Assembly: GCF_026340095.1 (NCBI RefSeq)
Contig: NZ_JAPEPO010000003.1
Coordinates: forward strand, 1 to 64,000
From: Streptomyces sp. NBC_01446
GTDB lineage: Bacteria; Actinomycetota; Actinomycetes; Streptomycetales; Streptomycetaceae
DNA: 64,000 nt
Direction: 5' to 3'
Shown here: positions 1-64,000 of the stretch, piece by piece
How the letters are laid out: each line of letters starts with the position of its first letter
Numbering within the stretch: the first letter of the stretch is position 1
Notes under the pieces: model-generated
Database searches by the model: none
Told to the model about the DNA's origin: nothing
Seen by the model: the letters and a program-made list of their open reading frames with translations, nothing else
Translations under genes and position numbers: made by a program

Positions 1-1030
1 GGCCTTCCGGCCGCACCGGCCGGGCCAGGACCAGTGCGGCGGTCAGCAGGTACTGCATCAGGCCGACGGCCCAGCACACCACCGCCAGCACGGCGAGTGC
101 GTGTCCGGGGGTCACCCGGGCCAACGAGGCCGCCGCGACCGCCACCGACTCCGATCCCACCGCCCACAGGAACCAGGTGCCGTTCACCTGGTCGAGCGAG
201 GGGCCCCGCTTCAGGGTGGTGATGAGCGCGAGCGGAATGCCGTAGTCCAGCACCACCCACGCCAGCGTCCCGAACGCCAGGAACGCCCCGGCGACTGCGG
301 TGTGGCCGTCCGGTACAAGGCGCGCGGCCAGCACGTTCGAGGAGATCGCGAGGGTGAGGAACGCGAAGGCACGCGGCCCGAGGAGATCCGCGACGAACCG
401 CTCGCGCCGACGCAGCAACCGCCAGCCGTAGGCGGGCACCAGTATCGCGAAACCGGCCAGGGCCACCCACAGCAGCACGGCGGAGGCGGTGCCGGCGCCG
501 TTGACGTACAGGGCGGTGGAGACGATGCCGGTGCCCATCACGAACGCGAGCGTGCCAGCGTTGAGGTTGGCCACCGCGGCGGAGACGGCCTCGCGGTGTC
601 CGGGCGGCCGGGAACCGGGAGCGGTACGTCCGGGCTCGGGCGAGGCGGCATCCACGGGCCGCTCATCGTGAGAGCCGGGTTCGGTGAGCCATTCGGCCAG
701 GACCGCGGTGTGGCTGTGGTCCATGTCCTGGGTGGCGGTCAGCAGGGTGAGGCTGCGGTGTTCGGCCAGGTCCCGAAGCCGGGCAGACGCGTACCGGTGC
801 TGTTGATCGCCCAGTTCGGTGAGATAGCGGCGGCGGAACTCACCGAACTGCTGGGGGTTGTGGTCGTACCAGTGCTGCAGCTCGACGGACGGTGCGACCT
901 CCCGCAGCCACACGTCGAGCGGTGCGCCTTGCCGCCGGATGCCTTCCGGCCAGACCCGGTCGACCAGCACGAGCTCGCCGACCTCGCCTGGCGTCTGCTC
1001 ATCGATTCTGCGGCAGATGATCTCGGCCAT
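1..1030 (-). CDS. DUF488 domain fused to tellurite-resistance/C4-dicarboxylate (TDT/SLAC1-type) transporter, partial
   Basis: The gene reads leftward off the window edge; 343 residues are visible from an ATG at 1030 preceded by GGAGGG at a good spacing. Residues about 1-118 match the DUF488 (YeaO-like) family, with DRVWPEGIRRQ near residue 25, a PSVELQHWYDHNP stretch and TATQDMDHSHTAVL near residue 105. After a proline-rich linker (about 120-150) the same frame continues into hydrophobic segments typical of the TDT/SLAC1-like permease family, with NGTWFLWAVGSES near residue 290. DUF488 proteins and TDT permeases are normally separate genes, so the open frame linking them is unusual. The transporter would sit in the membrane with the DUF488 domain cytoplasmic. 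Its substrate is unknown; the family covers organic acids, anions and tellurite. The C-terminus lies outside the window. Confidence 0.8.
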   Translation of the reverse strand, partial: MAEIICRRIDEQTPGEVGELVLVDRVWPEGIRRQGAPLDVWLREVAPSVELQHWYDHNPQQFGEFRRRYLTELGDQQHRYASARLRDLAEHRSLTLLTATQDMDHSHTAVLAEWLTEPGSHDERPVDAASPEPGRTAPGSRPPGHREAVSAAVANLNAGTLAFVMGTGIVSTALYVNGAGTASAVLLWVALAGFAILVPAYGWRLLRRRERFVADLLGPRAFAFLTLAISSNVLAARLVPDGHTAVAGAFLAFGTLAWVVLDYGIPLALITTLKRGPSLDQVNGTWFLWAVGSESVAVAAASLARVTPGHALAVLAVVCWAVGLMQYLLTAALVLARPVRPEG

Positions 1031-1399
1031 GACGCGCCCTCCGGCCGCTCTCGCGATAGCAGCATTTTACTGGTAGGCCAATTTCATTGTCTTGGGCGCG
1101 GGGATGGTGCGGAGGCCGGCGGTTACGGCCGCCCAGGCCAGGGCCTGGGTGACGGTGTGCGCGATTGCTCGTGCGGTCGGGCCTGCTTCCGTGGGGGTCT
1201 CGGCCCGGGTGGCCTGCCGGGGAAGCCCGTCCGCCACACGCCCAGGGCACGGCACGCCGGGACCCACGTCGAGCTGCGCGCCGAAGCCGCCGCACAGCCT
1301 GGAGCATCGCGAGGCCGTGGGACGGCCAGAATCCTCGCGCTTCAGCCCGAGGAGCCTGTCAAGCGGTGGGCAGCCGATGGGCACCGCGCGAGCCGCTGG
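1031..1399. other. Gap with no convincing gene
   Basis: This 369-bp stretch lies between the DUF488/transporter fusion and the end of the 2-oxoglutarate dehydrogenase gene. A leftward 105-codon frame at 1067-1384 is open, but it has no recognisable domain and no clear ribosome binding site, and it overlaps the dehydrogenase stop. I see no hairpin strong enough to call a terminator. Confidence 0.4.
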
Positions 1400-4204
1400 T
1401 CACCGGAAGGCCGATGTCACGAGAGCCTTCTGCTCCATGCTGTGCCGACGGGCCGAGCCGACCGCGGGCGCGGGCGCCTCGGGCCGGCTCGCGCACTCCA
1501 CAGCGCGCCGGGCCAGCCGGTACAGACGCGGTGCGACGAACGACCACGCACCCTGGTTCTCCGGCTCCTCCTGTACCCACCGCACGTCCGCGGCCGAAGG
1601 GAAGCGGGTGAGTTCCGCCGCGAGCTCCTCGTCGGGGAACGGATAGAGGCGCTCCACGCGGACGATCGCCGTGTCGGTCGAGCCCGAGGCGTGCCGGTGG
1701 GCGTCGAGGTCGTAGAACACCTTGCCCGAGCACAGCAGCACGCGCGTGACCCGGGCCGGGTCCACCGTCTCGTCCGGCAGGACCGGACGGAAGCCGCCCT
1801 GGGTGAACTCGGCCAGGCCGGAGGTGGCCGCCTTCGACCGCAGCATCGACTTCGGGGTGAAGACCACCAGCGGCCGCCTGCTGCCGCCCAGCGCATGCTG
1901 CCTGAGCAGATGGAAGTAATTGCCCGGCAGGGAGGGCATGGCCACGGTCATGTTGTCCTGGGCGCACAGCTGCAGGAAGCGCTCGACCCTGGCGGAGGAG
2001 TGGTCCGGGCCCTGGCCCTCCAGACCGTGGGGCAGCAGTAGTGTCACTGCGGAGCGCTGGCCCCACTTCTGCTCGGACGAGGCGATGTATTCGTCGACGA
2101 CCATCTGCGCGCCGTTGGCGAAGTCCCCGAACTGCGCCTCCCACAGCACCAGGGCTTCGGGGCGGGCCAATGCGTAGCCGTACTCGAAGGCCAGCGCCGC
2201 CAGTTCGGACAACATCGAGTCGTACGGTGCGAAATCTGCGGCCCGCGGGCCGAGGGAGCGCAACGGCGTGTGCTCCGCACCGGTACGACGGTCGGTCAGA
2301 ACGGCGTGGCGCTGGCCGAAGGTGCCGCGCCGCGAGTCCTGCCCGGCCAACCGCACCGGGACGCCCTCCAGCAGCAGCGAACCGATCGCCAGCATTTCCG
2401 CGGTGGCCCAGTCGACTGCTCCCGTCTCAAGCGCCGCTGTACGCCGGTGCAGCTGCGGCATGACGCGCGGGTGCACCGTGAAGCCCTGCGGCAGGTCGGC
2501 CTGCGAGGCGATCACCTGCCGCACCTTCGCCTCGCCGATCGCGGTCACCGCCCGGTGCGTTGCGCGCGGCGTGGTGTCCTGTCCGGCGCCGGTGCCGGGA
2601 ACGTCCTGGGCGGAGCGGGGAGCGGGCAGCATCCGGGTCTCGGCGAAGGCCCTCTCGAGGTGGTCCTGATAGTCGCGGCGGGCACCCTCCACTTGGCGCT
2701 CGCTGATGTCGCCGCGTTCCACCAAAGCGTCGGCGTACAGAGTGCGCACCGACGGCCTGGCATCAATGCGGTCGTACATCACCGGCTGCGTGATGGACGG
2801 GTCGTCGACCTCGCTGTGCCCGTGGCGCCGGTAGCAGACCAGATCGACCACGACGTCCTTGTGGAACGTCTGGCGGTACTCGAAAGCCAGCCGCGCGACG
2901 CGGTCGACCGCCTCCGGGTCGTCGCCGTTCACGTGGAAGATCGGCGCCTCCACCATCCGTGCCACATCGGTGGCGTACGTGCTGGAGCGGCCGCTGGAAG
3001 GCGAAGTCGTGAAGCCCACCTGGTTGTTGACCACAACGTGAACCGTCCCGCCCGTGCGATAGCCGGGCAGCTGCGACATGTTCAGCGTCTCGGCGACCAC
3101 CCCCTGGCCGGCGAACGCCGCATCTCCATGGACGACGACCGGCAGGACGCGCGCGGACCCGCTGTGTTCTGCCGCCAGGTCCTGCTTGGCGCGCACCACT
3201 CCCTGCGTGACCGGCCCCACGATCTCCAGGTGGGAGGGGTTCGCCACGACCGAGACGCCGATCGTGCCGCCGTGCAGAGCGCGGTAGATGCCCTCCGCGC
3301 CGAGGTGGTACTTCACGTCCCCCGAACCCTGCACGGACCCGAGGACCACCGCGTCCTCGAACTCGCTGAAGATCTGGGCGTAGGACTTGCCGATGATGTT
3401 GGCCAGAACGTTCAGCCGGCCGCGGTGCGTCATCCCGATAACGGCCTCTGCGACACCGTCCTCGATGGCACTGTGCAGCAGGGCGTCCAGCAGCACGACG
3501 GCCGACTCTCCGCCTTCGAGCGAGTACCGCTTGTGACCCACGTACTTGGTCTGAAGGAACGTCTCGAAGGCCTCCGCTGCCCCCAGCCGGTAGAGGATCC
3601 GCAGCTGCCGGGCACGGTCCGGCCGATGCTGCGGCCTCTCGACGCGCTGCTGGATCCAGCGGCGTTCGCGGGAGTCCTGGATGTGCATGTACTCGAACCC
3701 GGCACTGCCGCAGTAGAACTCCCGTAGAGCGCCTAGCACTTCCTCGAGCGTTGTCACGGCGTGCCCGGCGAACCCGTCCACGACGACATCCTGTGCCTGG
3801 TCCACGTGAGCCAGTCCGAACGCGGCCAGGTCCAGTTCCGGATGGGCGGCGGAGAGCTGCGCCGTGAGCGGGTCCGTACCGGCTGTCAAATGGCCGCGCA
3901 CGCGATAGGCGTGAATGAGCGCCGCGACCCGGACGGCCCTGAGCGCCGCCTCGTCGCCGCCCTCATGGTCCGGGGCGAAGACGGCGCCCCCCGGCCGGGT
4001 CGGCGATGTGCCCCGGGCGGCCGGAACGGGCGAGGAAGCCGCGACGGCCAGGGCTCCCGGAGTGGCGAAGAAGTCCCTCCACGTCTCCCCGACCGAGCCG
4101 GGGTCGTGCAGGAAACGCTGCCGTTGCTCGTCCACGACCCATGCGTTGAGTCCGAAATCCAGCCCGTGAACCACGGTTCGAGCGGTGTCTGATTGCGAGG
4201 CCAT
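1400..4204 (-). CDS. sucA: 2-oxoglutarate dehydrogenase E1 component (SucA/OdhA type)
   Basis: Thiamine-diphosphate-dependent E1 of the 2-oxoglutarate dehydrogenase complex, which decarboxylates 2-oxoglutarate in the TCA cycle. About 934 residues, close to classical SucA. It begins with an N-terminal helper segment (FGLNAWVVDEQRQRF), then E1 signatures GMTHRGRLNVLANI, YHLGAEG, ANPSHLEIVGPV, HGDAAFAGQG, NNQVGFTTSP and the C-terminal transketolase part (WEAQFGDFANGAQM, GLEGQGPDHSSAR, QEEPENQGAW). The frame stays open to 4381, but family similarity begins at the ATG at 4204, which I take as the start. Most actinobacterial versions are longer, with an N-terminal E2-like acyltransferase domain. 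That domain is missing here, so this looks like an accessory or horizontally acquired paralogue. No E2 or E3 gene lies nearby. Confidence 0.9.
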   Translation of the reverse strand: MASQSDTARTVVHGLDFGLNAWVVDEQRQRFLHDPGSVGETWRDFFATPGALAVAASSPVPAARGTSPTRPGGAVFAPDHEGGDEAALRAVRVAALIHAYRVRGHLTAGTDPLTAQLSAAHPELDLAAFGLAHVDQAQDVVVDGFAGHAVTTLEEVLGALREFYCGSAGFEYMHIQDSRERRWIQQRVERPQHRPDRARQLRILYRLGAAEAFETFLQTKYVGHKRYSLEGGESAVVLLDALLHSAIEDGVAEAVIGMTHRGRLNVLANIIGKSYAQIFSEFEDAVVLGSVQGSGDVKYHLGAEGIYRALHGGTIGVSVVANPSHLEIVGPVTQGVVRAKQDLAAEHSGSARVLPVVVHGDAAFAGQGVVAETLNMSQLPGYRTGGTVHVVVNNQVGFTTSPSSGRSSTYATDVARMVEAPIFHVNGDDPEAVDRVARLAFEYRQTFHKDVVVDLVCYRRHGHSEVDDPSITQPVMYDRIDARPSVRTLYADALVERGDISERQVEGARRDYQDHLERAFAETRMLPAPRSAQDVPGTGAGQDTTPRATHRAVTAIGEAKVRQVIASQADLPQGFTVHPRVMPQLHRRTAALETGAVDWATAEMLAIGSLLLEGVPVRLAGQDSRRGTFGQRHAVLTDRRTGAEHTPLRSLGPRAADFAPYDSMLSELAALAFEYGYALARPEALVLWEAQFGDFANGAQMVVDEYIASSEQKWGQRSAVTLLLPHGLEGQGPDHSSARVERFLQLCAQDNMTVAMPSLPGNYFHLLRQHALGGSRRPLVVFTPKSMLRSKAATSGLAEFTQGGFRPVLPDETVDPARVTRVLLCSGKVFYDLDAHRHASGSTDTAIVRVERLYPFPDEELAAELTRFPSAADVRWVQEEPENQGAWSFVAPRLYRLARRAVECASRPEAPAPAVGSARRHSMEQKALVTSAFR

Positions 4205-4566
4205 GGCGTAGAACGCCTTCTTCCCTGTCTGAAGCCCTACGATCCCGGCGCGGCCCTGACAGCCGGTCTGCGCCGCGTGTCCCGTATCCCCGCATCCGGC
4301 ACCCGCTGCACAGAGCAACCTCTGCGGCCACGTCGCGTTGTCGACGGTAGGGCCGCGAGAGAACGGGGACGGACGGTCCACCAGGCCACATCAGCCTCAT
4401 ATCGGGACATCGGCCGGACGGTCGTCCGCGGAGCGGGCGCGGACGATGCGGTGTCCTGACATGAGGGCTTCCTGTCCCATCGGCCCGCCATCAGCGTCGC
4501 GGGGAACCTGGTTACGACCGTGTGGCCGCGAGCCCGCGGCCGGTGGACCCACCCCGGGAAAGAAAC
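4205..4566. promoter_or_regulatory. Divergent intergenic region between sucA and a MarR regulator
   Basis: The 362-bp region separates the leftward dehydrogenase from the rightward MarR-type gene and must contain both promoters. I could not assign -10/-35 boxes or a clean operator palindrome with confidence. The arrangement makes the MarR protein a candidate local regulator, which is inference only. Confidence 0.35.
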
Positions 4567-4935
4567 ATGATCGACTGCGATCCGGCGGACACCACACCAC
4601 AGCCTCCACCGATCCTGTGGAGCCTCGGCCTCCTGCACGGCGAGTTGCGGGCGCTGCACGGTCTGTCGCTCCACGACTACCTCATTCTCGGTGCTCTCGC
4701 CGGAGCTGAGGGCCGACCCGTGCCCGTGACCCAGCTGACCGCATTCCTCCAGGAATCGGGGACCCGGATGTCCTCGCTCCTGAAGAACCTGCAGACGGCC
4801 GGGCTGATCGAACGCAATCGCCGCGGCAGAGACCGCAGGACGGTCGAGGTCACACTGACCGAGGCGGGACGTGTCAGGTTCGCCGACGCCGAGAGGACCG
4901 CGCACATGCGGCTGCGCCGGCACCTCGTCCTCTGA
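4567..4935 (+). CDS. MarR-family transcriptional regulator
   Basis: A 122-residue winged-helix regulator. The C-terminal half shows the MarR signature: helix-turn-helix around residues 55-80 (LTAFLQESGTRMSSLLKNL), recognition helix and wing (GLIERNRRGRDRRTVEVTLT), then TEAGRVRF. I chose the ATG at 4567 because GGGAAAG lies just upstream and the N-terminal extension from 4522 has no similarity. MarR proteins bind DNA as dimers and usually respond to small phenolic or oxidant ligands. It is divergent from sucA and upstream of a SnoaL-like gene, so either could be a target. The protein is slightly short for the family at the C-terminus, where the dimerisation helix looks reduced. Confidence 0.75.
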   Translation: MIDCDPADTTPQPPPILWSLGLLHGELRALHGLSLHDYLILGALAGAEGRPVPVTQLTAFLQESGTRMSSLLKNLQTAGLIERNRRGRDRRTVEVTLTEAGRVRFADAERTAHMRLRRHLVL

Positions 4936-5221
4936 CTGATGCACACTCACCGGTCGTCGGCCGGAATCGCTCGTCGTCGGTGCGCGATGCTCTGCCCGCT
5001 CGGACGCCGTCCCCACGGACACGAGCCTTCGCCAGTGATGCCATCGGCCCGCCGCTGGTGACCTTGAGGGGCGGTGCGCCACGTCGGCCGGCGGCCCCGG
5101 CGGAGGCCTGCCGTGCAGACATGCTGTGTGTCAGCGCCGGATGTACGGTCGGTGTACGGCGTAGGTGCGGACCTCTCGGCCCGCGAACAAGCCGGTGCCC
5201 CATACATGCCCGGGAGTGCCC

Positions 5222-5647
5222 ATGGCGCAGCAAGCGAACATCGCCGCACAGACCGCATTCGGAGAGGCCGTGGTCACCGGGAACCTCGACGCCCTCGACG
5301 ACATCGTCGCTCCCGATTCCGTCGATCATGACCCCGCTCCAGGGCAGGCCCAGGGACCCGAGGGGTACAAGGCCATGTTCAACGAGCTACGAGTTGCTTT
5401 CCCCGACTTGCACGTCGAGGTGGAACACCTGATGGCCACCGACGACGAGCTGGCCTTCGCCTACGTGATCAGCGGGACGCATCTGGGACCGTTGATGGGC
5501 CGGCCGGCGACCGGCAAGAAGGTCAGCTACCGCGGCATGCAGATCAGCCGCTTCGACAGCGACGGCAAGCTCGTCGAGCGCTGGGGCAGCAGCGACGAAT
5601 TCGGCATGCTGCGTCAGCTCGGCCTGGCTGAGGTCATCAGCTCCTGA
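5222..5647 (+). CDS. SnoaL-like (NTF2 fold) ester cyclase-family protein
   Basis: A 141-residue protein with the NTF2/SnoaL fold signature: N-terminal helix with GNLDALDDIVAPDSVDH, then GPEGYKAMFNELRVAFPDLHVEVEHLMATDDELA, then TGKKVSYRGMQ and the FDSDGKLVERWGSSDEFGMLRQLG ending typical of predicted ester cyclases. The start is the ATG at 5222 with GGGAG upstream. Family members range from polyketide cyclases to small-molecule binding proteins, and no polyketide genes are nearby, so a specific reaction cannot be assigned. It overlaps the convergent isomerase-like gene by 11 bp. Confidence 0.8.
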   Translation: MAQQANIAAQTAFGEAVVTGNLDALDDIVAPDSVDHDPAPGQAQGPEGYKAMFNELRVAFPDLHVEVEHLMATDDELAFAYVISGTHLGPLMGRPATGKKVSYRGMQISRFDSDGKLVERWGSSDEFGMLRQLGLAEVISS

Positions 5648-6248
5648 CCAGCCCTGACCCCGGGTCATTCGGGTGCTCGCTCAGCGGGGTCGTTTCCATG
5701 GAGAGCCATGGTGCCAAGGGCAGCGAATCCAGGACCGACTGCATCTCGGCGGGGTCCCGGGCGCGCCACAGGCCGAGCGCACGGCCCTCGCCGGGCGTCT
5801 GCCACAGCCGCACCAGGTGCCCTTTCCCGGCCAGTTCCCTCGCACGGACCGCCTCCGCCGCGGTGGCGTCCGCCGGCGCCTGGGACGAGGCACCCTCGTG
5901 CGCGGCCGGGGCGAAGGTCACCAGGAACTCCTTGGCGGCGCGCGATTCGCCGGTCCAAGCCGGTCCCGGATCGTTCGGGTGCTGCGTCAGGGGTGTGACC
6001 TCGTCACTGCGCCAGACGCGCAGCGGCATGGAAGCGAGGGCATCCTCCAGCCCCTCGGCGTCCGACGCGGCGAACAGCCCGAGGGTGCGCCACTCGCCGG
6101 GCCGCAGGGGCGGGCGCCACAACCGGAGCAACTGCCCCTTCTCGGCGAGCCTGCGGGAGTTCGCGGCCTCACGAGTGCGGATGTCGTCGACTTCCTCCTG
6201 TGCGGTTCCCTCAGGGACGTGGGTGGTCATTGTGACGAGGTATTCCAT
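5637..6248 (-). CDS. Tandem muconolactone Delta-isomerase-like protein
   Basis: A 203-residue protein made of two copies of a muconolactone-isomerase-like ferredoxin-fold domain. Copy 1 is residues about 1-95 (EYLVTMTTHVPEG ... NSRRLAEKGQLLRLW ... HPNDPGPAW). Copy 2 is about 103-203 (EFLVTFAPAAHEG ... RARELAGKGHLVRLW ... HPNDPGSG). Each copy keeps the EFLV strand, the A/L-GKG-L-RLW segment and a terminal HPNDP motif. True muconolactone isomerases are about 95 residues and form decamers in the beta-ketoadipate pathway. No catechol or muconate genes are nearby, so a role in that pathway is unproven. I chose the ATG at 6248 because similarity starts there. The convergent SnoaL-like gene overlaps its 3' end by 11 bp. 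Confidence 0.8.
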   Translation of the reverse strand: MEYLVTMTTHVPEGTAQEEVDDIRTREAANSRRLAEKGQLLRLWRPPLRPGEWRTLGLFAASDAEGLEDALASMPLRVWRSDEVTPLTQHPNDPGPAWTGESRAAKEFLVTFAPAAHEGASSQAPADATAAEAVRARELAGKGHLVRLWQTPGEGRALGLWRARDPAEMQSVLDSLPLAPWLSMETTPLSEHPNDPGSGLVRS

Positions 6249-7255
6249 GGCGGATGCTCCACTCAGCCGGTGCTGCGGTGCGAGTCGGACGGTGGCTGGT
6301 ACGGATAGTGCTGGGAACGGCCACCGGCGTCCCCGGGAGCGTGCACGCAGGGGCCGTCCGGATCTCAGCCGGGGCGGATCTCGCGGTGACCTGGCGCAGG
6401 TCACGGCGCACCTCTTCGATCGAGGGGGCCCTTCCCAGCCCCAGTAGCCGTTGTGGACCAGTCCCGGCTTGGATCGGGGTGCTCCTGTATCTCCAGATCC
6501 TCGAGATTTATGTCCACCAAGACCGCTCCCGCCGTCCCGGGCCCGTCTCGGCTCGTGTCCAGCGCCGCAGCAACGCGGAATCGCCACCTGGATCCACCGT
6601 CCCGCACCTGGCGGTCGATCGCATCCCGTTGCAAGTTCCGGTCACCGTCCCTGGTGAGCGCGGCGCCGTCGTCCTCGGCCGCTCGCACCGAATCAGGCGC
6701 ACGGGGGCGGACGCGGTTCCTCTACGTTCCTGGAGCTGCTGGCCAGGAGGGCACCAACGGGGACGGCCCGACCATCGGGTCCACACTCTCCGCAACGATC
6801 CTCGCCGCTCCGGTTCTGCGGACCAGACCCCGGCGGCTCAGCGGCCCTGGCCTGGATCGCCCTGCAGCAGGGTGGCCGCCTCAGCAGTTCGGTGGCCGGA
6901 CTGCGCCCGCTCGCTCCGGCACGGCCGTCGGAGACAGCTCTGCGTGATCTCCGGCGCCGGGTGGGGACCGCCCTGTTTGACCAACTGCGTCTGCGTTCCT
7001 TGATCCCGTCGGACGCGCTCGACGATGGCGAGCCGGCTGGGTGCCTGCGTACGGCCGGGAACGGCACGGGGATCGACTTGCCGTTCCGACCGCTGACCAC
7101 TGTGGACACCATGGCCGGGTATGCCTGACGCTGCTTTGAGGCAAGAGTGGCACTGCTGGGACGCAGCAGTATCGTGGAGGAGTCTCGGGCGTTTCCCCTT
7201 GAGCGTGGACACCCTGATCATTGGATCGTGATGATCCATAGGACAGGAGTTCCCG
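6249..7255. other. About 1 kb without an intact gene; possible transposase remnant at its right end
   Basis: No frame in this stretch has a credible start, domain and codon pattern together. Rightward, positions about 6844-7128 encode GLRPLAPARPSETALRDLRRRVGTAL-like text that resembles the N-terminal part of some IS4-type actinobacterial transposases, but the match is from memory and weak. The segment ends just before the IS3 orfA ribosome binding site, so it also holds the left end of that element. Confidence 0.3.
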
Positions 7256-7543
7256 TTGGGGACGTCGAAGTACTCGCCTGAGTTCCGGGCCGATGCCGTC
7301 GCGCTGTACCACTCGAGCCCGGGTGGGACGTACGCGTCGGTGGCCAAGGACCTGGGCATCAACCACGAGACGCTGCGCACGTGGGTGCGGGATGCCGGGC
7401 AGGCAGCCCGGCCCGGGGCGGTGGAGGCCACCGCGATGGAGAAGGAGAACCGGCAGCTGCGGGCCCGGGTGAAGGAACTCGAGCTCGAGCGGGAGATCCT
7501 GCGGAGGGCCGCGAAGTATTTTGCGGCCGAGACCAGCTGGTGA
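7256..7543 (+). CDS. IS3-family transposase OrfA
   Basis: A 95-residue IS3 OrfA: an HTH of the transposase_8 type (SPEFRADAVALYHSSPGGTYASVAKDLGIN HETLRTWVRDA region, residues about 6-45) followed by a leucine-zipper-like coiled coil (MEKENRQLRARVKELELEREILRRAAKYF, residues 60-90). A TTG start at 7256 has AGGAG about 8 bases upstream. The stop overlaps a GTG for OrfB as GTGA, so OrfB can be made by coupling or frameshifting. OrfA itself looks intact, but its partner is truncated, so the element cannot move by itself. Confidence 0.85.
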   Translation: MGTSKYSPEFRADAVALYHSSPGGTYASVAKDLGINHETLRTWVRDAGQAARPGAVEATAMEKENRQLRARVKELELEREILRRAAKYFAAETSW

Positions 7544-8030
7544 GCAGCCGCTTCCAGTTCGTCGAGGATCACCGTGACGCCTTCGGCGTCAAGCGGCTGT
7601 GCCGGATACTCGCGGTCTCGCGGTCCGGCTTCTACCAGTGGCTGGCTGGCGCATCCGCGCGGGCCGGCCGGGCGAGGGCGGATGCCGAGCTCGCCGAGCA
7701 CATCAACCGGATCCATCAGGAATCGGACGGCACCTATGGGGTTCCGCGCGTCACCGCCGAGCTGAAGGATGCCGGGAGGCCGGTCAATCACAAGCGGGTC
7801 GAGCGCGTCATGCGCAAGTTCCACATCGTCGGGCTGCACCTGCGCAAGAAGGTCCGCACGACCATTCCCGAGCCGTCGGCGACACCGGTGCCGGACCTGC
7901 TCCAGCGGGACTTCACCGCCCAGGTACCGAACACCAAGTACGTGGGCGACATCACCTATCTCCCGATCGGCAACGGCCAATTCCTTTATCTGGCAACGGT
8001 GTTGGACCTGTCGCGGTCGACAAGCTTGGG
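7540..8030 (+). pseudogene. IS3-family transposase OrfB, 3'-truncated
   Basis: The frame starts at a GTG overlapping the OrfA stop and encodes the IS3 OrfB N-terminal region: FGVKRLCRILAVSRSGFYQW, then GTYGVPRVTAELKDAG, then the beginning of the rve integrase core (NTKYVGDITYLP, with the first catalytic Asp in GDITYL) and LYLATVLDLSRS. Similarity ends at about 8030, before the second Asp and the Glu of the DDE triad. The frame runs on to 8286 without family similarity. The element therefore lost its 3' half, including the right inverted repeat, by deletion against the RiPP locus. Confidence 0.8.
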
Positions 8031-8118
8031 CTTGTCCAGATCCAGGTCGAAAACGCGGTCCTTGACGTCGCCGCAGCCGCCCTGCGTCAGAGCTACCCAT
8101 TCGGGCCTCACCGGCTGC

Positions 8119-8271
8119 ATACGCGGCGGTGAGGGTGAGCTGCTGCGGGAAGGTCGCGACGTCGAAGCGGATGACCGGGACATCGCGCCGGTTGAGCTGG
8201 TCGACGACCATCTCGGCGGACGCGTCCAGCTGCTCGGCGACCACGAGCACCGGGCGGGCGACGGTGGTCAT
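8119..8271 (-). pseudogene. ATP-grasp RiPP maturase stub (TgmB-like), truncated
   Basis: Starting at the ATG at 8271, about 51 residues match the N-terminus of actinobacterial ATP-grasp ribosomal-peptide maturases: VLVVAEQLDASAEMVVDQL, then RRDVPVIRFDVATFPQQLTL. The rest of the roughly 300-residue enzyme is gone. After about position 8119 the frame loses similarity and runs toward the truncated IS3. The start codon overlaps the precursor stop (ATGA), the normal coupled arrangement of precursor and maturase. Such enzymes form omega-ester or omega-amide crosslinks in graspetides, and this copy cannot. Confidence 0.65.
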
Positions 8272-8489
8272 GACGCGGACGCGTAGTACGGGTCCGAGAC
8301 GTCGTCGCCCTGCCCGTCCTGGTTGGTGTCCGTCGTCGAGGCGGCCATGTCCCCGGTGTGCCAGGGGCTGCCGTCCTCCTGCTGGTTGATCTGGAGCCCC
8401 TCGTTCCAGGACACGCCCTTGATCGAGGTCTTCACGAGGCAGGGCGGGGCCGCGGCCCGCGCGGCGAACGGAATGGTGGCAGTGCTCAT
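8268..8489 (-). CDS. Putative ATP-grasp-modified RiPP precursor (TgmA-like)
   Basis: A 73-residue acidic peptide directly upstream of, and overlapping by ATGA, the ATP-grasp stub. A GGAGGAT ribosome binding site precedes the ATG at 8489. The N-terminal half (TIPFAARAA, then SWNEGLQINQQEDGSPWH) resembles the leader of ATP-grasp-modified RiPP precursors, which share a conserved leader ending in a D-G-x-P-like motif. The C-terminal core is rich in Thr and Asp (STTDTNQDGQGDDVSD), the residue types joined by omega-ester bonds in graspetides. With the maturase truncated the peptide would stay unmodified unless an enzyme elsewhere acts on it. Leader and core assignment is inference from family knowledge. 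Confidence 0.65.
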   Translation of the reverse strand: MSTATIPFAARAAAPPCLVKTSIKGVSWNEGLQINQQEDGSPWHTGDMAASTTDTNQDGQGDDVSDPYYASAS

Positions 8490-8583
8490 CGGATCCTCCG
8501 TGGATGTAGAGCGGATGGTGCCGGGGCCCGCTCCCCGGGTGCCGAATGCCGTGCGGAGTTGCCCGGGGAGCGGGATCTCGCGG

Positions 8584-8623
8584 CCCGCCGCGCCTCGGCC
8601 TTCCTGTGCGAGACGCGGCGGGG
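8584..8623 (-). terminator. GC-rich hairpin between small peptide gene and RiPP precursor
   Basis: An inverted repeat pairs CCGCCGCG-C-CTC with GAG-A-CGCGGCGG around a loop of about 13 bases. It lies three bases past the stop of the 33-codon gene and upstream of the precursor, so it could end the DUF6415 transcript or act as an attenuator ahead of the precursor. Confidence 0.5.
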
Positions 8624-8625
8624 GC

Positions 8626-8727
8626 TCAGGAAAGGCTGTGCCAGAACGCGATGCCGATCGCGCCGACGCCGGCGGCAGCCAGGATGGTGGTGATCAGTGC
8701 CTCGACGAGGCGGATGCGGGCCCTCAC
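8626..8727 (-). CDS. Small single-span membrane peptide
   Basis: A 33-residue frame starting at a GTG that overlaps the stop of the DUF6415 gene (GTGA), so it is probably translationally coupled to it. The sequence is a short basic start (RARIRLVEA) followed by one hydrophobic segment (LITTILAAAGVGAIGIAFW) long enough to cross the membrane. I do not recognise a family. Tiny membrane peptides of this kind often accompany DUF6415-type genes in Streptomyces natural-product loci. Coding is supported by the coupling and the clean hydrophobic pattern only. Confidence 0.5.
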   Translation of the reverse strand: MRARIRLVEALITTILAAAGVGAIGIAFWHSLS

Positions 8728-9098
8728 GCCGTGTCCGCATCGAGCAGCTCGACAAGCGCGGCCGCGCTGTAGGCGAGGTTTTGCAGGTGCTTCCAGGCGG
8801 CCCAGTCCGAGTCGAGCGTCGTGGGCCTGGTCGGCGAGTCCAGGACGCGGTAGGCGGCGCGGAAGATCGACGTCGCGTACGGAGGGCGGTCCGGGCCGTT
8901 TTCGCGGATCATGCGCCGCACATGGGCGGCCATGCACCGGGTCCGCTCCTCGATCCCGGGCCGTTCGAGCGCGGCCAGCGGCGTGTCGTTGACCTCCGTG
9001 ACGGCGGCCCGCACGGCCCGGAAGTCGATCGCCTCTTCCGCGTCGTGGGGCTCAGTGCCCTCACGTGATCTGGCGTGGTGTGAGTCCACGGTGCTCAC
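8724..9098 (-). CDS. DUF6415-family natural-product-locus protein
   Basis: A 124-residue soluble protein with the DUF6415 pattern: central TRCMAAHVRRMIRENGP and C-terminal YRVLDSPTRPTTLDSDWAAWKHLQNLAYSAAALVELLD. The family is annotated in Streptomyces as a small natural-product biosynthesis protein of unknown mechanism. I chose the GTG at 9098 (GGGGG just upstream); a longer ATG start at 9134 is possible. It begins a leftward transcript with the membrane peptide, precursor and maturase stub, and is divergent from the TPR-containing regulator at 9318. Confidence 0.65.
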   Translation of the reverse strand: MSTVDSHHARSREGTEPHDAEEAIDFRAVRAAVTEVNDTPLAALERPGIEERTRCMAAHVRRMIRENGPDRPPYATSIFRAAYRVLDSPTRPTTLDSDWAAWKHLQNLAYSAAALVELLDADTA

Positions 9099-9317
9099 GG
9101 CGCCCCCTCGTCTGGACTGGCGTGCTTGGCCCACAAGCCTCCCGGCGCGACAGGAGCGGCACCATCCGCCCGGGGTCTCACCTGGGTCTCACGAATTCAG
9201 ACGGGCTATCAGGTGGGTATCACCTCCATCGTGGGTGGTTCCCGGGCAGTCTGGACGGGCGATATTCACGATGCTGACCGGCTGTCACCACCGGGGCGCG
9301 TCCGTCAGGAGGACCTC
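9099..9317. promoter_or_regulatory. Divergent promoter region of graspetide-type locus and its regulator
   Basis: A 219-bp intergenic region between the leftward DUF6415 transcript and the rightward regulator. It contains a direct repeat (GGTCTCACCTGGGTCTCAC, about 9174-9192) and a nearby GGTGGGTATCACC (about 9212-9224). The related TCACC/GGTG half-sites could be operators for the adjacent regulator. Promoter boxes were not assigned. Confidence 0.4.
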
Positions 9318-10646
9318 ATGTCGCAACAGCAGCAGCCGCGCAACCTGCTTCACGCGCTGGTCCTGGACCGGGCGTGGACCTACGAAGAGGCCGCGAAGGA
9401 GTACCGCAAGACCGGTCGGCTCATCGGCAACGAACGCGATGAAGCCCGCTACCGGTCGGCGGATGTCTCCGAGCCGACGTGGAGACGGTGGACAAGCGGC
9501 CAGCAGCGGCGGGCGCCGAATCCGCCGGCGCCCCTCATCCTGCAGAGGATGTTCGGAGCGTCGGTGCTGGCCTTATTCGCGCCTGTCCCGCAGGCAGCGG
9601 TCACCTTGCACCCAGCGCTCAACGAAAGCGATATCGCCATGACTGCTCGTGACGCCGCCACCCACGCCGGAAACGCCGCCTCGGCCCATCTGCCGGACAT
9701 GACGCTGGACCAGATCGACGACGACGTGCAGACGCTGGCAGTGGATTACGAGACGACCAACCCCGTCGCGGCGTTCCGGCGCGCGGAAGCCCTTCTGCTG
9801 GACGTGCAGGACAAGTTGGAGCGCACGCAGCGGCCGCGGCAACAAGAGCGTCTGTACCTGGCGGCCGGGCAGGCCGGGGCCCTGTTGTCGGTGGCCGCGT
9901 TCGATCTGGGCGTGCTCGGTCCGGCCACCCAGTTCGCGCGGACGGCCGCCATGTACGGGCAGACCATCGAGCACGGGCCGCTCCAGGCCTACGCGCACGG
10001 CGTGCTGGCGTACCTGGCCTACTGGGACGGCCGCCCGACGGCAGCCATGCGCAACATCCACATCGCGAAATCGTTCGGCGGAGTCGGCTCTATGGGACAC
10101 ATGCGGCTGTCCGCGATCGAGGCCCGCGCCTGGGCGCACCTGGGACGCCCCCGCGACGCCGAACGCGCCGTGCAGCAGGCACTCGACCCCGGCCCCGAGG
10201 TGCGCGACGAGCTGCACGACGACGTCGGCGGCGAGTTCGCGTTCGGGCCCGCCCGGGCCGCGATGAGCCACGCCACGACGTACCTCGTCCTCAAAGACTC
10301 ACAGCGCGCCGAGCAATCCGCACTCCACGCCTTGCAGCTGCTCGACGCCGATCCCAACGCGGACCGTCCGGTGCAGATGCAGGTGACCGTCGACCTCGCA
10401 CGGGCCCGTCTACTGCGCGGCGAACTCGACGGCGCCGACGAAGCCCTGGAACCGGTGCTGGCCACCCCCGTGGAATGGCGCACCATCGGCCTGGTCGACC
10501 GGGTCACCCAGCTGCGCGGCGAGCTCGCCCGGCCCCAGCTCGAACAGGCGCCCGCGGCGCGGACGCTGGCTGAGCAGATCGAGGACTTCGTCGCCCGTGC
10601 GGCCGCCCGGCCCCTGCCCGGCAGCCGCCTGGCCATAGAGGGCTAA
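9318..10646 (+). CDS. TPR-containing transcriptional regulator (Streptomyces RiPP-locus type)
   Basis: A 442-residue protein. The ATG at 9318 has a near-perfect AGGAGG at 9308-9313, which decides the start over an upstream frame opening at 9126. Residues 1-90 carry a DNA-binding-like region (LLHALVLDRAWTYEEAAKEYRK, VSEPTWRRWTSGQQ) resembling an atypical HTH. From about residue 120 the protein is a series of helical repeats like the TPR-like domains of large Streptomyces XRE regulators (for example AYLAYWDGRPTAAMRNIHIA and AWAHLGRPRDAERAVQQAL). Proteins of this layout are often found next to ATP-grasp RiPP loci, and it faces away from one here. It probably regulates the divergent locus. It overlaps the convergent epimerase by 4 bp. 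Confidence 0.7.
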   Translation: MSQQQQPRNLLHALVLDRAWTYEEAAKEYRKTGRLIGNERDEARYRSADVSEPTWRRWTSGQQRRAPNPPAPLILQRMFGASVLALFAPVPQAAVTLHPALNESDIAMTARDAATHAGNAASAHLPDMTLDQIDDDVQTLAVDYETTNPVAAFRRAEALLLDVQDKLERTQRPRQQERLYLAAGQAGALLSVAAFDLGVLGPATQFARTAAMYGQTIEHGPLQAYAHGVLAYLAYWDGRPTAAMRNIHIAKSFGGVGSMGHMRLSAIEARAWAHLGRPRDAERAVQQALDPGPEVRDELHDDVGGEFAFGPARAAMSHATTYLVLKDSQRAEQSALHALQLLDADPNADRPVQMQVTVDLARARLLRGELDGADEALEPVLATPVEWRTIGLVDRVTQLRGELARPQLEQAPAARTLAEQIEDFVARAAARPLPGSRLAIEG

Positions 10647-11656
10647 CGAAGCTCGGCGACGATGCGCATCTCCTTGTCGGGGTCGATGCCGTGGTCGTCC
10701 CAGCGCGGATGCTCCACCGGCATCGACCCCGACGTGAGCCACTCCCAGGTGTCGGCGACGGTCTGCGCGAGCGGACGGCACACGAGCCCAGCAGCCCGCG
10801 CGCGCGTGCTGTCGACGGCCCACGTGCCCTTTGCCGTGCGCCACAGCGGGAGCTCGGTCCACTCCCGAACACCATGCGCGGTGAGCAGCTCGTTAGGCGC
10901 CCACGCCAGGCGCCCGCGCCTGCCGGTGACAGCCACACAGGCCATCAGCAGGTCACCCATGGTGTCCCGGTCGCGCGGCGCGGTCACGTTGTAGGCGCCG
11001 GGTGCTGCCGTGAGCGCGAACTCGGCGACGTCCCGGACATCGACCGGCTGGACGTGCGTGCCGGGCTGGCCCGGGGCGAGGATCGCGCCTCCCCGCCTGG
11101 CCCGGCTCAGCCACCACGGCAAGCGCCCCACATACTCGCCAGGCCCCAGGATCACGCCGGGCCGCAACACTGTCGCCCGGTCCCCGAACTGAGACAACAC
11201 AGCCGCCTCGCATCCGGCCTTCTGCATGCCGTAGTGCACGGTCACACCGTCGCCGGCGCCGTACTCGCGGGACGCGTCCGGCGGCGCCGCATAGACGGGA
11301 CTGTCCTCCGTGAGCGCCTCGTACGGCCATCCCCGGTAGGCATTGACCGTGGAGACGTACACGTACCGCTCCGCCTCGGCCGCCAGCACGCGCGTGCCGT
11401 CGAGGACCTGGCACGGGGCCATCTCGGAGGCCGAGGTATCAACGACGAGGTCCCACGGGCCGTGAGCGGCAAGCCGCTTGAGGTCGTCCGCACTGGTGCG
11501 GTCGCCGTGCACCGGCTCGGTCCCTGGCAGGTCGGGGGCGCTGCGGCCGCGGTTGAAGGTCGTGACCCTCCAACCGCGCGCCAAGGCGTTCTCGGCGACG
11601 GCGCGCCCCAGGAACCAGGTGCCGCCAAGGAGAAGAATGCGCATAGGCCTGATCAT
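10643..11656 (-). CDS. NAD-dependent epimerase/dehydratase (extended SDR)
   Basis: A 337-residue extended SDR: Rossmann glycine motif GGTWFLG near the N-terminus, NRG for cofactor binding, the strand VVDTSA, then YVYVSTVNAYRG and the active-site-like Y-x-x-x-K region (VHYGMQKAGCE). Further on are the substrate-side motifs RPGVILGPGEY and HVQPVDVRDVAEF. GGGGGAG lies 7 bases before the ATG at 11656, favouring it over the internal ATG at 11644. The closest family memory is NAD-dependent reductases acting on sugar or isoprenoid-like substrates; no substrate can be assigned. It overlaps the convergent regulator end by 4 bp. Confidence 0.75.
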   Translation of the reverse strand: MIRPMRILLLGGTWFLGRAVAENALARGWRVTTFNRGRSAPDLPGTEPVHGDRTSADDLKRLAAHGPWDLVVDTSASEMAPCQVLDGTRVLAAEAERYVYVSTVNAYRGWPYEALTEDSPVYAAPPDASREYGAGDGVTVHYGMQKAGCEAAVLSQFGDRATVLRPGVILGPGEYVGRLPWWLSRARRGGAILAPGQPGTHVQPVDVRDVAEFALTAAPGAYNVTAPRDRDTMGDLLMACVAVTGRRGRLAWAPNELLTAHGVREWTELPLWRTAKGTWAVDSTRARAAGLVCRPLAQTVADTWEWLTSGSMPVEHPRWDDHGIDPDKEMRIVAELR

Positions 11657-12364
11657 TGCGCCTCTCCCCCAGTGACCGCCAGGGCTCGCCCCTCGCCCTA
11701 GGCGGGCATCGCTGCCGCCCCTGAAAGAGATACGCACGAACTGACGCGGCAACCAGCTGGATCACCCCACGGCCGGCCAACGACGTGCAGTGCTGGCAGA
11801 CGCCTCGGGCCGTTCAAGTACCGACGCGCTGCGCGAGGCCGGCACCACCGGCGTCGCCAGTCCGAGCAGCAACTCGACGGCCTTCGCGGCGACGTCGACG
11901 TTGTAGGGCCCTCGACCGCTACGGCGCCGACGGCACGCGCAAACGCGTCACGCTGCTCGTCGGACCGACGCTCGTCGGCGGAGCGGCCGTCGCGGTGATG
12001 ACGCTCAGGCCGCCCGCCCCATGAACCGGGACTCCTGTAGCGGGAGTGGTGTAAGGCCTTGCCTGCACCCCGGCCGTACTTCTGTGGAGGAGGTTCCGGC
12101 CGGCCCACACCACACCCGTTGTCACAGGCGGGCGATGCAATACCCGGTAGAGGCCCTGCCGCAAGGGTCCTTCCGGAAGGGGCGTGTGGGGAGGAGCCAC
12201 CCCCGAGGCCTCTCCTCACACGCCGCTCGTACGCGAAGGGACGCCCGTGGAGGTCACCGCCAAGTTCCACCCCTGCCTGACCGGTGTGGCGATGCGAATA
12301 CGAACCACGCCCCGCAGCGCCACCGCTCCAGCCGTATGACCAATGGATAGAGGACTACTCCCCC
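11657..12364. other. About 700 bp without a convincing gene upstream of the lanthipeptide operon
   Basis: Open frames here are short, lack plausible starts and show no domains. The right end (about 12250-12364) must hold the promoter of the rightward methyltransferase-precursor-dehydratase operon. Several short GC-rich repeats are present, but none forms a clear operator or riboswitch to my reading. Confidence 0.4.
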
Positions 12365-13589
12365 ATGACAGACGTGACGACCGACGCCACCGAGGCCTCC
12401 CGCCTGCGCAACCACACTATCGACCAGCTCCGTGACGAGGGCTGGATCACCTCTCCCGAGGTCGAAGCGGTGATGCGCCGAGTGCCGCGGGACCGCTTCA
12501 CCCCGCCCGGCACTCCGCTGAACGAGGTCTATGACCCGTGGAAGGCCGTGATCACCAAGACCTCCGAGCACGGCGTGCAGACCAGTAGCGTGTCCGCCCC
12601 GCAGATCCAGGCTTTCATGCTGGAGCAGGCGCAGGTACGGCCGGGCATGTCCGTGCTGGAGATCGGCTCGGGCGGCCTGAACGCGGCCTATCTCGCCGAA
12701 CTCGTCGGCCAAGAGGGCTCGGTGACCACGGTCGATATCGATGCGGAGGTCACCGAGCGTGCCGAACGCCTCCTCGCCGCGAACGGCTACGACCACGTGC
12801 GTGTGGTGACCGCGGACGCGGCCGAGCCCATCCCCGGTCTGGAAGCCGTAGACGTCATTCTCGTGACGGTCGGCGCGTGGGACATCCCGCCGGCCTGGAC
12901 TCGCCAGCTCAACTCCAAGGGCCGCTTGATCGTCCCTTTGCGCATGCGCGGGCTGACGCGGTCCGTCGCCTTCGTGCTGGACGGCGATCACCTGGAATCC
13001 GAGTCGGCGAAGGCATGCGGCTTCGTCCCGATGCAGGGCACCCACCGCGCACGAGGAGCAGCTCCTCCTCGTGGCGGGCACGGAGGAGATCGGGCTGCGC
13101 TTCGACGACGGGCTGCCCATCGAACCGAGCCAGCTCAACGACGCAGTGACGACACGGCGTATCGAGACCTGGACGGGGGTCACGATCGGCCGGCAAGAGC
13201 CGCTTGCCACACTCCAGATGCATCTCGCGATCACCGTGCCCGGCTTTTGCATCATGAGCGTCGACCAGGACAAGAACAGCGGCATCGTCGCCCCGAACAA
13301 CCCCGGGTTCTCGCTCGCCGCCGTCGCAGACGACAGCTTCGCCTACCTCGTCCACCGCCCGGCCGGGGACACGGACGTCGAGTACGGCGTCCACGCCCTG
13401 GGCCACCACGCGCAGCAGCTCGCCGATGAGCTCACCGAGAGCCTGCGCGACTGGGACGCCCACCGCCGCGGCGGCCCCATCCCGATCATCCGGGTCTATC
13501 CGGCCGACACCCCCGATGACCAAATCGCCGGAGAGCGCGTCATCAACAAGGTGCACAGCCGGATCTCACTCTCCTGGCCCGCGGTCTAA
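12365..13589 (+). pseudogene. PIMT-like methyltransferase of an FxLD-type lanthipeptide system, frameshifted
   Basis: From the ATG at 12365, about 226 residues match protein L-isoaspartyl methyltransferase-like enzymes of FxLD lanthipeptide systems: WITSPEVEAVMRRVPRDRF, the QTSSVSAPQIQAFML segment, the SAM motif VLEIGSGGLNAAYLA and DVILVTVGAWDIP. At about 13043 the frame changes. Removing one C from the CCC at 13041-13043 restores MQGTTAHEEQLLLV and the rest (GLRFDDGLPIEPSQLND ... HSRISLSWPAV) to the stop at 13589. The C-terminal part is conserved in this family as a second domain. In known systems such enzymes methylate an Asp side chain, leading to aspartimide. Either the gene is broken or the run was misread. 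Confidence 0.75.
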
Positions 13590-13644
13590 CGACCGCGTCG
13601 CCAGGTCGTCATGCACCACTCCACCACTGAGGAGAGTGATCTAC

Positions 13645-13836
13645 ATGAGCGCCACCGCCATGCTCGACAAGCCGGCCCCCTCGCAGGTCGACGACGACTT
13701 CGCGCCCCTGGGCGTGCAGGTCGTCCTGGCCACCCACCCGATCGGGAAGCTGATGTGCTCCACCAGCGACGGCTGCGGCAACACCTGCGGGGGCGGCGCC
13801 AGTTCGTGCAGCTTGCTGGTCCGCGACCCCGAGTAA
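13645..13836 (+). CDS. FxLD-family lanthipeptide precursor
   Basis: A 63-residue peptide with GGAGAG upstream of the ATG at 13645. The leader carries DDDFAPLGVQVV, a variant of the FxLD motif that names the family (here F-A-P-L-G). The core is CSTSDGCGNTCGGGASSCS: four Cys with many Ser/Thr, as needed for dehydration and thioether rings. It sits between the PIMT-like methyltransferase gene and the start of a lanthipeptide dehydratase gene, the expected order. The gene itself is intact, but the dehydratase is truncated, so a mature product is unlikely from this locus alone. Confidence 0.8.
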   Translation: MSATAMLDKPAPSQVDDDFAPLGVQVVLATHPIGKLMCSTSDGCGNTCGGGASSCSLLVRDPE

Positions 13837-13855
13837 CCAGCCGCTGAGCCGGCAG

Positions 13856-13885
13856 CGGGGGCGCCGAGCAGGATCGGTGCCCCCG
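13856..13885 (+). terminator. Strong 12-bp-stem hairpin after the lanthipeptide precursor
   Basis: CGGGGGCGCCGA at 13856-13867 pairs with TCGGTGCCCCCG at 13874-13885, with one G-U pair and a six-base loop. It lies 20 bases past the precursor stop and before the dehydratase start. Such hairpins in lanthipeptide operons let the precursor be made in excess over the enzymes by partial termination. Confidence 0.7.
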
Positions 13886-13923
13886 CGCCCGTTGGTTCCC
13901 GTTGCGAGCGACCGGAAGGAATC

Positions 13924-14275
13924 ATGGCTGTTACGTACCGTTGGGCCGGAGCAGCAGTGCTCCGTGCCACCACCGAGCCCAACCCCGCCGACCGTCCTGA
14001 GACGTTCGACCTCAACGATGCCTGCGCCACCCGGACGTGGCTCGCGCAGCTTTTCGCCCGGCCGGACGTGCGCAACGCGCTCTTCGCCGCCAGCCCGGTC
14101 CTGACGCGTACCGTCGAGTCGATCGTTCATGGCAGGCAGACTCAGCCGCGGCATATCCGCCGCGCCGCCCTCTCGGTGACCTCTTACCTGCTGCGCTGGC
14201 GGCACCGGCCGACTCCCTTCGCGCTGTTCGCCGGGGTGGCCGACGTCAAGGTCGGGGCCACTGCGAGGCATCAGG
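13924..14275 (+). pseudogene. Lanthipeptide dehydratase (LanB-type) N-terminal fragment
   Basis: The ATG at 13924 follows GGAAGGAA and starts about 115 residues matching the N-terminus of actinobacterial lantibiotic dehydratases: YRWAGAAVLRATTEP, then RTWLAQLFARPDVRNAL, then RRAALSVTSYLLRWRHRPTPFALFAGVA. Full-length enzymes of this kind are about 800-1000 residues. Similarity stops near 14275; the open frame to 14412 is unrelated. The deletion joins this stub to sequence leading into a NUDIX gene. In intact systems the enzyme glutamylates and eliminates Ser/Thr of the precursor. Confidence 0.8.
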
Positions 14276-14408
14276 AACGCGAATGTTCTGGTCCTCGATA
14301 CCAGCGGTGCCACCCCTATCGGACGTCGAATCCGCAATCGCCGACGCGCACCCCCGAGCCGCCGGTAGCGTCGGCACTTTCTCCGACCCCAACAACCCCC
14401 AAGGGAAC

Positions 14409-14852
14409 ATGAACCCGGAAGTCGCAAGACCCGTGATCGACACCCATGTCATCCTCCGCGACGGCGACAAGCTGCTCTTCTCCCAGCGCGGCGGCCCCTA
14501 CGGCTACGGACGTTGGCACATGCCGTCGGGCAAGCTCGATCAGGGCGAGCCCCTGCGTCTGGGCGCCGCACGGGAGCTGCGCGAAGAAACCGGGGTCACC
14601 GTCGATCCGGACCATCTGCGCCTGGTGCACGTCGTCCACCATCACCAGGACAACACCGTGCAGCGGATCGGGTTCTTCTTCGAGGCCACCGAGTGGAGCG
14701 GCAAGCCAGTCAACCGGGAACCAGACAAGTGCATGGGTCTGGAGTGGTTCAGGGTTCACGAACTGCCCGAGGACCTCATCGAGTATCCGAAGGAAGGCCT
14801 CCTCGGCTACCTGAACGATGACGGTGGCCTGACGGAACACGGCTGGGCCTAG
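14409..14852 (+). CDS. NUDIX hydrolase
   Basis: A 147-residue NUDIX protein with the box GAARELREETGVTVD (residues about 56-70, with the REE..G core) after the VILRDGDKLLFSQRGG and WHMPSGKLDQGE elements. AAGGGA precedes the ATG at 14409. The frame is open upstream to about 14283 (beginning MFWSSIPAVPPL), so a longer protein is possible. NUDIX enzymes hydrolyse nucleoside diphosphates linked to other groups; the substrate here is unknown. It may have been brought next to the lanthipeptide operon by the deletion that truncated the dehydratase. Confidence 0.8.
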   Translation: MNPEVARPVIDTHVILRDGDKLLFSQRGGPYGYGRWHMPSGKLDQGEPLRLGAARELREETGVTVDPDHLRLVHVVHHHQDNTVQRIGFFFEATEWSGKPVNREPDKCMGLEWFRVHELPEDLIEYPKEGLLGYLNDDGGLTEHGWA

Positions 14853-14979
14853 CGCCGGCACACCGCGCGAGAGGTCGTCATGGGTTCGAGTGACAACACC
14901 GCGTCCACGGCGGCGAACGGCTGTGCCGCCGATAGCGTCATCGCGGTGAACACCGACACGCTCACCGCGTCCGAGGCCG

Positions 14980-16055
14980 AGGTAGGGCAAAAAGTCCAGC
15001 GGGCTGGCGCCATCGGCCGCATATACGGCGCAGTCGGAGAGAATCGCGACCGGGTACTGCCCCGTGAAAGCGGCATGCTTGACGATCTTGCGGTGCATGT
15101 TGATACGCGTGCGGGAAATGATCGCGGCGCGGATGTCCGGCCGCCAGGTGAGCCGGGCAAGGGCGCGCCACGGCTCGCCGGGCTTCCAGCCCTCGCCGCG
15201 CGGGCGCTCGCGCAGCTTGCCGAGCCCGCCCTTGACGGTTGCCTTGATCGCGGACACGACGATCGCCAGCTCGGGGTCGTGCTGCCGGTAGCCGTCCATC
15301 GCGGCCAGGAACTGTTGGGGCGGCAGGTCGGCGCCCACCCCGAGGTCGGCCATCGTCGCGATGTAGGCGTCACGCAGCCGGTTGTACCAGCCGTCCAGGT
15401 AACGGCCGTTGTCGCAGCCCACCCACGCCTCGGTCGGCGTCACGTCGTAGCCCAGCTCCTGGGCGTAGGCGACAGTCGGCGTCGCGTACCAGGCCGGACC
15501 TTCCGGCCGCTCGCCCTTCGGCGTGAACGGGCTGGGCAACAGTTCCCCGTCGAGCTTCACCCACTCCTTGCCCGACTTCACCCGCGACAAGTCGACATGG
15601 GACAGGTCGACCAGCCAGGCACCGGGCAGCTTCGGGTCGAACACCGGCGCCATGACGTGCGTCGGCGCCTGGGCGAGGCCGACCAGCAGACCGTTCGCGC
15701 CGGCGGCGAAGGCCATGTTGACATCGATGCCGACCAGGTTGCGGCGCATGCATTCCTCGTCGGTGAGCGGCGCGCCCAGTCGTACGCCTCCTCGAACAGC
15801 TTCTCGCCGGGGCCCCGGACGTGGAAGCGCGGCAGATCCCCCAGCACCGGGTGACCGTCGGGAACCTCGCACGGCGGCCAGTCCAACAAGCCGATCGGGT
15901 CCTTGCCCAGCGAGCCGGGGTTGTGCTCCGAGGTGCGCTTGCCGCTCTCGTCCGGCGCGCTGGCCCGGGTCGGCGGGTGCAGCGCGGTCATCAGCTCCAG
16001 GCCGGTCACCGCAGTGGAACCGCGCGGCGTCATCACCCGGGACGCGTACGTACCC
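14980..16055 (-). pseudogene. tap: Telomere-associated protein Tap remnant, frameshifted and truncated at both ends
   Basis: Two leftward frames together match the C-terminal half of Streptomyces Tap, which recruits the terminal protein Tpg to linear-replicon telomeres. The 5' part (about 16055-15785) has GTYASRVMTPRGSTAVTGLE and the 3' part has NLVGIDVNMAFAAGANGLL, ELLPSPFTPKGERP, PAWYATPTVAYAQELGYDV, YLDGWYNRLRDAYIATM, ATVKGGLGKLRERPRGEGW and SPLDFLPY. The frame shifts near 15780 within GCGCGCCGCTCACC. Similarity ends abruptly near 14980, and the N-terminal HTH half is absent. No tpg gene is nearby. The remnant shows descent from a telomeric region or linear plasmid. Confidence 0.75.
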
Positions 16056-16140
16056 GGTTTACCATTCAAGCAACGGCATTGCCCGCACCCTTCGCTCTTC
16101 TCGTCATCGCTGTCGGGGAGAGGTACGGATGTGTCACCTC

Positions 16141-18540
16141 TCAACCGCCCGCCCGGGGCCATTTGTCCCGCAGCCACGCCAGGTCGGTCTCGGCGCGGGT
16201 TCGGGTCGCCTGTTCACGGGTGAAGACGGCGTCCGTCTTGGTCAGTACCAGAACGTAGGGGCGTCCCTGGCGCCGGGTGGTGTGGGAGACGGGCAGGCCG
16301 GCCTGGTCGATGCGGGTGTGGAGGTGGCGGCGTCCGTCCTTCGCGAGCGGCCACTCCATGACGTGGCGGGTGCGGGAGGTGAGGAAGGCGTCCAAGTCGG
16401 GGCAGAGTCCGCAGCCAGTCCGGCATGTCCCGGCCGGGGTGAGGGACCAGTCGTCGGCCGCACGTACGGGGCGGGCGAGGGCCGCGGCGAGCCGGTCCTC
16501 GCAGTGGTCGGCGAGGGTCTGGAAAGCGCGGGCGGCGGGTGCGCCGTCGCGTATGGTCGTCGGCTGGCGGGCCGCGGTGCGCAGGGCGGGGAGCAGGCAT
16601 TCCAGGGCGGTGTCCGGCAGGCCGCGCAGCGTGGCGGCGATGGTGCCGGCGGTCTCGGGCCCTGCCGCCTGCAGGACGCGGGCCAGTGATGCGCCAAGCC
16701 CCTCCATGCCTGTGCGGCGCTCCGTCTCGCGGCCGATGCCGAGCCAGCTGGTGAGCTGCTGCTCGACTGCTTGCCAGGCACCCTCGGCCAGCGGCGAGGC
16801 CATCGCGTCCCCATCGCCGTCGGCGGCCCGCAGCGCGGTGCACAGGCCGGGCAGCGATTCGAGCCACGCCGCGCGGCCGGCCCCGGTGTACGCGCCAACC
16901 GTGCCGAACCAGCTGCTGACGGCCCCGCGGGCCCACGTCCGTCCGTACCGCGCGGCCGCTGCCGCGAGACCCGGGGCGTGCCGCTCGCCCAGGGCCTCCA
17001 CCCCAAAAGGCGCGAGGAGCATCGTGGCAGTGTCCGCTTCCCGCAGTCCCACCGCGACGGGCAGGGCGGCGGCAAAGAGCGCCGCGGCCGCCTCGCCCGA
17101 ACCGTGGTGCTTCCAGAACGGGGCGAGCGACTGGGCGAGCGTGCGCGCCCGGTCGAGGTCCCCGGCATCCAGGTGGCCCTGAAGTTCCCGCAGTGCGCCT
17201 TCGGAGCCGGCCTCGGCGCGGGCCGTGAACGAGCGCTGCCGGGGCCACAGGACCACGGCAGCCCGCCGGTACCAGCGGTCGAGGGTGTTGCCGTAGTTGC
17301 CCATGTAGCCCTCGTACTCGGACTGGTAGGGCGTCAGGTCCTTGTTCTCGGTGGTGGCGCACACCTCGGCGTACGCGACGGGCAGGTTGATCTGCTCGCC
17401 GCCGGTGCCGTCCGGGCGGGTCCACCAGCTTAGCGTGATCTCGTCGTCGATCAGCTCGTTCAGTTCGTAGCTGGAGAAGTCGCCGCTGCGGCGGCGCTCG
17501 GCACCGGGTTCCCCGTCGGGGTCCAGGAGGCATTCGCCCTCGCACTCCTCGTCCTCGCAGTCGTCGTAGTGCTCGACCTCGCCGTAGTAGTCGTAGCGGT
17601 CGTACGGCGCATGCGCGTCCCAGGTCTCCTTCACCTCGGCCAACGCGAGGACCGCTTCGCAGTCCGTCTCTGCGGCGGCCTGGCGGAGCAGGGCGGTGCG
17701 GGTGGCGTCGGCTCCCTTGAGGCGGTCCCAGTCCAGGCCGCGCTGGGTGTACTCGTGGTCGAGGAGGTACACGAGGCGGTTCGGGGGCGCGGCCTTCTGG
17801 CGGCCGTAGGCGTAGCGCTCTTCGGCCGGCTCGGTGAAGTGTTCGGTCAAGCAGTGGGCCAGGTCGGCGACCGGGTCCCCGTCGTCCTCGCCAGCCGGGC
17901 GGACGCGTTCGGCGAGGAGGTTCATGGTGAGGGTGACGCGGTAGCCGGACTTGACGGGCTTGACCTCGTGCAGGCAGTCCGCGTAGAAGGCTGCGAAGGT
18001 CAGCTTCTCCCGGGACGCCTGGTGGACGACGCTGCGGCCGGCGTGCGAGACGACGAGTTCGCCGCCGGTGTGGTGCGAGGGCAGCGAGACGACCAGGGTG
18101 CCCACCATGGAGTCGTCCTTCTCGGAGTCCTGGTGCGGCAGGAAGAACTGGCCCTTGCCGTAGACGAGCAGTGCGTGCGGCTCGGCACGTAGGACGACGG
18201 TGGGCGGCAGACCGAGCGCGGTGCGGACACCGTCGAGGACGCCGTCCAGGGTGCGGTCCCAGTCGGTGCCGCCGAGCGTGATGCGGTCCGGGGTGATCTC
18301 CCAGGTGTCGCGGACTCTGGTGTCGGACAGGGTCTGCTCGCCGCGGCCGAAGGATGCCTGCCGGGCCTGCGCGATCAGTTTCTTGGTGACCGGGGCACGC
18401 AGCGGCAGCGGCAGTTCCCCCACCCCGTCGACCTCGATGCGCAGCGCGCGGGCCGACATCTCGATACGGGTGCTGAAGTCCCCGCGCCGCTGCGCGTCGT
18501 CGAGCAGCTCCGCCAGCTGCTTCCGTGCTCCGTGTCCCAT
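16141..18540 (-). CDS. Large 2OG-Fe(II) dioxygenase (prolyl-hydroxylase-like) with C-terminal helical region
   Basis: A 799-residue soluble protein. Residues about 110-210 form a 2-oxoglutarate/Fe(II) oxygenase core: iron ligands H136 and D138 in FFLPHQDSEKDD, and the distal His191 plus 2OG-binding Arg201 in CLHEVKPVKSGYRVTLTMN, with the strand TGGELVV between. An acidic, Cys-rich insert (EHYDDCEDEECEGECL, about residues 325-340) follows. The C-terminal 400 residues are alanine-rich and helical with a late CRTGCGLCPDLDAF segment. Prolyl-hydroxylase-like enzymes are usually 200-300 residues, so this is a much larger architecture of unknown substrate. It stands alone, with tap remnant DNA on one side and IS remnants on the other. 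Confidence 0.75.
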   Translation of the reverse strand: MGHGARKQLAELLDDAQRRGDFSTRIEMSARALRIEVDGVGELPLPLRAPVTKKLIAQARQASFGRGEQTLSDTRVRDTWEITPDRITLGGTDWDRTLDGVLDGVRTALGLPPTVVLRAEPHALLVYGKGQFFLPHQDSEKDDSMVGTLVVSLPSHHTGGELVVSHAGRSVVHQASREKLTFAAFYADCLHEVKPVKSGYRVTLTMNLLAERVRPAGEDDGDPVADLAHCLTEHFTEPAEERYAYGRQKAAPPNRLVYLLDHEYTQRGLDWDRLKGADATRTALLRQAAAETDCEAVLALAEVKETWDAHAPYDRYDYYGEVEHYDDCEDEECEGECLLDPDGEPGAERRRSGDFSSYELNELIDDEITLSWWTRPDGTGGEQINLPVAYAEVCATTENKDLTPYQSEYEGYMGNYGNTLDRWYRRAAVVLWPRQRSFTARAEAGSEGALRELQGHLDAGDLDRARTLAQSLAPFWKHHGSGEAAAALFAAALPVAVGLREADTATMLLAPFGVEALGERHAPGLAAAAARYGRTWARGAVSSWFGTVGAYTGAGRAAWLESLPGLCTALRAADGDGDAMASPLAEGAWQAVEQQLTSWLGIGRETERRTGMEGLGASLARVLQAAGPETAGTIAATLRGLPDTALECLLPALRTAARQPTTIRDGAPAARAFQTLADHCEDRLAAALARPVRAADDWSLTPAGTCRTGCGLCPDLDAFLTSRTRHVMEWPLAKDGRRHLHTRIDQAGLPVSHTTRRQGRPYVLVLTKTDAVFTREQATRTRAETDLAWLRDKWPRAGG

Positions 18541-19247
18541 ACTGTTTCGTCCCCAGGGGTGCAGCGTGCCGTATGGCCTGTCCCGGAAACCCTAAACGCC
18601 GCGGGCAGTCCTTGTTCCCGGGCTATTGGTCATGCGGCGAGGGTGAGTATGTCGCGGTAGCGGATGGTGTGAACCGTAGGTGATCGTGTTGCTGGTGGTA
18701 GCGCCAGTAGGCGTCGAAGTCGCCGTCCACGGACAGTGGGACGTCCGGGTGAGCGGACAGTTGATCTCCCTGTATGCGGACAGCTCATCTCCTTGTCCGG
18801 TATGACTTTCCATCCCTCGGACGGCGGTCAGTTGGACGGGGTGAGAGGCTGGACGCCCTGACCGCGGCCACCACACATCAACAGCCTCACCACCCGACGC
18901 CACCGCACCCGCCGCTCCCCCGCACGTACCCACACATGACCACGTGCCCATAGACGTGCCTGCACCCGGCCGAACCGTCCGAGCAGCACGCCCCGTACCT
19001 GGTCAGTGAACCGTTCCGGGTTCGATCGAGACTCTAAATCTTGACTGTGACCTGGGGTTTTGTGGTCTCGCTGTAGTAGTTGGTCTCGGGTTTGGCCGGC
19101 AGCCGTCGTACTGCTCCTACAGCGTCTTCTCACCCGCCGAACCCGAGCCGGACGACGGACAGTCCCTGCCCGTTCCAGTCTTGCGGATTGAGGGCGGCCA
19201 CCGCTGTCGTCGCCGGTCGACCCAGGGCTTGATCAAGTTCCGTTGAG
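18541..19247. other. Gene-poor stretch holding a transposase C-terminal remnant
   Basis: Apart from the leftward transposase tail at about 18630-18730 (separate entry) I see no supportable gene. The open frame at 18592-18951 has no family similarity. The stretch separates the oxygenase from two IS110-type sequences. Confidence 0.4.
18630..18730 (-). pseudogene. Transposase C-terminal remnant, frameshifted
   Basis: Leftward, the DNA encodes DGDFDAYWRYHQQHDHL in one frame and then, after a shift near CTACGGTTCAC, VHTIRYRDILTLAA followed by a stop. The pattern GDFDAYW(R/T)YH ... RYRD...LAA-stop is common at the C-terminus of several Streptomyces transposases. Only about 33 residues remain, and the family cannot be named with confidence. 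Confidence 0.4.
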
Positions 19248-19415
19248 GTCGGTGACGGCGTCGGCCCGGACACCGCTTCCGCACTGCTGATAGCAGCCGG
19301 AGACAACCCGGACCGGATGGGCAGCGAGGCCTCCTTCGCCGCACTCTGCGGCGCCAGCCGCCTCACCCGGCCCGGCGTCGGCCACCGGCACCGGCGAGGG
19401 CAAGACACGCCGCGA
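19248..19415 (+). pseudogene. IS110-family transposase fragment
   Basis: A rightward frame of about 55 residues reads GVGPDTASALLIAAGDNPDRM followed by SEASFAALCGASRLTRPG. This is the helix-hairpin-helix plus transposase_20 core of IS110-type recombinases, which normally continue with a conserved SSGKT.R region. Here it degrades after HRHRRGQDT. It differs from the intact IS110 transposase at 20039, so it derives from another element. Confidence 0.65.
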
Positions 19416-19462
19416 AGCCCAACAGACGTACCATGGGCCGACCTTGGAGGGGGGCTTACGGT

Positions 19463-19594
19463 ATGGACTATGGAAAACTTTGGGCGTCTCTGATCATCTG
19501 CGGGTTCCTGTCGATCGCATTCACCCGAGGGACGCTCCGGCTGCTGGCCAGGCGGATCCAGCAGCCTGTCGCGAAGGCCCCTAATCCTGTGTGA
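19463..19594 (+). CDS. 43-residue single-span membrane peptide
   Basis: GGAGG at 19447-19451 lies about 12 bases before an ATG at 19463. The peptide has one hydrophobic segment (SLIICGFLSIAFTRG), then a basic tail (LRLLARRIQQ) and a stop at 19592. No family is recognised. The ribosome binding site, clean hydrophobic-basic pattern and isolation between IS sequences argue weakly for a real small gene. Confidence 0.35.
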   Translation: MDYGKLWASLIICGFLSIAFTRGTLRLLARRIQQPVAKAPNPV

Positions 19595-20038
19595 AGGCGC
19601 TCCCGAAACACCCCGATTGGGTTTCCGGGGGGCCTGACGTGACAGACACCTGGATCCCCCCGGGCCTGTTAGGCCTTCTCAAAGAGCGGTGCTGCCATGT
19701 GGTGGGTTTCGTGGTGGTCGCGTGGGCGCCGGGCCGATCCTTGAAAGGCCCCTGGCCCGTCGAGGCCTCCCGATAGAGCGGGCCGCCCGGCGTCTTCGGG
19801 CCGCCACGAAACCCACCGGTGATCGTCGTTCGTTGCCGTCGTGGTACGAGCCCGCTCCAGGGTGAGCTCTTCTTGACCTCCGCGAGCCGTGAGCTCTGGC
19901 ACAGACGGAGGCCCCTGGGGTGCGCTGGTGTCGCGAATGGCTACTGAGATGGCGGACCGTCAGAGTCCTGGGATTAGGGCGCCGCGTGACCCGCATGTGC
20001 TCGTGACCTGCGGAAACAGGCAAAGTTGGGAGACTTGG
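19595..20038. other. Gap upstream of IS110 transposase
   Basis: No supported gene. The stretch probably includes the left end of the IS110 element. A GC-rich imperfect repeat is centred near 19770-19800: the phrase GGGCCTTTCAAGGATCGGC-like text is mirrored across the region, and CCACGAAACCCACC near 19804 mirrors GGTGGGTTTCGTGG near 19700. That second pair is a long inverted repeat around 100 bp apart and may be the element's subterminal structure. Confidence 0.4.
19699..19818. repeat. Inverted repeat GGTGGGTTTCGTGG / CCACGAAACCCACC
   Basis: GGTGGGTTTCGTGG at about 19701-19714 is answered by its exact reverse complement at about 19804-19817, roughly 90 bp apart. Between them CTTGAAAGGCCCCTGGCCC and neighbouring GC-rich words may extend the pairing. 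It lies just upstream of the IS110 transposase gene, in the position of a non-coding structured left end as found in IS110-type elements. Confidence 0.5.
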
Positions 20039-21280
20039 TTGAGGATCTTCTGCGGCATAGACTGGGCCGAATCGCATCATGACGTCGCCCTGATCGACGA
20101 GGCCGGCGAGCTGCTGGCCAAGCGCCGGATCAGCGACGACGCGGCTGGCTACCGGCTGTTGCTGGACCTGCTCGCCGAGCACGGCGATAGTCCCGAAGAG
20201 CCCATCCCGGTCGCCATCGAGACCAGTCGTGGCCTGCTCGTGGCCACCCTGCGTACGGGCACCCGGAAGGTGTTCGCAATCAACCCGCTCGCCGCGTCCC
20301 GCTACCGCGACCGCCACGGCGTCTCGCGCAAGAAGTCCGACCCGGGCGACGCCCTGGTCCTGGCGAACATCCTCCAGACCGACATGGCCGTGCACCGCCC
20401 CCTGCCGGCCGACTCCGACCAGGGCCGGGCCGTCACCGTCCTGGCCCGCGCCCAGCAGGACGCCGTCTGGAACCGCCAGCAGCTCGGCAACCAAATCCGC
20501 TCGCTCCTGCGCGAGTACTACCCCGCCGCGCTGGCCGCCTTCCAGAGCAAGCCCGGCGGCCTGGCCCGGCCGGACGCCCGCGCCGTGCTCGCCACCGCCC
20601 CCACCCCGGCCAGGGCGGCCCGGCTGTCGCTCGCCCAACTGCGGGCCGCACTCAAGCGCAGAGGCCGCCAGCGGAGCATCGACGCCGAGGCCGAGCGACT
20701 GCGCGACGTCCTGCGGGCCGACCACGCCCATCAGCCGCAAGCCATCGAGGACGCCTTCGGCCACCAACTCCTCGCCCTGCTGAAGCAGTTCGACGCGGCC
20801 TGCCAGGCGGGCGACGACCTCGCCCAGGCTACGGAGACAGCCTTCCGCGAGCACCCGGACGCCGAGATACTCCTCAGCTTCCCCGGCCTCGGCCCCCAGC
20901 TCGGCGCCCGCGTCCTGGCGGAGATCGGCGACGACCCCGACCGCTTCGCTGACGCCCGCGGCCTCAAGGCCTACGCCGGCTCCGCACCCATCACCCGCGC
21001 CTCCGGCAAGAAGCACTACGTCGGCAGGCGCATGGTGAAGAACAACCGGCTCATGCACGCCGCTTTCCTCTGGGCCTTCTCCTCACTCCAAGCATCGCCC
21101 GGAGCAGACGCCCACTACCGCCGCCGACGTGAACACGGAGACTGGCACGCCAGCGCCCAACGAAACCTCCTGAAGCGCATGCTCGGCCAACTCCACCACT
21201 GCCTTCAGCACCGGCTCCACTTCGACGAACAACGTGCCTTCACCACGTCCCTCACGTCATCAATCACGGCTGCCACTTGA
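20039..21280 (+). CDS. IS110-family transposase
   Basis: A DEDD-type transposase of about 413 residues. The N-terminal DEDD domain has the first catalytic Asp in FCGIDWAESHHDVALID, then VAIETSRGLLV and KSDPGDALVLA (later acidic residues). The C-terminal transposase_20 domain has LLSFPGLGPQLGARVLAEIGD, GLKAYAGSAPITRASGKKHYVGRR and NNRLMHAAFLWAFSS with the catalytic-type Ser region. I prefer the TTG at 20039 because similarity starts there. Frames remain open to 19889, where an ATG-rich extension is possible. IS110 elements lack terminal inverted repeats, so ends cannot be set from this sequence alone. The gene appears intact. Confidence 0.88.
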   Translation: MRIFCGIDWAESHHDVALIDEAGELLAKRRISDDAAGYRLLLDLLAEHGDSPEEPIPVAIETSRGLLVATLRTGTRKVFAINPLAASRYRDRHGVSRKKSDPGDALVLANILQTDMAVHRPLPADSDQGRAVTVLARAQQDAVWNRQQLGNQIRSLLREYYPAALAAFQSKPGGLARPDARAVLATAPTPARAARLSLAQLRAALKRRGRQRSIDAEAERLRDVLRADHAHQPQAIEDAFGHQLLALLKQFDAACQAGDDLAQATETAFREHPDAEILLSFPGLGPQLGARVLAEIGDDPDRFADARGLKAYAGSAPITRASGKKHYVGRRMVKNNRLMHAAFLWAFSSLQASPGADAHYRRRREHGDWHASAQRNLLKRMLGQLHHCLQHRLHFDEQRAFTTSLTSSITAAT

Positions 21281-22225
21281 CTTCTTAGCTCGCTGAGATG
21301 TCTATCGGGACACGCACGTGGGAGCCAGGAGCACGAGGAGACCCAGGAAAAGAAATCGGTGCTTCCCGACGTACTCGGTCGCGTTGGAAGTGAAACCGCC
21401 ACTCAAACACTGCCCTGACCAGATCACTCGACCCATCGGACACGGCCTAGCCCCCGGTACTGCCACTGTCATCCCCAGCTTGGTACCGCCGGGGGACCTC
21501 CTCCCCTGTCCGGTTGAGCCGCACTCTGCGACCCACGGGTGCAGGCATCCAAGCTCTGCCGTCGGCCCCGCATGCGGCCCTCGCATGCCCAAACAAGGGG
21601 GAACACGCGTGTCCACGCTCGCTCTGCTGGTCGTCCTGCTGCTCATCGGCGCCACGCTCTCGACCGGCAGCAGCCTGATCATGCGGCCGTCACGGGTGAC
21701 CTCAGCCGGATTCGCGGTTAGAGGCTGTGGTCTTTCCGAGCCTGAGGAGTGGCCATCGAACGAGAGTTTGAGTCATGTGATCACGACGGGACCTGCTACG
21801 ACCCCAGCCCGCCGCTCGGAGATGTCGAGCCGGCTACCGCTCGCCGCGATCGGCTGGGGGGATCCGCATGTGGTAGGTCGAAGCGGCTGGGCGGCGTGCC
21901 TGTCTGTGGGAGGCGTCGGAGGTCCGGTCTGCGGGGGTGCCGTACCGAGCAGGCCATTGGAGGAAGCTCCAGATTCCTACCTGGTAGTGCGTCGATCGAG
22001 TGGGAGGCATTGACGAACAGGGTGGCGCTTTCTACATTCCGTTGAACGCGGAATTGGTATTCCGCATCGTGGATCTCGTTATGGGCCGGATCTGTTCTCC
22101 CAGCGCCGGTGGGTGGGCGACGACACAGTCGTCCGCCAGGGTCGTCCCAGCGTCGCCGCGCTCGTCCTGCAGCTCGGTCGTCGTTCCCGGACCCGAAGCC
22201 ACCGCCAGATGTGGAGGGACAGCAG
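21281..22225. other. About 900 bp between IS110 transposase and the NCS2 permease, with one doubtful ORF
   Basis: No recognised gene. It contains the right end of the IS110 element and, from about 22020, the promoter and leader of the permease gene. One possible small gene at 21609 is entered separately. The rest has frames without domain similarity. Confidence 0.4.
21609..22013 (+). CDS. Doubtful ORF with N-terminal membrane segment
   Basis: A GTG at 21609 follows AAGGGGG. The first 25 residues (STLALLVVLLLIGATLSTGSS) would form a signal or membrane segment. After about residue 35 the sequence has no hydrophobic or domain pattern, and composition suggests that an original gene was joined to unrelated DNA. 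It may be the truncated 5' end of a membrane-protein gene. Confidence 0.25.
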   Translation: MSTLALLVVLLLIGATLSTGSSLIMRPSRVTSAGFAVRGCGLSEPEEWPSNESLSHVITTGPATTPARRSEMSSRLPLAAIGWGDPHVVGRSGWAACLSVGGVGGPVCGGAVPSRPLEEAPDSYLVVRRSSGRH

Positions 22226-23590
22226 GTGGAAGTTCAGACAGCGCTTGGGGTTGGGGAGTCACGGCATCCTGTCGACGAGGTGCTGCCAGCTGGCCGGATG
22301 GCGGCCGTCGCGCTTCAGCACGTCGCCAGCATGTACGCCGGGGTGGCCGCCCCGCCGCTGATCATCGGCGCCGCGGTCGGCCTGACCGCGGCGCAGCTCA
22401 CCACTCTGCTCGCCGCCAGCCTGGTCATCGCCGGCGTCGCCACTGTGCTGCAGACCCTGGGGGTCTGGCGGATCGGCTCGCGGCTGCCCTTCGTCAACGG
22501 TGTCTCCTTCGCCGTCGTCTCACCGATCCTCGCGGTGGTCGGGGCGCAGAAGGGTGCCGCGCTGCCGCTGATCTTCGGCTCCACCCTGGTCGCCGGCGTC
22601 TTCTGCTTCCTGCTGGCCCCGGTCTTCTGCCGGCTCGTCAGGTTCTTTCCGCCGGTGGTCAGCGGCACGGTGATCACGCTGATCGGGATCTCCCTGCTCC
22701 CGGTGGCCGGAAACTGGGCGCAGGGCGGCAACTCCCGTGCGGCGGACTACGGTTCGCTGGCCAACCTGGGCCTCGCGGGGCTCACGCTGGTCGCCGTGCT
22801 GCTCTTCGACCGCTTCCTGCACGGCTTCCTGCAACGGATCTCGATCCTGCTCGGCCTGCTCGTCGGCACCCTCGCGGCGATCCCGCTCGGCAAGGTCGAC
22901 ATGCATGCGCTCAGCAGCCTGCCGGTCTTCGAGATGCCGCACCCCTTCGCCTTCGGCGCGCCGCGCTTCGAGGCAGCCTCGATCATCTCCATGCTGGTGG
23001 TGATGGTGGTCTCGATGACCGAGTCCACGGCCGACATGATCGCGCTCGGTGAGGTCGTAGAGCGGCCTGCGGACGACCGCACGATCGCGGGCGGCCTGCG
23101 CGCGGACGGTCTGGCGACTGCGTTGGGTGGGGTGTTCAACGGCTTCATCTGTTCAGCCTTCGCGCAGAACATCGGGCTGGTGGCGCTGACCAAGATCCGC
23201 AGCAGATTCGTGGTCGCGCTGGCCGGGGTCTTTCTGATTGTGATGGGCCTGCTGCCACCGGTCGGCGCGCTGGTCTCGCTGGTGCCGCAGCCGGTGCTCG
23301 GTGGGGCGGGCGTGGTGCTCTTCGGCTCTGTGGCGGTGGCGGGCATCCGCACGCTCGGCAAGGCGGATCTGAGTGCCGGATCGAACGCGATCATCGTGGC
23401 GGTCAGCCTGGCCTTCGGGATCTTCCCCATCGCCTTCCCGGGCTTCTACCACGCCTTCCCCGAGCAGGTCGCGACCGTGCTGAGCTCGGGCATCTCGGCT
23501 GGCTGCCTGCTGGCGATCACGCTGAACCTGTTCTTCAATCACCTGGGCAAAGGTCGTGAGGTCCCGCTCGCATACGTACCGGAGGGGTAG
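22226..23590 (+). CDS. NCS2-family nucleobase (uracil/xanthine-type) permease
   Basis: A 454-residue membrane transporter of the nucleobase:cation symporter-2 family that imports purines or pyrimidines with protons or sodium. GGAGGGA precedes the GTG at 22226. Family features include HPVDEVLPAGRMAAVALQHV at the N-terminus, the motif MYAGVAAPPLIIGAA, about 12-14 hydrophobic spans, the substrate-site region SMTESTADMIALGE, and FICSAFAQNIGLVALTKIRSR (the SAFxxNxG-type motif). The Gln/His-rich first span (LQHV) is typical. Substrate is uncertain; actinobacterial relatives are often called uracil-xanthine permeases. A short hairpin follows the stop. A second permease fragment of the same family lies 270 bp downstream. 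Confidence 0.9.
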   Translation: MEVQTALGVGESRHPVDEVLPAGRMAAVALQHVASMYAGVAAPPLIIGAAVGLTAAQLTTLLAASLVIAGVATVLQTLGVWRIGSRLPFVNGVSFAVVSPILAVVGAQKGAALPLIFGSTLVAGVFCFLLAPVFCRLVRFFPPVVSGTVITLIGISLLPVAGNWAQGGNSRAADYGSLANLGLAGLTLVAVLLFDRFLHGFLQRISILLGLLVGTLAAIPLGKVDMHALSSLPVFEMPHPFAFGAPRFEAASIISMLVVMVVSMTESTADMIALGEVVERPADDRTIAGGLRADGLATALGGVFNGFICSAFAQNIGLVALTKIRSRFVVALAGVFLIVMGLLPPVGALVSLVPQPVLGGAGVVLFGSVAVAGIRTLGKADLSAGSNAIIVAVSLAFGIFPIAFPGFYHAFPEQVATVLSSGISAGCLLAITLNLFFNHLGKGREVPLAYVPEG

Positions 23591-23621
23591 ATCGCGGCCC
23601 TGGCGCAGGTGAGGGAAGTGA

Positions 23622-23637
23622 GCTGACCCCAGTCAGC
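23622..23637 (+). terminator. Short hairpin after NCS2 permease gene
   Basis: GCTGAC and GTCAGC are separated by CCCA, 32 bases past the permease stop. The 6-bp stem is short and there is no U tract, so this is a weak terminator candidate. Confidence 0.35.
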
Positions 23638-23859
23638 CGCAGCCCCCTACAGGCTTATCTCGACACCCCGGGCGCGGGCCTGGGCGAGCATCCGCAATAG
23701 CTCGCCCAGGCTGGCCTTCGCCCGCGCCAGTCGCCACCGACCAGGTTCCCAAGGGCCGAGGCCAATCGCGCCCACGCGGCCACCGCCGAGTTCCCCCGGC
23801 GGCTGGGCCCGCTACTTGCCGGCCGTCGCCTGACCGGGATGCGGCGAGACGTGCCACCG

Positions 23860-24100
23860 ACGAAATCCCTCGGCGGCGTGGCCGCGGCGATGTTCGACAT
23901 CCAGATCCTGCGTGGGGTCGATCTGCGCAAAGAGCCCAATGCGCTGATCCTGACGGTCAGTCTCGGCGCCGCGATGCTGCCGACCGCGGGCACCCTAGTG
24001 TTCGACCACACGTCCCTGGAGGCCCGAGCCGCGCTCGGCGGCGGCATCACTCTCGGCGGCACGACCACGATCCTGCTGAACCTTTTCTTCCAGACGCTCA
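23860..24100 (+). pseudogene. C-terminal fragment of a second NCS2-type permease
   Basis: The frame from about 23860 encodes LGGVAAAMFDIQILRGVDL, then NALILTVSLGAAMLPT, and ends GGGITLGGTTTILLNLFFQ. It corresponds to the C-terminal spans of an NCS2 permease: compare GGAGVVLFGSVAVAGIRTL and SGISAGCLLAITLNLFFN in the intact neighbour. The N-terminal 350 or so residues are missing. The sequences differ too much for a recent tandem duplication, so a second, older permease gene or another NCS2 subgroup was deleted here. Confidence 0.6.
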
Positions 24101-24250
24101 CGATCGCAAGGCGCTCGAAGACATCGATGGGACCGCCTCGCGGCCGAGGATGACCGCGGAGAGCCCCCGCCGTGCGCCAACCGGAGTTGACCAGACCGAA
24201 GCTCCGCGGAGTCCCCATGGCTCTGCGGGCCCCACCGAGGTGACCTGCAC

Positions 24251-24976
24251 TTGTCGACACCCCCTTTCTCTCCCCTCGAGGCCCGCGCGGCGCGCCTGCG
24301 GACGGGGATGACCCCCGAACAAGTTGCGACCGAAATGGCCAAGTTGGGCGTGCACCTTGGCCCCGAGCTGGTGGAGGCATGGGAGCTGGGCACGAAAGTG
24401 CCGTCGGAGATCCAGCTTTTCGTGCTCGCGGATGTGCTGTGGTGTCCGACCCCTGTGCTGATGGCCATACGCCCCAGGACACTGCGCGACCACCGCATGG
24501 CCAGGCAACTGACCTGTGAACGGCTGGCCCACCGCATCGGGATGGAGCTGCACACGTACGCCAAGGCGGAGGCCGAACGCCGCTGGAACGGCGATGAGCA
24601 CCAGACCCGAGCCCTGGCAGAGGCACTGGGGATGCCTCCCGAAAGCCTGCGGGTGATCATCAGCCAGATCGCGGAACTGACCCAACTGTTGGCGCAGGCC
24701 GTCGAGGGCCACTGGAAGAGCCACATCGTGCCACTCGCCGACCTCGCCGACGTCGACGAACAGCAGGTGAAGTACGCGCTACAAGTGCTGCGCCAGGAGT
24801 ACACACACATCACCCAGCGCTACATGGGCCATTCGGTAGCAGGCAGCGCAGAGGCCGTGCTGCGCAAGATCGCCAGCGAACGCACCCAGTGGCTGCGCCG
24901 CCTGCCAGAGCACTTCTGGGAGCTGGTAGACCACACCGACAGACGCCAAACTCCCCGTTCCGCTTCGCCTACCTGA
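24251..24976 (+). CDS. XRE-like regulator with two helix-turn-helix regions
   Basis: A 241-residue cytoplasmic protein starting at TTG 24251 with GAGG 8-9 bases upstream. Two Cro/C1-like HTH units are visible: residues about 15-60 (GMTPEQVATEMAKLGVHLGPELVEAWELG) and about 85-135 (QLTCERLAHRIGMELHTYAKAEAERRW, then RALAEALGMP). The C-terminal 100 residues are helical (QVKYALQVLRQEYTHITQRYMGH ... EAVLRKIASERTQWLRRLPEHFWELV) and may dimerise. The first HTH has an intact W-E-x-G turn. Its targets are unknown; no divergent partner is obvious. Confidence 0.65.
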   Translation: MSTPPFSPLEARAARLRTGMTPEQVATEMAKLGVHLGPELVEAWELGTKVPSEIQLFVLADVLWCPTPVLMAIRPRTLRDHRMARQLTCERLAHRIGMELHTYAKAEAERRWNGDEHQTRALAEALGMPPESLRVIISQIAELTQLLAQAVEGHWKSHIVPLADLADVDEQQVKYALQVLRQEYTHITQRYMGHSVAGSAEAVLRKIASERTQWLRRLPEHFWELVDHTDRRQTPRSASPT

Positions 24977-25163
24977 GCTGGGCTGAGCGGCGAAGCCCTG
25001 GTCACGCACCCGAGGGGCGCGGCCAGGGCGGTTTCTCACGCGGCCCGGGAAGGGGAAACCGGGGCTGTCTGTCGCGCACCATCGCAACGCCGCCTGGCCT
25101 GTCTACGGGGACACGCGCCGTGTCACCGCGCAGCGTGTTTGTCTGTCTCCTGGGAGGATGCTT

Positions 25164-25854
25164 CGCATGGAGCCGCTGCCGACGCCCTGTCCCGCCGACC
25201 GGATCCCGGACGCGACCGGTCTGGACGCGTTCGAGGCCGCGTGCAAGGAGGCCAAGGAGCAGCGGCGTCGTGTTCATCGCGGTGGAGCGCCAGGGCCCGT
25301 TGTAGGCGGTCAAGGCCGACGCGCTCACCGCGCCCGAGCACACCATCAACAGCGCCGTCCATGACGCTGTGCGCGAGGCCGTCGCCTTCCTCATCCGCTC
25401 CCGGGAGATCCGCCCCGACTCCTCGGCCGGCCCCGTCGACTTCGTCCTGCACGATGTGGACTGCGAAGGACGGGCCCGCGAACTGGCCGCGGCCCTGCAC
25501 GCTGCCCTCTACGGCGACCTCGAGCCCCTGGAGCGCATCAAGGCGGAGACCGCGGCGTATTTCCGAGCGCTTGATGAGAGGGCCACCCTGCGATACCGCT
25601 TTCGCGGCGCTGACGAGGAGAGCGGCTTGTGGTACTTCGAGGCCGTACCTGACCGCGGCGAGTTGGTCGCCATCAAGCAAGCCAAGCCGACTTCGGCCGG
25701 CCAACTCCACCGATACAGCTGGGAGCACCTGGAGGACGAGCACGGCTTCCTGACAGACCAAGCGATGGACCCTGAAGAGGACCCGCTGGAGGCCATCGGG
25801 CCGAAGAGTTCCAGCGGGTGTGGAGCCGGTGAGGGCGCTGGACAACCTCTTTAG
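25164..25854 (+). pseudogene. Hypothetical gene broken by a frameshift and an in-frame stop
   Basis: An ATG at 25164 opens MEPLPTPCPADRIPDATGLD-type text in frame 3 up to about 25265. Its natural continuation is in another frame: GVVFIAVERQGPL, then a TAG stop at about 25303, then AVKADALTAPEHTINSAVHD and a long helical, acidic domain to 25854 (YFRALDERATLRYRF, GLWYFEAVPDRGELVAIKQ). Codon usage is consistent across both pieces. I do not recognise the family. The break plus the nonsense codon makes a double lesion, so decay is more likely than one sequencing error. Confidence 0.5.
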
Positions 25855-26051
25855 GAGCGAGGTTGGGCGATCACGTGCGTGACCAGTGGATTCGCTACCG
25901 TGGGGAGTGCGGGTCGAACTCACCGCTGCGGACCCCGGGCCCCCGTGAGTCCCCGTCCGTTCTGGCACAAGAGCGGCACGGTCCGAAGACCGCGCCTTGA
26001 GCCGCTCGATACGAACTACGGGCGGGCGGTCCCTGATGTCTGTCCTGCTGG

Positions 26052-26447
26052 TCAGTCGGTCGACGGGGACTGCTGCCGGTCAGCTTGGGTCTCCATGGTT
26101 GCTGCGTTTCGCTGATTTACCGCAGCGGCAACGCAGTTGCTGAGGACGCGGCGGCACACTGGAACGAGTGACGGGTCCGACAGCCCACGCTTGGGTAGAG
26201 CGACAGAGGGTTTGCCTGAGGCCGCCCGCTCGTGGCCGCAGTGCCGACAACTTCCCTTGCCTTTCCGAACATCGGCCAAGCGCGGCGCACTCTCGCGGCA
26301 GCAGCGCAAGCAACGGCATCGCCACGCTCTGCCAGCCCCCGGGTACAGCTCCAAAGGCTCGGCTCCAGCAGCCCGCATCACTTCTGCGGCGGTCTCATGC
26401 GTCCAGCGGATCCGCCGCTTGTCCAAGTCCGCATTGAGAGCGGTCAC
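26052..26447 (-). CDS. Zinc-ribbon-like hypothetical protein, second gene of a two-gene operon
   Basis: A 131-residue basic protein whose start overlaps the upstream gene stop as ATGA (26444-26447). Residues 1-30 are charged and helical (RIRWTHETAAEVMRAAGAEP), followed by WRCRCLRCCRE and GSCRHCGHERA: two CxxC-like pairs 20 residues apart that fit a zinc ribbon. The C-terminal half looks low in structure. I recall similar small proteins in Streptomyces accessory DNA but cannot name a function. Zinc binding is inferred from the Cys spacing. Confidence 0.55.
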   Translation of the reverse strand: MTALNADLDKRRIRWTHETAAEVMRAAGAEPLELYPGAGRAWRCRCLRCCRESAPRLADVRKGKGSCRHCGHERAASGKPSVALPKRGLSDPSLVPVCRRVLSNCVAAAVNQRNAATMETQADRQQSPSTD

Positions 26448-26953
26448 GTCCCCAGCTCCGCATCACAGGCGACCAGCCAAGCCAGAAATTCTTGCCGGGT
26501 ATACGCCCTGGTCCCACCAGCGATATCCCACTCCGGCGAGCCCGCGCCGATCGGCCCCTCGGTGTACACGGAGCCGTGGTCCACGTCGAACTTCAGGAAC
26601 TCGAACGCGGCCCTGACGGCCTTGGTGCTCGCCTCGTTGACGTCGTCGTCCCTGTACCGGCCCAGGTACCAGCCGACCTCCCGCTCGCGCGCCGCACGGT
26701 CCAGCCACGCTGCCTTCCGCAGGAGCACCAGCCGGTGCTCGCTGCTCTCGACTGCGGGCCCGCGGCCGCTGATTGCCTGCAGAGCGCGGAACTTGACGCG
26801 TTCGGTGAGCAGCACCAGGGCGAGTTCCTCGTCCGCCGGGTCGAGCGCGCCATTGTAGGCCGTGGCGTAGTTGGGCGCGTCGAATGCCGGGGTCTCCCAT
26901 ACCTCCCAGTCGAAGGAGCATCGGCTGCAGATGAATCCGGTGGCTTCGTTCAC
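26444..26953 (-). CDS. Hypothetical protein with N-terminal CxxC, first gene of a two-gene operon
   Basis: A 169-residue acidic protein. The N-terminus has FICSRCSFDWEVWE (one CxxC), and the rest alternates helices and strands (ELALVLLTERVKFRALQAI, HRLVLLRKAAWLDRAARE, GWYLGRYRDDDVNEASTKAVRAAFEFLKFD). It shares an ATGA junction with the zinc-ribbon gene, so the two proteins are probably made together and may interact. No family recognised. The Cys pair at the N-terminus may complete a zinc site with the partner or with another copy. Confidence 0.55.
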   Translation of the reverse strand: MNEATGFICSRCSFDWEVWETPAFDAPNYATAYNGALDPADEELALVLLTERVKFRALQAISGRGPAVESSEHRLVLLRKAAWLDRAAREREVGWYLGRYRDDDVNEASTKAVRAAFEFLKFDVDHGSVYTEGPIGAGSPEWDIAGGTRAYTRQEFLAWLVACDAELGT

Positions 26954-27104
26954 TTCACATGGCAGCGTTTGTTCGTCCGTTCGGGCAGCAGTTCGTGATC
27001 TTGAGGTTCATGGTTGTTCACGAGAAATAGCAGCAGCAGTATGGAGGCCTGCGCTCGTGAGGCGGTGGGCCGTGGCGCTGACATGTGGAGATCAGTCGGT
27101 CTTG

Positions 27105-28193
27105 TCAGCGAGCCGGTGGGGTGAGGGCGGTGCGGTCGAACGGGCCACCATGTGAGGCGGCGTACGTGACGGCGTCGTTGACGGCATTGAGGCCGAACGA
27201 CAGGACCCGTTCGGGGGCGAGGTCCAGGGTGCCCGAGGCGAGGAGCCGGATGATGCCGACGTTCGCTGTACGCGGGTACATCCACTGGCCGCGCACGGTG
27301 ATCGAGTTGCGCATGATCCATGGGTACGGGAGTGCGAGGTCGTCGCCACCGAGCATGCCGACGCCACCCATGAGAACGACGCGGCCGAACTCGCGCACGG
27401 TCATGGCTGCCGTGCGCGCCGCCGAGCTGGGTGCGCTCGGCGGTAGCAGGTCGATCACCATGTCGATCGGGCCATCGCCCGCCGCGGACATCGCCGCGCG
27501 GTCGCCAGCCTCGTCCCCGGTGAGCGGGACCGGGCGCACACGCGGACCGAACCGGTCGGCGAGGAGGTCGAGTGCGGCCCGGTTGCGGCCCGGGGCGACC
27601 ACGCGGCCCGCCCCCATTGCGAGCGCGAGCGCGACCGCACTGCTGCCGAGGTTGCCGGTGGCCCCGCTGACGAGCAGCGTCTCACCGGCTGCAAGTCCGC
27701 CAGCCAGCAGCCCGCCGTAGGGGATGACGTGCACGCCGAGCGCGGCCCAGCGGGCCGGGTCGTCCTCCGCCGCTGCGGGCAGCGGGAAGACGTTCTCCGT
27801 CGGGACCCGCATGAGCTCGGCGAACGAACCGTCGTGCAGGTACCGGGCGAGCCGCGCGCCGCCCTCGCCGCGCGAGCTCCAGCCCTGGAGCGTGATGTCG
27901 GGCGTCAGGGCGTCGTCCCGCGAGCGCACCGTCGAGTCGCACCACACCATGTCGCCGACGCGCAGCCGGGTGGCGTCCGGGCCCACGTGGACGACCCGTC
28001 CCACGCCACCGATCCCGGGCACGACGGGAGGGACCAGGGGGTAGTTCCGCTCGCCGCTGAAGACCTCGGCCGCGTACGGGGCCACGCAGGTGGCGAGCAC
28101 CTCGACCACCACCTCGCCGCCGCCGGCCTCGGGGTCGGGCACCTCCCGCACTATGAGCGGGGCACCGAACTGCGTCAGAACTGCTGCTCGCAC
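27105..28193 (-). CDS. Medium-chain (MDR) zinc-type alcohol dehydrogenase/quinone reductase-like protein
   Basis: A 362-residue MDR superfamily oxidoreductase. GGAGG sits 7 bases before the GTG at 28193, which decides the start. Features include the N-terminal GroES-like domain (MRAAVLTQFGAP, VPGIGGVGRVVHVGPDATRLRVGD), then LLVSGATGNLGSSAVALALAMGAGRVVAPGRN as the Rossmann nucleotide motif, and GPIDMVIDLLPP. The Cys/His zinc ligands of true alcohol dehydrogenases are not obvious, so a quinone-reductase-like or other NAD(P)H-dependent reductase is possible. It is divergent from a LysR regulator that likely controls it. Confidence 0.8.
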   Translation of the reverse strand: MRAAVLTQFGAPLIVREVPDPEAGGGEVVVEVLATCVAPYAAEVFSGERNYPLVPPVVPGIGGVGRVVHVGPDATRLRVGDMVWCDSTVRSRDDALTPDITLQGWSSRGEGGARLARYLHDGSFAELMRVPTENVFPLPAAAEDDPARWAALGVHVIPYGGLLAGGLAAGETLLVSGATGNLGSSAVALALAMGAGRVVAPGRNRAALDLLADRFGPRVRPVPLTGDEAGDRAAMSAAGDGPIDMVIDLLPPSAPSSAARTAAMTVREFGRVVLMGGVGMLGGDDLALPYPWIMRNSITVRGQWMYPRTANVGIIRLLASGTLDLAPERVLSFGLNAVNDAVTYAASHGGPFDRTALTPPAR

Positions 28194-28270
28194 GTGATGA
28201 CCTCCATGCTCGTCCGTGTTCGCCGCGATCGACACTAGGAGCCCGACAGGCATGCGGGAAGCGACGATCA

Positions 28271-28287
28271 CGCATCTCTGGTATGCG
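28271..28287. promoter_or_regulatory. Candidate LysR operator CGCAT-N7-ATGCG
   Basis: A perfect 5-bp inverted repeat with a 7-bp spacer lies 9 bp before the LysR start and 78 bp from the MDR start. LysR-type sites usually read T-N11-A within a palindrome, and CGCATCTCTGGTATGCG fits this loosely. ATGCG is repeated immediately after, as ATGCGTATGCCGCAT, overlapping the start codon. It suggests autoregulation plus control of the divergent gene. Confidence 0.5.
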
Positions 28288-28295
28288 TATGCCGC

Positions 28296-29189
28296 ATGGA
28301 CATCTCCAGCACAGGCCTGCGGATCCTGCGGCAGATCGCCGAGTCCGGCAGCTTCACCGCAGCAGCCACCCGGCTCGGCTACACCCAGTCGGCGGTCTCA
28401 CGCCAGGCCGCCTCCCTCGAACGAAGCGCGGGCACCGCCCTGTTCGAACGCCGCCCCGACGGAGTGCGGCTCACCCCCGCGGGTCTAACCCTGCTGCGCC
28501 ACGCTCGCACGATCCTGGACTGCCTGACGGCGGCCGAGCGCGACCTCACCGGCACTGTCCCGCGGACCGAACTGGTGCGGCTCGGAATGTTCCTGAGCGC
28601 GGGCGCGGCCATCCTGCCTCCCTCACTCGCCCGCCTCGCGGCAACCGACCCGCAGATCACGGTCACGACTACCGAGGGCACCACACCCACCCTGATCCGG
28701 GCACTGCGCGCAGGCTCGATCGACCTCGCCGTACTGACGTCCCGCCCGCCCCACCGGCCCTTGGATGGCGAGTCGCCGCGCCTGCACGTCGAGACCGTAG
28801 CGGACACCAAACTGGTCGTGGCGGTGCCTTCGACCGGAGAGTTCGCCGGCCGCACCGCGGCGCACGTCGACGAACTGGTCGACGCCCCGTGGATCGCCAC
28901 CCTGTCATCGAACTCCGAGCCACTGCTCGGCGTCTGGCCCGGCCTGCCCGGACGGCCGCACATCGTTCACTGCGCGCGCGACTGGCTGACGAAGCTTCAG
29001 CTGGTCGCCGGCGGCCTCGGGGTGACAACGGTGCCCTCCCGGCTCTCGCCGGTGCTGCCGCCCGGGGTGAGCCTGCTGCACGTCGAAGGCGCACCTCCCG
29101 AGATCCGCCGGGTTCTCGTGGCGCGCCTCCCCGGCCGCCCAACCCCGGCGATCACGGCAGTCACCCGAGCAATTACCTCGACCGCCTGA
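28296..29189 (+). CDS. LysR-family transcriptional regulator
   Basis: A 297-residue LTTR. The N-terminal winged HTH is complete (GLRILRQIAESGSFTAAATRLGYTQSAVSRQAASLERSAG region, residues 7-45; LFERRPDGVRLTPAG). The substrate-binding domain follows (LVRLGMFLSAGAAILPPSLARL, LVVAVPSTGEFAG, HVDELVDAPWIATLSS). There is no ribosome binding site before the ATG at 28296, so translation may be leaderless or start downstream. It is divergent from the MDR oxidoreductase gene, the usual LTTR-target arrangement. Confidence 0.85.
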   Translation: MDISSTGLRILRQIAESGSFTAAATRLGYTQSAVSRQAASLERSAGTALFERRPDGVRLTPAGLTLLRHARTILDCLTAAERDLTGTVPRTELVRLGMFLSAGAAILPPSLARLAATDPQITVTTTEGTTPTLIRALRAGSIDLAVLTSRPPHRPLDGESPRLHVETVADTKLVVAVPSTGEFAGRTAAHVDELVDAPWIATLSSNSEPLLGVWPGLPGRPHIVHCARDWLTKLQLVAGGLGVTTVPSRLSPVLPPGVSLLHVEGAPPEIRRVLVARLPGRPTPAITAVTRAITSTA

Positions 29190-29339
29190 TACGTGCCGCC
29201 GGGGCCGTCGGATTCGGTGCCGTAGCCCGCCGAGGGCGCACACCATCACTTGTACCTCAGCATTCGCCAGGGCCCTTTCAGCAGGAGCACACCGCTGCTG
29301 CCCGAGCAAGCACCCCCGTGACGTCGAAACTCGTGAACA

Positions 29340-29729
29340 TCACCAATCCGTGGATCTGGACGCCTCCCAAACCCGTGAACAACTGACTTCAATACTCGTG
29401 AATAAAGCCAGCTGCGGGACCGGAGCCTTCGTGAGTTCGTCGATAACGGCCTCGTAGTCGATCCCGAGGTCGCCCCAGTCCTTGCCCTGCTTGTTGAGCC
29501 AGAGGGTGACGTCGGAGAAGAAGACGGCCTTGCCCGGCCCCTCGGCCGGATCCCGGGCCAGGCCGCCCGCGAGGTCGAGGGCGGTGCCGGCCTCCTTGCT
29601 GACGAGGTCGCGCGGGATCGTGCGCGGGGTGATGGCGAGCGCGCACTCGCCCCACCCGTCCTGGGTCCGCTCCGGCCAGGGCAGCCCCAGCACGAACCAC
29701 CCCTCTGGATACTGCAGCGCGTTGCTCAC
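29340..29729 (-). CDS. Hypothetical protein, possibly truncated
   Basis: A 129-residue frame. The N-terminal portion looks like a real soluble protein (ALQYPEGWFVLGLPWPERTQDGW, ALAITPRTIPRDLVSKEAG, AVFFSDVTLWLNKQGKDWGDLGIDYEAV). AGGGGG precedes the GTG at 29729; an ATG at 29747 is an alternative. The last 15 residues (SIEVSCSRVWEASRSTDW) look unlike the rest and may come from a 3' truncation. No family recognised. The upstream side carries the dispersed 93-bp repeat. Confidence 0.45.
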   Translation of the reverse strand: MSNALQYPEGWFVLGLPWPERTQDGWGECALAITPRTIPRDLVSKEAGTALDLAGGLARDPAEGPGKAVFFSDVTLWLNKQGKDWGDLGIDYEAVIDELTKAPVPQLALFTSIEVSCSRVWEASRSTDW

Positions 29730-29839
29730 CGTGTTCTTCCCCCTCATGGTGACGTCGATGGTCCGTGTCGATCTTTCCGCCCTCCAGTGACGGCGGACAA
29801 GACGACCTCCAGCCAGGGGTGCACCCTGAATCATGGTCC

Positions 29840-29932
29840 ATGGACAACTTCGTGGCCCAAAAATCCCTACGCCGTCCATCTCCGCGGCGGGGTCGGCACA
29901 ACGGAAGGTTCAGAGCCGATCGATGGGAAGAG
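29840..29932 (+). repeat. Dispersed 93-bp repeat, copy A
   Basis: This 93-bp segment aligns without gaps to 46196-46288; I count about 11 mismatches. Read rightward it is an open frame, MDNFVAQKSLRRPSPRRGR and so on, in phase with the downstream hypothetical gene at 29939. In copy B the frame (MDNSVAQKSLRRPPVRRGR) meets a stop soon after. The flanking DNA of the two copies is unrelated. It could be an end of a small mobile or MITE-like element, or a conserved leader. Confidence 0.55.
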
Positions 29933-29938
29933 GGGTCG

Positions 29939-30490
29939 ATGACGGACCACGAACAGCAGCGCAGGCGGGGCGAGTTCCTCCAGCGGAGCAAGGACGCGCA
30001 GGAGATCTGGGACCGCGAGATCGCCTGCCCCAGCGGGCCGCTGCCGGGGGCGGTGCTAGATGTGCTGGAGCACGACGACGGCCGGGTCGGGCACGTGCAG
30101 CTCATGCCCGGCCGACCGGCGAGCGACATCAACAAGGCCGTGGCCGCCATCGAGGAGACGTGGGACCTGCTGCCCGGGTCGGTGGTGGTCGACTCCGGCG
30201 GCAGCGGCGCGGAACTCTGGGTCTATCGGCGGCCCTCCGCCGCCAGGCACCATCGGCTCCGGCCGATGAGCATCGGCTCCCGGCGCGGGCAGCGGGACGC
30301 GGGTGGCCTGTTCGACGGTGAGGCGAGCCATCTGCAGGACTGGGCGAACCGGTACGCGCACTCGTGGAAGGCAATGCGCGGCGGCGGCCCCGTCGACATG
30401 GAACGCTTCCTTCGACGCCTGGCCCGTCTGGAGGCCGGGCTGACTGACTGCACCTACTACGCCGGACCTGGGGTGCCAGGGCAGGGCTGA
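29939..30490 (+). CDS. Hypothetical protein (first of a coupled pair)
   Basis: A 183-residue protein starting at ATG 29939 with AGAGG upstream. The N-terminus is charged and helical (EQQRRRGEFLQRSKDAQEIWDREI). A mixed alpha/beta stretch follows (AVLDVLEHDDGRVGHVQLMPG, INKAVAAIEETWDLLPGSVVVDSGGSGAELW) and a helical end (MERFLRRLARLEAGL). Its stop overlaps the ATG of the next gene (TGATG), so the two are coupled. No family recognised. The frame is also open upstream through the 93-bp repeat, so a longer product beginning at 29840 is conceivable. Confidence 0.5.
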   Translation: MTDHEQQRRRGEFLQRSKDAQEIWDREIACPSGPLPGAVLDVLEHDDGRVGHVQLMPGRPASDINKAVAAIEETWDLLPGSVVVDSGGSGAELWVYRRPSAARHHRLRPMSIGSRRGQRDAGGLFDGEASHLQDWANRYAHSWKAMRGGGPVDMERFLRRLARLEAGLTDCTYYAGPGVPGQG

Positions 30491-30830
30491 TGGCCGTAAC
30501 GGAGGTGTGGGTGGAACTGCACAGCGAGGCTCTGGGCGTGCGGATGGTGCGGGCCGACACCATCGAGCAGGTGTGGTGGGACGTGAAGCGGCCCGAGTTC
30601 ATGACCATCGGTCTCAGCGGCGGTCAGGAAGTTCGCCAGGACGTACGGGCCGGGTTCCCGTCCGACGACATCGAGGAGGACGAAGCCGCGGACCTCTGCA
30701 CGAGCTGGTGGAGCGCATCGCCGAAGCCGCCGACAACGGTGGTCCCCGCATGGTGTGGATGGCCCGTGACGAGGACTCCAGGGGCGTCTTCTGGAAGCGT
30801 GGTCCCCTGATCGACCGAAGCGCCCGCTGA
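30490..30830 (+). pseudogene. Small hypothetical gene, frameshifted (second of a coupled pair)
   Basis: From the ATG at 30490 the frame encodes VTEVWVELHSEALGVRMVRADTIEQVWWDVKRPEF and on to EEDEAADL. The natural ending HELVERIAEAADNGGPRMVWMARDEDSRGVFWKRG and a stop at 30830 is in another frame. Removing the duplicated CT in ACCTCTGCACG (about 30690) joins them as DLHELVER. The result would be about 112 residues. A two-base duplication is a common real mutation, and sequencing error is the alternative. Confidence 0.5.
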
Positions 30831-30838
30831 CGACCGGG

Positions 30839-30891
30839 CACGTGCTCCGGGCCCGGTCCTCCGGTGAGAGGGGCCGGGCCCGGAGCACGTG
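30839..30891. terminator. Bidirectional terminator-like palindrome, 18-bp perfect stem
   Basis: CACGTGCTCCGGGCCCGG at 30839-30856 is exactly complementary to CCGGGCCCGGAGCACGTG at 30874-30891, with a 17-base loop. It lies between two converging gene pairs (ends at 30830 and 30900), the ideal position for a bidirectional terminator. The stem is the longest perfect hairpin I found in the window. Confidence 0.75.
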
Positions 30892-30899
30892 AGCAGCGG

Positions 30900-31195
30900 T
30901 CAGGGTGTGTCGCCGGAGTAGTAGAAGCGGCACATCACGCCGGGGCCGGGTGCGCGCAGTTCTTGCCGCTGCGGGTCGTACAGGGCGCGGCCGCCGGGCC
31001 ACCGCCCGAGCTCGGTGGACAGGGCGACCCCGCCATCGATCTCCTCCGGCCGCCAGTCGGTGACGTCAGGAGCAGCCCGTCCAACGGCCCGCCGATGAGC
31101 GTGGCGTAGGTCCGGTGCGGGAGCGGGCCCGGGTTGGGGTCGTCGTGGTCGCGGCCGTAGACCCGGCCGCGCAGCAGCTGCTCATCGCCGTTCAT
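30900..31195 (-). pseudogene. Small hypothetical gene, frameshifted
   Basis: The ATG at 31195 starts NGDEQLLRGRVYGRD and TYATLIGGPLDGLLL. Near 31070 the frame must change to continue as DVTDWRPEEIDGGVALSTELG and YDPQRQELRAPGPGVMCRFYYSGDTP with a stop at 30900. The GGPLDG start and the FYYSG ending look like a small Streptomyces accessory protein of about 95 residues. Function unknown. Another shift in a GC-rich stretch, one of a series in this window. Confidence 0.5.
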
Positions 31196-31287
31196 CCGTC
31201 CAGCGTTGCAGCCGCCACCGACAACGCGGGCTTGCCCAGGGCCTCCTTGGGCTTGCCCGTGTGGTCGGTGGCCAGGGCTTGCCGGGG

Positions 31288-32680
31288 TCAGGTGCGGAAG
31301 CGGGAGAGCCAGCCGCCGGCCTTCTGCGCTGCCCGCTCGGCTTCCTGCTCCTGCTCCTGCTCCTGCTCCTGCCGGTCGCGTTCGTCGGCTTCGGCCTGCT
31401 GCTCGACCACGACGGCCCGGCTCTGGCAGTCCTCGCACAGGTGCGGGTGCGACTCGGGGTTCTGCCAGTTCCGGAAGTCGACCGCCTCCAACCGGTCGTC
31501 GGTGAATTTCCGCCCGCACTCCGCGCACACCGGCCGCAGTGCCTCCCGCTCCGCAGCTTCCCACTCCGCGCGGCGCTGTTCCTCTTCCCGGGCGGCTTGC
31601 CGGCTGCGGGCGAGGGCAGCCTCCCGGCGGGGGTTGCCGATCGCATCCAGCAGCGGCTGTCGCTTCTTGCGGCCAAAGCGCCAGAACGCGGGCCCGGCTG
31701 GTCCGTGCTCGCGCAGCAGCTCCAGCGTGGTCGCCACGATGGGGATGCAGCCGTCGTAGGAGTGGAAGCCGCCCTCGCGATGCCACCGGCCCTGCCAGTG
31801 GTGGCGGGTGAGGTCGGCGACCCTCTCCATCTGGCTCTTGGCGGAGCGCTTGCCGACCTGGTGGAAGACGAGCAGGACCGGCGGGTGCACCCGCTCGTAT
31901 CCCTCCCAGGCGGGTGCGGACCAGCGGGTGCGCCACATCGGTTTCTCGATGCCGTCGGTGTCCTTGTCCTTCCGCTGGAAGAACCGGGCGTACTTGTCGA
32001 ACTTCGCGGCGATGAGGGCGGCTTCCTCGGTGCAGTTGTCGACCTCGATGAGCAGCAGCGGCACATTGTCGTCCGGGGCGATCACGACGACGTCGGCGCG
32101 GGCGCTGCCGATCGCAGGGTTCTTCCAGGTGCCCTTCACCGGGAGCGCGACCTCGGTGGCGTAGGAGGTGGTGCTGCCGATTCCCTTGGGGGCGTCGACG
32201 GCGGCCTGCGCGGCGGCGACCGCTTCGGCAGGCTCCCCCGCGACCAGGTCGAGGTCGGGCTTCGGGCGGATCAGCGCGATGACCGTCTCGTTCACCGTCA
32301 TGGGGTGGGAGGCTCCGGAGCGGCCCGCGCTCTTGGGTATGCCGCCCATTACCTCCGGCTCGCGGTCCAGGTCGATCGCGGCGGCGGCCAGCCCGTCCTT
32401 GGTAAGCAGCCGGACCTCTTCACCGCCCCGGGTCCGGCCGCCGTCGACGGCCAGGCCATGCCTGCGCAGGTCGTTGGCCGCACCACGGTGGGAGGCGGTG
32501 CGGGCTTCCTTCCCCCGGGGCCGCAGTCTTCTTCAGGGTGTGCCGGTAGGTCAGATGCGGCGAGGCCAGCCGCTGTATCTGGTCAGCGGTCGCGACCTTG
32601 AGCACACCGAGCACACACAGCACGTCACCGCGCAGCCCGTTCGACGATCCCGCCTCGTTCACCTTGCGCTTGCCCGCCAT
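31288..32680 (-). pseudogene. Replication-relaxation family protein, frameshifted
   Basis: From the ATG at 32680 the N-terminal winged-helix reads AGKRKVNEAGSSNGLRGDVL, then VLGVLKVATADQIQRLASPHLTYRHTLKKT. After a C-run at 32512-32520 the frame shifts and continues KEARTASHRGAANDLRRHGL, LLTKDGLAAAAIDLDREPEVMGGIPKSAGRSG and a C-terminal domain (VIALIRPKPDLDL, ADVVVIAPDDNVPLLLIEVDN). It ends with CxxC motifs (CAECGRKF, LCEDCQSR) and a QEQEQEQEQE tract. Corrected length is about 464 residues. Such proteins are found on actinomycete plasmids and integrative elements and are thought to act in initiating transfer or replication. Confidence 0.7.
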
Positions 32681-33374
32681 CACGCCCGCCCTCCCATCGA
32701 TCGCGTCCGGCCACCAGCCGGGCGCCGGCCACCGGCCGCGGAGGGATCCGGCCCCCCGAACCCGATGATCTCCTCCACCACCGACAACCAACTCAAGTAC
32801 AAGGGGAGAGAAGAGGGTTGTGACAATCCGGTACGGCCTCCGGAAACCCGTGGTGACCAGGGGGAAATGCAGGATGCACAGGCGTCGGGCACGGAAGTGG
32901 CTTCGGCAGTGCGAACGGAAGCGCCGACAGCAGGAGACCACCAGGGCTTGCCCATCCGCTGCACCCACTACGCGGGCGACACGGGCCGGGCGGCGGCGCC
33001 GCGGTGGACAAGGCTCCATCGTGCGCGACGGGCACGGCGGCCGGAAGGGCGGCGGGGGGCGGTGCGGGCACGGGGTCCTCGTTCCTCCCAGCCGGGCCGG
33101 GATGGGGCGGCCGCTCGTACGTCCGCGCGCAACTGACGCGTGCGGGACGGGCGCCACCCTGCGCGATCACCCCTTGACCGCGGTCTGCTCATCCCGGCCC
33201 GCGGTCTTAAAGAAGGAAGCGCACGTCAACTGAGCTCTCCAGGCGGCACGTTCGGTTCTCCTTGAGCAAGACGAGCCGCAGCACATCCCGTTGCGTCATC
33301 CCGACAGTGACCCGACTGTGTTGGTACGGCTGCAGCCACAGCCTGAATGGTCGTCGCCTATCGAAAAGGACCTC
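32681..33374. other. Gap with no recognised gene
   Basis: About 690 bp upstream of the replication-relaxation gene and of the FAD oxidoreductase fragment. Frames present encode strongly basic, Arg-rich or Gly-rich text without domains, typical of non-coding high-GC DNA. The promoter of the replication-relaxation gene must lie at its left end. Confidence 0.4.
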
Positions 33375-33550
33375 ATGTCAGCCGTTGTTGTTGTCGGTGT
33401 GGGAATCGTCGGCTCCTCGGTGGCCTACCACCTGGCGTGTCAGGGCATCCCGGTCACCTTGCTCGAACAAGGACCTGCACCGGCCACCGGGGACTCTGCT
33501 GCACATTTCGCTGGGGCGTGCGGGGTGACCCTGTCGGGGCCGGCAGCTGC
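33375..33550 (+). pseudogene. FAD-dependent oxidoreductase (DadA-like), 5' fragment
   Basis: The ATG at 33375 has AAAAGGA upstream and begins the FAD Rossmann motif VVVVGVGIVGSSVAYHL, then GIPVTLLEQGPAPATGDS. Similarity to D-amino-acid-oxidase/glycine-oxidase type proteins stops near 33510, where the sequence becomes unrelated. The remaining part of the same enzyme is found at about 35115-36057, on the far side of an endonuclease-VII-like gene on the opposite strand. Confidence 0.7.
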
Positions 33551-33586
33551 GAGGTGACGTGGGGCGTCAGGTCTCCCGGTGCTCGC

Positions 33587-34930
33587 TCAGAACAGTGCTG
33601 GGCCCTCGCCGCTGGTGTCCACGATAACTGGCCGGAACTGGGCAGGGAGGCCGTCCAGGCGGTCAGGACCGGCCGCGGCGGCCACGGCAGGGGCCGTCTC
33701 GGCCAGCCAGGTGCGAAACCGCTCGGCGGCTTCGCGGTAGGGGACTCGCGCCAGGACACGGTGCTCGCCGGAGGGGCAGAAGTCGACGGCGACCGTGAGC
33801 AGGCAGGAACGGGGCGCCTGGTGACTGCCCGTCCAGGACACGCGCAGGACACCGCAGGGTGTGCGCCCGCGGGGAGCGGGGTGGGTCGGGCGCAGTGATC
33901 GGCAGGCTGTGTGGGCGGTCCATGCGGCGAGGTGGGGCAGGGGCAGGGTGGTGCGTGCGCGGCAGCCGGGGCAGCGGTGCCAGTGGCGGAGCCAGTCGTC
34001 GGTGTCGGTGTGGAAGAGGCGTGTGTAGCGGTTCGCCACGCGGATGTCGTTGCTGTACAGGTGGTCGGGGCGTTCCAGTGTGTTGCAGGACTGGCAGAGG
34101 GGGGCACGGACGTAGCCGTGTTCGTGGCAGTGGTCGAGGACGGCGGCGGGCGCAGTGCGGCAGACAGCGCACGCCCACCCAGCCACCCTGCGGGAGGTAC
34201 CGGGCTTCCTGCTGAGCACCGAGTACAGCTGGCCTTCCAGCTCTTTGTTGTACGGGCGCAGTGAGGCGGTGGGGCCCTCGGGGCTCGTCGTCTGCCGACC
34301 GCCGGCCTCTCGGGCCTGCCGGGGGTAGGAGGGCGGCTCCGTGACGGCTGCGCCTGCCTGGCGGGTCCGCGCGGCTTGCACCCACTGCGTTTCGGCGTGC
34401 TCGGCCGCATCCAGCAGCCTGACCACAGCGCGCGGCAGCCACCACGTCCGCCGCGTCCCGTCGCGGGTCTGCTCCACGAGTATCTGTCGCCAGTCGATCC
34501 CCGCCAGATGGTACGGCCGGCCGACTTCACGTCGTGCTGCCCGCGCGGGCCCGCCCAGCTCCTGCAGTTCCCCCGTGATGCGCCGGCGCCAACGCAGCGG
34601 CGTTTCCTCGGTGCACTCCTGCCTCGGCGCCCCACGAAACGGACCGATGCGGACCAGGTCCTGCCGATCCATCCCCACCGCGTTCAGTTCCGCGGCCGCC
34701 CGGCGCACCTCAACCTCCGGAACACTCCACTGACCGCCGCTCGCCCTCACCGTCGCCACCACACGGCCGCCGAGCAGGACGTACCCCACCCGGGCATGGG
34801 CAGGAGAGCAGGTGAATGCCCCAGAAGCCGTCGGCACAGCACTGTCGGCCGTCAAATCGACCCACAGAGCGTCCGCGGCACCCAGGGTGATCAGGCCGTC
34901 CGTGCGACCGGGCATGACACGCTCTGACAT
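33587..34930 (-). CDS. Recombination endonuclease VII-like (HNH/beta-beta-alpha metal) protein
   Basis: A 447-residue protein. The central domain (residues about 250-300) is an endonuclease VII signature: CxxC at C254/C257, LDHCHEHGYVRAPLCQSCN with the D266-H267 catalytic region and second CxxC at C279/C282. The zinc-binding Cys quartet and the DHCH...G...LC..CN pattern are diagnostic. About 250 residues before and 150 after lack recognised domains; the latter includes another CPGC. Endonuclease VII cuts branched DNA in phages, and related domains occur in homing and restriction-like proteins. The gene is embedded head-on inside an interrupted oxidoreductase gene, as expected for a mobile endonuclease. 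It appears intact. Confidence 0.7.
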   Translation of the reverse strand: MSERVMPGRTDGLITLGAADALWVDLTADSAVPTASGAFTCSPAHARVGYVLLGGRVVATVRASGGQWSVPEVEVRRAAAELNAVGMDRQDLVRIGPFRGAPRQECTEETPLRWRRRITGELQELGGPARAARREVGRPYHLAGIDWRQILVEQTRDGTRRTWWLPRAVVRLLDAAEHAETQWVQAARTRQAGAAVTEPPSYPRQAREAGGRQTTSPEGPTASLRPYNKELEGQLYSVLSRKPGTSRRVAGWACAVCRTAPAAVLDHCHEHGYVRAPLCQSCNTLERPDHLYSNDIRVANRYTRLFHTDTDDWLRHWHRCPGCRARTTLPLPHLAAWTAHTACRSLRPTHPAPRGRTPCGVLRVSWTGSHQAPRSCLLTVAVDFCPSGEHRVLARVPYREAAERFRTWLAETAPAVAAAAGPDRLDGLPAQFRPVIVDTSGEGPALF

Positions 34931-35114
34931 ACCGACAGGCTACCGGCCTGCAACGCGGCAACGGGTCCCAAGCGCCTCGGTCAGCCGGGCCGCCGCCCGC
35001 AACTCCATATTCCTGAGCATCTGGTTCGTCAGCACCTCCCATGCCCGCAGCCTCACCACCAGAACGTCAAGAACCGGGCAAGTCACCCTCGCGCATCAGC
35101 GGTCCCCGAGCCCA

Positions 35115-36057
35115 GACGAATTGAGCAACAGAGTCACCGGGGTCACCAAAGACTCCTTCGTCTGGATCCGCGGCGCGGGAGGCCACTGGCCCGGCGGAGC
35201 CCAAGACCTCCGCGAGTACGCCATGGCCGACTACCGACGCCTGGAGAACGAACTGCCATCTCACCCTCCGCCGGACCGGCTCGCTGACCTGGGCCGACAC
35301 ACCAGCGCAGGACACACGGCCGGGCCCAAGCCAATTCCGCATCGGACGAAGTGACATCGCAGCCCTGGAGCCCAACCTCCGGCACCCACCCGACCAGGCC
35401 ATCCACACCCCGAGCGACGCAGGCGTCGACCCAACGGCCATGACCCACGCACTCGCGGCAGCCGCCGGCGCCCACGGAGCAACCGTGCTCCACAACACCG
35501 CGGTCACCTCCTTGCAGGTGACCAACGGACACGTTGACGGAGTGCTGACTTCGACGGGGCTCCACGCCGCCACCACCGTCGTTCTCACTGCAGGCGTACC
35601 CAAACTCTGCGAGCCGCTATCGGCCGACCTGGCCATTGCCGCCTCCCCGGCCACCCTCGCGCGGGTCACAGCACCGCCCGGCCTGGTCAAGACCATCGTG
35701 GCCGGCCCTGGCTTCGAGGTCCGAGAGGTACGGGACGGCGACCTCTTGCTGGTCGTGCCGCACGTTGAAGGCACAGCAGCAGCGCGTGAGCAGGCCGCTC
35801 AAGACGCGCTCCAGCACCTGCAGGCGACCTTCCAGGAAGGCGACCAGTGCCGCCTGCTGGGCTACCGCACCGGCCAACGCCCCATGCCCGCGCACGGGCC
35901 CGTCATTGGATACGCGACACACGACCGATCCGTCTACGTCGCAGTCATGCACTCCGCCATCACCCTGGCGCCCACCGTCGGACGGCTCGTCGCAGACAAA
36001 CTCGTGACCGGCAGGCCAGCCCCCGAGCTACAGCGTTGCCGCCCGCGCGCTCACTGA
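35115..36057 (+). pseudogene. FAD-dependent oxidoreductase (DadA-like), 3' fragment, frameshifted
   Basis: Similarity resumes at about 35123 with VTGVTKDSFVWIRGAGGHWPGGAQDLREYAMADYRRLE, the continuation expected after the 5' fragment at 33375-33550. Near 35262 the frame shifts; the continuation LTLRRTGSLTWADTP and SQFRIGRSDIAALEP lies in the next frame and joins the open frame ending at 36057. That frame contains AAAAGAHGATVLHNTAVTSLQV, TTVVLTAGV and YRTGQRPMPAHGPVIGY as well as the C-terminal MHSAITLAPTVGRLVADKL. The gene is therefore both interrupted and frameshifted, and not functional. Confidence 0.7.
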
Positions 36058-36159
36058 CATCACTTCTCGACGACAACGGCATCCGCAGACACTGCCACGG
36101 CTGCATCCCTCCAGGTCAAGGGATCAAAACCAATCGCTAAGGGGACCATGCGATGGCGG

Positions 36160-36684
36160 CTATCGGACGCGCGTCACGGTCACCACGGCATGACGGGTTG
36201 TGCCGGCGAGCACCTCAACCACGAGACCGTGTGACGTCGTCACGTACGACTCGCCGCCAGAGGTGCGGGCCCTGCGGCCCGGACCAGCCTTCGCAACGTG
36301 GCGAGCCACTTCCGCCGCGATGGGAGCCGCCAACGCCTGCGACAAGACCCTGCTCCCATCCGGCAGCCGCACCGCCACTCGGTGGGGCCGAGCCGCTGGC
36401 CCCACATACCCGACCACGTCCGCGTCGACCGTGTCCGAGTGCCGTACCTTCTGCCAGATGTGTCCGGCCCGGTACGGGGAAGAGGCCCGCTTGCACACGA
36501 CGCCCTCGATCCCCTGGTCCCGGAGCGTGTCGTACCAAAGTTGCGCGACATCGGGATCGTCGGTAGCCGGAACGGCTTGGATCGGGAGCGGTACATCGTG
36601 AAGCAGATCAAGAAGCAGGGCGCGGCGTTCGGTGTAGGGATGCCCGCGGACGTCCTGGCCGTCATGGGCGAGGACATCGAACAC
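36160..36684 (-). pseudogene. ATP-dependent DNA ligase C-terminal fragment
   Basis: A leftward frame from GTG 36684 encodes 174 residues matching the middle and end of actinobacterial ATP-dependent DNA ligases: FDVLAHDGQDVRGHPYTERRALLLDLL, QGIEGVVCKRASSPYRAGHIWQKVRH (the conserved E-G-V-V-x-K region), then VDADVVGYVGPA and a C-terminal region. The nucleotidyl-transfer motif I (K-x-D-G) should lie upstream but the DNA before 36684 does not continue the match. The gene is truncated at its 5' end and inactive as a ligase. It is followed to the left by the oxidoreductase remnant. Confidence 0.7.
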
Positions 36685-36801
36685 GGAAGCGCGCGAGTTC
36701 GCGAAATCCAGGAGGGGGCAGCCGCTGAACCCGCGCGCCGTCGCCGAGTTGGAGACAGAACCAGGGCGGGTTCGTCTGTGCTTGCAGGGACGCGGCGGTT
36801 G

Positions 36802-38043
36802 TCAGAGCCGTGGGGATGGATGGCGTACGCCGTCGGTGGCTGTCCACGGCGCGATGAGCGCGGCGGCCACGGAGACGGCGATCAGGAGGAAGAACAGCGG
36901 TCCGTAGCCGCTCAGGGGCACGGCGAGGGCAGCGCCAGCGAACGGTGCGAGTGCTGCTGCTGTTTGGGCGGGTGCGGCCAGGAGTCCGGAGAGTCGGCCG
37001 TAGTGGGTGGTGCCCCAGCGGTCAGTGATGGCGGTGGCTTGGAGGAGGGTGAGGTTGCCGCGGACCATGCCGGCTACGACCGAAACGGCGATGAGGAGGC
37101 CGTACGGGCCAGGGGCGGCGGCGAACCCGGCCGTGATCAGTCCGCCGAGTCCGATCAGGATCGTGGTGCGGGCCGTTGCGGTGGTGCGGCGGGCGAGGGC
37201 TGCGTACAGGGTGCGGCCGAGGGTCTGGCCTACACCGCCGATGCCGAGGGCCCACGCGGCCTGGCTGGTGGTGTACCCGCGCTCCAGGAGGAGCGGGACG
37301 AGGGCCACAACGACGGCGTACATCGCGAAGCCCGACAGAGTGAAGGCGGCGGCGAGCAGCAGGAACGGTCGGCTGCGCCCGACCCCGGCAGCGCCTGCGG
37401 CCGTGTGTGCGGGGCTGGTTGGGGCGTCGGGCCAGGGTGCGCGCAGGGCCAGGGCGTGGACGGGGATGGTGACGGCGGCGAGGATGGCGGCGAGCACGAG
37501 GTAGGTGTGGCGCCAGGACAGATGCTCGGCGAGGGCTGCGGTCAGGGGTGCGAAGACCGTGGACGCGAGACCGCCGGCAAGGGTGACCACGGTCAGGGCC
37601 CGCACGTGGTTGGGGGCCCACCAGCGGGTGAGGGCGGCGAACGCGGGCTGGTAGAAGGTGGACGCCATCGCGAATCCGGCGAGCGCCCAACCGGCGATGA
37701 AAACCGGGAGGTTGGGGGCTGTGGCCACGATCAGCAGGCTGATGGCGCCGAGCACGGACCCGGCGGTCATGACGGTGCGCGGGCCGCGCCGGTCGAGGAT
37801 GCGCCCGACGCGGATCCCGGCGAGGGCGGAGACGACGAGACCCAGCGAGAACGCCGCGGTGGTCGCGCCGGTCGGCCACCCCGTCGCGGCGGTGATCTGG
37901 GGGTTGAGGACGGGGAACGCGTAGTAGACGATGCCCCAGCTCACGATCTGCGTGGCGCAGAGGGCGGGCAGGGCGGCACGGGGCCGCGACCGGTCCCCTG
38001 TTCCGGTCGCGGCCCCGCGCGAGGTGGTGCCCAGGTCGGTCAC
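36802..38043 (-). CDS. MFS transporter, translationally coupled to an arsenic-island flavoprotein
   Basis: A 413-residue transporter starting at GTG 38043, which overlaps the stop of the upstream flavoprotein gene (GTGA). It has 12 hydrophobic segments and MFS landmarks: LCATQIVSWGIVYYAFPVLNP in the first span, the loop motif AGIRVGRILDRRGPRTVM (G-x-x-x-D-R-x-G-R type), and a second half beginning FLLLAAAFTLSGFAMY. The arrangement next to ArsR-controlled flavoproteins suggests export of a modified arsenical. Other MFS proteins near arsenic genes, such as ArsJ, carry organoarsenicals. The C-terminus overlaps no gene. Substrate is inferred from context only. Confidence 0.75.
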   Translation of the reverse strand: MTDLGTTSRGAATGTGDRSRPRAALPALCATQIVSWGIVYYAFPVLNPQITAATGWPTGATTAAFSLGLVVSALAGIRVGRILDRRGPRTVMTAGSVLGAISLLIVATAPNLPVFIAGWALAGFAMASTFYQPAFAALTRWWAPNHVRALTVVTLAGGLASTVFAPLTAALAEHLSWRHTYLVLAAILAAVTIPVHALALRAPWPDAPTSPAHTAAGAAGVGRSRPFLLLAAAFTLSGFAMYAVVVALVPLLLERGYTTSQAAWALGIGGVGQTLGRTLYAALARRTTATARTTILIGLGGLITAGFAAAPGPYGLLIAVSVVAGMVRGNLTLLQATAITDRWGTTHYGRLSGLLAAPAQTAAALAPFAGAALAVPLSGYGPLFFLLIAVSVAAALIAPWTATDGVRHPSPRL

Positions 38044-39443
38044 GAGCCGCAGCAGCCGCCCGCCGGGGCCTCCTCGGCAGCCACCCCTACCGCGACCGGG
38101 GCGCCGAGCTGTACGAGCTGCGGCGCGGGCGCGCAGCACCCGCCACCATGGGCCTCCTGGGCGTCGGGAGCGTCGAACAGACCGGCGCCGCCGCACACTC
38201 CCGTTTCGGGGAGGGTGAGTTCAATGCGGTCGGCGGACTCGAGGTCGCCGGCGATGGCGGCGGCGACGGAGCGGACCTGCTCGTAGCCGGTCATGGCCAG
38301 GAAGGTCGGGGCGCGGCCGTAGGACTTCATGCCGACCAGGTACACGCCCTGCTCCGGGTGGGAGAGCTCGCGGTGGCCGTGCGGGTAGACGGTGCCGCAG
38401 GAATGCTGGTTGGGGTCGATCAGCGGCGCCAGCTCGACGGGAGCCTGGAGGCGCTCGTCGAGACCGAGGCGGAGCTCGTCGAGGAAGGACAGGTCGGGGC
38501 GGAAGCCCGTCAACACGATCACCTGGTCGACCGCGTCCAGGCGGCGCCCGTCCTCGCCGACCAGGACCAGGCGGCCGTCCGCATCGCGCTCGATCGCGTC
38601 GGTGCGGAAGCCTGTGACCGCGTCGGCGTGACCGTCGTCGACGGCGGCCTTCGCGGCGAGACCGAGGGCGCCGCGTGCGGGGAGCTGGTCGGCTTCGCCG
38701 CCGCCGAAGGTGGAGCCCGAGATGCCCCGGCGCAGGATCCACACGCCCTTCGTGCCCGCGCCGTCGTCGGACTTGGCGAGGTCGGCGAGGTAGGCGAGAG
38801 CGGTGAACGCTGAGGCGCCGGAGCCGATGACCGCGGTGCGCTTGCCGACGTACCGGGCCCGTACGGCCGGGTTCTTCAGGTCCGGGACGCGGTAGGTGAT
38901 CCGGTCCGCGGCGGCCTTCTCGCCGAGGGCGGCAAGGCCGCTGCCGCCGGCCGGGCTGGGCGTGGCCCAGGTACCGGAGGCGTCAATGACGGCGCGGGTG
39001 AAGAGGCGTTCCTCGCGGCCGTTCGCGTGGGCGACGTGCACGACGAACGGCTGCTGCTCGCGGTCGGCGTCCACGATGCGGTCCCGGCCAGCCCGGGAGA
39101 CGCCGGTCACGGTGGCGCCGGTGCGGACGCGGTCGCCGAGAGCGTGGGCGAGCGGCTGCAGGTAGAGATCGGCCCAGTCGCCGCCGGAGGGGTAGGTCGC
39201 CGGGTCGGGGCGCGTCCAGCCGGTGGGCGCCAGCAGCTTCTCGGCGGCCGGGTCGACGACCTCGCCCCAGGTGGAGAACAACCGGACGTGCGCCCACTCG
39301 CGCACTGCTGCGCCGGCAGTGTGGCCGGCTTCCAGGACCAGGGGCTCGATGCCCTGGTCGAGAAGGTGGGCGGCGGCGGCCAGGCCGGCGGGTCCGGCCC
39401 CGATCACGACGACGGGCAGCTCGGTGGTGGCGGGCGCGTTCAC
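38040..39443 (-). CDS. FAD/NAD(P)-binding oxidoreductase with double-cysteine C-terminal tail (arsenic island)
   Basis: A 467-residue flavoprotein. N-terminal FAD motif VVIGAGPAGLAAAAHLL (residues 11-27), NADPH motif AVIGSGASAFTALAYL in the middle, and LTGFRPD near the C-terminus, a flavin-monooxygenase-like layout. The last 60 residues carry CGGAGLFDAPDAQEA, then GGGCCAPAPQLV and a final GGCCGS: two vicinal Cys pairs at the very end. Vicinal cysteines can bind As(III), so a built-in arsenical sensing or delivery tail is plausible. It heads a leftward operon with the MFS gene and shares its promoter region with the flavoprotein at 39556 under ArsR-type operators. An ATG at 39443 is the start. 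Confidence 0.8.
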   Translation of the reverse strand: MNAPATTELPVVVIGAGPAGLAAAAHLLDQGIEPLVLEAGHTAGAAVREWAHVRLFSTWGEVVDPAAEKLLAPTGWTRPDPATYPSGGDWADLYLQPLAHALGDRVRTGATVTGVSRAGRDRIVDADREQQPFVVHVAHANGREERLFTRAVIDASGTWATPSPAGGSGLAALGEKAAADRITYRVPDLKNPAVRARYVGKRTAVIGSGASAFTALAYLADLAKSDDGAGTKGVWILRRGISGSTFGGGEADQLPARGALGLAAKAAVDDGHADAVTGFRTDAIERDADGRLVLVGEDGRRLDAVDQVIVLTGFRPDLSFLDELRLGLDERLQAPVELAPLIDPNQHSCGTVYPHGHRELSHPEQGVYLVGMKSYGRAPTFLAMTGYEQVRSVAAAIAGDLESADRIELTLPETGVCGGAGLFDAPDAQEAHGGGCCAPAPQLVQLGAPVAVGVAAEEAPAGGCCGS

Positions 39444-39460
39444 GACGACTCCTAGCGTGA

Positions 39461-39536
39461 TTCGACATCTGTCGATGGCTTGCGCGGCCCAGCATGGGAC
39501 CTGTATTGATGAGCGTCAACATAGACATTCATCGAA
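39461..39536. promoter_or_regulatory. Divergent promoter with two ArsR-type operators
   Basis: Two sites are visible. TTCGACATCTGTCGATGG contains the perfect CGACA-TC-TGTCG palindrome (39463-39474) close to the leftward gene. TTGATGAGCGTCAACATAGACATTCATCGAA (39506-39536) is an imperfect 13+13 palindrome around the core GTC-AACATA-GAC. That core is identical to the operator at 40635-40666, so the ArsR encoded at 40659 probably controls both leftward and rightward transcripts. Confidence 0.7.
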
Positions 39537-39555
39537 ACCACGTGGGGGATCGCTG

Positions 39556-40616
39556 ATGGAGCACATCGACGTCGCTGTCATCGGGGGCGGCCAGTCCGGC
39601 CTCGCCACCGCCCACGCGTTGCTGCGCCGGGGGCTGCGGCCGGTGGTGCTGGAGGCGTCCGGCCGCGCGGCCGGGTCGTGGCCGCGCTACTACGACAGCC
39701 TCACGCTGTTCTCACCCGCCCGGTACAGCTCGCTGCCGGGGATGCCGTTTCCCGGCGCCGACCGTGACCGCTATCCGCACCGCGACGAGGTCGTCGCCTA
39801 CCTCACCGCCTACGCCGACCGCCTGGACGCCGAGATCCGCACCGGCTGCCGCGTCACCGCGGTCCGCCGTACCGGCGACGTCTTCGAAGTGGAGCTGGAG
39901 GGTGGCGGCCGGCTTTCCACGCGGCCGTCGTGGCGGCCTCCGGGACGTTCGGGCGCCCCCACCGCCCGGCGCTGCCGGGCTTGGAGGCATTCGCCGGACA
40001 GGTGCTGCACGCCGCCGACTGCCGCGGTCCGGCCCCGTTCACCGGCCACCGAGTGGTCATGGTCGGGGCCGGGAACTCCGCGGTGCAGATCGCCGCCGAG
40101 CTCGCCACGACCAACCGCGTCACGCTCGCCACCCGCCGGCCGGTGAAGTTCGCGGCGCAACGGCTCCTCGGCCGCGACCTGCACTTCTGGCTGGCCCGCA
40201 CTGGCCTGGACACCGCGCCCTTCGGCCGGCTCCTGTCGCGCCCGCCGGCGCAGCCGGTCCTCGATGACGGCCGCTACCGGGCCGCCCTGGCCGCCAGCCG
40301 GCCCGAGCGGCGAGCGATGTTCACGGGCGCCGACGGAAGCAAGCTCGTCTGGCCGGACGGCGAGCGAGAGGAAGCCGACACGATCGTCCTCGCCACGGGA
40401 TACCGCCCCGACCTGCCGTACCTCGCCGGCCTCGACGGCGCTCTCGACGCCGAGGGGGACCCCCGGCACCGCGAGGGGATTGCCACCGGCGTGCCGGGCC
40501 TGGCATTCGTCGGGCTGGAATGGCAGCGCAGTCTGTCGTCGAACTCTCTGCGTGGCGTGGGTCGGGACGCGGGCCGCGTTGCCCGGCGCCTGGCCGGGCA
40601 ACTCGCGCTCCGGTGA
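39556..40616 (+). pseudogene. Flavin monooxygenase-like protein of the arsenic island (ArsO-like), frameshifted
   Basis: From the ATG at 39556 the FAD motif VIGGGQSGLATAHALL and SLTLFSPARYSSLPGMPFPG are ArsO-like. Near 39922 (ACGCGGCCGTC) one base is missing; adding it gives RAVVAASGTFGRPHRPALPGLE and the rest: VVMVGAGNSAVQIAAELA (NADPH motif), IVLATGYRPDLPYLAGLDGAL and the end at 40616. Corrected length is about 353 residues. It resembles the intact flavoprotein at 42014 in layout (GGGQxGLA..., LFSPAxxSSLPG) but is clearly diverged. The lesion needs confirmation by re-sequencing. Confidence 0.7.
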
Positions 40617-40634
40617 CGGACCTCCCCGCGCTGG

Positions 40635-40666
40635 TTCGACATGTGTCAACATAGACACATGTCGAA
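40635..40666. promoter_or_regulatory. ArsR operator, 13-bp perfect palindrome overlapping the arsR start codon
   Basis: TTCGACATGTGTC (40635-40647) and GACACATGTCGAA (40654-40666) are perfect inverted complements around AACATA. The ATG at 40659 lies inside the right arm, so bound ArsR would cover the translation start region. The same core (GTC-AACATA-GAC) occurs at 39515-39526. Confidence 0.85.
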
Positions 40667-41033
40667 TGCGAAGGTGCTGCCGCTGCTCGAGCCCGCCGAT
40701 GGCCAGGGTGTGGCGCCGTGCTGCCCGCCGCTGACCGAGCGGCCGATGACCGCCGTGGAGGCCGAGACGGCCGCGCGGATGTTCAAGGCGCTGGGCGATC
40801 CGGTCCGGCTGCGGCTGTTCTCCGCGGTGGCCTCGCATGAGGGCGGGGAGGCGTGCGTGTGCGACATCTCCGATGTCGGCGTCTCCCAGCCCACGGTGTC
40901 CCACCACCTGAAGAAGCTGAAGGAGGCCGGGCTGCTCACCTCCGAGCGGCGCGGCACCTGGGTGTACTACCGGGTCGAGCCGTCGGTGCTCGCCGCCATG
41001 GGCAAGCTGCTGGCCATGCCCGCCGCGGCGTGA
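40659..41033 (+). CDS. arsR: ArsR-family metalloregulator
   Basis: A 124-residue repressor. ARMFKALGDPVRLRLFSAVA is the first helix pair, EACVCDISDVGVSQPTVSHHLKKLKEAGLL holds the CVCD metal-binding motif of As(III)/Sb(III)-responding ArsR proteins and the HTH, and RRGTWVYYRV is the wing. An N-terminal CCPPL pair adds further cysteines. The ATG at 40659 is preferred over the upstream ATG at 40641, which lies in the operator. Without a ribosome binding site the mRNA is probably leaderless. Metal binding releases DNA, inducing the divergent flavoprotein operons. It is convergent with the TauE/SafE gene. Confidence 0.85.
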   Translation: MSNAKVLPLLEPADGQGVAPCCPPLTERPMTAVEAETAARMFKALGDPVRLRLFSAVASHEGGEACVCDISDVGVSQPTVSHHLKKLKEAGLLTSERRGTWVYYRVEPSVLAAMGKLLAMPAAA

Positions 41034-41116
41034 CGATCGAACGGACAGAGCGGGACATGGCGAGCAGGGCGTTGAGCGTGGGTGGTCGCTGTGCCGGGGC
41101 GAGGGGCCTCACGGAC

Positions 41117-41941
41117 TCAGTCGTGACGCGCGAGCTTGACCGATGAGATGAGCAGGATCACCGCCAGTGCGGGAACGAGCACGAGGTCGGAGAAGACGCC
41201 GACCAGTAGTCCGCCCAGCAGCGCGCCGGCGATCGAGCCTGCGGCCATCACGGCGGTGAAGCGGAGGTTGGCGCCCAGGACGGCGAAGCTGCCGTCGCGG
41301 CTGTAGCGGGCGAAGGCGACCAGCATGGTCGGAAGCGACACCAGCAGGGACAGGCTTCCCGCCGTCTTGATGTCCAGCCCGAAGAGCAGCACGATCGTCG
41401 GGATCAGCAGTTCGCCCCCGGCCACGCCCATGATCGCGGCGACCACGCCGATGCCGAAGCCGGCCACGACTCCGCAGGGCACCTGCGCCCACAGCGGCAG
41501 CGCGAGCGTCCCGAAAGTGGCGAGGTGGGTGGCCAGTAGCGCGCCGGCCATGAGCACCATCAGCGCTGCCAGCACCTTGTACAGGGTGGAGCTGCGCATC
41601 CGTACCGCCCAGCTGGCTCCGGCCCATGCGCCCAGCAGGCTCCCGGCCAGCAGGTTGACTGCGACGGGCCAGTGACCGGCCAGCTGGGAGGCGGAGACCG
41701 CGGCCAGCCGGGCGGGCAGCGCGGTGACGACCACGACCAGGCTCATGGCCTTGTTCAGGATGACCGCGGACAGTGCCGCGAACCCGAACAGGCTGATCAG
41801 CAGGGGGAGCCGGAACTCCGCACCGCCCAGGCCGATCATCCCGCCGAGAATGCCGATGCCCGCGCCCGCGCCGAACACCGCGGGCGCGGAGTACGCCCGG
41901 CTCACTGGACGTGGCGGGTCGGCGGCCAGGGGTGAGGTCAT
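41117..41941 (-). CDS. Sulfite exporter TauE/SafE-family permease
   Basis: A 274-residue membrane protein with 7-8 hydrophobic spans and TauE/SafE glycine motifs: GAGAGIGILGGMIGLGGAEFRLPLL at the N-terminus and GVVAGFGIGVVAAIMGVAGGELLIPTIVLLFGLD near the middle, then KTAGSLSLLVSLPTM. The start is uncertain: ATG 41941 or GTG 41992 (neither has a strong ribosome binding site). Family members move sulfite, sulfonates or other anions; TauE-like permeases recur near arsenic and sulfur genes. It lies between the two ars modules, transcribed toward module 1. Confidence 0.8.
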   Translation of the reverse strand: MTSPLAADPPRPVSRAYSAPAVFGAGAGIGILGGMIGLGGAEFRLPLLISLFGFAALSAVILNKAMSLVVVVTALPARLAAVSASQLAGHWPVAVNLLAGSLLGAWAGASWAVRMRSSTLYKVLAALMVLMAGALLATHLATFGTLALPLWAQVPCGVVAGFGIGVVAAIMGVAGGELLIPTIVLLFGLDIKTAGSLSLLVSLPTMLVAFARYSRDGSFAVLGANLRFTAVMAAGSIAGALLGGLLVGVFSDLVLVPALAVILLISSVKLARHD

Positions 41942-42013
41942 GGGGGGCAGTCTGCACCGATCATGCTGTGCCGCGACACTGGGGGAAGTCACGAAACACG
42001 CTGGGCCGCTCTG

Positions 42014-43081
42014 TCAGTTGTGCGTGCACAGCGCCGCGATTTCGCGGGCGGCGTCCCGTGTGGGGCGCCCCACCCCGATCAGCGTCGCGGACGCCGGGCC
42101 GGTCCAGTCGCCGTAGCCGAGCAGGTGCAGGCGCGGTTCGCCGACGGCCCGGGTGCCCTCGGTCGCGATGTGCCCGCGCGTGCTCCGGAGCTGGAGCGGG
42201 GCCAGGTGGGACAGGGCCGGGCGGAAGCCGGTGCACCAGATGACCGCATCCGCGCTTTCGTGGCTGCCGTCGGCCCATCGGACACCGTCAGTGGTGAGCT
42301 GGGAGAACATCGGCCTCGCGGTCAGGAGCCCGGCGTCGCGGGCGGCACGGACGGGCGGCACGGCGACGATGTCGCCGAGCGAGGCCACCCCGCCGGTGTC
42401 GTCGCGGCCTTCTTGAAGGGCGCGGCGGCGTGCGGTGGCGACGTCGAACAGGGCGCGGCCGTCGATGTCGTCGGCGAGGAACCGCGGCGGGCGCTGGGTC
42501 ACCCAGGTGACGTCGACGCGGCTGTCCAGGGCGAGGTCGGCGGCGATCTGCGCGCCGGAGTTCCCGCCGCCGACCACGATCACGCGTTGGCCGGCGAAGT
42601 CGGCCGGACAGCGGTAGTTCACCGTGTGCAGCTGCTGACCGGTGACGACGTCGCGGCCGGGGAGAGAGGGGAGGAAGGGCCGCGTCCAGGTGCCGGTGGC
42701 ACTGATGACCGCGCGGGCCCGCCAGGTGCCGGTGTCGGCCTCGACCAGGAGCCGATCGCCGTCGCGGCGTACGGCCTCCACACGGGTGCCGTGCTGGACG
42801 GGCAGGCCGTAGCGCTTCTCGTAGTCGGCGAGGTAGTCCACGACGTGCCCGGCGTCCGGGTATGTCTGGCCGGGCTGGGCGGGCATGAGCCGGCCTGGCA
42901 GGGAGGAGTGCTCGGCCGGGGAGAACAGGTGTAGCGAGTTCCACATGTGCTGCCAGGACCCGCCCGGCGCCGGGCTGGCGTCCAGGATGACGTGGTCGAG
43001 GCTCTGGCGGCGCAGGTGGTAGCCGGCGGCGAGCCCTGCTTGGCCGCCGCCGACCACCACCACGTCCGTGTGCTGTGTCAC
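42014..43081 (-). CDS. arsO: ArsO-like flavin-binding monooxygenase
   Basis: A 355-residue flavoprotein beginning with a GTG (43081) that overlaps the Acr3 stop as GTGA. FAD motif VVVGGGQAGLAAGYHLRR, then WNSLHLFSPAEHSSLPGRLMP, NADPH motif VIVVGGGNSGAQIAADLAL, and VIWCTGFRPALSHLAPL near the end fit flavin-containing monooxygenases. It is the third gene of the leftward arsR-acr3-arsO transcript and corresponds to arsO of the known Streptomyces arsRBOCT cluster, whose substrate is not established. Possibly it oxidises an arsenical or regenerates a redox partner. Confidence 0.8.
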   Translation of the reverse strand: MTQHTDVVVVGGGQAGLAAGYHLRRQSLDHVILDASPAPGGSWQHMWNSLHLFSPAEHSSLPGRLMPAQPGQTYPDAGHVVDYLADYEKRYGLPVQHGTRVEAVRRDGDRLLVEADTGTWRARAVISATGTWTRPFLPSLPGRDVVTGQQLHTVNYRCPADFAGQRVIVVGGGNSGAQIAADLALDSRVDVTWVTQRPPRFLADDIDGRALFDVATARRRALQEGRDDTGGVASLGDIVAVPPVRAARDAGLLTARPMFSQLTTDGVRWADGSHESADAVIWCTGFRPALSHLAPLQLRSTRGHIATEGTRAVGEPRLHLLGYGDWTGPASATLIGVGRPTRDAAREIAALCTHN

Positions 43082-44190
43082 GGGGCGGTCGTCACCGCGT
43101 CGGCGGCGAACTTCCGTCGCCAGGCGAGGGCGACGTAGACCAGGCCGATGAGGACCGGGACTTCGATGAGTGGTCCGACGACGCCGGACAGGGCCTGGCC
43201 GGAGGTGACGCCGAAGGTGGCGATGGCGACCGCGATGGCCAGCTCGAAGTTGTTGCCCGCCGCAGTGAAAGCGAGGGTCGCGGTGCGGTCGTAGGCGAGG
43301 CCGAGGCCCTTGCCGAGGAGGAAGGTCCCGAAGAACATGATCGCGAAGTAGACCAGTAGGGGCAGCGCGATCCGGGCGACGTCCAGCGGCTGCGAGGTGA
43401 TGGTCTTTCCCTGCAGGGCGAAGAGGATGACGATCGTGAACAGCAGTCCGTACAGCGCCCAGGGGCCGATCTTCGGCAGGAACTTCTGCTCGTAGTCGTC
43501 GCGGCCCAGCTTCTGCTCGCCGATGCGGCGGGTGAGGAAGCCGGCCAGCAGCGGGATGCCGAGGAAGATGATGACGTTCAGTGCGATGTGCCAGACGGAC
43601 ACGTCCAGGCCCTGGCCGTCGCCGAGGTTCATCCAGCGCGGCAGCAGGTCGAGGTAGAACCAGCCCAGCAGGCCGAACGCGAGGACCTGGAACACCGAGT
43701 TCAGCGCGACGAGGACGGCCGCGGCCTCGCGGTCGCCGCAGGCGAGGTCGTTCCAGATGATGACCATGGCGATGCAACGGGCAAGTCCCACGATGATCAG
43801 GCCGGTGCGGTATTCGGGCAGGTCCGGCAGGAAGATCCACGCCAGGGCGAACATCACCGCCGGTCCGACGATCCAGTTGATGACCAGCGAGGAGACCATC
43901 AGCTTCTTGTCGCCGATGACGCGGTCGAGCTTGTCGTAGCGGACTTTGGCGAGGACCGGGTACATCATGATCAGCAGGCCGAGCGCGATCGGCAGGGAGA
44001 TCCCGCCGATCTCGATCTTCGCGAGCGCGTCGTTCATGCCCGGGATGAGACGGCCCAGGCCCAGGCCCACGGCCATGGCGAGGAGGATCCACACCGCGAG
44101 GTAGCGGTCGAGGGTGGAGAGCTTCTTGACGATCGAGTCGTCCCCGCCGCCGGCCGGAGCGGGGGCGGTGGTGGGCTCGGTGGAGGTCAC
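43078..44190 (-). CDS. acr3: ACR3-family arsenite efflux transporter
   Basis: A 370-residue permease with 10 predicted spans. It has LDRYLAVWILLAMAVGLGLGRL, GLLIMMYPVLAKVRYDKL and the key transport segment GLARCIAMVIIWNDLACGDRE with the conserved Cys of the ACR3 pathway (GLARCIAMV). Later landmarks are LVALNSVFQ and FTAAGNNFELAIAVAIATFG, the family's signature 8-9 loop region. GTG 44190 overlaps the arsR stop (GTGA) and the gene ends in another GTGA with arsO, so the three genes are tightly coupled. It exports As(III), and Sb(III) to a lesser degree in family members, using the proton motive force. Confidence 0.92.
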   Translation of the reverse strand: MTSTEPTTAPAPAGGGDDSIVKKLSTLDRYLAVWILLAMAVGLGLGRLIPGMNDALAKIEIGGISLPIALGLLIMMYPVLAKVRYDKLDRVIGDKKLMVSSLVINWIVGPAVMFALAWIFLPDLPEYRTGLIIVGLARCIAMVIIWNDLACGDREAAAVLVALNSVFQVLAFGLLGWFYLDLLPRWMNLGDGQGLDVSVWHIALNVIIFLGIPLLAGFLTRRIGEQKLGRDDYEQKFLPKIGPWALYGLLFTIVILFALQGKTITSQPLDVARIALPLLVYFAIMFFGTFLLGKGLGLAYDRTATLAFTAAGNNFELAIAVAIATFGVTSGQALSGVVGPLIEVPVLIGLVYVALAWRRKFAADAVTTAP

Positions 44191-44495
44191 GGGCAGGCCC
44201 TCTTGTTCTCGGCAGCGGTACGGGCGGAGGCAGCGAGCGCTGCGAACTGCTCGGACAGCCCGGTCAGGACCTCGGGCTTTAGCTTGTAGTAGGTGAACCG
44301 GCCGCACGGCTCGGTCTCCACGATCCCGGCCTCGCGCAGCACCTTCATGTGGTTGGACAGGTTGGTCTGCTTGGCTCCGGTCTCCTCGACCAGGTGGGTC
44401 GTGCAGAGCGTCTCGCGCGCCAGCAGGGTCACGATCTGGAGGCGGAGCGGATCGCCCAGCACCCGGATCACATCAGGATCGACTGAAGTCAGCAT
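44187..44495 (-). CDS. arsR: ArsR-family repressor
   Basis: A 102-residue repressor heading the acr3-arsO operon and divergent from arsC-arsT. DPDVIRVLGDPLRLQIVTLL and ETGAKQTNLSNHMKVLREAGIVETE form the winged HTH. Cysteines in ETLCTTHLVEET (residue about 31) and EPCGRFTYY (about 67) are placed differently from the CVCD motif of the other ArsR, so it uses another metal-binding arrangement, as in some actinobacterial ArsRs. The ATG at 44495 is the start. It would repress both divergent transcripts until arsenite binds. Confidence 0.88.
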   Translation of the reverse strand: MLTSVDPDVIRVLGDPLRLQIVTLLARETLCTTHLVEETGAKQTNLSNHMKVLREAGIVETEPCGRFTYYKLKPEVLTGLSEQFAALAASARTAAENKRACP

Positions 44496-44591
44496 GCACT
44501 GATACTCTCACATCATCACCCGCTGATACCAGCGGGGGCTGAAGTCATTGGCGGGCTGGGTTCCGCCATGCGACGAGAGAGAACGATCACC
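44496..44591. promoter_or_regulatory. Divergent ars promoter region
   Basis: The 96-bp gap between arsR and arsC contains TGATAC at 44500-44505 and again at 44523-44528, a 23-bp direct repeat (CTGATACTC... and CTGATACCA...). The copies flank an ATCATCA sequence and are the best candidates for ArsR half-sites. Promoter boxes could overlap them; the AGAGAGA at 44576-44582 may serve as ribosome binding site for arsC. Confidence 0.5.
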
Positions 44592-45014
44592 ATGGCCGAC
44601 AAGCCGTCCGTCCTGTTCGTCTGCGTTCACAACGCCGGCCGCTCCCAGATGGCCGCCGCGTGGCTGACCCACCTGGCCGGCGACCGCGTCGAGGTCCGTT
44701 CCGCCGGCTCGAACCCCGGCGATCAGGTCAACCCGGCCGCCGTCGAGGCCATGGCCGAGGTAGGCATCGACATCTCCAAGGAGACGCCGAAGATCCTCAC
44801 CATCGACGCGGTCCGCGAGTCGGACGTCTGCATCACCATGGGCTGCGGCGACACCTGCCCCGTCTTCCCCGGCAAGCGCTACCTGGACTGGAAGCTGGAG
44901 GACCCGGCCGGCCAGGGCGTCGAGGCCGTACGACCGATCCGCGACGAGATCAAGATCCTGGTCGAGGGCCTGATCGCCGAGATTGCCCCGGAGAAGCCTG
45001 GGGCAACGGCGTGA
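44592..45014 (+). CDS. arsC: Arsenate reductase, low-molecular-weight phosphatase type
   Basis: A 140-residue thioredoxin- or mycothiol-linked arsenate reductase. The P-loop CVHNAGR (Cys11 to Arg17, C-x5-R) is complete. The redox cysteines Cys80, Cys85 and Cys89 lie in DVCITMGCGDTCPVFPG, and the acid-base region LDWKLEDP follows. It converts arsenate to arsenite for export by Acr3. ATG 44592 is chosen; an earlier ATG at 44568 would add eight residues. It shares a GTGA overlap with the next gene, a thioredoxin reductase that could provide electrons. Confidence 0.92.
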   Translation: MADKPSVLFVCVHNAGRSQMAAAWLTHLAGDRVEVRSAGSNPGDQVNPAAVEAMAEVGIDISKETPKILTIDAVRESDVCITMGCGDTCPVFPGKRYLDWKLEDPAGQGVEAVRPIRDEIKILVEGLIAEIAPEKPGATA

Positions 45015-45985
45015 GCGAGATACGCGACGTCGTCATCATCGGCTCCGGCCCCACCGGATACACCGCCGCCCTCTACACCGCCCGCGCCCAACTGAGGCCC
45101 CTGCTGTTCGGCAGCTCCATCTTCGTCGGCGGATCGCTGACCACCACCACCGAGGTGGAGAACTTCCCCGGCTTCCCCGACGGCGTCGACGGTCCCGTCC
45201 TCATGGAAAGCATGCGGGCCCAAGCCGAGAAGTTCGGCGCCGAGATGATCGACGACGACATCGTCTCCGTCGACCTCACCGGCGACATCAAGCTGCTCAC
45301 CGACTCCGCGGGCACCGTGCACCGCGCGAAGACGGTGATCATCGCGACCGGCTCCGGCTACCGCAAGCTTGGCCTGCCCAAGGAGGACGAGCTCTCCGGC
45401 CGGGGCGTGTCCTGGTGCGCGACCTGCGACGGGTTCTTCTTCCGTGACCGCGACATCGTCGTGGTCGGCGGCGGCGACACCGCCATGGAGGAAGCCACCT
45501 TCCTCACCCGCTTCGCCAACTCAGTCACCGTCGTCCACCGACGCTCCACCCTGCGCGCCTCCAAGGTCATGCAGGACCGGGCGTTCGCCAACGACAAGAT
45601 CTCCTTCGCCTTCGACAGCGAGATCGCCGAGATCAAGGAGACCAACGGCATGCTCGGCGGCGTCGTCCTGCGCGACGTTTTCACCGGCGCCACCCGCGAC
45701 CTCGACGTCACCGGGCTGTTCATCGCCCTCGGCCACGACCCGCGCACCGAACTCTTCAAGGGTCAGGTCGACCTCGACGACGAGGGCTACGTCAGCGTGG
45801 CCTCCCCGTCGACGCGTACCAGCCTGCCCGGGGTCTTCGCCGCCGGCGACGTCGTCGACCACACCTACCGGCAAGCCATCACCGCCGCTGGGACGGGCGC
45901 AGCGGCGGCTCTGGACGCCGAGCGCTACCTCGCCGCCCGCGGCTCGACAGAGACCGAGCCGGCGACCACCGCCGTCCCGGCCTGA
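45011..45985 (+). CDS. arsT: Thioredoxin reductase-like protein of the ars operon (ArsT)
   Basis: A 324-residue flavoprotein starting at GTG 45011 inside the arsC stop (GTGA). FAD motif VVIIGSGPTGYTAALYTARA, disulfide CxxC at C136/C139 (SWCATCDGFFF), NADPH motif VVVGGGDTAMEEATFL with HRR, and the C-terminal GVFAAGDVVDHTYRQAITAAGTG are standard thioredoxin reductase elements. In the known arsRBOCT system ArsT is the thioredoxin reductase partner of ArsC. Here it is directly coupled to arsC. Electron flow NADPH to ArsT to a thioredoxin and ArsC is inferred. Confidence 0.9.
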   Translation: MSEIRDVVIIGSGPTGYTAALYTARAQLRPLLFGSSIFVGGSLTTTTEVENFPGFPDGVDGPVLMESMRAQAEKFGAEMIDDDIVSVDLTGDIKLLTDSAGTVHRAKTVIIATGSGYRKLGLPKEDELSGRGVSWCATCDGFFFRDRDIVVVGGGDTAMEEATFLTRFANSVTVVHRRSTLRASKVMQDRAFANDKISFAFDSEIAEIKETNGMLGGVVLRDVFTGATRDLDVTGLFIALGHDPRTELFKGQVDLDDEGYVSVASPSTRTSLPGVFAAGDVVDHTYRQAITAAGTGAAAALDAERYLAARGSTETEPATTAVPA

Positions 45986-46195
45986 GCGGCACTCGCAGGC
46001 GGGGGCGTCCGGAAGCTCCGGCGGCCCCGCCGCTGTCGTCCTCGCACCAGCCGTCATCGGGAAAACAAGCTGATCACAGGCGGTGACCACGGCTCGCCAA
46101 CTAGCCTGCTGCACCATTGCCAACTACGCCGCGACACATCCGTCGGGGCCAGCGACAACCTGCGGCGCTGATTGCCAACAAGGCTGCCTGGTCAC

Positions 46196-46288
46196 ATGGA
46201 CAACTCCGTGGCCCAAAAGTCCCTACGCCGTCCACCTGTGCGGCGCGGTCGGTACAACGGAAGGTGCAGGGCCGATCTACGGGAAGAG
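46196..46288 (+). repeat. Dispersed 93-bp repeat, copy B
   Basis: Gapless match to 29840-29932 with about 11 differences, several of them at third codon positions of the shared frame (MDNSVAQKSLRR), and a tail GGGAAGAG at both right ends. The flanks do not match. The shared frame here stops shortly after the repeat, unlike copy A. It lies between arsT and a truncated beta-helix protein remnant, another mark of recombination. Confidence 0.55.
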
Positions 46289-46289
46289 T

Positions 46290-46620
46290 GACGATGCCGG
46301 AGGCCTGCTCCTTCACCTCAAGAGTGCCGGTGTTGTAGATGCCCGCGGCGGTCCCGCCCAGCAGGATGCTGCCCGTTGGTTCAGGGTGGTCGACCAGGTG
46401 GCTGGTGACGGTGTTGTTCTCGACGGACGACGTGCCGCGCATGACAAGCGTGCCCATATTGCGGATGACCGCAGCGCCCTCTCCCGTCTCGTCGATCCTG
46501 TTGCCGGCGATCCGGGCGTTGGATCGCATTTCCAACTGCCCCTGCTCCTGCACTTCTACGGTGTGCCAGCTGTCGTCGCCGCTGGGGATGACAGCTCCGG
46601 TGAATCGGGAACAGCCCCAG
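46290..46620 (-). pseudogene. Right-handed beta-helix repeat protein remnant
   Basis: Leftward frame (part of an open frame 46101-46715) encodes short repeats of the parallel beta-helix kind: GQLEMRSNARIAGNRI, AAVIRNMGTLVMRGTSSVENNTV, GGTAAGIYNTGTLEVKEQAS. These N-rich, G-T-L repeats are typical of secreted beta-helix proteins. No signal peptide or adjoining domain exists; the open frame on both sides encodes unrelated text. Only about three coils survive. Confidence 0.5.
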
Positions 46621-46794
46621 CAGTTCCCGGTCTGCCTGCGTCTGCATCGTTGCCATCCGCGCTCCTTGTGCCACTGATCCGTCCCACTCTCCTGCTGTGC
46701 TCCCGCTACGGTCACTCCGGATCATCGTTGACATCGTCAATACGGGTCTCCCAGACTTGACGCCCACAACAGTCCTTCGAGTCGGGGGTGCACC

Positions 46795-48411
46795 ATGCGG
46801 GAGTCCGGCGCTCGGGGGCACCTGCCCGTCCGTCAGCTCGTGGACAACATCGGCCCGGCGCTGCTGCGCCTGGTCCAGGAGGGGACCGGCAGCGGCGGGC
46901 CGCTCACCGACATCGCCATCCATGCCCCGGGTGCGCCGACACAGCTCGGACCCGGGTGTGTGGTGCTGGGGGTCGGCGTGACCACGGAGGCCGAGCTGCG
47001 CGAGCTGACCGCGGCCATGCGGCAGGCCGGCGCGGAGGTGCTGGCGGTGAAGGCTCCGGTGCCGCCGTCGGCCCACGACAAGCTGGCGATCATCGAGGTC
47101 AACCGAGACGCGTCCTGGATGCACGTGGCGACGACCGTCCGTGAGCAGCTGCTCGAGTACGCGAGGACGCGCGTGCGCTCGGCCGGTAGCGGCGCAGAGC
47201 TGTTCGCCCTGGCGAACGCGGTCTACGAGAGCGTCGGCGCCCCGGTCACCATCGAGGACCGCTTCTCCGCGCTGGTGGCCTGGTCGGAGGGGCAGGACCG
47301 GACCGACTCCGAGCGGATCGAGACCATCCTGGGGCGGGCCGTGCACCAGCGGACGCTCGCCGAACAGCGCGAGCGTCAGGAGTTCGAGCGGCTCCATGCC
47401 AGCACCGAGCCGGTGTACATGGAGGCGACCGGGGCGGATCAGCTGGCAAGGCTGGCGATCGCGGTCCGGGCCGGTTCGGACGTCGTCGGCTACATCTGGG
47501 CCGCCGTCACCGGGCCGCTCCACGAGGCGGCCACAGCCCGGCTGCGCGAATTCGCGCCCGTGGTCGCGCTGCAGCTGGTCGGCCTGCGCACGGAGACCAG
47601 CTACGCCCGCCGCCAGCGCGGCGAGCTGGCCGCCGCGGTACTCGGCGGGGCGGCCGACCCGGTGGAGGCGAGCCGGCTGCAGCTGGGCTCCGGCCCGGTC
47701 TGCGTCCTGGCCGCGGCCCCGCGGCTGGCCGGGAGCACGGGCTCCGACGCGCTGGACACCGTCGGGCTGCGCCGGTTCGCGGACACGCTGGAGTACTTTC
47801 TGGCGGCCGTGCACCCTCGTTCAGCCCTGGTGGCGGGCACCGGAGCGGTGTACGTACTGGCTGCCTGGCCTCCGGAACACGCCACGGCTCTGGAGTCGGC
47901 CGTCGCCCTGGCCCGCGACTTCCTCGCGCGGACCCCACTGGCCGGTGACTATGTGGTCGCCGTCGGCGGACCGGCCGAATCGACGGGCCGGATCGCCGAT
48001 GTGCGGGCGCAGGCGGACGCCGCGCTGCGGGCGCTGCGGCACCCGGCCGTCCGCGGACCGGCCGTGCGCACCGTGGAGGACATGGCGCTGGCGGTGCTGC
48101 TGCTGCACCTCGCTGACGCGACCGAGGCGCTCGGCCTGCCGGACGCCGGCGGCGCGCTGCACCGGCTGCGCCAGGAAGAGGGCCAGGACGGTCCGCTGGC
48201 GGCGACCCTGGCCGCCTATCTCGCCGCCGCGGGAGCCACCGACACCGCGGCGGAGGCCCTGCACATCCACCCCAACACCTTGCGCTACCGGCTGCGCCGT
48301 ATCCGCGAGGTCTCCGGGCTGGACTTCGCCGATTCCGACGCCATGCTGCTCGCGCACCTCCAGCTCCGGGTGCGCGAGCTGCGGACGGGCGCTTCCCAAG
48401 GCTCCGGCTGA
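46795..48411 (+). CDS. PucR-family transcriptional regulator
   Basis: A 538-residue regulator. Residues about 10-110 resemble the PucR N-terminal domain (LPVRQLVDNIGPALLRLVQEG, VVLGVGVTTEAELRELTAAM). A GGDEF-like/CdaR middle part follows (EDRFSALVAWSEGQ, AAVLGGAADPVEASRLQLG). The C-terminus is a classic PucR HTH: TLAAYLAAAGATDTAAEALHIHPNTLRYRLRRIREVSGLD. GTG or ATG at 46795 starts it after GGGGGTGCACC. It converges on the hydrolase-permease operon, which it may regulate. The last 127 bp overlap the convergent gene. Confidence 0.85.
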   Translation: MRESGARGHLPVRQLVDNIGPALLRLVQEGTGSGGPLTDIAIHAPGAPTQLGPGCVVLGVGVTTEAELRELTAAMRQAGAEVLAVKAPVPPSAHDKLAIIEVNRDASWMHVATTVREQLLEYARTRVRSAGSGAELFALANAVYESVGAPVTIEDRFSALVAWSEGQDRTDSERIETILGRAVHQRTLAEQRERQEFERLHASTEPVYMEATGADQLARLAIAVRAGSDVVGYIWAAVTGPLHEAATARLREFAPVVALQLVGLRTETSYARRQRGELAAAVLGGAADPVEASRLQLGSGPVCVLAAAPRLAGSTGSDALDTVGLRRFADTLEYFLAAVHPRSALVAGTGAVYVLAAWPPEHATALESAVALARDFLARTPLAGDYVVAVGGPAESTGRIADVRAQADAALRALRHPAVRGPAVRTVEDMALAVLLLHLADATEALGLPDAGGALHRLRQEEGQDGPLAATLAAYLAAAGATDTAAEALHIHPNTLRYRLRRIREVSGLDFADSDAMLLAHLQLRVRELRTGASQGSG

Positions 48412-49976
48412 TCCCGGAACGAGCGCGTGTAGCGGCACCCGTCCAGGTCCACCCAGAGCACCGCGCCGTCCAGGGCAGGGCCGGACGTCAGGCGCTCCGG
48501 CAGCCGGGGGTCGGCTCCGATGCGGAACGTCCCGTCGTCGAGCGGGACGAGTTCCGGTTCGTCGCGGGGCGCTTCCACGCCGGTCGCGGCGATCATGTGC
48601 AGTCGTCCCGCCCGCTGCACGATGCTGAAGCTGGGATACCAGGGGGTGTAGCTCCGGTAGTGACCTGCGAGTGCATGCGGAGGAGCGGCCGGCGCGGAGA
48701 GGCTGGGGCCCAGTGACTCGGGTCCGTAGAGCCAGCGTCCGTCCAGGAAGTGGTGGTAGGCGGACCATCCTGGGTGATCGCACACCAGCCGCCCGTCCCC
48801 CGCGTCGTACAGCCTGCCGGTCACCTCGCCCGAGGTGAGCGAGAGACGGTCGTCGCCCGTGGCCTCGACGCGGATCTGACGCGGCGTCGTTCCGTGGATC
48901 CCGACGTAGCGCTGGGCGTCGGGGATCCGCTCCGGGTCGAACAGCGCCGGGTCCGCCGGGGCTCCCTGGACGACGGCGAGCACATGGCGGGCGAAGCGGT
49001 CGATGATCTGGCACTCGCCGGGTGCGTTGGTCAGCACGGCGACACCGTGCCCGCCGTCGGTGTCGACGGCGAGGTACGAGCGGTATCCGACCATCCCGCC
49101 GGCGTGCGTCAGCCAGGTGTGGCCGTCGATCATTTCCACGTCCACGCCGAGCGCGTAGCCGGAACTGACCGCGCCGGCAGGCACCGTGACGATCTGTCGG
49201 AACCGCTCGGGACTTATGATCCTGGTGCCGTCCAGGGTGCCCCGGCCCAGCAGCATGCGGGCGAACTGGCCCAGGTCGGAAGCGGTTGCCAGCACGTTCC
49301 CATCGGCCGCCGAATACTCGAAGAAGCCGGCCGGCGCGAGCGGGGCCGACGGCAGCGGTGGGCGGTCGTCGCGCAGGAACCGGTACCCGGTGGCGAGTTC
49401 GGCGATGTCCTCGTGAGTGATCCGTGCCGCCGAGTCGCGCATGCCCAGGGGCCGCAGCAGCCGTCCGGCCATGGCGTCCGCCAGCGATTCCCCCGTCACC
49501 TGCTCGACGATCAACCCCAGCAGGTTGTAGCCCTCGTTGGAGTAGTGGAACAGCTCACCTGGTTCGGCCCAGGTCCTCGCATCGCGTAGCGCGTAGCCGC
49601 GTGCGGCGGCATCGGGCAGCGCGTCGGCCCCGGCCACCAGGCCGGAGGTGTGCTGCAGGAGGTGCCGGACGGTGATCGCGCGGGAGCCGCCGTTCGGGGC
49701 GAACCAGGGCAGGTGGTCGGCGACCGCCGCGTCGAGGTCCACCTTCCCCTCGTCCGCCAGTATGCCGAGCAGGAAGGCGGTGAAGGTCTTGCTGATGGAA
49801 CCGATCTCGAACCGCGTGCGACGGGAGACCGGCGCCCCGGACTCCGCGTTCGCGAATCCTGCGGTGACGAACGCGGAATCGCCGGTCCCATCGACGACGC
49901 TGATCGCGATTCCCGGCACCGGCCACCAGGTCCGCAACTGCTCCGCAAGCCCAGAGAGCACCCGTTGCACATCCAT
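48285..49976 (-). CDS. Beta-lactamase-fold serine hydrolase (class C/DD-peptidase-like)
   Basis: A 563-residue enzyme. The SxxK motif is S60-I-S-K63 in EIGSISKTFTAF, the second motif YSN lies at 145-147 in ELFHYSNEGYNLLG, and HAGG (THAGGMVGY) replaces the usual K/H-T-G. After about residue 340 comes an extra domain (YVGIHGTTPRQIRVEATGDDRLSLT ... HHFLDGRWLYG ... GHYRSYTPWYPSF) of the kind found in D-aminopeptidases and related esterases. No signal peptide, so it is probably cytoplasmic. It overlaps the permease stop by TGATG, so uptake and hydrolysis are linked. The last 40 residues antisense the PucR gene and may not be part of the functional fold. Confidence 0.8.
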   Translation of the reverse strand: MDVQRVLSGLAEQLRTWWPVPGIAISVVDGTGDSAFVTAGFANAESGAPVSRRTRFEIGSISKTFTAFLLGILADEGKVDLDAAVADHLPWFAPNGGSRAITVRHLLQHTSGLVAGADALPDAAARGYALRDARTWAEPGELFHYSNEGYNLLGLIVEQVTGESLADAMAGRLLRPLGMRDSAARITHEDIAELATGYRFLRDDRPPLPSAPLAPAGFFEYSAADGNVLATASDLGQFARMLLGRGTLDGTRIISPERFRQIVTVPAGAVSSGYALGVDVEMIDGHTWLTHAGGMVGYRSYLAVDTDGGHGVAVLTNAPGECQIIDRFARHVLAVVQGAPADPALFDPERIPDAQRYVGIHGTTPRQIRVEATGDDRLSLTSGEVTGRLYDAGDGRLVCDHPGWSAYHHFLDGRWLYGPESLGPSLSAPAAPPHALAGHYRSYTPWYPSFSIVQRAGRLHMIAATGVEAPRDEPELVPLDDGTFRIGADPRLPERLTSGPALDGAVLWVDLDGCRYTRSFRDQPEPWEAPVRSSRTRSWRCASSMASESAKSSPETSRIRRSR

Positions 49977-51469
49977 CAGACGCCCGCCTTCCGCGAACCG
50001 AATCCCGCGAACCGGTCCGGACCCAGCTCGACCTGGGAGGAGTCGATATCCGCGTCCGGCCGGTCGCCTTTGACGAACCGTCGGCACAGCGGGTACAGCA
50101 GCACGGCCAGCAGCGCCAACGCGAGACTCGTGCCGAACGTCGCGGCCTCGTCGACCGCCGTACTCCACGCCAGGTACACGATCATCGCTGTGGGCAGCAC
50201 GACGACCAGGACCGCGCCGGGCCAGCCGCCGGGGACCCGAACCGGCCGGAGCATCTGCGGATATCTCCAGCGGAGGACCAGGAAGGCCACGAATTCCAGC
50301 AGGATCGAGGCCAGGGTGAGCAGCACCGTGGCCCGCAGGATCGAGCTGAAGTCGACGGCGGAGAGCACGACGACGATGGTGGTGCTCGCCAGCAGCGCAC
50401 CCACCGGCGTGTTGAACCGTCTGCTGTCCCGGGCCATCCAGCGCGGCAGGTACGCGTCCGCGGCGAGCGCCCGCGGGACCCGGGTGCTCGTCAGCAGGAT
50501 CGCCATGAACAGCCCCACCAGGGAGAGCGCCGATCCCAGGGAGATCAGCACCTTCAGCCAGATTCCGCCCAGGGCCTCGCCGACCACGATGAAGTCGCCC
50601 TGGGCCCAGTCGGCGGGCGAGCCCTGGTGCAGCCCGCTGCCGATGGCGGCGATGGTGGGCAACAGGTAGGCGGTGATGATCAGCGGAACCGAGATGACCA
50701 GGGCCCGGGTGTAGGTCCGGTGCGCGTCGGCGACCTCGCCCAGCACGGTGCTCGGGCCGTCGAAGCCGAGGTACAGCCACACGATCACGCTGAGCGCGCC
50801 GGCCACCGACGAGTGGGCGCTCTGCCCCGGCACCATGAAGGGCGAGAGCACGTTGATCCCGTTGCCGACCGCATGCCAGATGCCCAGGACCGTCAGCATC
50901 GCGAACGGTGCGAGGATCAACAGCATCATCCCGACCGAGTACTCGCTCACCGCCTTGGAGCCGCGGTAGTTCAGGTACGCCATCGGGACGATGAGGGCCA
51001 CGGTGACGATCCAGTGCAGGTCCACGACGAAACCGCCGTGGAACAGGTCCACGATCACCAGCCCCTTCCCGCGGGCGATGTCCGGGACCCAGGTGGCCAG
51101 GTAGTCGACCAGCAGGATCGGGTAGAGGGCGAGGTTCAGCACCGACCCGATCGAATTCCAGGCCCCGAACACGAATGCCGCACCTCTGCCGAGCGCGATC
51201 TTCGTCCAGTAGTAGTAGCCGCCGTCGACCGGTATCGCGGCGCTCAACTCCGCTGCCACCAGCGCGTTCGGTACGCCGAAGACCACCGGCACCAGGACGA
51301 TCATCAGCAGGGTCATGCCCGGACCGGCGCTGGAGAGTGAGGCTTCGAGCCCGAAGGGGCCTCCGGACACTGTGAAGAAGAAGATTCCGACCAGGGGCAG
51401 CACGCCGAGCGTGCGTCTGCCCGCCCCGGGCGCCGGCCGTGTGTTTTCCGGCGGGATCAGTTCGGTCAT
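49976..51469 (-). CDS. APC-family amino acid permease
   Basis: A 497-residue transporter with 12 or more spans and APC motifs: LPLVGIFFFTVSGGPFGLE at span 1, IPVDGGYYYWTKIALGRGAAF in the first loop, AVSEYSVGMMLLILAPFAMLTVLGIWHAV, and VIVWLYLGFDGPSTVLGEVADAHRT in the middle. GGAG precedes the ATG at 51469; GTG 51481 is an alternative. It is translationally coupled to the serine hydrolase gene, suggesting import of a peptide, amino-amide or D-amino-acid compound that the hydrolase then cleaves. It belongs to the group with polyamine and cationic amino acid permeases. Confidence 0.88.
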   Translation of the reverse strand: MTELIPPENTRPAPGAGRRTLGVLPLVGIFFFTVSGGPFGLEASLSSAGPGMTLLMIVLVPVVFGVPNALVAAELSAAIPVDGGYYYWTKIALGRGAAFVFGAWNSIGSVLNLALYPILLVDYLATWVPDIARGKGLVIVDLFHGGFVVDLHWIVTVALIVPMAYLNYRGSKAVSEYSVGMMLLILAPFAMLTVLGIWHAVGNGINVLSPFMVPGQSAHSSVAGALSVIVWLYLGFDGPSTVLGEVADAHRTYTRALVISVPLIITAYLLPTIAAIGSGLHQGSPADWAQGDFIVVGEALGGIWLKVLISLGSALSLVGLFMAILLTSTRVPRALAADAYLPRWMARDSRRFNTPVGALLASTTIVVVLSAVDFSSILRATVLLTLASILLEFVAFLVLRWRYPQMLRPVRVPGGWPGAVLVVVLPTAMIVYLAWSTAVDEAATFGTSLALALLAVLLYPLCRRFVKGDRPDADIDSSQVELGPDRFAGFGSRKAGV

Positions 51470-52099
51470 CCTGGGCTCCACTCTCCGTCAGCTCCTGGTC
51501 GGCACAACGTACGGGGGCGTCACCGGGGCTGTCCTGTCGTGCGCGTCAAAGCCGTGGCCCGTCGGTTGTTGCTGCCACCAACATCGGACTGACCCACCCG
51601 GAACACGACGAAGCTCCGGGCGACGAGGTCACGGACGCCGGAACCGGGGTGCACAGGGTGGCCGGCCCCAGGTTTCGCCACTGCGCGGTACAAGAAGCGC
51701 AACAGCCGTGAAGTGCGCGGCCCCTGACCTCGCCGGCAACGTCGGCGAGTACTTCTCTCCGGATCGGCGACTGCAGTGACGCTCCAGGTCGAAGCGGCGC
51801 CGCTGGACTTGATTCAGACAACACCCGTCCTTCACCGCGGCCAGGCCGGGGCTTCAGCCGGACAGCACCGCAGACCTTGGAGCACCCGAGGGTTAGCTCT
51901 GCACCCCCCGAATCCCACGCAGTTCGTAGGAGTCCATCACGCTGTGCGCCCGGACTGGCCCGACAGGCGACCAGTGCTCCGCGCGCGGACTCGGCGCGGC
52001 CTGCGGCAGCACCAGCCTTCCGGTGTGGCCCGACGCCGCGTAAGGCCCAGGTGAGTACTCACCGTGGACACCTGGGGCCCGTAGCACTCCCCTGCCCTA
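51470..52099. other. Gap of about 630 bp without a recognised gene
   Basis: This lies between the permease start and the left end of the first IS630 element. It holds the permease promoter but no frame with domain similarity. Text such as the Arg-Pro-rich frames is typical of high-GC noncoding DNA. Confidence 0.4.
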
Positions 52100-53347
52100 G
52101 TAGCGTGTCGTTGCTTAGTTCTGGGTTGTTTGGTTGGGATGGTGGGGTCCGGCAGATGTTGCTTCCCTTCTGCCGGACGGGAGTTGGGGTGATGGGTTCG
52201 CAGAAGAAGAGGCCGGTGGTGCTGACCGCGGCTGATCGTGAAGAGCTGGTTCGGGTAACCACGACGGGTATCCATCCAGCCTCGGTGATCAGGAGGGCGC
52301 GGGTGCTGCTCGCGCTCGACACCTCTGCAGGCGCGATCGGCTCGCAGGACGCGGTCGCGGCCCGGGCCGGAGTCTCGGGCGAGACACTGCGGCTGGTGGC
52401 CAAGCGGTTCGCCGAGACCGGTGGCGATGTTCACGCCACGATCGCCCGGAAGAAGCGCGAGCTGCCGCCGGTGCCCTCGCCGGTGACCGGTGAGGTCGAA
52501 GCCCGGCTGATCGCGATGGCGTGCTCACAGCCACCCCAGGGCTATACCCGGTGGTCCCTGCGGCTGCTGGAGAAGCATGTCGCCCTGGCCGAGGACATCC
52601 CGAACCTGGATCACTCCACCATCGGGCGGGTCTTAAAAAAACGGAACTGCGTCCTCATCTGAAGAAGTGCTGGACCATCCCACCGAAGGCGAACGCGCAG
52701 TTCGCGGCCCGGATGGAAGACGTACTGGCCATCTACGCCCGGCCCTATGACCCAGCACGTCCGGTCGTGTGCATGGACGAGAAGCCCTACCAGCTCCTCG
52801 ACCATGCCCGCGCCCCGCTCCCGGCCCGCCCCGGCCACGACGCCCGCCAGGACAGTGAGTACATCCGCTGCGGCACCTGCTCGATCTTCTGCTGGGTCGA
52901 GCCCCTGGCCGGGTGGCGCCGCGTCCAGGCACTGTCCCGGCGCACCCGGACCGACTGGGCCGGCCAGGTCGAGCAGCTCCTGACCGTCAACTACCCCGAC
53001 GCCGACACGGTGGTACTGGTGATGGACAACCTCAACACCCACACCATCGCCTCGCTCTACGAGGCATTCACCCCCGACAAAGCCTTCGCCCTGGCCCAGC
53101 GCCTCGAGATCCACCACACGCCCAAGCACGGGTCATGGCTCAACATCGCCGAGATCGAACTCTCCGCGCTGACCCGGCAATGCCTCGACCGCCGGATCAA
53201 CGACCTCGACATCCTCAACACCGAACTCTCGGCCTGGCAGAACGCCACCAACACCGACCAACGTCAGGTGGACTGGCAGTTCACCACCCACGACGCACGC
53301 ATCAAACTACGTCACCTTTATCCCAAAAATTAGCCACGACGGTCTAC
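52100..53347 (+). mobile_element. IS630-family element, copy 1 (1248 bp)
   Basis: The element runs from GTAGCGTGTCGTTGCTTAG to GCCACGACGGTCTAC and is flanked by TA at 52098-52099 and 53348-53349, the target duplication of this family. The ends are imperfect inverted repeats (left GTAGCGTGTCGTTGCTTAG, right GTAGACCGTCGTGGCTAA on the complement). Copy 2 has the same length and, where I compared it, the same sequence. The transposase is split by an A7 slippery site (see CDS). Confidence 0.88.
52192..53333 (+). CDS. IS630 transposase made by -1 frameshifting, copy 1
   Basis: ORF A (52192-52662) carries the [36 protein letters not shown] and [25 protein letters not shown] (from about 52635 to 53333) has the DDE domain: [12 protein letters not shown] (first Asp), [12 protein letters not shown] (second Asp) and [20 protein letters not shown] (Glu/Asp region). 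The frames join by a -1 shift at TTAAAAAAAC (A7 at 52635-52641). Full product about 380 residues. Slippage at A_AAA_AAA is an established way for IS630 elements to make the transposase. The ATG 52192 gives an element-internal start. Confidence 0.9.
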
Positions 53348-53445
53348 TAGCTGGGCAACTCACTTTGAGGTGGGCTTGCTCAGCCCAACACCCGCGCACC
53401 ATCGTGGAGTTCAGGAGCACCGGCCGAGCAGACAGGACGCCCGTG

Positions 53446-54576
53446 ATGCGGCTGATCAACCACCCGCTCGCCGCCGTACGCGACGAACACAACTGGTCGA
53501 TGGACGATCTCTCGACGCGGATGAAGCGTGCGGGGTGCGCTCGCGGCCGCCGCTCGGGCGCCGACCGCGAGCGCACGCCGCACAACCGCCGCGCCTTCCT
53601 CATCTACTCCGGCGCCGCACTCGTCGCCCTGGCCGAGCAGTGGACCCACGCCACCCCGGCCCACGCTGTAAGCCTCGACACCGCGCTCGACGGCGGCCGC
53701 CTCGACGAGGACCTCCTGAACTGGCTGGAACACAGGACCGACGAACTGCGCGCCATGAGCGCGCACCACCAGAAAGTCGCCGCGCTGCTGATCGAGGCCC
53801 ACCGCAGCGCCATGCACGAGCTGCTCGACAACGCCCGCTACGACCAGCCCACCGCGATCCGGCTCCACTCCATGGCAGCACAGCTCGGACAGAGCGCCGG
53901 CTGGAACGAATTCGACAACGGCCACCACGGCCTCGCACAAGCACGCTGGCACACCGCCATGCACGCCGCCTACCTCGCGGGCGACCGCGACCTCGGCACC
54001 GGCATCCTCGCCGACCTCGCCTACCAGGCGACATGGCGGGCCTTCCCGAAGGAGGCCGTCGACATCCTCGCGCTCGCCCGCTCCCGCACCCACTCCCCCG
54101 CCGCCCGCACCCTCCTTCACGTGCACACCGCCCGCGCCCTGGCCGTCCTCGGCGACCGCACCGGCACCCACCGCGCCCTGACCTCCGCCACCCGTGAACT
54201 CGACCAGGCCCGGCCCGACACGACACCAGCCTGGGTGTCCTGAATGTCTCCCGCCGACCTCGAAGCAGACGCCGGCCGCTGCCACCTCGACCTCGGCCAG
54301 CCCGCCACCGCGGCCGCCGCCATCGACAACGGCCTCGACCTCCTCAACGGCGAACGCGACCGCACCCGGGCCGTGTTCACCGTCTACCGCGCCGACGCTG
54401 CCCTCGCCGCCCACGACATCCCCCAGGCCGCCGCCCACGCCCGCACCGCACTCGACACCGCCCGGGCCACCAAAGCAGCCCGCTGCCTCGACCTGAGCAC
54501 CGCGCTCCTGGGACGGCTCCAGCAGCACCGCCACCATCCCGCCGTACGCGAACTGGTCGAGTATGCAAGCGCCTAG
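53446..54576 (+). pseudogene. XRE-family regulator with a premature TGA
   Basis: From the ATG at 53446 an atypical N-terminus (RLINHPLAAVRDEHNWSMDDLSTRMKRAGCARGRRSGADRERT) retains only part of an XRE HTH. It then joins LIYSGAALVALAEQWTHATPAH, normally found after the HTH, implying an internal deletion. The helical repeat domain follows (MHELLDNARYDQPTAIRLHSMAAQLG, AGWNEFDNGHHGLAQARWHTAMHAAYLAGDRDLG). A TGA at 54241 interrupts SWVS-stop-MSPADLE, where a Trp is expected, and the frame continues to 54576. Two lesions make it inactive. Streptomyces relatives with an HTH and TPR-like repeats regulate development. Confidence 0.65.
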
Positions 54577-55533
54577 TAGGGCAGGACACCCTGCACGACG
54601 GCCGCACCCTCCAGGACCTCGGCCTCAACGGAGCGCCCACACTCCTCAGCAGACCTGTCCAACGGCACATCACCGGGAAACGACGGCCGCCCCTCCCCCG
54701 CACGGACACGGGCACGGGCGCGGGTGCGGACAGGGTGACCCCCCACACGACCCGCTCATAGCTCGACCGGAGGTTGAGAGATCACTCGAGTGTCCGTCCA
54801 GGCTCCACTCCGGTGGCGGCGTTCCCTCACTCATCCGGACCTCCAGGGACTGCGCCAGAAGCGGGGGGCTTCACCGGGCAACGACCTCTACGCCTCACCG
54901 GCCCCACCGGCCAGAACACAGTCAGCGCTTTGCGGGGAGGGGCTGCGCACCGGCCGTTCGAGGACCGCCGAGGAGGACACAATCGCGGGTGGGGTCCGGG
55001 TGCCCAGAAGTACCAGGCCGCCGGACCCAGCTCGCACCCCGCACCCTCGTGGCAGAGCCCGCCCTGCCCCACCCAAACACCCCGCACATGGCGCCAGGCG
55101 GGACAGCCACACATGTGCAGACCGCCCGCCATCACTCACACATCCCAGAACATAACGGCTCGTCACCTTCGAAACGAAGACGCCGACCCGCACGCAAGCC
55201 TTCATATCCCATGTCGGATACACAGAGGAGACCGATGACAAGCGCGGCTGCGTGAAGGCGCCAGGGAACGCTGACACGAGGTCACGGGGTCACGGGGTCA
55301 CGGGGTGAGCACCCCTCACCATCCCCGGGGCCGGCACCAGTCGGCCACCCAGCAGCCGTCCGCACCACGGGGCTCGCAACTTCCTCCAGTCGGGCACCGG
55401 TGACAACTCCACCCCTGCCTGCGAGGGCGGTGCGGCAGCCGGGGCGGGGACGAGGGGTTGAGGGTTGACCTCAGGTCTGGTTGAGCTTCTAGGTTCGGGG
55501 GCACCCATGCTGACGCATCAAAGGGGAACCGCC
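54577..55533. other. Gap of about 950 bp without a convincing gene
   Basis: No open frame has a domain and a credible start. A stretch at about 54572-54760 encodes QDTLHDGRTLQDLGLNGAPTLL without a start codon and may be a fragment. A tandem 8-bp repeat is at 55281 (separate entry). Confidence 0.4.
55281..55304. repeat. Three tandem copies of GTCACGGG
   Basis: Three exact 8-bp units are directly adjacent. A short palindrome GGTGAG/CTCACC with a five-base loop follows. Function unknown; it is 230 bp upstream of the small alpha/beta gene. Confidence 0.7.
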
Positions 55534-55831
55534 ATGAGGACACTGGTGCTGGGAAGGACGCCCGCCAGGGTGATGGAAGTGCTGGCCACGCTGCACGCGG
55601 ACGGCTTCGACGCCGAGCAAGTGAGCACCGGCGAGGGGGCCCGGAGGCTGTTGGAGACCGGGGAGTTCGGGGTGCTGATCATCGGCGGGGGTGTGGAGCC
55701 CGACTCCCGCGCGGCGATCAAGGAGTTCGCGGTAGAGCAGGGGGTGCAGCGGGTGATCGACGGCGCCGTTCGACGCCTACGTGCGGCGGGAGTTCGAGCC
55801 CCTGATCCGGGAAGCCGCCTCCAAGGGGTGA
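55534..55831 (+). pseudogene. Small receiver-like alpha/beta protein, frameshifted
   Basis: AAAGGGG precedes an ATG at 55534. The frame reads RTLVLGRTPARVMEVLATLHADGFDAEQVSTGEGARRLLETGEFGVLIIGG, which has the look of a Rossmann or receiver-like domain (strand-helix pattern; no conserved phospho-Asp). At about 55767 GGCGCCGTTCGAC should read GGCG-TTCGAC; dropping CC or one base gives GAFDAYVRREFEPLIREAASKG and a stop at 55831. Corrected length about 98 residues. Possibly related to small NAD(P)-binding or anti-regulator proteins; not assigned. Confidence 0.5.
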
Positions 55832-56086
55832 CGGCCGTGGGGGCCGGGCGTTGATCCGGGCGCTCCCTCACCTCGAACAGCACCAGCTGCGACGTGACGC
55901 AGCACGACCAGGTTCCCTCCGGTGCCTCACGGGCGGAGCCAGTACCGGATCGTTGCGGCCGTGACGGTGCCGTGGAAGATGCAGACCGCTTTGGCCGTAC
56001 TTCGTGGCCACAGCCCGGAATGCTGTTGCGCCGGCCGGCCTGGCCGCCGGCGAAGACGGCTACGCGCCTGACGGTCTGAGGAAGGC

Positions 56087-56821
56087 TCAGGTAGTGCTGT
56101 CCTTCGGCGGTTCGGGCTGGGTGTGGAGGATGTCGCGGGCCTGCTCGGCCGCGCGCGCGATGCTTTCGGAGACGAAATCGAGGAACCGGGCGATGTTCTC
56201 CAGACGGGTCGCCGCCGGAGTACCCGACCCGAGGACGCCGACACCCTGCCGTGCGATGTCGACCATGTGGGCCGTGGAGCGGGCGGAGGCCATCATCGAC
56301 TGGTACATGATGTCGTTGTCCACGACATATCGCTCACGGCGGCGTTCATCGTGCTCCCGGCGGACCATGCCCTGACTCTCCAAAAACGCGACCGCCTTCG
56401 AGATGGACGCGGGGCTGACCTGCAGACGCTGGACGAGTTCGGCCGCGGTCAGACTGCCCGTGTCGGTGAGAGTGAGACAGGACATCACCCGCGCCATCAT
56501 CTTCGGCGTGCCCGACTGTATGAGGACGGTCGTGAACGTCTCCTCATACGCGCGCACCGCATCCGCATCACGCCCATGAGCCTGCGAAGGCGCGCCCGGA
56601 TCACGGGGCGCTGCCGGCTGCTTGCGGCGGGAACGCTGCTGCGTCGCCCGGTGGGCGAGGTCCGCGCGGTAGGCGGTCGGGCCGCCGTTACGCATCACCT
56701 CACGCGTGACCGTCGACGTCGGACGCTCCAGGTTTCTGGCGATCTCGGCGTAGGCCAGGCCATCGGCCAGCCCCAGCGCGATCTGCTGACGCTCCTGCTG
56801 AGTGAGTCTGCCTCCCGGCAT
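56087..56821 (-). CDS. GbsR/MarR-type regulator with transposase-like N-terminal HTH
   Basis: A 244-residue regulator. Residues about 5-55 form an IS30-like HTH (LTQQERQQIALGLADGLAYAEIARNLERPTSTVTREVMRNGG). Residues about 100-170 are a GbsR-like MarR domain (TPKMMARVMSCLTLTDTGSLTAAELVQRLQVSPASISKAVAFLESQGMVRREHDERRRERYVVD). A helical tail (EQARDILHTQPEPP) ends it. AGGGGAGCG precedes ATG 56821, which I prefer over the upstream open frame. It is divergent from the DUF4097-ABC operon. The fusion of an IS30-type HTH with a GbsR domain is a recurring actinobacterial arrangement; I know no characterised member. Confidence 0.75.
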   Translation of the reverse strand: MPGGRLTQQERQQIALGLADGLAYAEIARNLERPTSTVTREVMRNGGPTAYRADLAHRATQQRSRRKQPAAPRDPGAPSQAHGRDADAVRAYEETFTTVLIQSGTPKMMARVMSCLTLTDTGSLTAAELVQRLQVSPASISKAVAFLESQGMVRREHDERRRERYVVDNDIMYQSMMASARSTAHMVDIARQGVGVLGSGTPAATRLENIARFLDFVSESIARAAEQARDILHTQPEPPKDSTT

Positions 56822-56989
56822 CGCGCTCCCCTTCTCCTTCACAGCCCTGCACCGATCCCGGCGCCCGTCCGCGGCATCCGGCGTTCGTACCCGGCAACGT
56901 GCCCAGCGGCCGGCATGCACGTCCGGCGCCCGTGACGGGCATCCCTGCCTCGCGCCCGGTGTCCGGCGTTCGCGTCCGGGGTCGGGCGG

Positions 56990-57170
56990 GTCGACTATAG
57001 CGTTCACTCCCATTCCATTGCAACGACCAGGAGTGCGGGCCGTTGCGTTAGAGCCCAGACCATTGCAATGAAATCCCTGCAACTACCTGCGTTTATAGGG
57101 TTCTTGCGCAACAAAGCTGTTGCCCGATCCTTGAATGCAACGTAGCGTTTCGCCCATCAGAAACCACGGA
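56990..57170. promoter_or_regulatory. Cluster of TTGC/GCAA motifs in the divergent promoter
   Basis: Within about 130 bp are CCATTGCAACG, CCGTTGCGTTA, CCATTGCAATG, CCTGCAACT, TTGCGCAACAAAGCTGTTGC and GAATGCAACG. All contain TTGC or GCAA words on the same core, and several are palindromic (ATTGCAAT, TTGCGCAA). They span the gap between the GbsR-type regulator and the DUF4097 gene, so they are the best candidates for its binding sites, with several sites for cooperative binding. Confidence 0.65.
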
Positions 57171-57185
57171 TTCAAGGAGCACACC

Positions 57186-57857
57186 ATGCAGAAGTTCGAC
57201 ACCCCCTCCCCCGTCACCGCCGTCCTGGACATCCCCGCGGGCCGCATCCGGTTCATCGCCGCCGACCGCGCCGACACCACCGTCGAGATCCTGCCCGCCG
57301 ACAAGTCCAAGAGCCGCGACCTCAAGGCCGCCGAACAGACCACGGTCACCTACGCCGACGGTGTTCTGCGCATCGAGGCTGCCGCCGCGAAGAACCGGAT
57401 CCTCGGCAACTCCGGCTCCGTCGAAGTGAGCGTCCAGCTGCCCGCCGGCTCCCGCATCGAGGCGAAGACTGCCGCCGCCGAACTCCGCGGCGTCGGACGT
57501 CTCGGCGACGTCACCTTCGAGGGCGCGCAGGGCACGGTCAAGCTCGACGAGACCACCGGCGCCCGCCTCACCCTCCAGGCCGGAGACATCCTGGTCGGCC
57601 GCCTGAACGGCCCCGCGCAGATCAGCACGCAAAAGGGCGACCTGAACATCACCGAGGCCACGAGCGGGACGGTCGAACTGCGCACCGAGTCCGGCGACAT
57701 CACCATCGGCGCCGCCCGCGGCGTGTCTGCCGCTCTGGACGCCGGCACCACCTACGGCCGCATCCACAACACCCTCAAGAACACCGACGGCGCCACCGCC
57801 GCACTCACCATCCACGCCACCACCGCCCACGGCAACATCACCGCCCGCAGCCTCTAA
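57186..57857 (+). CDS. DUF4097-family beta-repeat protein
   Basis: A 223-residue protein of short beta strands, typical of DUF4097: QKFDTPSPVTAVLDIPAGRIRFIAADRADTTVEILP, GNSGSVEVSVQLPAGSRIEAKTAAAELRGVGRLGDVTFEG, and GDITIGAARGVSAALDAGTTYGRIHNTL. Repeats of about 20 residues end G-D-V/I. AAGGAG sits 6-7 bases before ATG 57186. No signal peptide. In Actinobacteria this protein precedes DrrA-type ABC transporter genes under a GbsR-type regulator, as here. Role unknown. Confidence 0.85.
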   Translation: MQKFDTPSPVTAVLDIPAGRIRFIAADRADTTVEILPADKSKSRDLKAAEQTTVTYADGVLRIEAAAAKNRILGNSGSVEVSVQLPAGSRIEAKTAAAELRGVGRLGDVTFEGAQGTVKLDETTGARLTLQAGDILVGRLNGPAQISTQKGDLNITEATSGTVELRTESGDITIGAARGVSAALDAGTTYGRIHNTLKNTDGATAALTIHATTAHGNITARSL

Positions 57858-57889
57858 CCCCGCCCACAGGTCTCGAAGGAGCGCCATTC

Positions 57890-58050
57890 ATGAGTACTTT
57901 GGCCATCGCGGCGAACGGGCTGCGCAAGTCCTACGGCGACAAGACCGTCCTCGACGGCATCGACCTCGCCGTCCCCGAAGGAACCGTCTTCGCCCTGCTC
58001 GGACCGAACGGCACCGGCAAGACCACCGCGGTCAAGATCCTTTCCACCCT
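57890..58050 (+). pseudogene. ABC transporter ATP-binding subunit (DrrA-like), truncated
   Basis: From the ATG at 57890, after AAGGAG, the frame reads IAANGLRKSYGDKTVLDGIDLAVPEGTVFALLGPNGTGKTTAVKILSTLL, the N-terminal 53 or so residues with the Walker A motif GPNGTGKTT. After about 58050 similarity ends, so the Walker B, signature and permease gene are lost. The DUF4097-ABC operon therefore has no functional transporter. The truncation leads into an unrelated, leftward membrane-protein gene. Confidence 0.75.
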
Positions 58051-58193
58051 CCTCATCACGCACTGCGACGCGGAGCGTAGCCGACCGGAGGATGCGGCCA
58101 CCGCAGCGGCCCTGCGCCCCGATCAACCCGAGGGCAAGAACCAGGCTGGTCGGGCGTCGGCGTACTTGCCGATGCCGCTGACGTCGGCTCTCC

Positions 58194-58748
58194 TCACGGC
58201 CGCGAGCTCTCCGTGACCGTGAGTAGGACGCTCGTCGTGGGTCGGATGCTGCCCGCCATACCGGCGGGGTTCAGCTGGAGAGCGATGTCGACGACCTCTT
58301 CCTGCCCGTCCAGCGCCTCGCGCTGCTTGTCGATGAGGACGGCGGGCGCCTGGATTTGAGCAACATTCCCACACAGCCCGAGACTCGACGGGGCGGCACC
58401 GACGTCACCCAGCTCGAACCGTCCGTCGTCGAGGTTGCGCTGCCCCTCCGTCACGATCTTGTTCTCCCGCAGATACGCCTGCATCGCCTGCGAGGTGCTG
58501 CGGAACGCCACAGCCAGCCGGACACCTCCGGCCGCCGCCGCAGAGTGCGTGACGTAGTGGACATTTCCGGCACCAGCGGGGAGAGCAAGGCGTATGACAT
58601 CGAGCTCCTGCTGCAACGGAACATCGCTCCCTTCGCAGGCCCGCGTGTCACCGAACGGATGCCCCTCGTCCATGAATCCCAGCCAAAGGCCCACGCCCAA
58701 CGCCACCAGGACGCACCCGCCCCCGGCCACCCACCACAGCCCACGCAT
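58194..58748 (-). CDS. Membrane-anchored hypothetical protein
   Basis: A 184-residue protein with an N-terminal hydrophobic segment (LWWVAGGGCVLVALGVGLWLGF) anchoring or exporting it, and a soluble part of mixed strands (VIRLALPAGAGNVHYVTH, GGVRLAVAFRSTSQAMQAYL, ELGDVGAAPSSLGLCGNVAQI, LLTVTESS). No lipobox at the Cys. Start at ATG 58748 with AGGGGG upstream. Not recognised; Streptomyces has many similar DUF-type proteins. The 3' end sits against the truncated ABC gene, so the pairing is not natural. Confidence 0.55.
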   Translation of the reverse strand: MRGLWWVAGGGCVLVALGVGLWLGFMDEGHPFGDTRACEGSDVPLQQELDVIRLALPAGAGNVHYVTHSAAAAGGVRLAVAFRSTSQAMQAYLRENKIVTEGQRNLDDGRFELGDVGAAPSSLGLCGNVAQIQAPAVLIDKQREALDGQEEVVDIALQLNPAGMAGSIRPTTSVLLTVTESSRP

Positions 58749-58938
58749 AGCCTCCCCCTTCTATATTCCGGACCGTTCACCGCACCGAAGCGGTTCGCCC
58801 ACCAGCCCATGGAAGATCGCGCATGCCGATCTCAGCTGACGTTCACCCGACCGTGGCCGCTCACTCAAACCGATGCTCAACACGATCTATAGGGCAACGC
58901 GTTCGGAGACCACACCAGAGATCTGACTCAGGTCACTA

Positions 58939-60186
58939 GTAGCGTGTCGTTGCTTAGTTCTGGGTTGTTTGGTTGGGATGGTGGGGTCCGGCAGATGTTG
59001 CTTCCCTTCTGCCGGACGGGAGTTGGGGTGATGGGTTCGCAGAAGAAGAGGCCGGTGGTGCTGACCGCGGCTGATCGTGAAGAGCTGGTTCGGGTAACCA
59101 CGACGGGTATCCATCCAGCCTCGGTGATCAGGAGGGCGCGGGTGCTGCTCGCGCTCGACACCTCTGCAGGCGCGATCGGCTCGCAGGACGCGGTCGCGGC
59201 CCGGGCCGGAGTCTCGGGCGAGACACTGCGGCTGGTGGCCAAGCGGTTCGCCGAGACCGGTGGCGATGTTCACGCCACGATCGCCCGGAAGAAGCGCGAG
59301 CTGCCGCCGGTGCCCTCGCCGGTGACCGGTGAGGTCGAAGCCCGGCTGATCGCGATGGCGTGCTCACAGCCACCCCAGGGCTATACCCGGTGGTCCCTGC
59401 GGCTGCTGGAGAAGCATGTCGCCCTGGCCGAGGACATCCCGAACCTGGATCACTCCACCATCGGGCGGGTCTTAAAAAAACGGAACTGCGTCCTCATCTG
59501 AAGAAGTGCTGGACCATCCCACCGAAGGCGAACGCGCAGTTCGCGGCCCGGATGGAAGACGTACTGGCCATCTACGCCCGGCCCTATGACCCAGCACGTC
59601 CGGTCGTGTGCATGGACGAGAAGCCCTACCAGCTCCTCGACCATGCCCGCGCCCCGCTCCCGGCCCGCCCCGGCCACGACGCCCGCCAGGACAGTGAGTA
59701 CATCCGCTGCGGCACCTGCTCGATCTTCTGCTGGGTCGAGCCCCTGGCCGGGTGGCGCCGCGTCCAGGCACTGTCCCGGCGCACCCGGACCGACTGGGCC
59801 GGCCAGGTCGAGCAGCTCCTGACCGTCAACTACCCCGACGCCGACACGGTGGTACTGGTGATGGACAACCTCAACACCCACACCATCGCCTCGCTCTACG
59901 AGGCATTCACCCCCGACAAAGCCTTCGCCCTGGCCCAGCGCCTCGAGATCCACCACACGCCCAAGCACGGGTCATGGCTCAACATCGCCGAGATCGAACT
60001 CTCCGCGCTGACCCGGCAATGCCTCGACCGCCGGATCAACGACCTCGACATCCTCAACACCGAACTCTCGGCCTGGCAGAACGCCACCAACACCGACCAA
60101 CGTCAGGTGGACTGGCAGTTCACCACCCACGACGCACGCATCAAACTACGTCACCTTTATCCCAAAAATTAGCCACGACGGTCTAC
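58939..60186 (+). mobile_element. IS630-family element, copy 2 (1248 bp)
   Basis: Same length, orientation and ends as copy 1 (offset 6839). Flanking TA are at 58937-58938 and 60187-60188. The right TA is shared with the left end of a different IS630 element that begins at 60189, so copy 2 entered at the border of that element or the reverse. Together with copy 1 it brackets a 5.6-kb segment. Confidence 0.88.
59031..60172 (+). CDS. IS630 transposase made by -1 frameshifting, copy 2
   Basis: Identical in all compared regions to the copy 1 transposase: ORF A 59031-59501, A7 slippery site at 59474-59480, ORF B ending at 60172. HTH ([21 protein letters not shown]) and DDE segments ([41 protein letters not shown]) are present and both copies look intact, so either could supply transposase for the other or for the whole segment. 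Confidence 0.9.
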
Positions 60187-61267
60187 TAGTGTCCTGAGTC
60201 ATTAATTCGTTGCAGTATGCGGCGAGGGTGTCGATGACGTCGTCGGCCCTTTTCGTCCAGACGAACGGCTTTGGGTTCTTGTTCCACTCGTTGATCCAGC
60301 CGCGGATGTCCCGTTCGAGTTCGACGACGCTGCGGTGGGCCGAGCGGCGGAGCTTGCGGCAGGTCAGCTCGGCGAACCAGCGCTCGACGAGGTTGAGCCA
60401 GGACGCCGAGGTAGGCGTGAAGTGCAGGTGGAAGCGAGGGTGACGCAGCAGCCACTTCTTGACCGGCTCGGTCTTGTGGGTGGCGTAGTTGTCCAGGACC
60501 AGGTGAAGTTCGAGGTCCTTGGGGACAGCGGCGTCGATGACCTTCAGGAAGCGGAGGAACTCCTGGTGGCGGCGGTAATGCTGGGCGATGACCGAGCCGG
60601 AGGCGATGTCCAGGGCCGCGAACAGACTGGTTGTGCCGTGCCGGACGTAGTCGTGGGTCATCTTCGCCGGCGTGGTCGGCGCCATCGGCAGCACGGGCTG
60701 GGTTCGGTCCAGGGCCTGTATCTGCGACTTCTCGTCCACAGCCAGGACCAGGGCGTTCTCCGGCGGCGACAGGTAAATACCCACCACGTCACGGACCTTG
60801 GTCACGAACTGCGGGTCGGTCGAGAGCTTCCACGTCTCCACGATGTGCGGCTTGAGGCCGAACGCCCGCCAGATCCGCGAGACAGCCGACTGCGACATGC
60901 CCGCCGCCTCGGCCATCGAACGCGTCGACCAGTGCGAATCACCCTTCGGCGGCACCTGGTCGAGGGTCCTGGCGACCAGGGCTTCGACCTGCTCGTCCGT
61001 GATCTTCCGCGGCGCCCCCGCGCGTGGTCGGTCCACCAGACCCTCCAGCCGGTCCGCGGCGAACCGGGCCCGCCACTTACGTACGGTCTCCCGCGAGACA
61101 CCCAGGTCCTCCGCGACCCGCGCGTTCGACAGGCCTTCAGCGCACGCCAGCACGATCCTCGACCGGAGTACCAGCGCCTGCGACGCGGTCTGCTTGCGCA
61201 ACCAGCCGCGTAGCACCCGGCGTTCGTGATCGGACAGCTCCAGCGACAACGGCTTCGGACCCGGCAT
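60146..61267 (-). CDS. IS630-family transposase
   Basis: A 373-residue transposase. N-terminal [59 protein letters not shown]; the linker and DDE domain with [19 protein letters not shown] (Asp1), [21 protein letters not shown] (Asp2) and [20 protein letters not shown] (Glu in the last region). The frame runs past the element's left repeat into copy 2 (residues after about 359), so the native stop probably lies at or just beyond the terminal repeat in the original flank. Start ATG 61267 with AGCG upstream; it lies next to the right repeat. Confidence 0.88.
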
Positions 61268-61310
61268 CGCTCCACCCTACAACCGCAAGCGAACTAACGA
61301 CTCAGGACAC
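60189..61310 (-). mobile_element. IS630-family element of a different type (1122 bp)
   Basis: Ends are near-perfect inverted repeats: GTGTCCTGAGTCATTAATTCG at the left and, on the complement, GTGTCCTGAGTCGTTAGTTCG at the right (two differences). TA lies at 60187-60188 and 61311-61312. The transposase gene occupies nearly the whole element on the minus strand. It is a different subgroup from the flanking 1248-bp copies: single frame, no A7 site. Confidence 0.85.
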
Positions 61311-61681
61311 TAGCGGGTCAGCGTCTCGAAGCCGACATCGCCGCAGTACTGCACGACGCGCCCCTCCGCCTCGGAGTCACGGTTGTTCATCGCTGCCACC
61401 GTCGCCTCCGCCAAGGTGCGGCCTCCGCCAACGGGCTCATCCCGGAGCGGTCGCATCGCGAGGAAGGCGTCCTGAGCGACCGCCCCGACATCGTCGTACC
61501 CTGACTTCGGAGTGTCCGTGCCCGCCGCGTTCCGCGCCTCCTGCCACGCCCCCAGCTGCGTGCAGTAGTTCTCCCGCTGCGCGGTCAGCCGCTCCGCGTC
61601 CCTGCCCTCGGACGAGGAACACCCCGCCGCCACCGCCACCAGGGCGAGGACCGGGACTACCGCCTTAAGCACCCGCACCAC
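61310..61681 (-). CDS. Small lipoprotein
   Basis: A 123-residue secreted lipoprotein. VLKAVVPVLALVAVAAGCSSSEG is a type II signal with lipobox VAAGC (Cys at about residue 19), then a short soluble domain with two further Cys (ENYCTQLGAW, VVQYCGDVG) that could form a disulfide. GTG 61681 follows GGGGGGG. The TAG stop at 61310-61312 is formed by the TA target plus the first base of the adjacent IS, but joining the outer flanks without the ISs also gives TAG. Function unknown. Confidence 0.7.
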   Translation of the reverse strand: MVRVLKAVVPVLALVAVAAGCSSSEGRDAERLTAQRENYCTQLGAWQEARNAAGTDTPKSGYDDVGAVAQDAFLAMRPLRDEPVGGGRTLAEATVAAMNNRDSEAEGRVVQYCGDVGFETLTR

Positions 61682-61941
61682 GTTGCCCCCCCGGCTGAAA
61701 CTGCGTCCACTCGACCCTGCCACCTGCAACCCCCGCAGCAGAATACCCGCGCCGGATACCTTGCCCCCGCTCGCTCCCCAATGAGCCGACCCGAGGCCAC
61801 CGAGGACACATCAAACCCGGGCGTAGCCACCACCCGAAGAGACCTATCAGCACCTGGCTGAGGCGCCCACACATCCGCGGCCAAAATCAAGCAAAATTGC
61901 GATCAGCGCTGCCGGTTACCGGGACACGCCCCTGCGCCTCC
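61682..61941. other. Gap upstream of IS1182 element
   Basis: 260 bp between the lipoprotein start and the left end of IS1182. It holds the lipoprotein promoter. No gene or repeat supported. Confidence 0.4.
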
Positions 61942-61968
61942 CCTAGAAGACTCATGAAGATCTTGGGT

Positions 61969-62000
61969 TCTGGCCCCGCCGCGTGAGCGGCGGGGCCAGA
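61969..62000. terminator. 14-bp perfect hairpin just inside the IS1182 left end
   Basis: TCTGGCCCCGCCGC pairs with GCGGCGGGGCCAGA across a GTGA loop. It lies between the left repeat and the transposase start. It could block read-through from outside promoters into the transposase or be a structural regulatory element. Confidence 0.6.
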
Positions 62001-62015
62001 CTGTTTGTTGTGGTG

Positions 62016-63596
62016 ATGGGGGAATGGGCCGGGGAGACGATCGGGCCGGATGTATGGGAGACCTGCCGGGATTTGATCCCGGCAGGGAGTGTGTTCGCGT
62101 TCCTGGCCGAGCATCGCAGCGCGCTGTTCGAAGCGGAGATGTTTGCGGACATGTACCCGTCGGCGAACGGGCGGCCGAGCATGCCGCCGCAGATCCTGGC
62201 CGCTTCGATCACGCTACAGGCCCTGCACGGGCTTTCGGACTTCGAGACGGTCCAGGAGCTGCGGTGCGACCTGCGGTGGAAGGCCGCCTGTGGACTGGGC
62301 CTTCATGACATGGCGTTCGATCCGTCGTTGCTGGCCTACTTCCGCCGCCGGCTGGCCCGTTCCGCCCGGCCGAACCGGGTATTCGAGGCTGTGCGTGAGG
62401 TCGTGAAGGCCACCGGTGTCCTCAAGGGCAAGCACCGCCGGGCGCTGGATTCCACTGTGCTGGACGACGCGGTGGCCACCCAGGACACCGTCACCCAGAT
62501 CATCGCCGCCATCCGGGCGGTGATCCGGGAAGTCCCCGGGGCCGGCGAGGTGGCAGCCGTGCAGTGCACCGCGCACGACTACAACGACCCGGGCAAGCCG
62601 AGGATCGCCTGGAACGACGAGCAGGCCCGTGCCGACCTGGTCGACGCCCTGGTCGGTGACGCACTGCGGCTGCTGGGCCATCTGCCCGAGCAGCAGCTCG
62701 ACGAGAAGGCCGCGAACGCGGTCGGCATCCTGGCCCTGGTCGCAGGTCAGGACGTGGAGCCCGCCGAGGACTCCGACGGCCGCGACGGGCGCTGGCGCAT
62801 CACCCAGGGCACCGCACCAAACCGGATGGTCTCCACTGTCGACCCCGAAGCCCGGCACGTGCACAAGACCCGCACCCACCAACAGGATGGCTTCAAGGCC
62901 CACCTCGCCATGGAGCCCGAGACCGGGTTATACACCGCCGTCGCCCTGCGGCCCGGAGCCGGTCCCGAGCACCACGAGGCGATGGTCGGAATCGACCTGC
63001 TCACCGACGAGGACGAGCCCGTTGACGCCTTCGGTGACACCGCCTACTCCACCGGCGACGCCCGCCACAGCCTCGAAACTGCCGGTCACCGGCTGTTCCT
63101 CAAACCCGCACCACTGCGGCCCGCCGTCCCTGGCGGCTTCACCCTCGACGACTTCATCATCGACACCGGCGCCGCCACCGTGACCTGCCCCGCCGGACAC
63201 ACCGTCCCTTTATCCGCTCCCGCCGGGCAGCACCACCAGCGCAAAGCCTCGTTCAAGGACGTGTGCGCCGGATGCCCCCTTCGTGAGCGGTGCACCAAGG
63301 CCAAGGCCGGGCGGATCCTGACCATCCGTCCGCACCACGACCTGCTCGCCGCCGCTCGCCACCAGACCGCCACCGATCCCGACTGGCAGGCTGACTACCG
63401 GCGCTGGAGACCACCAGTCGAACGCGCCGTCGCCTGGCTCGTCCACCACAACAACCGCAAACTCCGCTACCGCGGCACCATCAAGAACGACGCCTGGCTC
63501 CACACCCGAGCAGCCGCCCTCAACCTCCGCCGACTGATCAACCTCGGACTCACCCGAACCAACGGAACCTGGCACCTCACCCCGGTCAATACATAG
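62016..63596 (+). CDS. IS1182-family transposase
   Basis: A 526-residue DDE transposase. N-terminal DUF772-type region (FADMYPSANGRPSMPPQILAASITLQALHGLSDFETVQELRCDLRWK, FDPSLLAYFRRRLARS), catalytic region with RALDSTVLDDAVATQDTV (first Asp), the TVDPEARHVHKTRTHQQDGFKAHLAMEPETG segment, FGDTAYSTGD (second Asp), then the CxxC-like zinc region FKDVCAGCPLRERCTKAKAGR and PPVERAVAWLVHHNNRKLRYRG (Glu region). ATG 62016 is an assumed start; the frame is open to 61983. GGGGGAATG-type sequence around it confuses the choice. Confidence 0.9.
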   Translation: MGEWAGETIGPDVWETCRDLIPAGSVFAFLAEHRSALFEAEMFADMYPSANGRPSMPPQILAASITLQALHGLSDFETVQELRCDLRWKAACGLGLHDMAFDPSLLAYFRRRLARSARPNRVFEAVREVVKATGVLKGKHRRALDSTVLDDAVATQDTVTQIIAAIRAVIREVPGAGEVAAVQCTAHDYNDPGKPRIAWNDEQARADLVDALVGDALRLLGHLPEQQLDEKAANAVGILALVAGQDVEPAEDSDGRDGRWRITQGTAPNRMVSTVDPEARHVHKTRTHQQDGFKAHLAMEPETGLYTAVALRPGAGPEHHEAMVGIDLLTDEDEPVDAFGDTAYSTGDARHSLETAGHRLFLKPAPLRPAVPGGFTLDDFIIDTGAATVTCPAGHTVPLSAPAGQHHQRKASFKDVCAGCPLRERCTKAKAGRILTIRPHHDLLAAARHQTATDPDWQADYRRWRPPVERAVAWLVHHNNRKLRYRGTIKNDAWLHTRAAALNLRRLINLGLTRTNGTWHLTPVNT

Positions 63597-63599
63597 CCG

Positions 63600-63636
63600 G
63601 AGGGGCCGCCCGGCCTGCGGCCGGACAACCCCTCAG
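63600..63636 (+). terminator. GC-rich hairpin after the IS1182 transposase
   Basis: GAGGGG pairs with CCCCTC, and inside it CCGGCC pairs with GGCCGG around TGC, giving a nested stem just past the stop codon and before the right inverted repeat. Confidence 0.5.
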
Positions 63637-63762
63637 CAAGATCTTCATGAGTCTTCTAGGCCGTGTGTCGGAAGTGGATCTCGAACGGTGCGGCGAAGGT
63701 TCAAATAGCAGTGGGCCCGTGGTGTCGGTCGGCACCGTTGGCCTGGGTGCGTACGCCGATCA

Positions 63763-64000
63763 TCAGTCCCAGATCAGCCTGCCGCCCTGAACACGTCCAG
63801 TTGCGCCCTGCGCCCCCGCAGAAATCTGCTCCATGAGGACGACCGTCTCGCTGAACAGAACGGTCAGTGACTCGTGAACTCCGAAGGATGGCGCATCCCC
63901 ATCGCCGAATGAACCGATCTGACCGCTACGCGCATCCAGGAACTTGCCGTAACAAGTATCGTCGTCCGAGATGATCGGAATCCACTGCTCATGCCAGAAG
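63763..64000 (-). CDS. SMI1/KNR4 (SUKH)-like protein, C-terminal part, partial
   Basis: The gene continues beyond the right edge; 78 C-terminal residues are visible ending at 63763. WHEQWIPIISDDDTCYGKFLDARSGQIGSFGDGDAP is the conserved W-x-P-I-x-x-D-x-x-G region of SUKH proteins, followed by the amphipathic C-terminal helix FGVHESLTVLFSETVVLMEQIS. SUKH proteins often act as immunity proteins of toxin systems. Context on its upstream side is not visible; IS1182 ends 100 bp downstream. Confidence 0.65.
   Translation of the reverse strand, partial: FWHEQWIPIISDDDTCYGKFLDARSGQIGSFGDGDAPSFGVHESLTVLFSETVVLMEQISAGAQGATGRVQGGRLIWD

Follow-up and report, generated by a model that had tools for sequence, protein, structure and literature searches.

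The stretch of DNA analyzed here (64,000 nucleotides of Streptomyces sp. NBC_01446; hereafter the window) carries a leftward gene pair, in which a flavoprotein gene is followed by a transporter gene. The flavoprotein (FP; 38040–39443, minus strand; recognized from its ORF, Pfam matches, alignments, and a structure model) is a FAD/NAD(P) two-dinucleotide-binding enzyme of 467 amino acids. The transporter (P0002; 36802–38043, minus strand; ORF and family search) is an ArsK-like MFS protein, whose GTG start overlaps the FP stop codon as GTGA at 38043. The original prediction had described this GTGA-coupled pair together with a divergent flavin monooxygenase in the span 36802–40616, followed by an arsR gene. 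The span, the coupling (ORF coordinates), and the arsR gene (40659–41033, plus strand, with an alternative start at 40641; ORF, family search, and alignment) were all confirmed. The divergent monooxygenase is not an intact gene: the ArsO-like sequence at 39556–40616 on the plus strand, identified by family search, is frameshifted, and its parts at 39556–39894 and 39921–40604 lie in different frames when compared with the intact 356-aa homologue of FR-008. A true ArsO (549.5 bits) is encoded elsewhere in the window, at 42014–43081.

Both Pyr_redox_3 and Pyr_redox_2 of Pfam scored above their cut-offs in FP, which, together with the fold matches, assigns it to the FAD/NAD(P)-binding monooxygenase-like fold. 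FP belongs to the same FMO-like superfamily as ArsO but lies far below the ArsO cut-off (52.8 vs. 425 bits, NCBIfam NF040505). Its C-terminal tail (residues 418–467 plus the stop codon; 38040–38192, minus strand; translation, alignments, and model) is rich in cysteine and was modeled with a pLDDT below 50. The two Cys pairs noticed earlier at the end of the protein are present in the translation (...HGGGCCAP...APAGGCCGS) at positions 436–437 and 464–465, and two further cysteines, Cys349 and Cys417, are located in the core. Conservation of the tail had been set beforehand as a test, and it was borne out: at least one CC occurs in all 78 complete proteins from the named loci among the best 80, and at least two occur in 69 of these 78. 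C349, C417, and C437 do not vary across an FP alignment of 40 rows, the distal pair varies among the homologues, and the tail is without CC in three of them (L027, L038, and L039). Conservation across the FP family rules out that the pairs arose by chance. A tail-like query run against 10 genomes gave a clear match in nine of them, with E values of 8.8e-5 or better, whereas the match in the tenth was weak (E 0.0035); these matches appear to be the FP tails themselves. Three further matches in the same genomes were weak (E 0.12 or worse), and the tail was set aside as a module common to other proteins on the basis of these 10 genomes. A likeness to ArsM tails was not supported by the analysis. 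The literature searched, the two ArsV papers aside, made no mention of the Cys tail, which may nonetheless be described elsewhere in print; no assay of an actinobacterial member of the FP family came up either.

The nearest solved relative of the window ArsR by sequence is 6j0e (E 7e-20), which we take to be CgArsR, an As(III)-sensing repressor. The N-terminal CC pair of the window ArsR aligns with the ECC of 6j0e, and its ACVC lies a few residues off the 6j0e Cys that presumably completes, as the third one, the As(III) site in ArsR proteins of this type. An ArsR-type operator-like element, TTGATGAGCGTCAACATAGACATTCATCGAA, is located between FP and the divergent monooxygenase sequence (39506–39536; sequence search and upstream alignment), and a palindromic operator-like element with 13-base arms, TTCGACATGTGTC / GACACATGTCGAA, precedes arsR (40635–40666; sequence search). 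When up to two mismatches were allowed, GTCAACATAGACAYNNNTCGAA was found twice in the window, both times exact (39515 and 40645), and never in 100 shuffles; the recurrence of the operator-like element exceeds chance. Its 13-base core lies upstream of the FP gene in 13 other loci, comprising 11 of the 18 loci of the nearest relatives (L006–L023) and two Streptomyces plasmids; it is missing in the other seven of these 18 and was found in none of the more distant FP loci. Another element, TTCGACATCTGTCGATG, stands directly before the FP start (39461–39477; upstream alignment) and is largely kept in 14 aligned upstream regions. Since the operator-like element is common to arsR and the FP upstream region and is kept in near relatives, the predicted control by ArsR is supported at the sequence level.

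The best family for P0002 was ArsK (NCBIfam NF033733), and the window MFS is called only ArsK-like because its 161.5 bits fall below the curated cut-off of 400 bits. It shares 31% identity over 373 columns with the ArsK of Rhizobium. None of the 16 families reported for P0002 was ArsJ, for which the family library may contain no model. In Rhizobium and Ensifer, the FP homologue overlaps a gene named arsK by NCBI, and the MFS proteins of Ensifer adhaerens E-60 (513 bits), Rhizobium rhizogenes (636 bits), and Ensifer sp. IC3342 (497 bits) pass the 400-bit cut-off, which indicates that pairing with an ArsK-type MFS extends to other phyla. FP of the window and that of Ensifer share 48% identity across 467 columns.

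FP homologues were detected in 32 of the 61 genomes searched (E ≤ 1e-30, own genome counted), in 130 plasmid records, and in at least 590 stretches of the genome contigs (genome_contigs). One phage record encodes an FP relative, and among the matches listed there was no record from Paracoccus, the genus whose strain SY is the source of ArsV. Neighborhood counts rest on the best 80 loci of the at least 590 stretches. Of the best 80 loci, 52 have a marker-set MFS that begins at most 400 bases behind FP on its strand, as do 50 of the 72 testable named loci that have at least 1500 bases downstream. In a similar test, the MFS was next door to 51 of 75 FP hits vs. none of 218 hits to other ars genes or to regulators, a control that is weak for ArsR hits because many of them sit just before FP, so that an MFS could not follow; non-regulator hits alone gave 0 of 118. 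A count of overlapping MFS and FP starts (36 of 51) was inflated, since the start chosen was always the one farthest upstream within 60 bases, and was not used. Of 43 MFS proteins from FP loci, 41 matched NCBIfam ArsK at E ≤ 1e-20; the 43 comprised 34 of the 51 next-door MFS proteins and nine others, the window's included. Co-divergence of FP and MFS was weak (rho 0.27 over 50 loci, reached by none of 2000 permutations; L124 was dropped for a truncated start) and is given little weight because the permutations ignore shared ancestry. Among 17 neighborhoods of close relatives, the MFS was matched over at least half of its length in four and as a short piece in three, and it was not found in ten; being so often missing there, the MFS is not an obligate partner of FP. 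Of the proposed co-occurrence, adjacency in most of the testable loci stood, and constancy among close relatives did not.

The regulator within 450 bases upstream of FP is ArsR in 58 of the best 80 loci, PadR in six, and MarR in three, and 13 showed no marker-set regulator upstream. If aquaporins are counted, 47 of the 80 contain a further ars-type gene. ArsI, a C-As lyase, follows FP in four of the 17 close-relative neighborhoods, and the one ArsI tested scored 204 bits, above its cut-off of 116. ArsN1-like acetyltransferases, which score below their cut-off, lie beside or are fused to ArsR in all four loci tested.

We consider FP to be, probably, an NADPH/FAD-dependent oxidase of trivalent arsenicals that works with the ArsK-like MFS exporter under the control of ArsR. 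Its substrates would most likely be methylarsenite and other trivalent organoarsenicals, and probably Sb(III) as well. The flexible Cys-pair tail may catch the thiophilic substrate and deliver it to the flavin site, with Cys349 and Cys417 as the candidate inner ligands there, and the MFS would export the product or the leftover substrate. ArsR, with its vicinal Cys pair, is expected to repress the FP–MFS transcript via the operators in the divergent promoter region until it is released by a trivalent metalloid.

A modify-and-export route for an arsenical, as had been proposed, is likely from these sequence features. The accompanying claim of an undescribed system was set aside, because the partners in Ensifer and Rhizobium pass the ArsK model and the ArsV plus ArsW/ArsK scheme is already in print (Chen J. 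et al., 2021; Zhang J. et al., 2022, Environ Microbiol). The original observation was real in part, and its interpretation right in part. According to the review literature, the flavin monooxygenase ArsV oxidizes methylarsenite, which is followed by export via ArsW, ArsP, or ArsK; like FP and its MFS, this scheme combines a flavin enzyme with a transporter in bacterial ars loci to oxidize and then extrude. An adjoining ArsW or ArsK transporter within an ars locus, which we take to be a mark of ArsV, is seen in the arsK overlap of Ensifer and Rhizobium and in the ArsK-like MFS of the window, the latter differing in its score below the ArsK cut-off. By description and gene context, we take FP as a putative member of the ArsV family. 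The ArsJ/GAPDH and ArsQML arsinothricin routes are also transporter-plus-enzyme systems and act on modified organoarsenicals; FP–MFS differs from both in that its enzyme partner is a flavoprotein. FP–MFS looks like one branch of the published oxidize-and-export defense against organic arsenic, not a new system.

A more specific reading, which is conceivable but on balance doubtful, sees FP as an oxidase armed with vicinal Cys pairs that in nature would act mainly on the trivalent forms of biogenic organoarsenical antibiotics (methylarsenite and reduced arsinothricin-like compounds). Its disordered CC tail would take the arsenical over from buffer thiols and relay it first to the flavin site and then to the ArsK-like exporter, and in Actinobacteria, FP would form the core with MFS, ArsI, and ArsN1-like genes interchangeable under one ArsR. 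Mercuric reductase, with its Cys pair at the C-terminus, provides a model for such a relay, and Actinobacteria are rich in antibiotic producers.

FP could instead be an enzyme of Sb(III) or inorganic As(III), or a reductase. A system whose main targets are inorganic As(III) and Sb(III), which FP would oxidize or sequester and the MFS would pump out, is consistent with the arsenic-responsive 6j0e being the best solved relative of the window ArsR with the CC pair aligned, and with the resistance to arsenite and antimonite, besides organic forms, that is reported for ArsK. It is nevertheless unlikely: ACR3 and arsC already adjoin the FP locus in the window, and FP homologues have ArsI and ArsN1-like genes beside them, which points to organoarsenicals. 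Slightly less credible is an arsenical-specific disulfide/flavodoxin-type reductase (YpdA/TrxR-like), which would keep a thiol partner or the tail reduced while the MFS exports As(III)–thiol adducts, with no oxidation of arsenic. FP does have vicinal Cys pairs, and among solved structures its fold comes nearest to YpdA bacillithiol disulfide reductases (7a76_C, Z 30.2, rmsd 2.7, 318 aligned), but the SmFMO-type monooxygenase 4a9w_A is nearly as near (Z 26.6, rmsd 3.2, 312 aligned), the two-dinucleotide-binding fold being common to both types and FP, and FP reaches only 40.3 bits against the YpdA cut-off of 339.9 (TIGR04018). The catalytic Cys in the GPCGLA of YpdA is replaced by Ala in the GPAGLA of FP, no CXXC was seen by eye in the core of the window's FP, and FP carries the Cys tail in addition. 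A third alternative, in which FP has no turnover and, in the manner of a metallochaperone or as a regulatory flavoprotein, only delivers arsenicals to the MFS by its Cys tail, would fit the conserved tails and the tight gene coupling, e.g., the 4-base FP–MFS overlaps seen in Rhizobium, in Ensifer, and in the window itself, but is very improbable, given that the invariant columns of the 40-row alignment lie mostly in the dinucleotide-binding and core segments and that FP is kept without the MFS in many close relatives.

The FP family, for which oxidation of trivalent arsenicals is the proposed function, is common on plasmids and in genomes, and most of the 60 plasmid matches listed label it only "NAD(P)-binding domain-containing protein" or "FAD-dependent oxidoreductase"; a link to arsenical oxidation would name a frequent ars gene. 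Cys349, Cys417, and the CC tail would add a testable mechanistic feature, and the ArsI, ArsN1-like, and ArsK-like genes would be tied to one enzyme core in Actinobacteria.

The window comes from a contig end in a 10.86-Mb genome of four contigs. Its flavoprotein gene (FP; 38040–39443, minus strand, 467 aa) is followed on the same strand by an ArsK-like transporter gene (MFS; 36802–38043) with a GTG start codon that shares bases with the FP stop codon, confirming the leftward coupled pair of the original prediction. Upstream of FP, and divergent from it, lies an ArsO-like flavin monooxygenase gene (39556–40616), then arsR (40659–41033, plus strand), a TauE/SafE permease gene and a standard ars cluster, arsR-acr3-arsO and arsC-arsT. 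The Streptomyces sp. FR-008 plasmid pSSFR1 has the same arrangement, with an intact monooxygenase and without the TauE gene; the arsRBOCT system of this strain is published. Close FP homologues are present in same-genus genomes, and the nearest plasmid matches are from Streptomyces, with identities of up to 94%, so the window is probably streptomycete DNA. An ATP-dependent DNA ligase domain fragment (36160–36684, PF01068) directly adjoins the MFS end. Beyond it, a gene for a DAO-type FAD oxidoreductase seems to be divided into an N-terminal (33291–33557) and a C-terminal piece (35440–36057; both PF01266), and an endonuclease VII-domain ORF (33587–34930, opposite strand) sits between the pieces (span 33291–36057), a possible nuclease gene insertion.

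The divergent monooxygenase gene of the original prediction is not intact. The frame shifts between its two halves, which match the FR-008 protein in different frames (76% and 55% identity) and score 114 and 109 bits against the ArsO model, and the gene makes no full protein in the window unless a sequencing error is responsible. This gene excepted, the original observation is real.

Two copies of GTCAACATAGACAYNNNTCGAA were found in the window, one between FP and the monooxygenase and one at arsR, compared with none in 100 shuffles. Its 13-base core is absent from the 80 named loci and occurs in 15 of 127 loci, two of which belong to the window's own genome; the remaining 13 have it upstream of FP, and they comprise two Streptomyces plasmids and 11 of the 18 loci from the nearest relatives (L006–L023). 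Alignment of 14 upstream regions (the window and the 13 core-bearing loci; L017, misplaced by its start choice, misses the core) revealed a second conserved element near the FP start, TTCGACATCTGTCGATG in the window. The closest solved structure to the window ArsR is 6j0e, and the CC pairs of the two align. Of the shared ArsR operators proposed earlier, the recurrence of an element at the FP–monooxygenase gap and at arsR holds, while binding of ArsR to these operator-like elements is something we infer.

FP carries FAD/NAD(P)-binding Pfam domains, exceeds no NCBIfam cut-off among the matches listed (25 of 31), and scores 52.8 bits against the ArsO model (cut-off 425). Its AlphaFold model (mean pLDDT 83.9) is confident in the core and low-confidence in the tail from residue 417. 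The fold is nearest to YpdA disulfide reductases (7a76_C, Z 30.2, rmsd 2.7, 318 aligned), whose GPCGLA cysteine is Ala in FP, and also resembles bacterial flavin monooxygenases (4a9w_A, Z 26.6, rmsd 3.2, 312 aligned). We infer that FP belongs to the ArsV family, because a homologue in Ensifer adhaerens E-60, 48% identical over 467 columns, adjoins arsK, and because of review passages that place export by ArsW, ArsP or ArsK after oxidation of methylarsenite by ArsV and that cover ArsV of Paracoccus sp. SY and ArsK of E. adhaerens ST2 (PMC10080717). ArsU or another published oxidase is a less likely identity.

The pairing was surveyed in 80 named loci. These are the best of at least 590 genome stretches and are biased to proteins near an alphaproteobacterial query. 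In 52 of the 80, a marker-set MFS on the same strand begins no more than 400 bases behind FP; where at least 1500 bases lie downstream, it is directly behind FP in 50 of 72 loci and nearby in eight more. Such an MFS follows 51 of 75 FP hits but none of the 218 hits to other ars genes or regulators at the same loci, a built-in control in which many regulator hits sit just before FP (0 of 118 with all regulators left out). NCBIfam ArsK was matched at E ≤ 1e-20 by 41 of 43 MFS scanned from FP loci, those of E. adhaerens E-60, Rhizobium rhizogenes and Ensifer sp. IC3342 exceeding the cut-off and that of the window falling under it (161.5 of 400 bits). Within 450 bases upstream of FP, the regulator is ArsR-type in 58 named loci, PadR in six and MarR in three, and none of the marker set was found in 13. 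Wider flanks were taken for 17 FP loci from 15 same-genus genomes, leaving out three more hits at contig ends or split; MFS is at least half length in four, a short piece in three and not found in ten, and is full on both Streptomyces plasmids looked at. The co-occurrence holds for many loci, but not as a strict pair. The place of MFS behind FP is taken at one locus of the same genus by a gene resembling amino acid permeases (L142:9471–10700). FP is also carried by two staphylococcal plasmids, from poultry litter and from chicken (L038, L039), with no MFS annotated in the stretches shown. Roxarsone has been used in poultry, and this use could explain FP on these plasmids.

ArsI, the C-As lyase, lies directly behind FP in four of the 17 same-genus neighbourhoods (L145, L152, L153, L154), and the one tested exceeds its cut-off; in L145 a short MFS match follows it. 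In all four loci tested, ArsR is either fused to an ArsN1-like acetyltransferase or has the gene for one beside it, and each of these acetyltransferases is under the ArsN1 cut-offs. In Rhodococcus opacus B4, such a fusion (L036:7019–7888) is divergent from the FP-MFS pair. In the window's own genome, the single ArsI is on a different contig. The ArsI and ArsN1-like neighbours make organoarsenicals a fair candidate substrate for the window system.

C349 and C417 are invariant in a 20-row FP alignment; both remain so in a 40-row alignment (the window, seven relatives and 32 of the 80 named loci), where C437 is invariant too and C436 almost. At least one CC follows the GVC motif in all 78 complete proteins of the named loci, and at least two in 69. 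Among L006–L023 (17 same-genus loci and one same-order locus), the motif is present in 17 tails, each with one CC or more but only three with two, and the 18th has an altered motif and both pairs. Nine of 11 further relatives (L024–L034) have the motif, eight of these with CC (L027 has none), and the other two have interrupted or split frames with CC pairs at the end. Plasmid copies have CC in 11 of 13, the C-terminal pair being absent from L038 and L039; of the four Bacillota homologues in the alignment, three (L038, L042, L043) have CC near the N-terminus. Many alphaproteobacterial tails (L046, L058, L113 and others) share the longer pattern CCGGPAP..DACC..DA.AK..G..GCGC. Given the counts across named loci, relatives and plasmids, the first CC pair reads as a family trait and the second as variable, so that the predicted conservation of the Cys tail is upheld for the first pair.

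Mercuric reductase is a model for a Cys tail carrying substrate, and by analogy the tail may act as a substrate carrier for FP. The proposed modify-and-export route is probably right, though not as an undescribed system, since it is of a published kind. The window system would be a new member, from an actinobacterium, of this oxidise-and-export kind.
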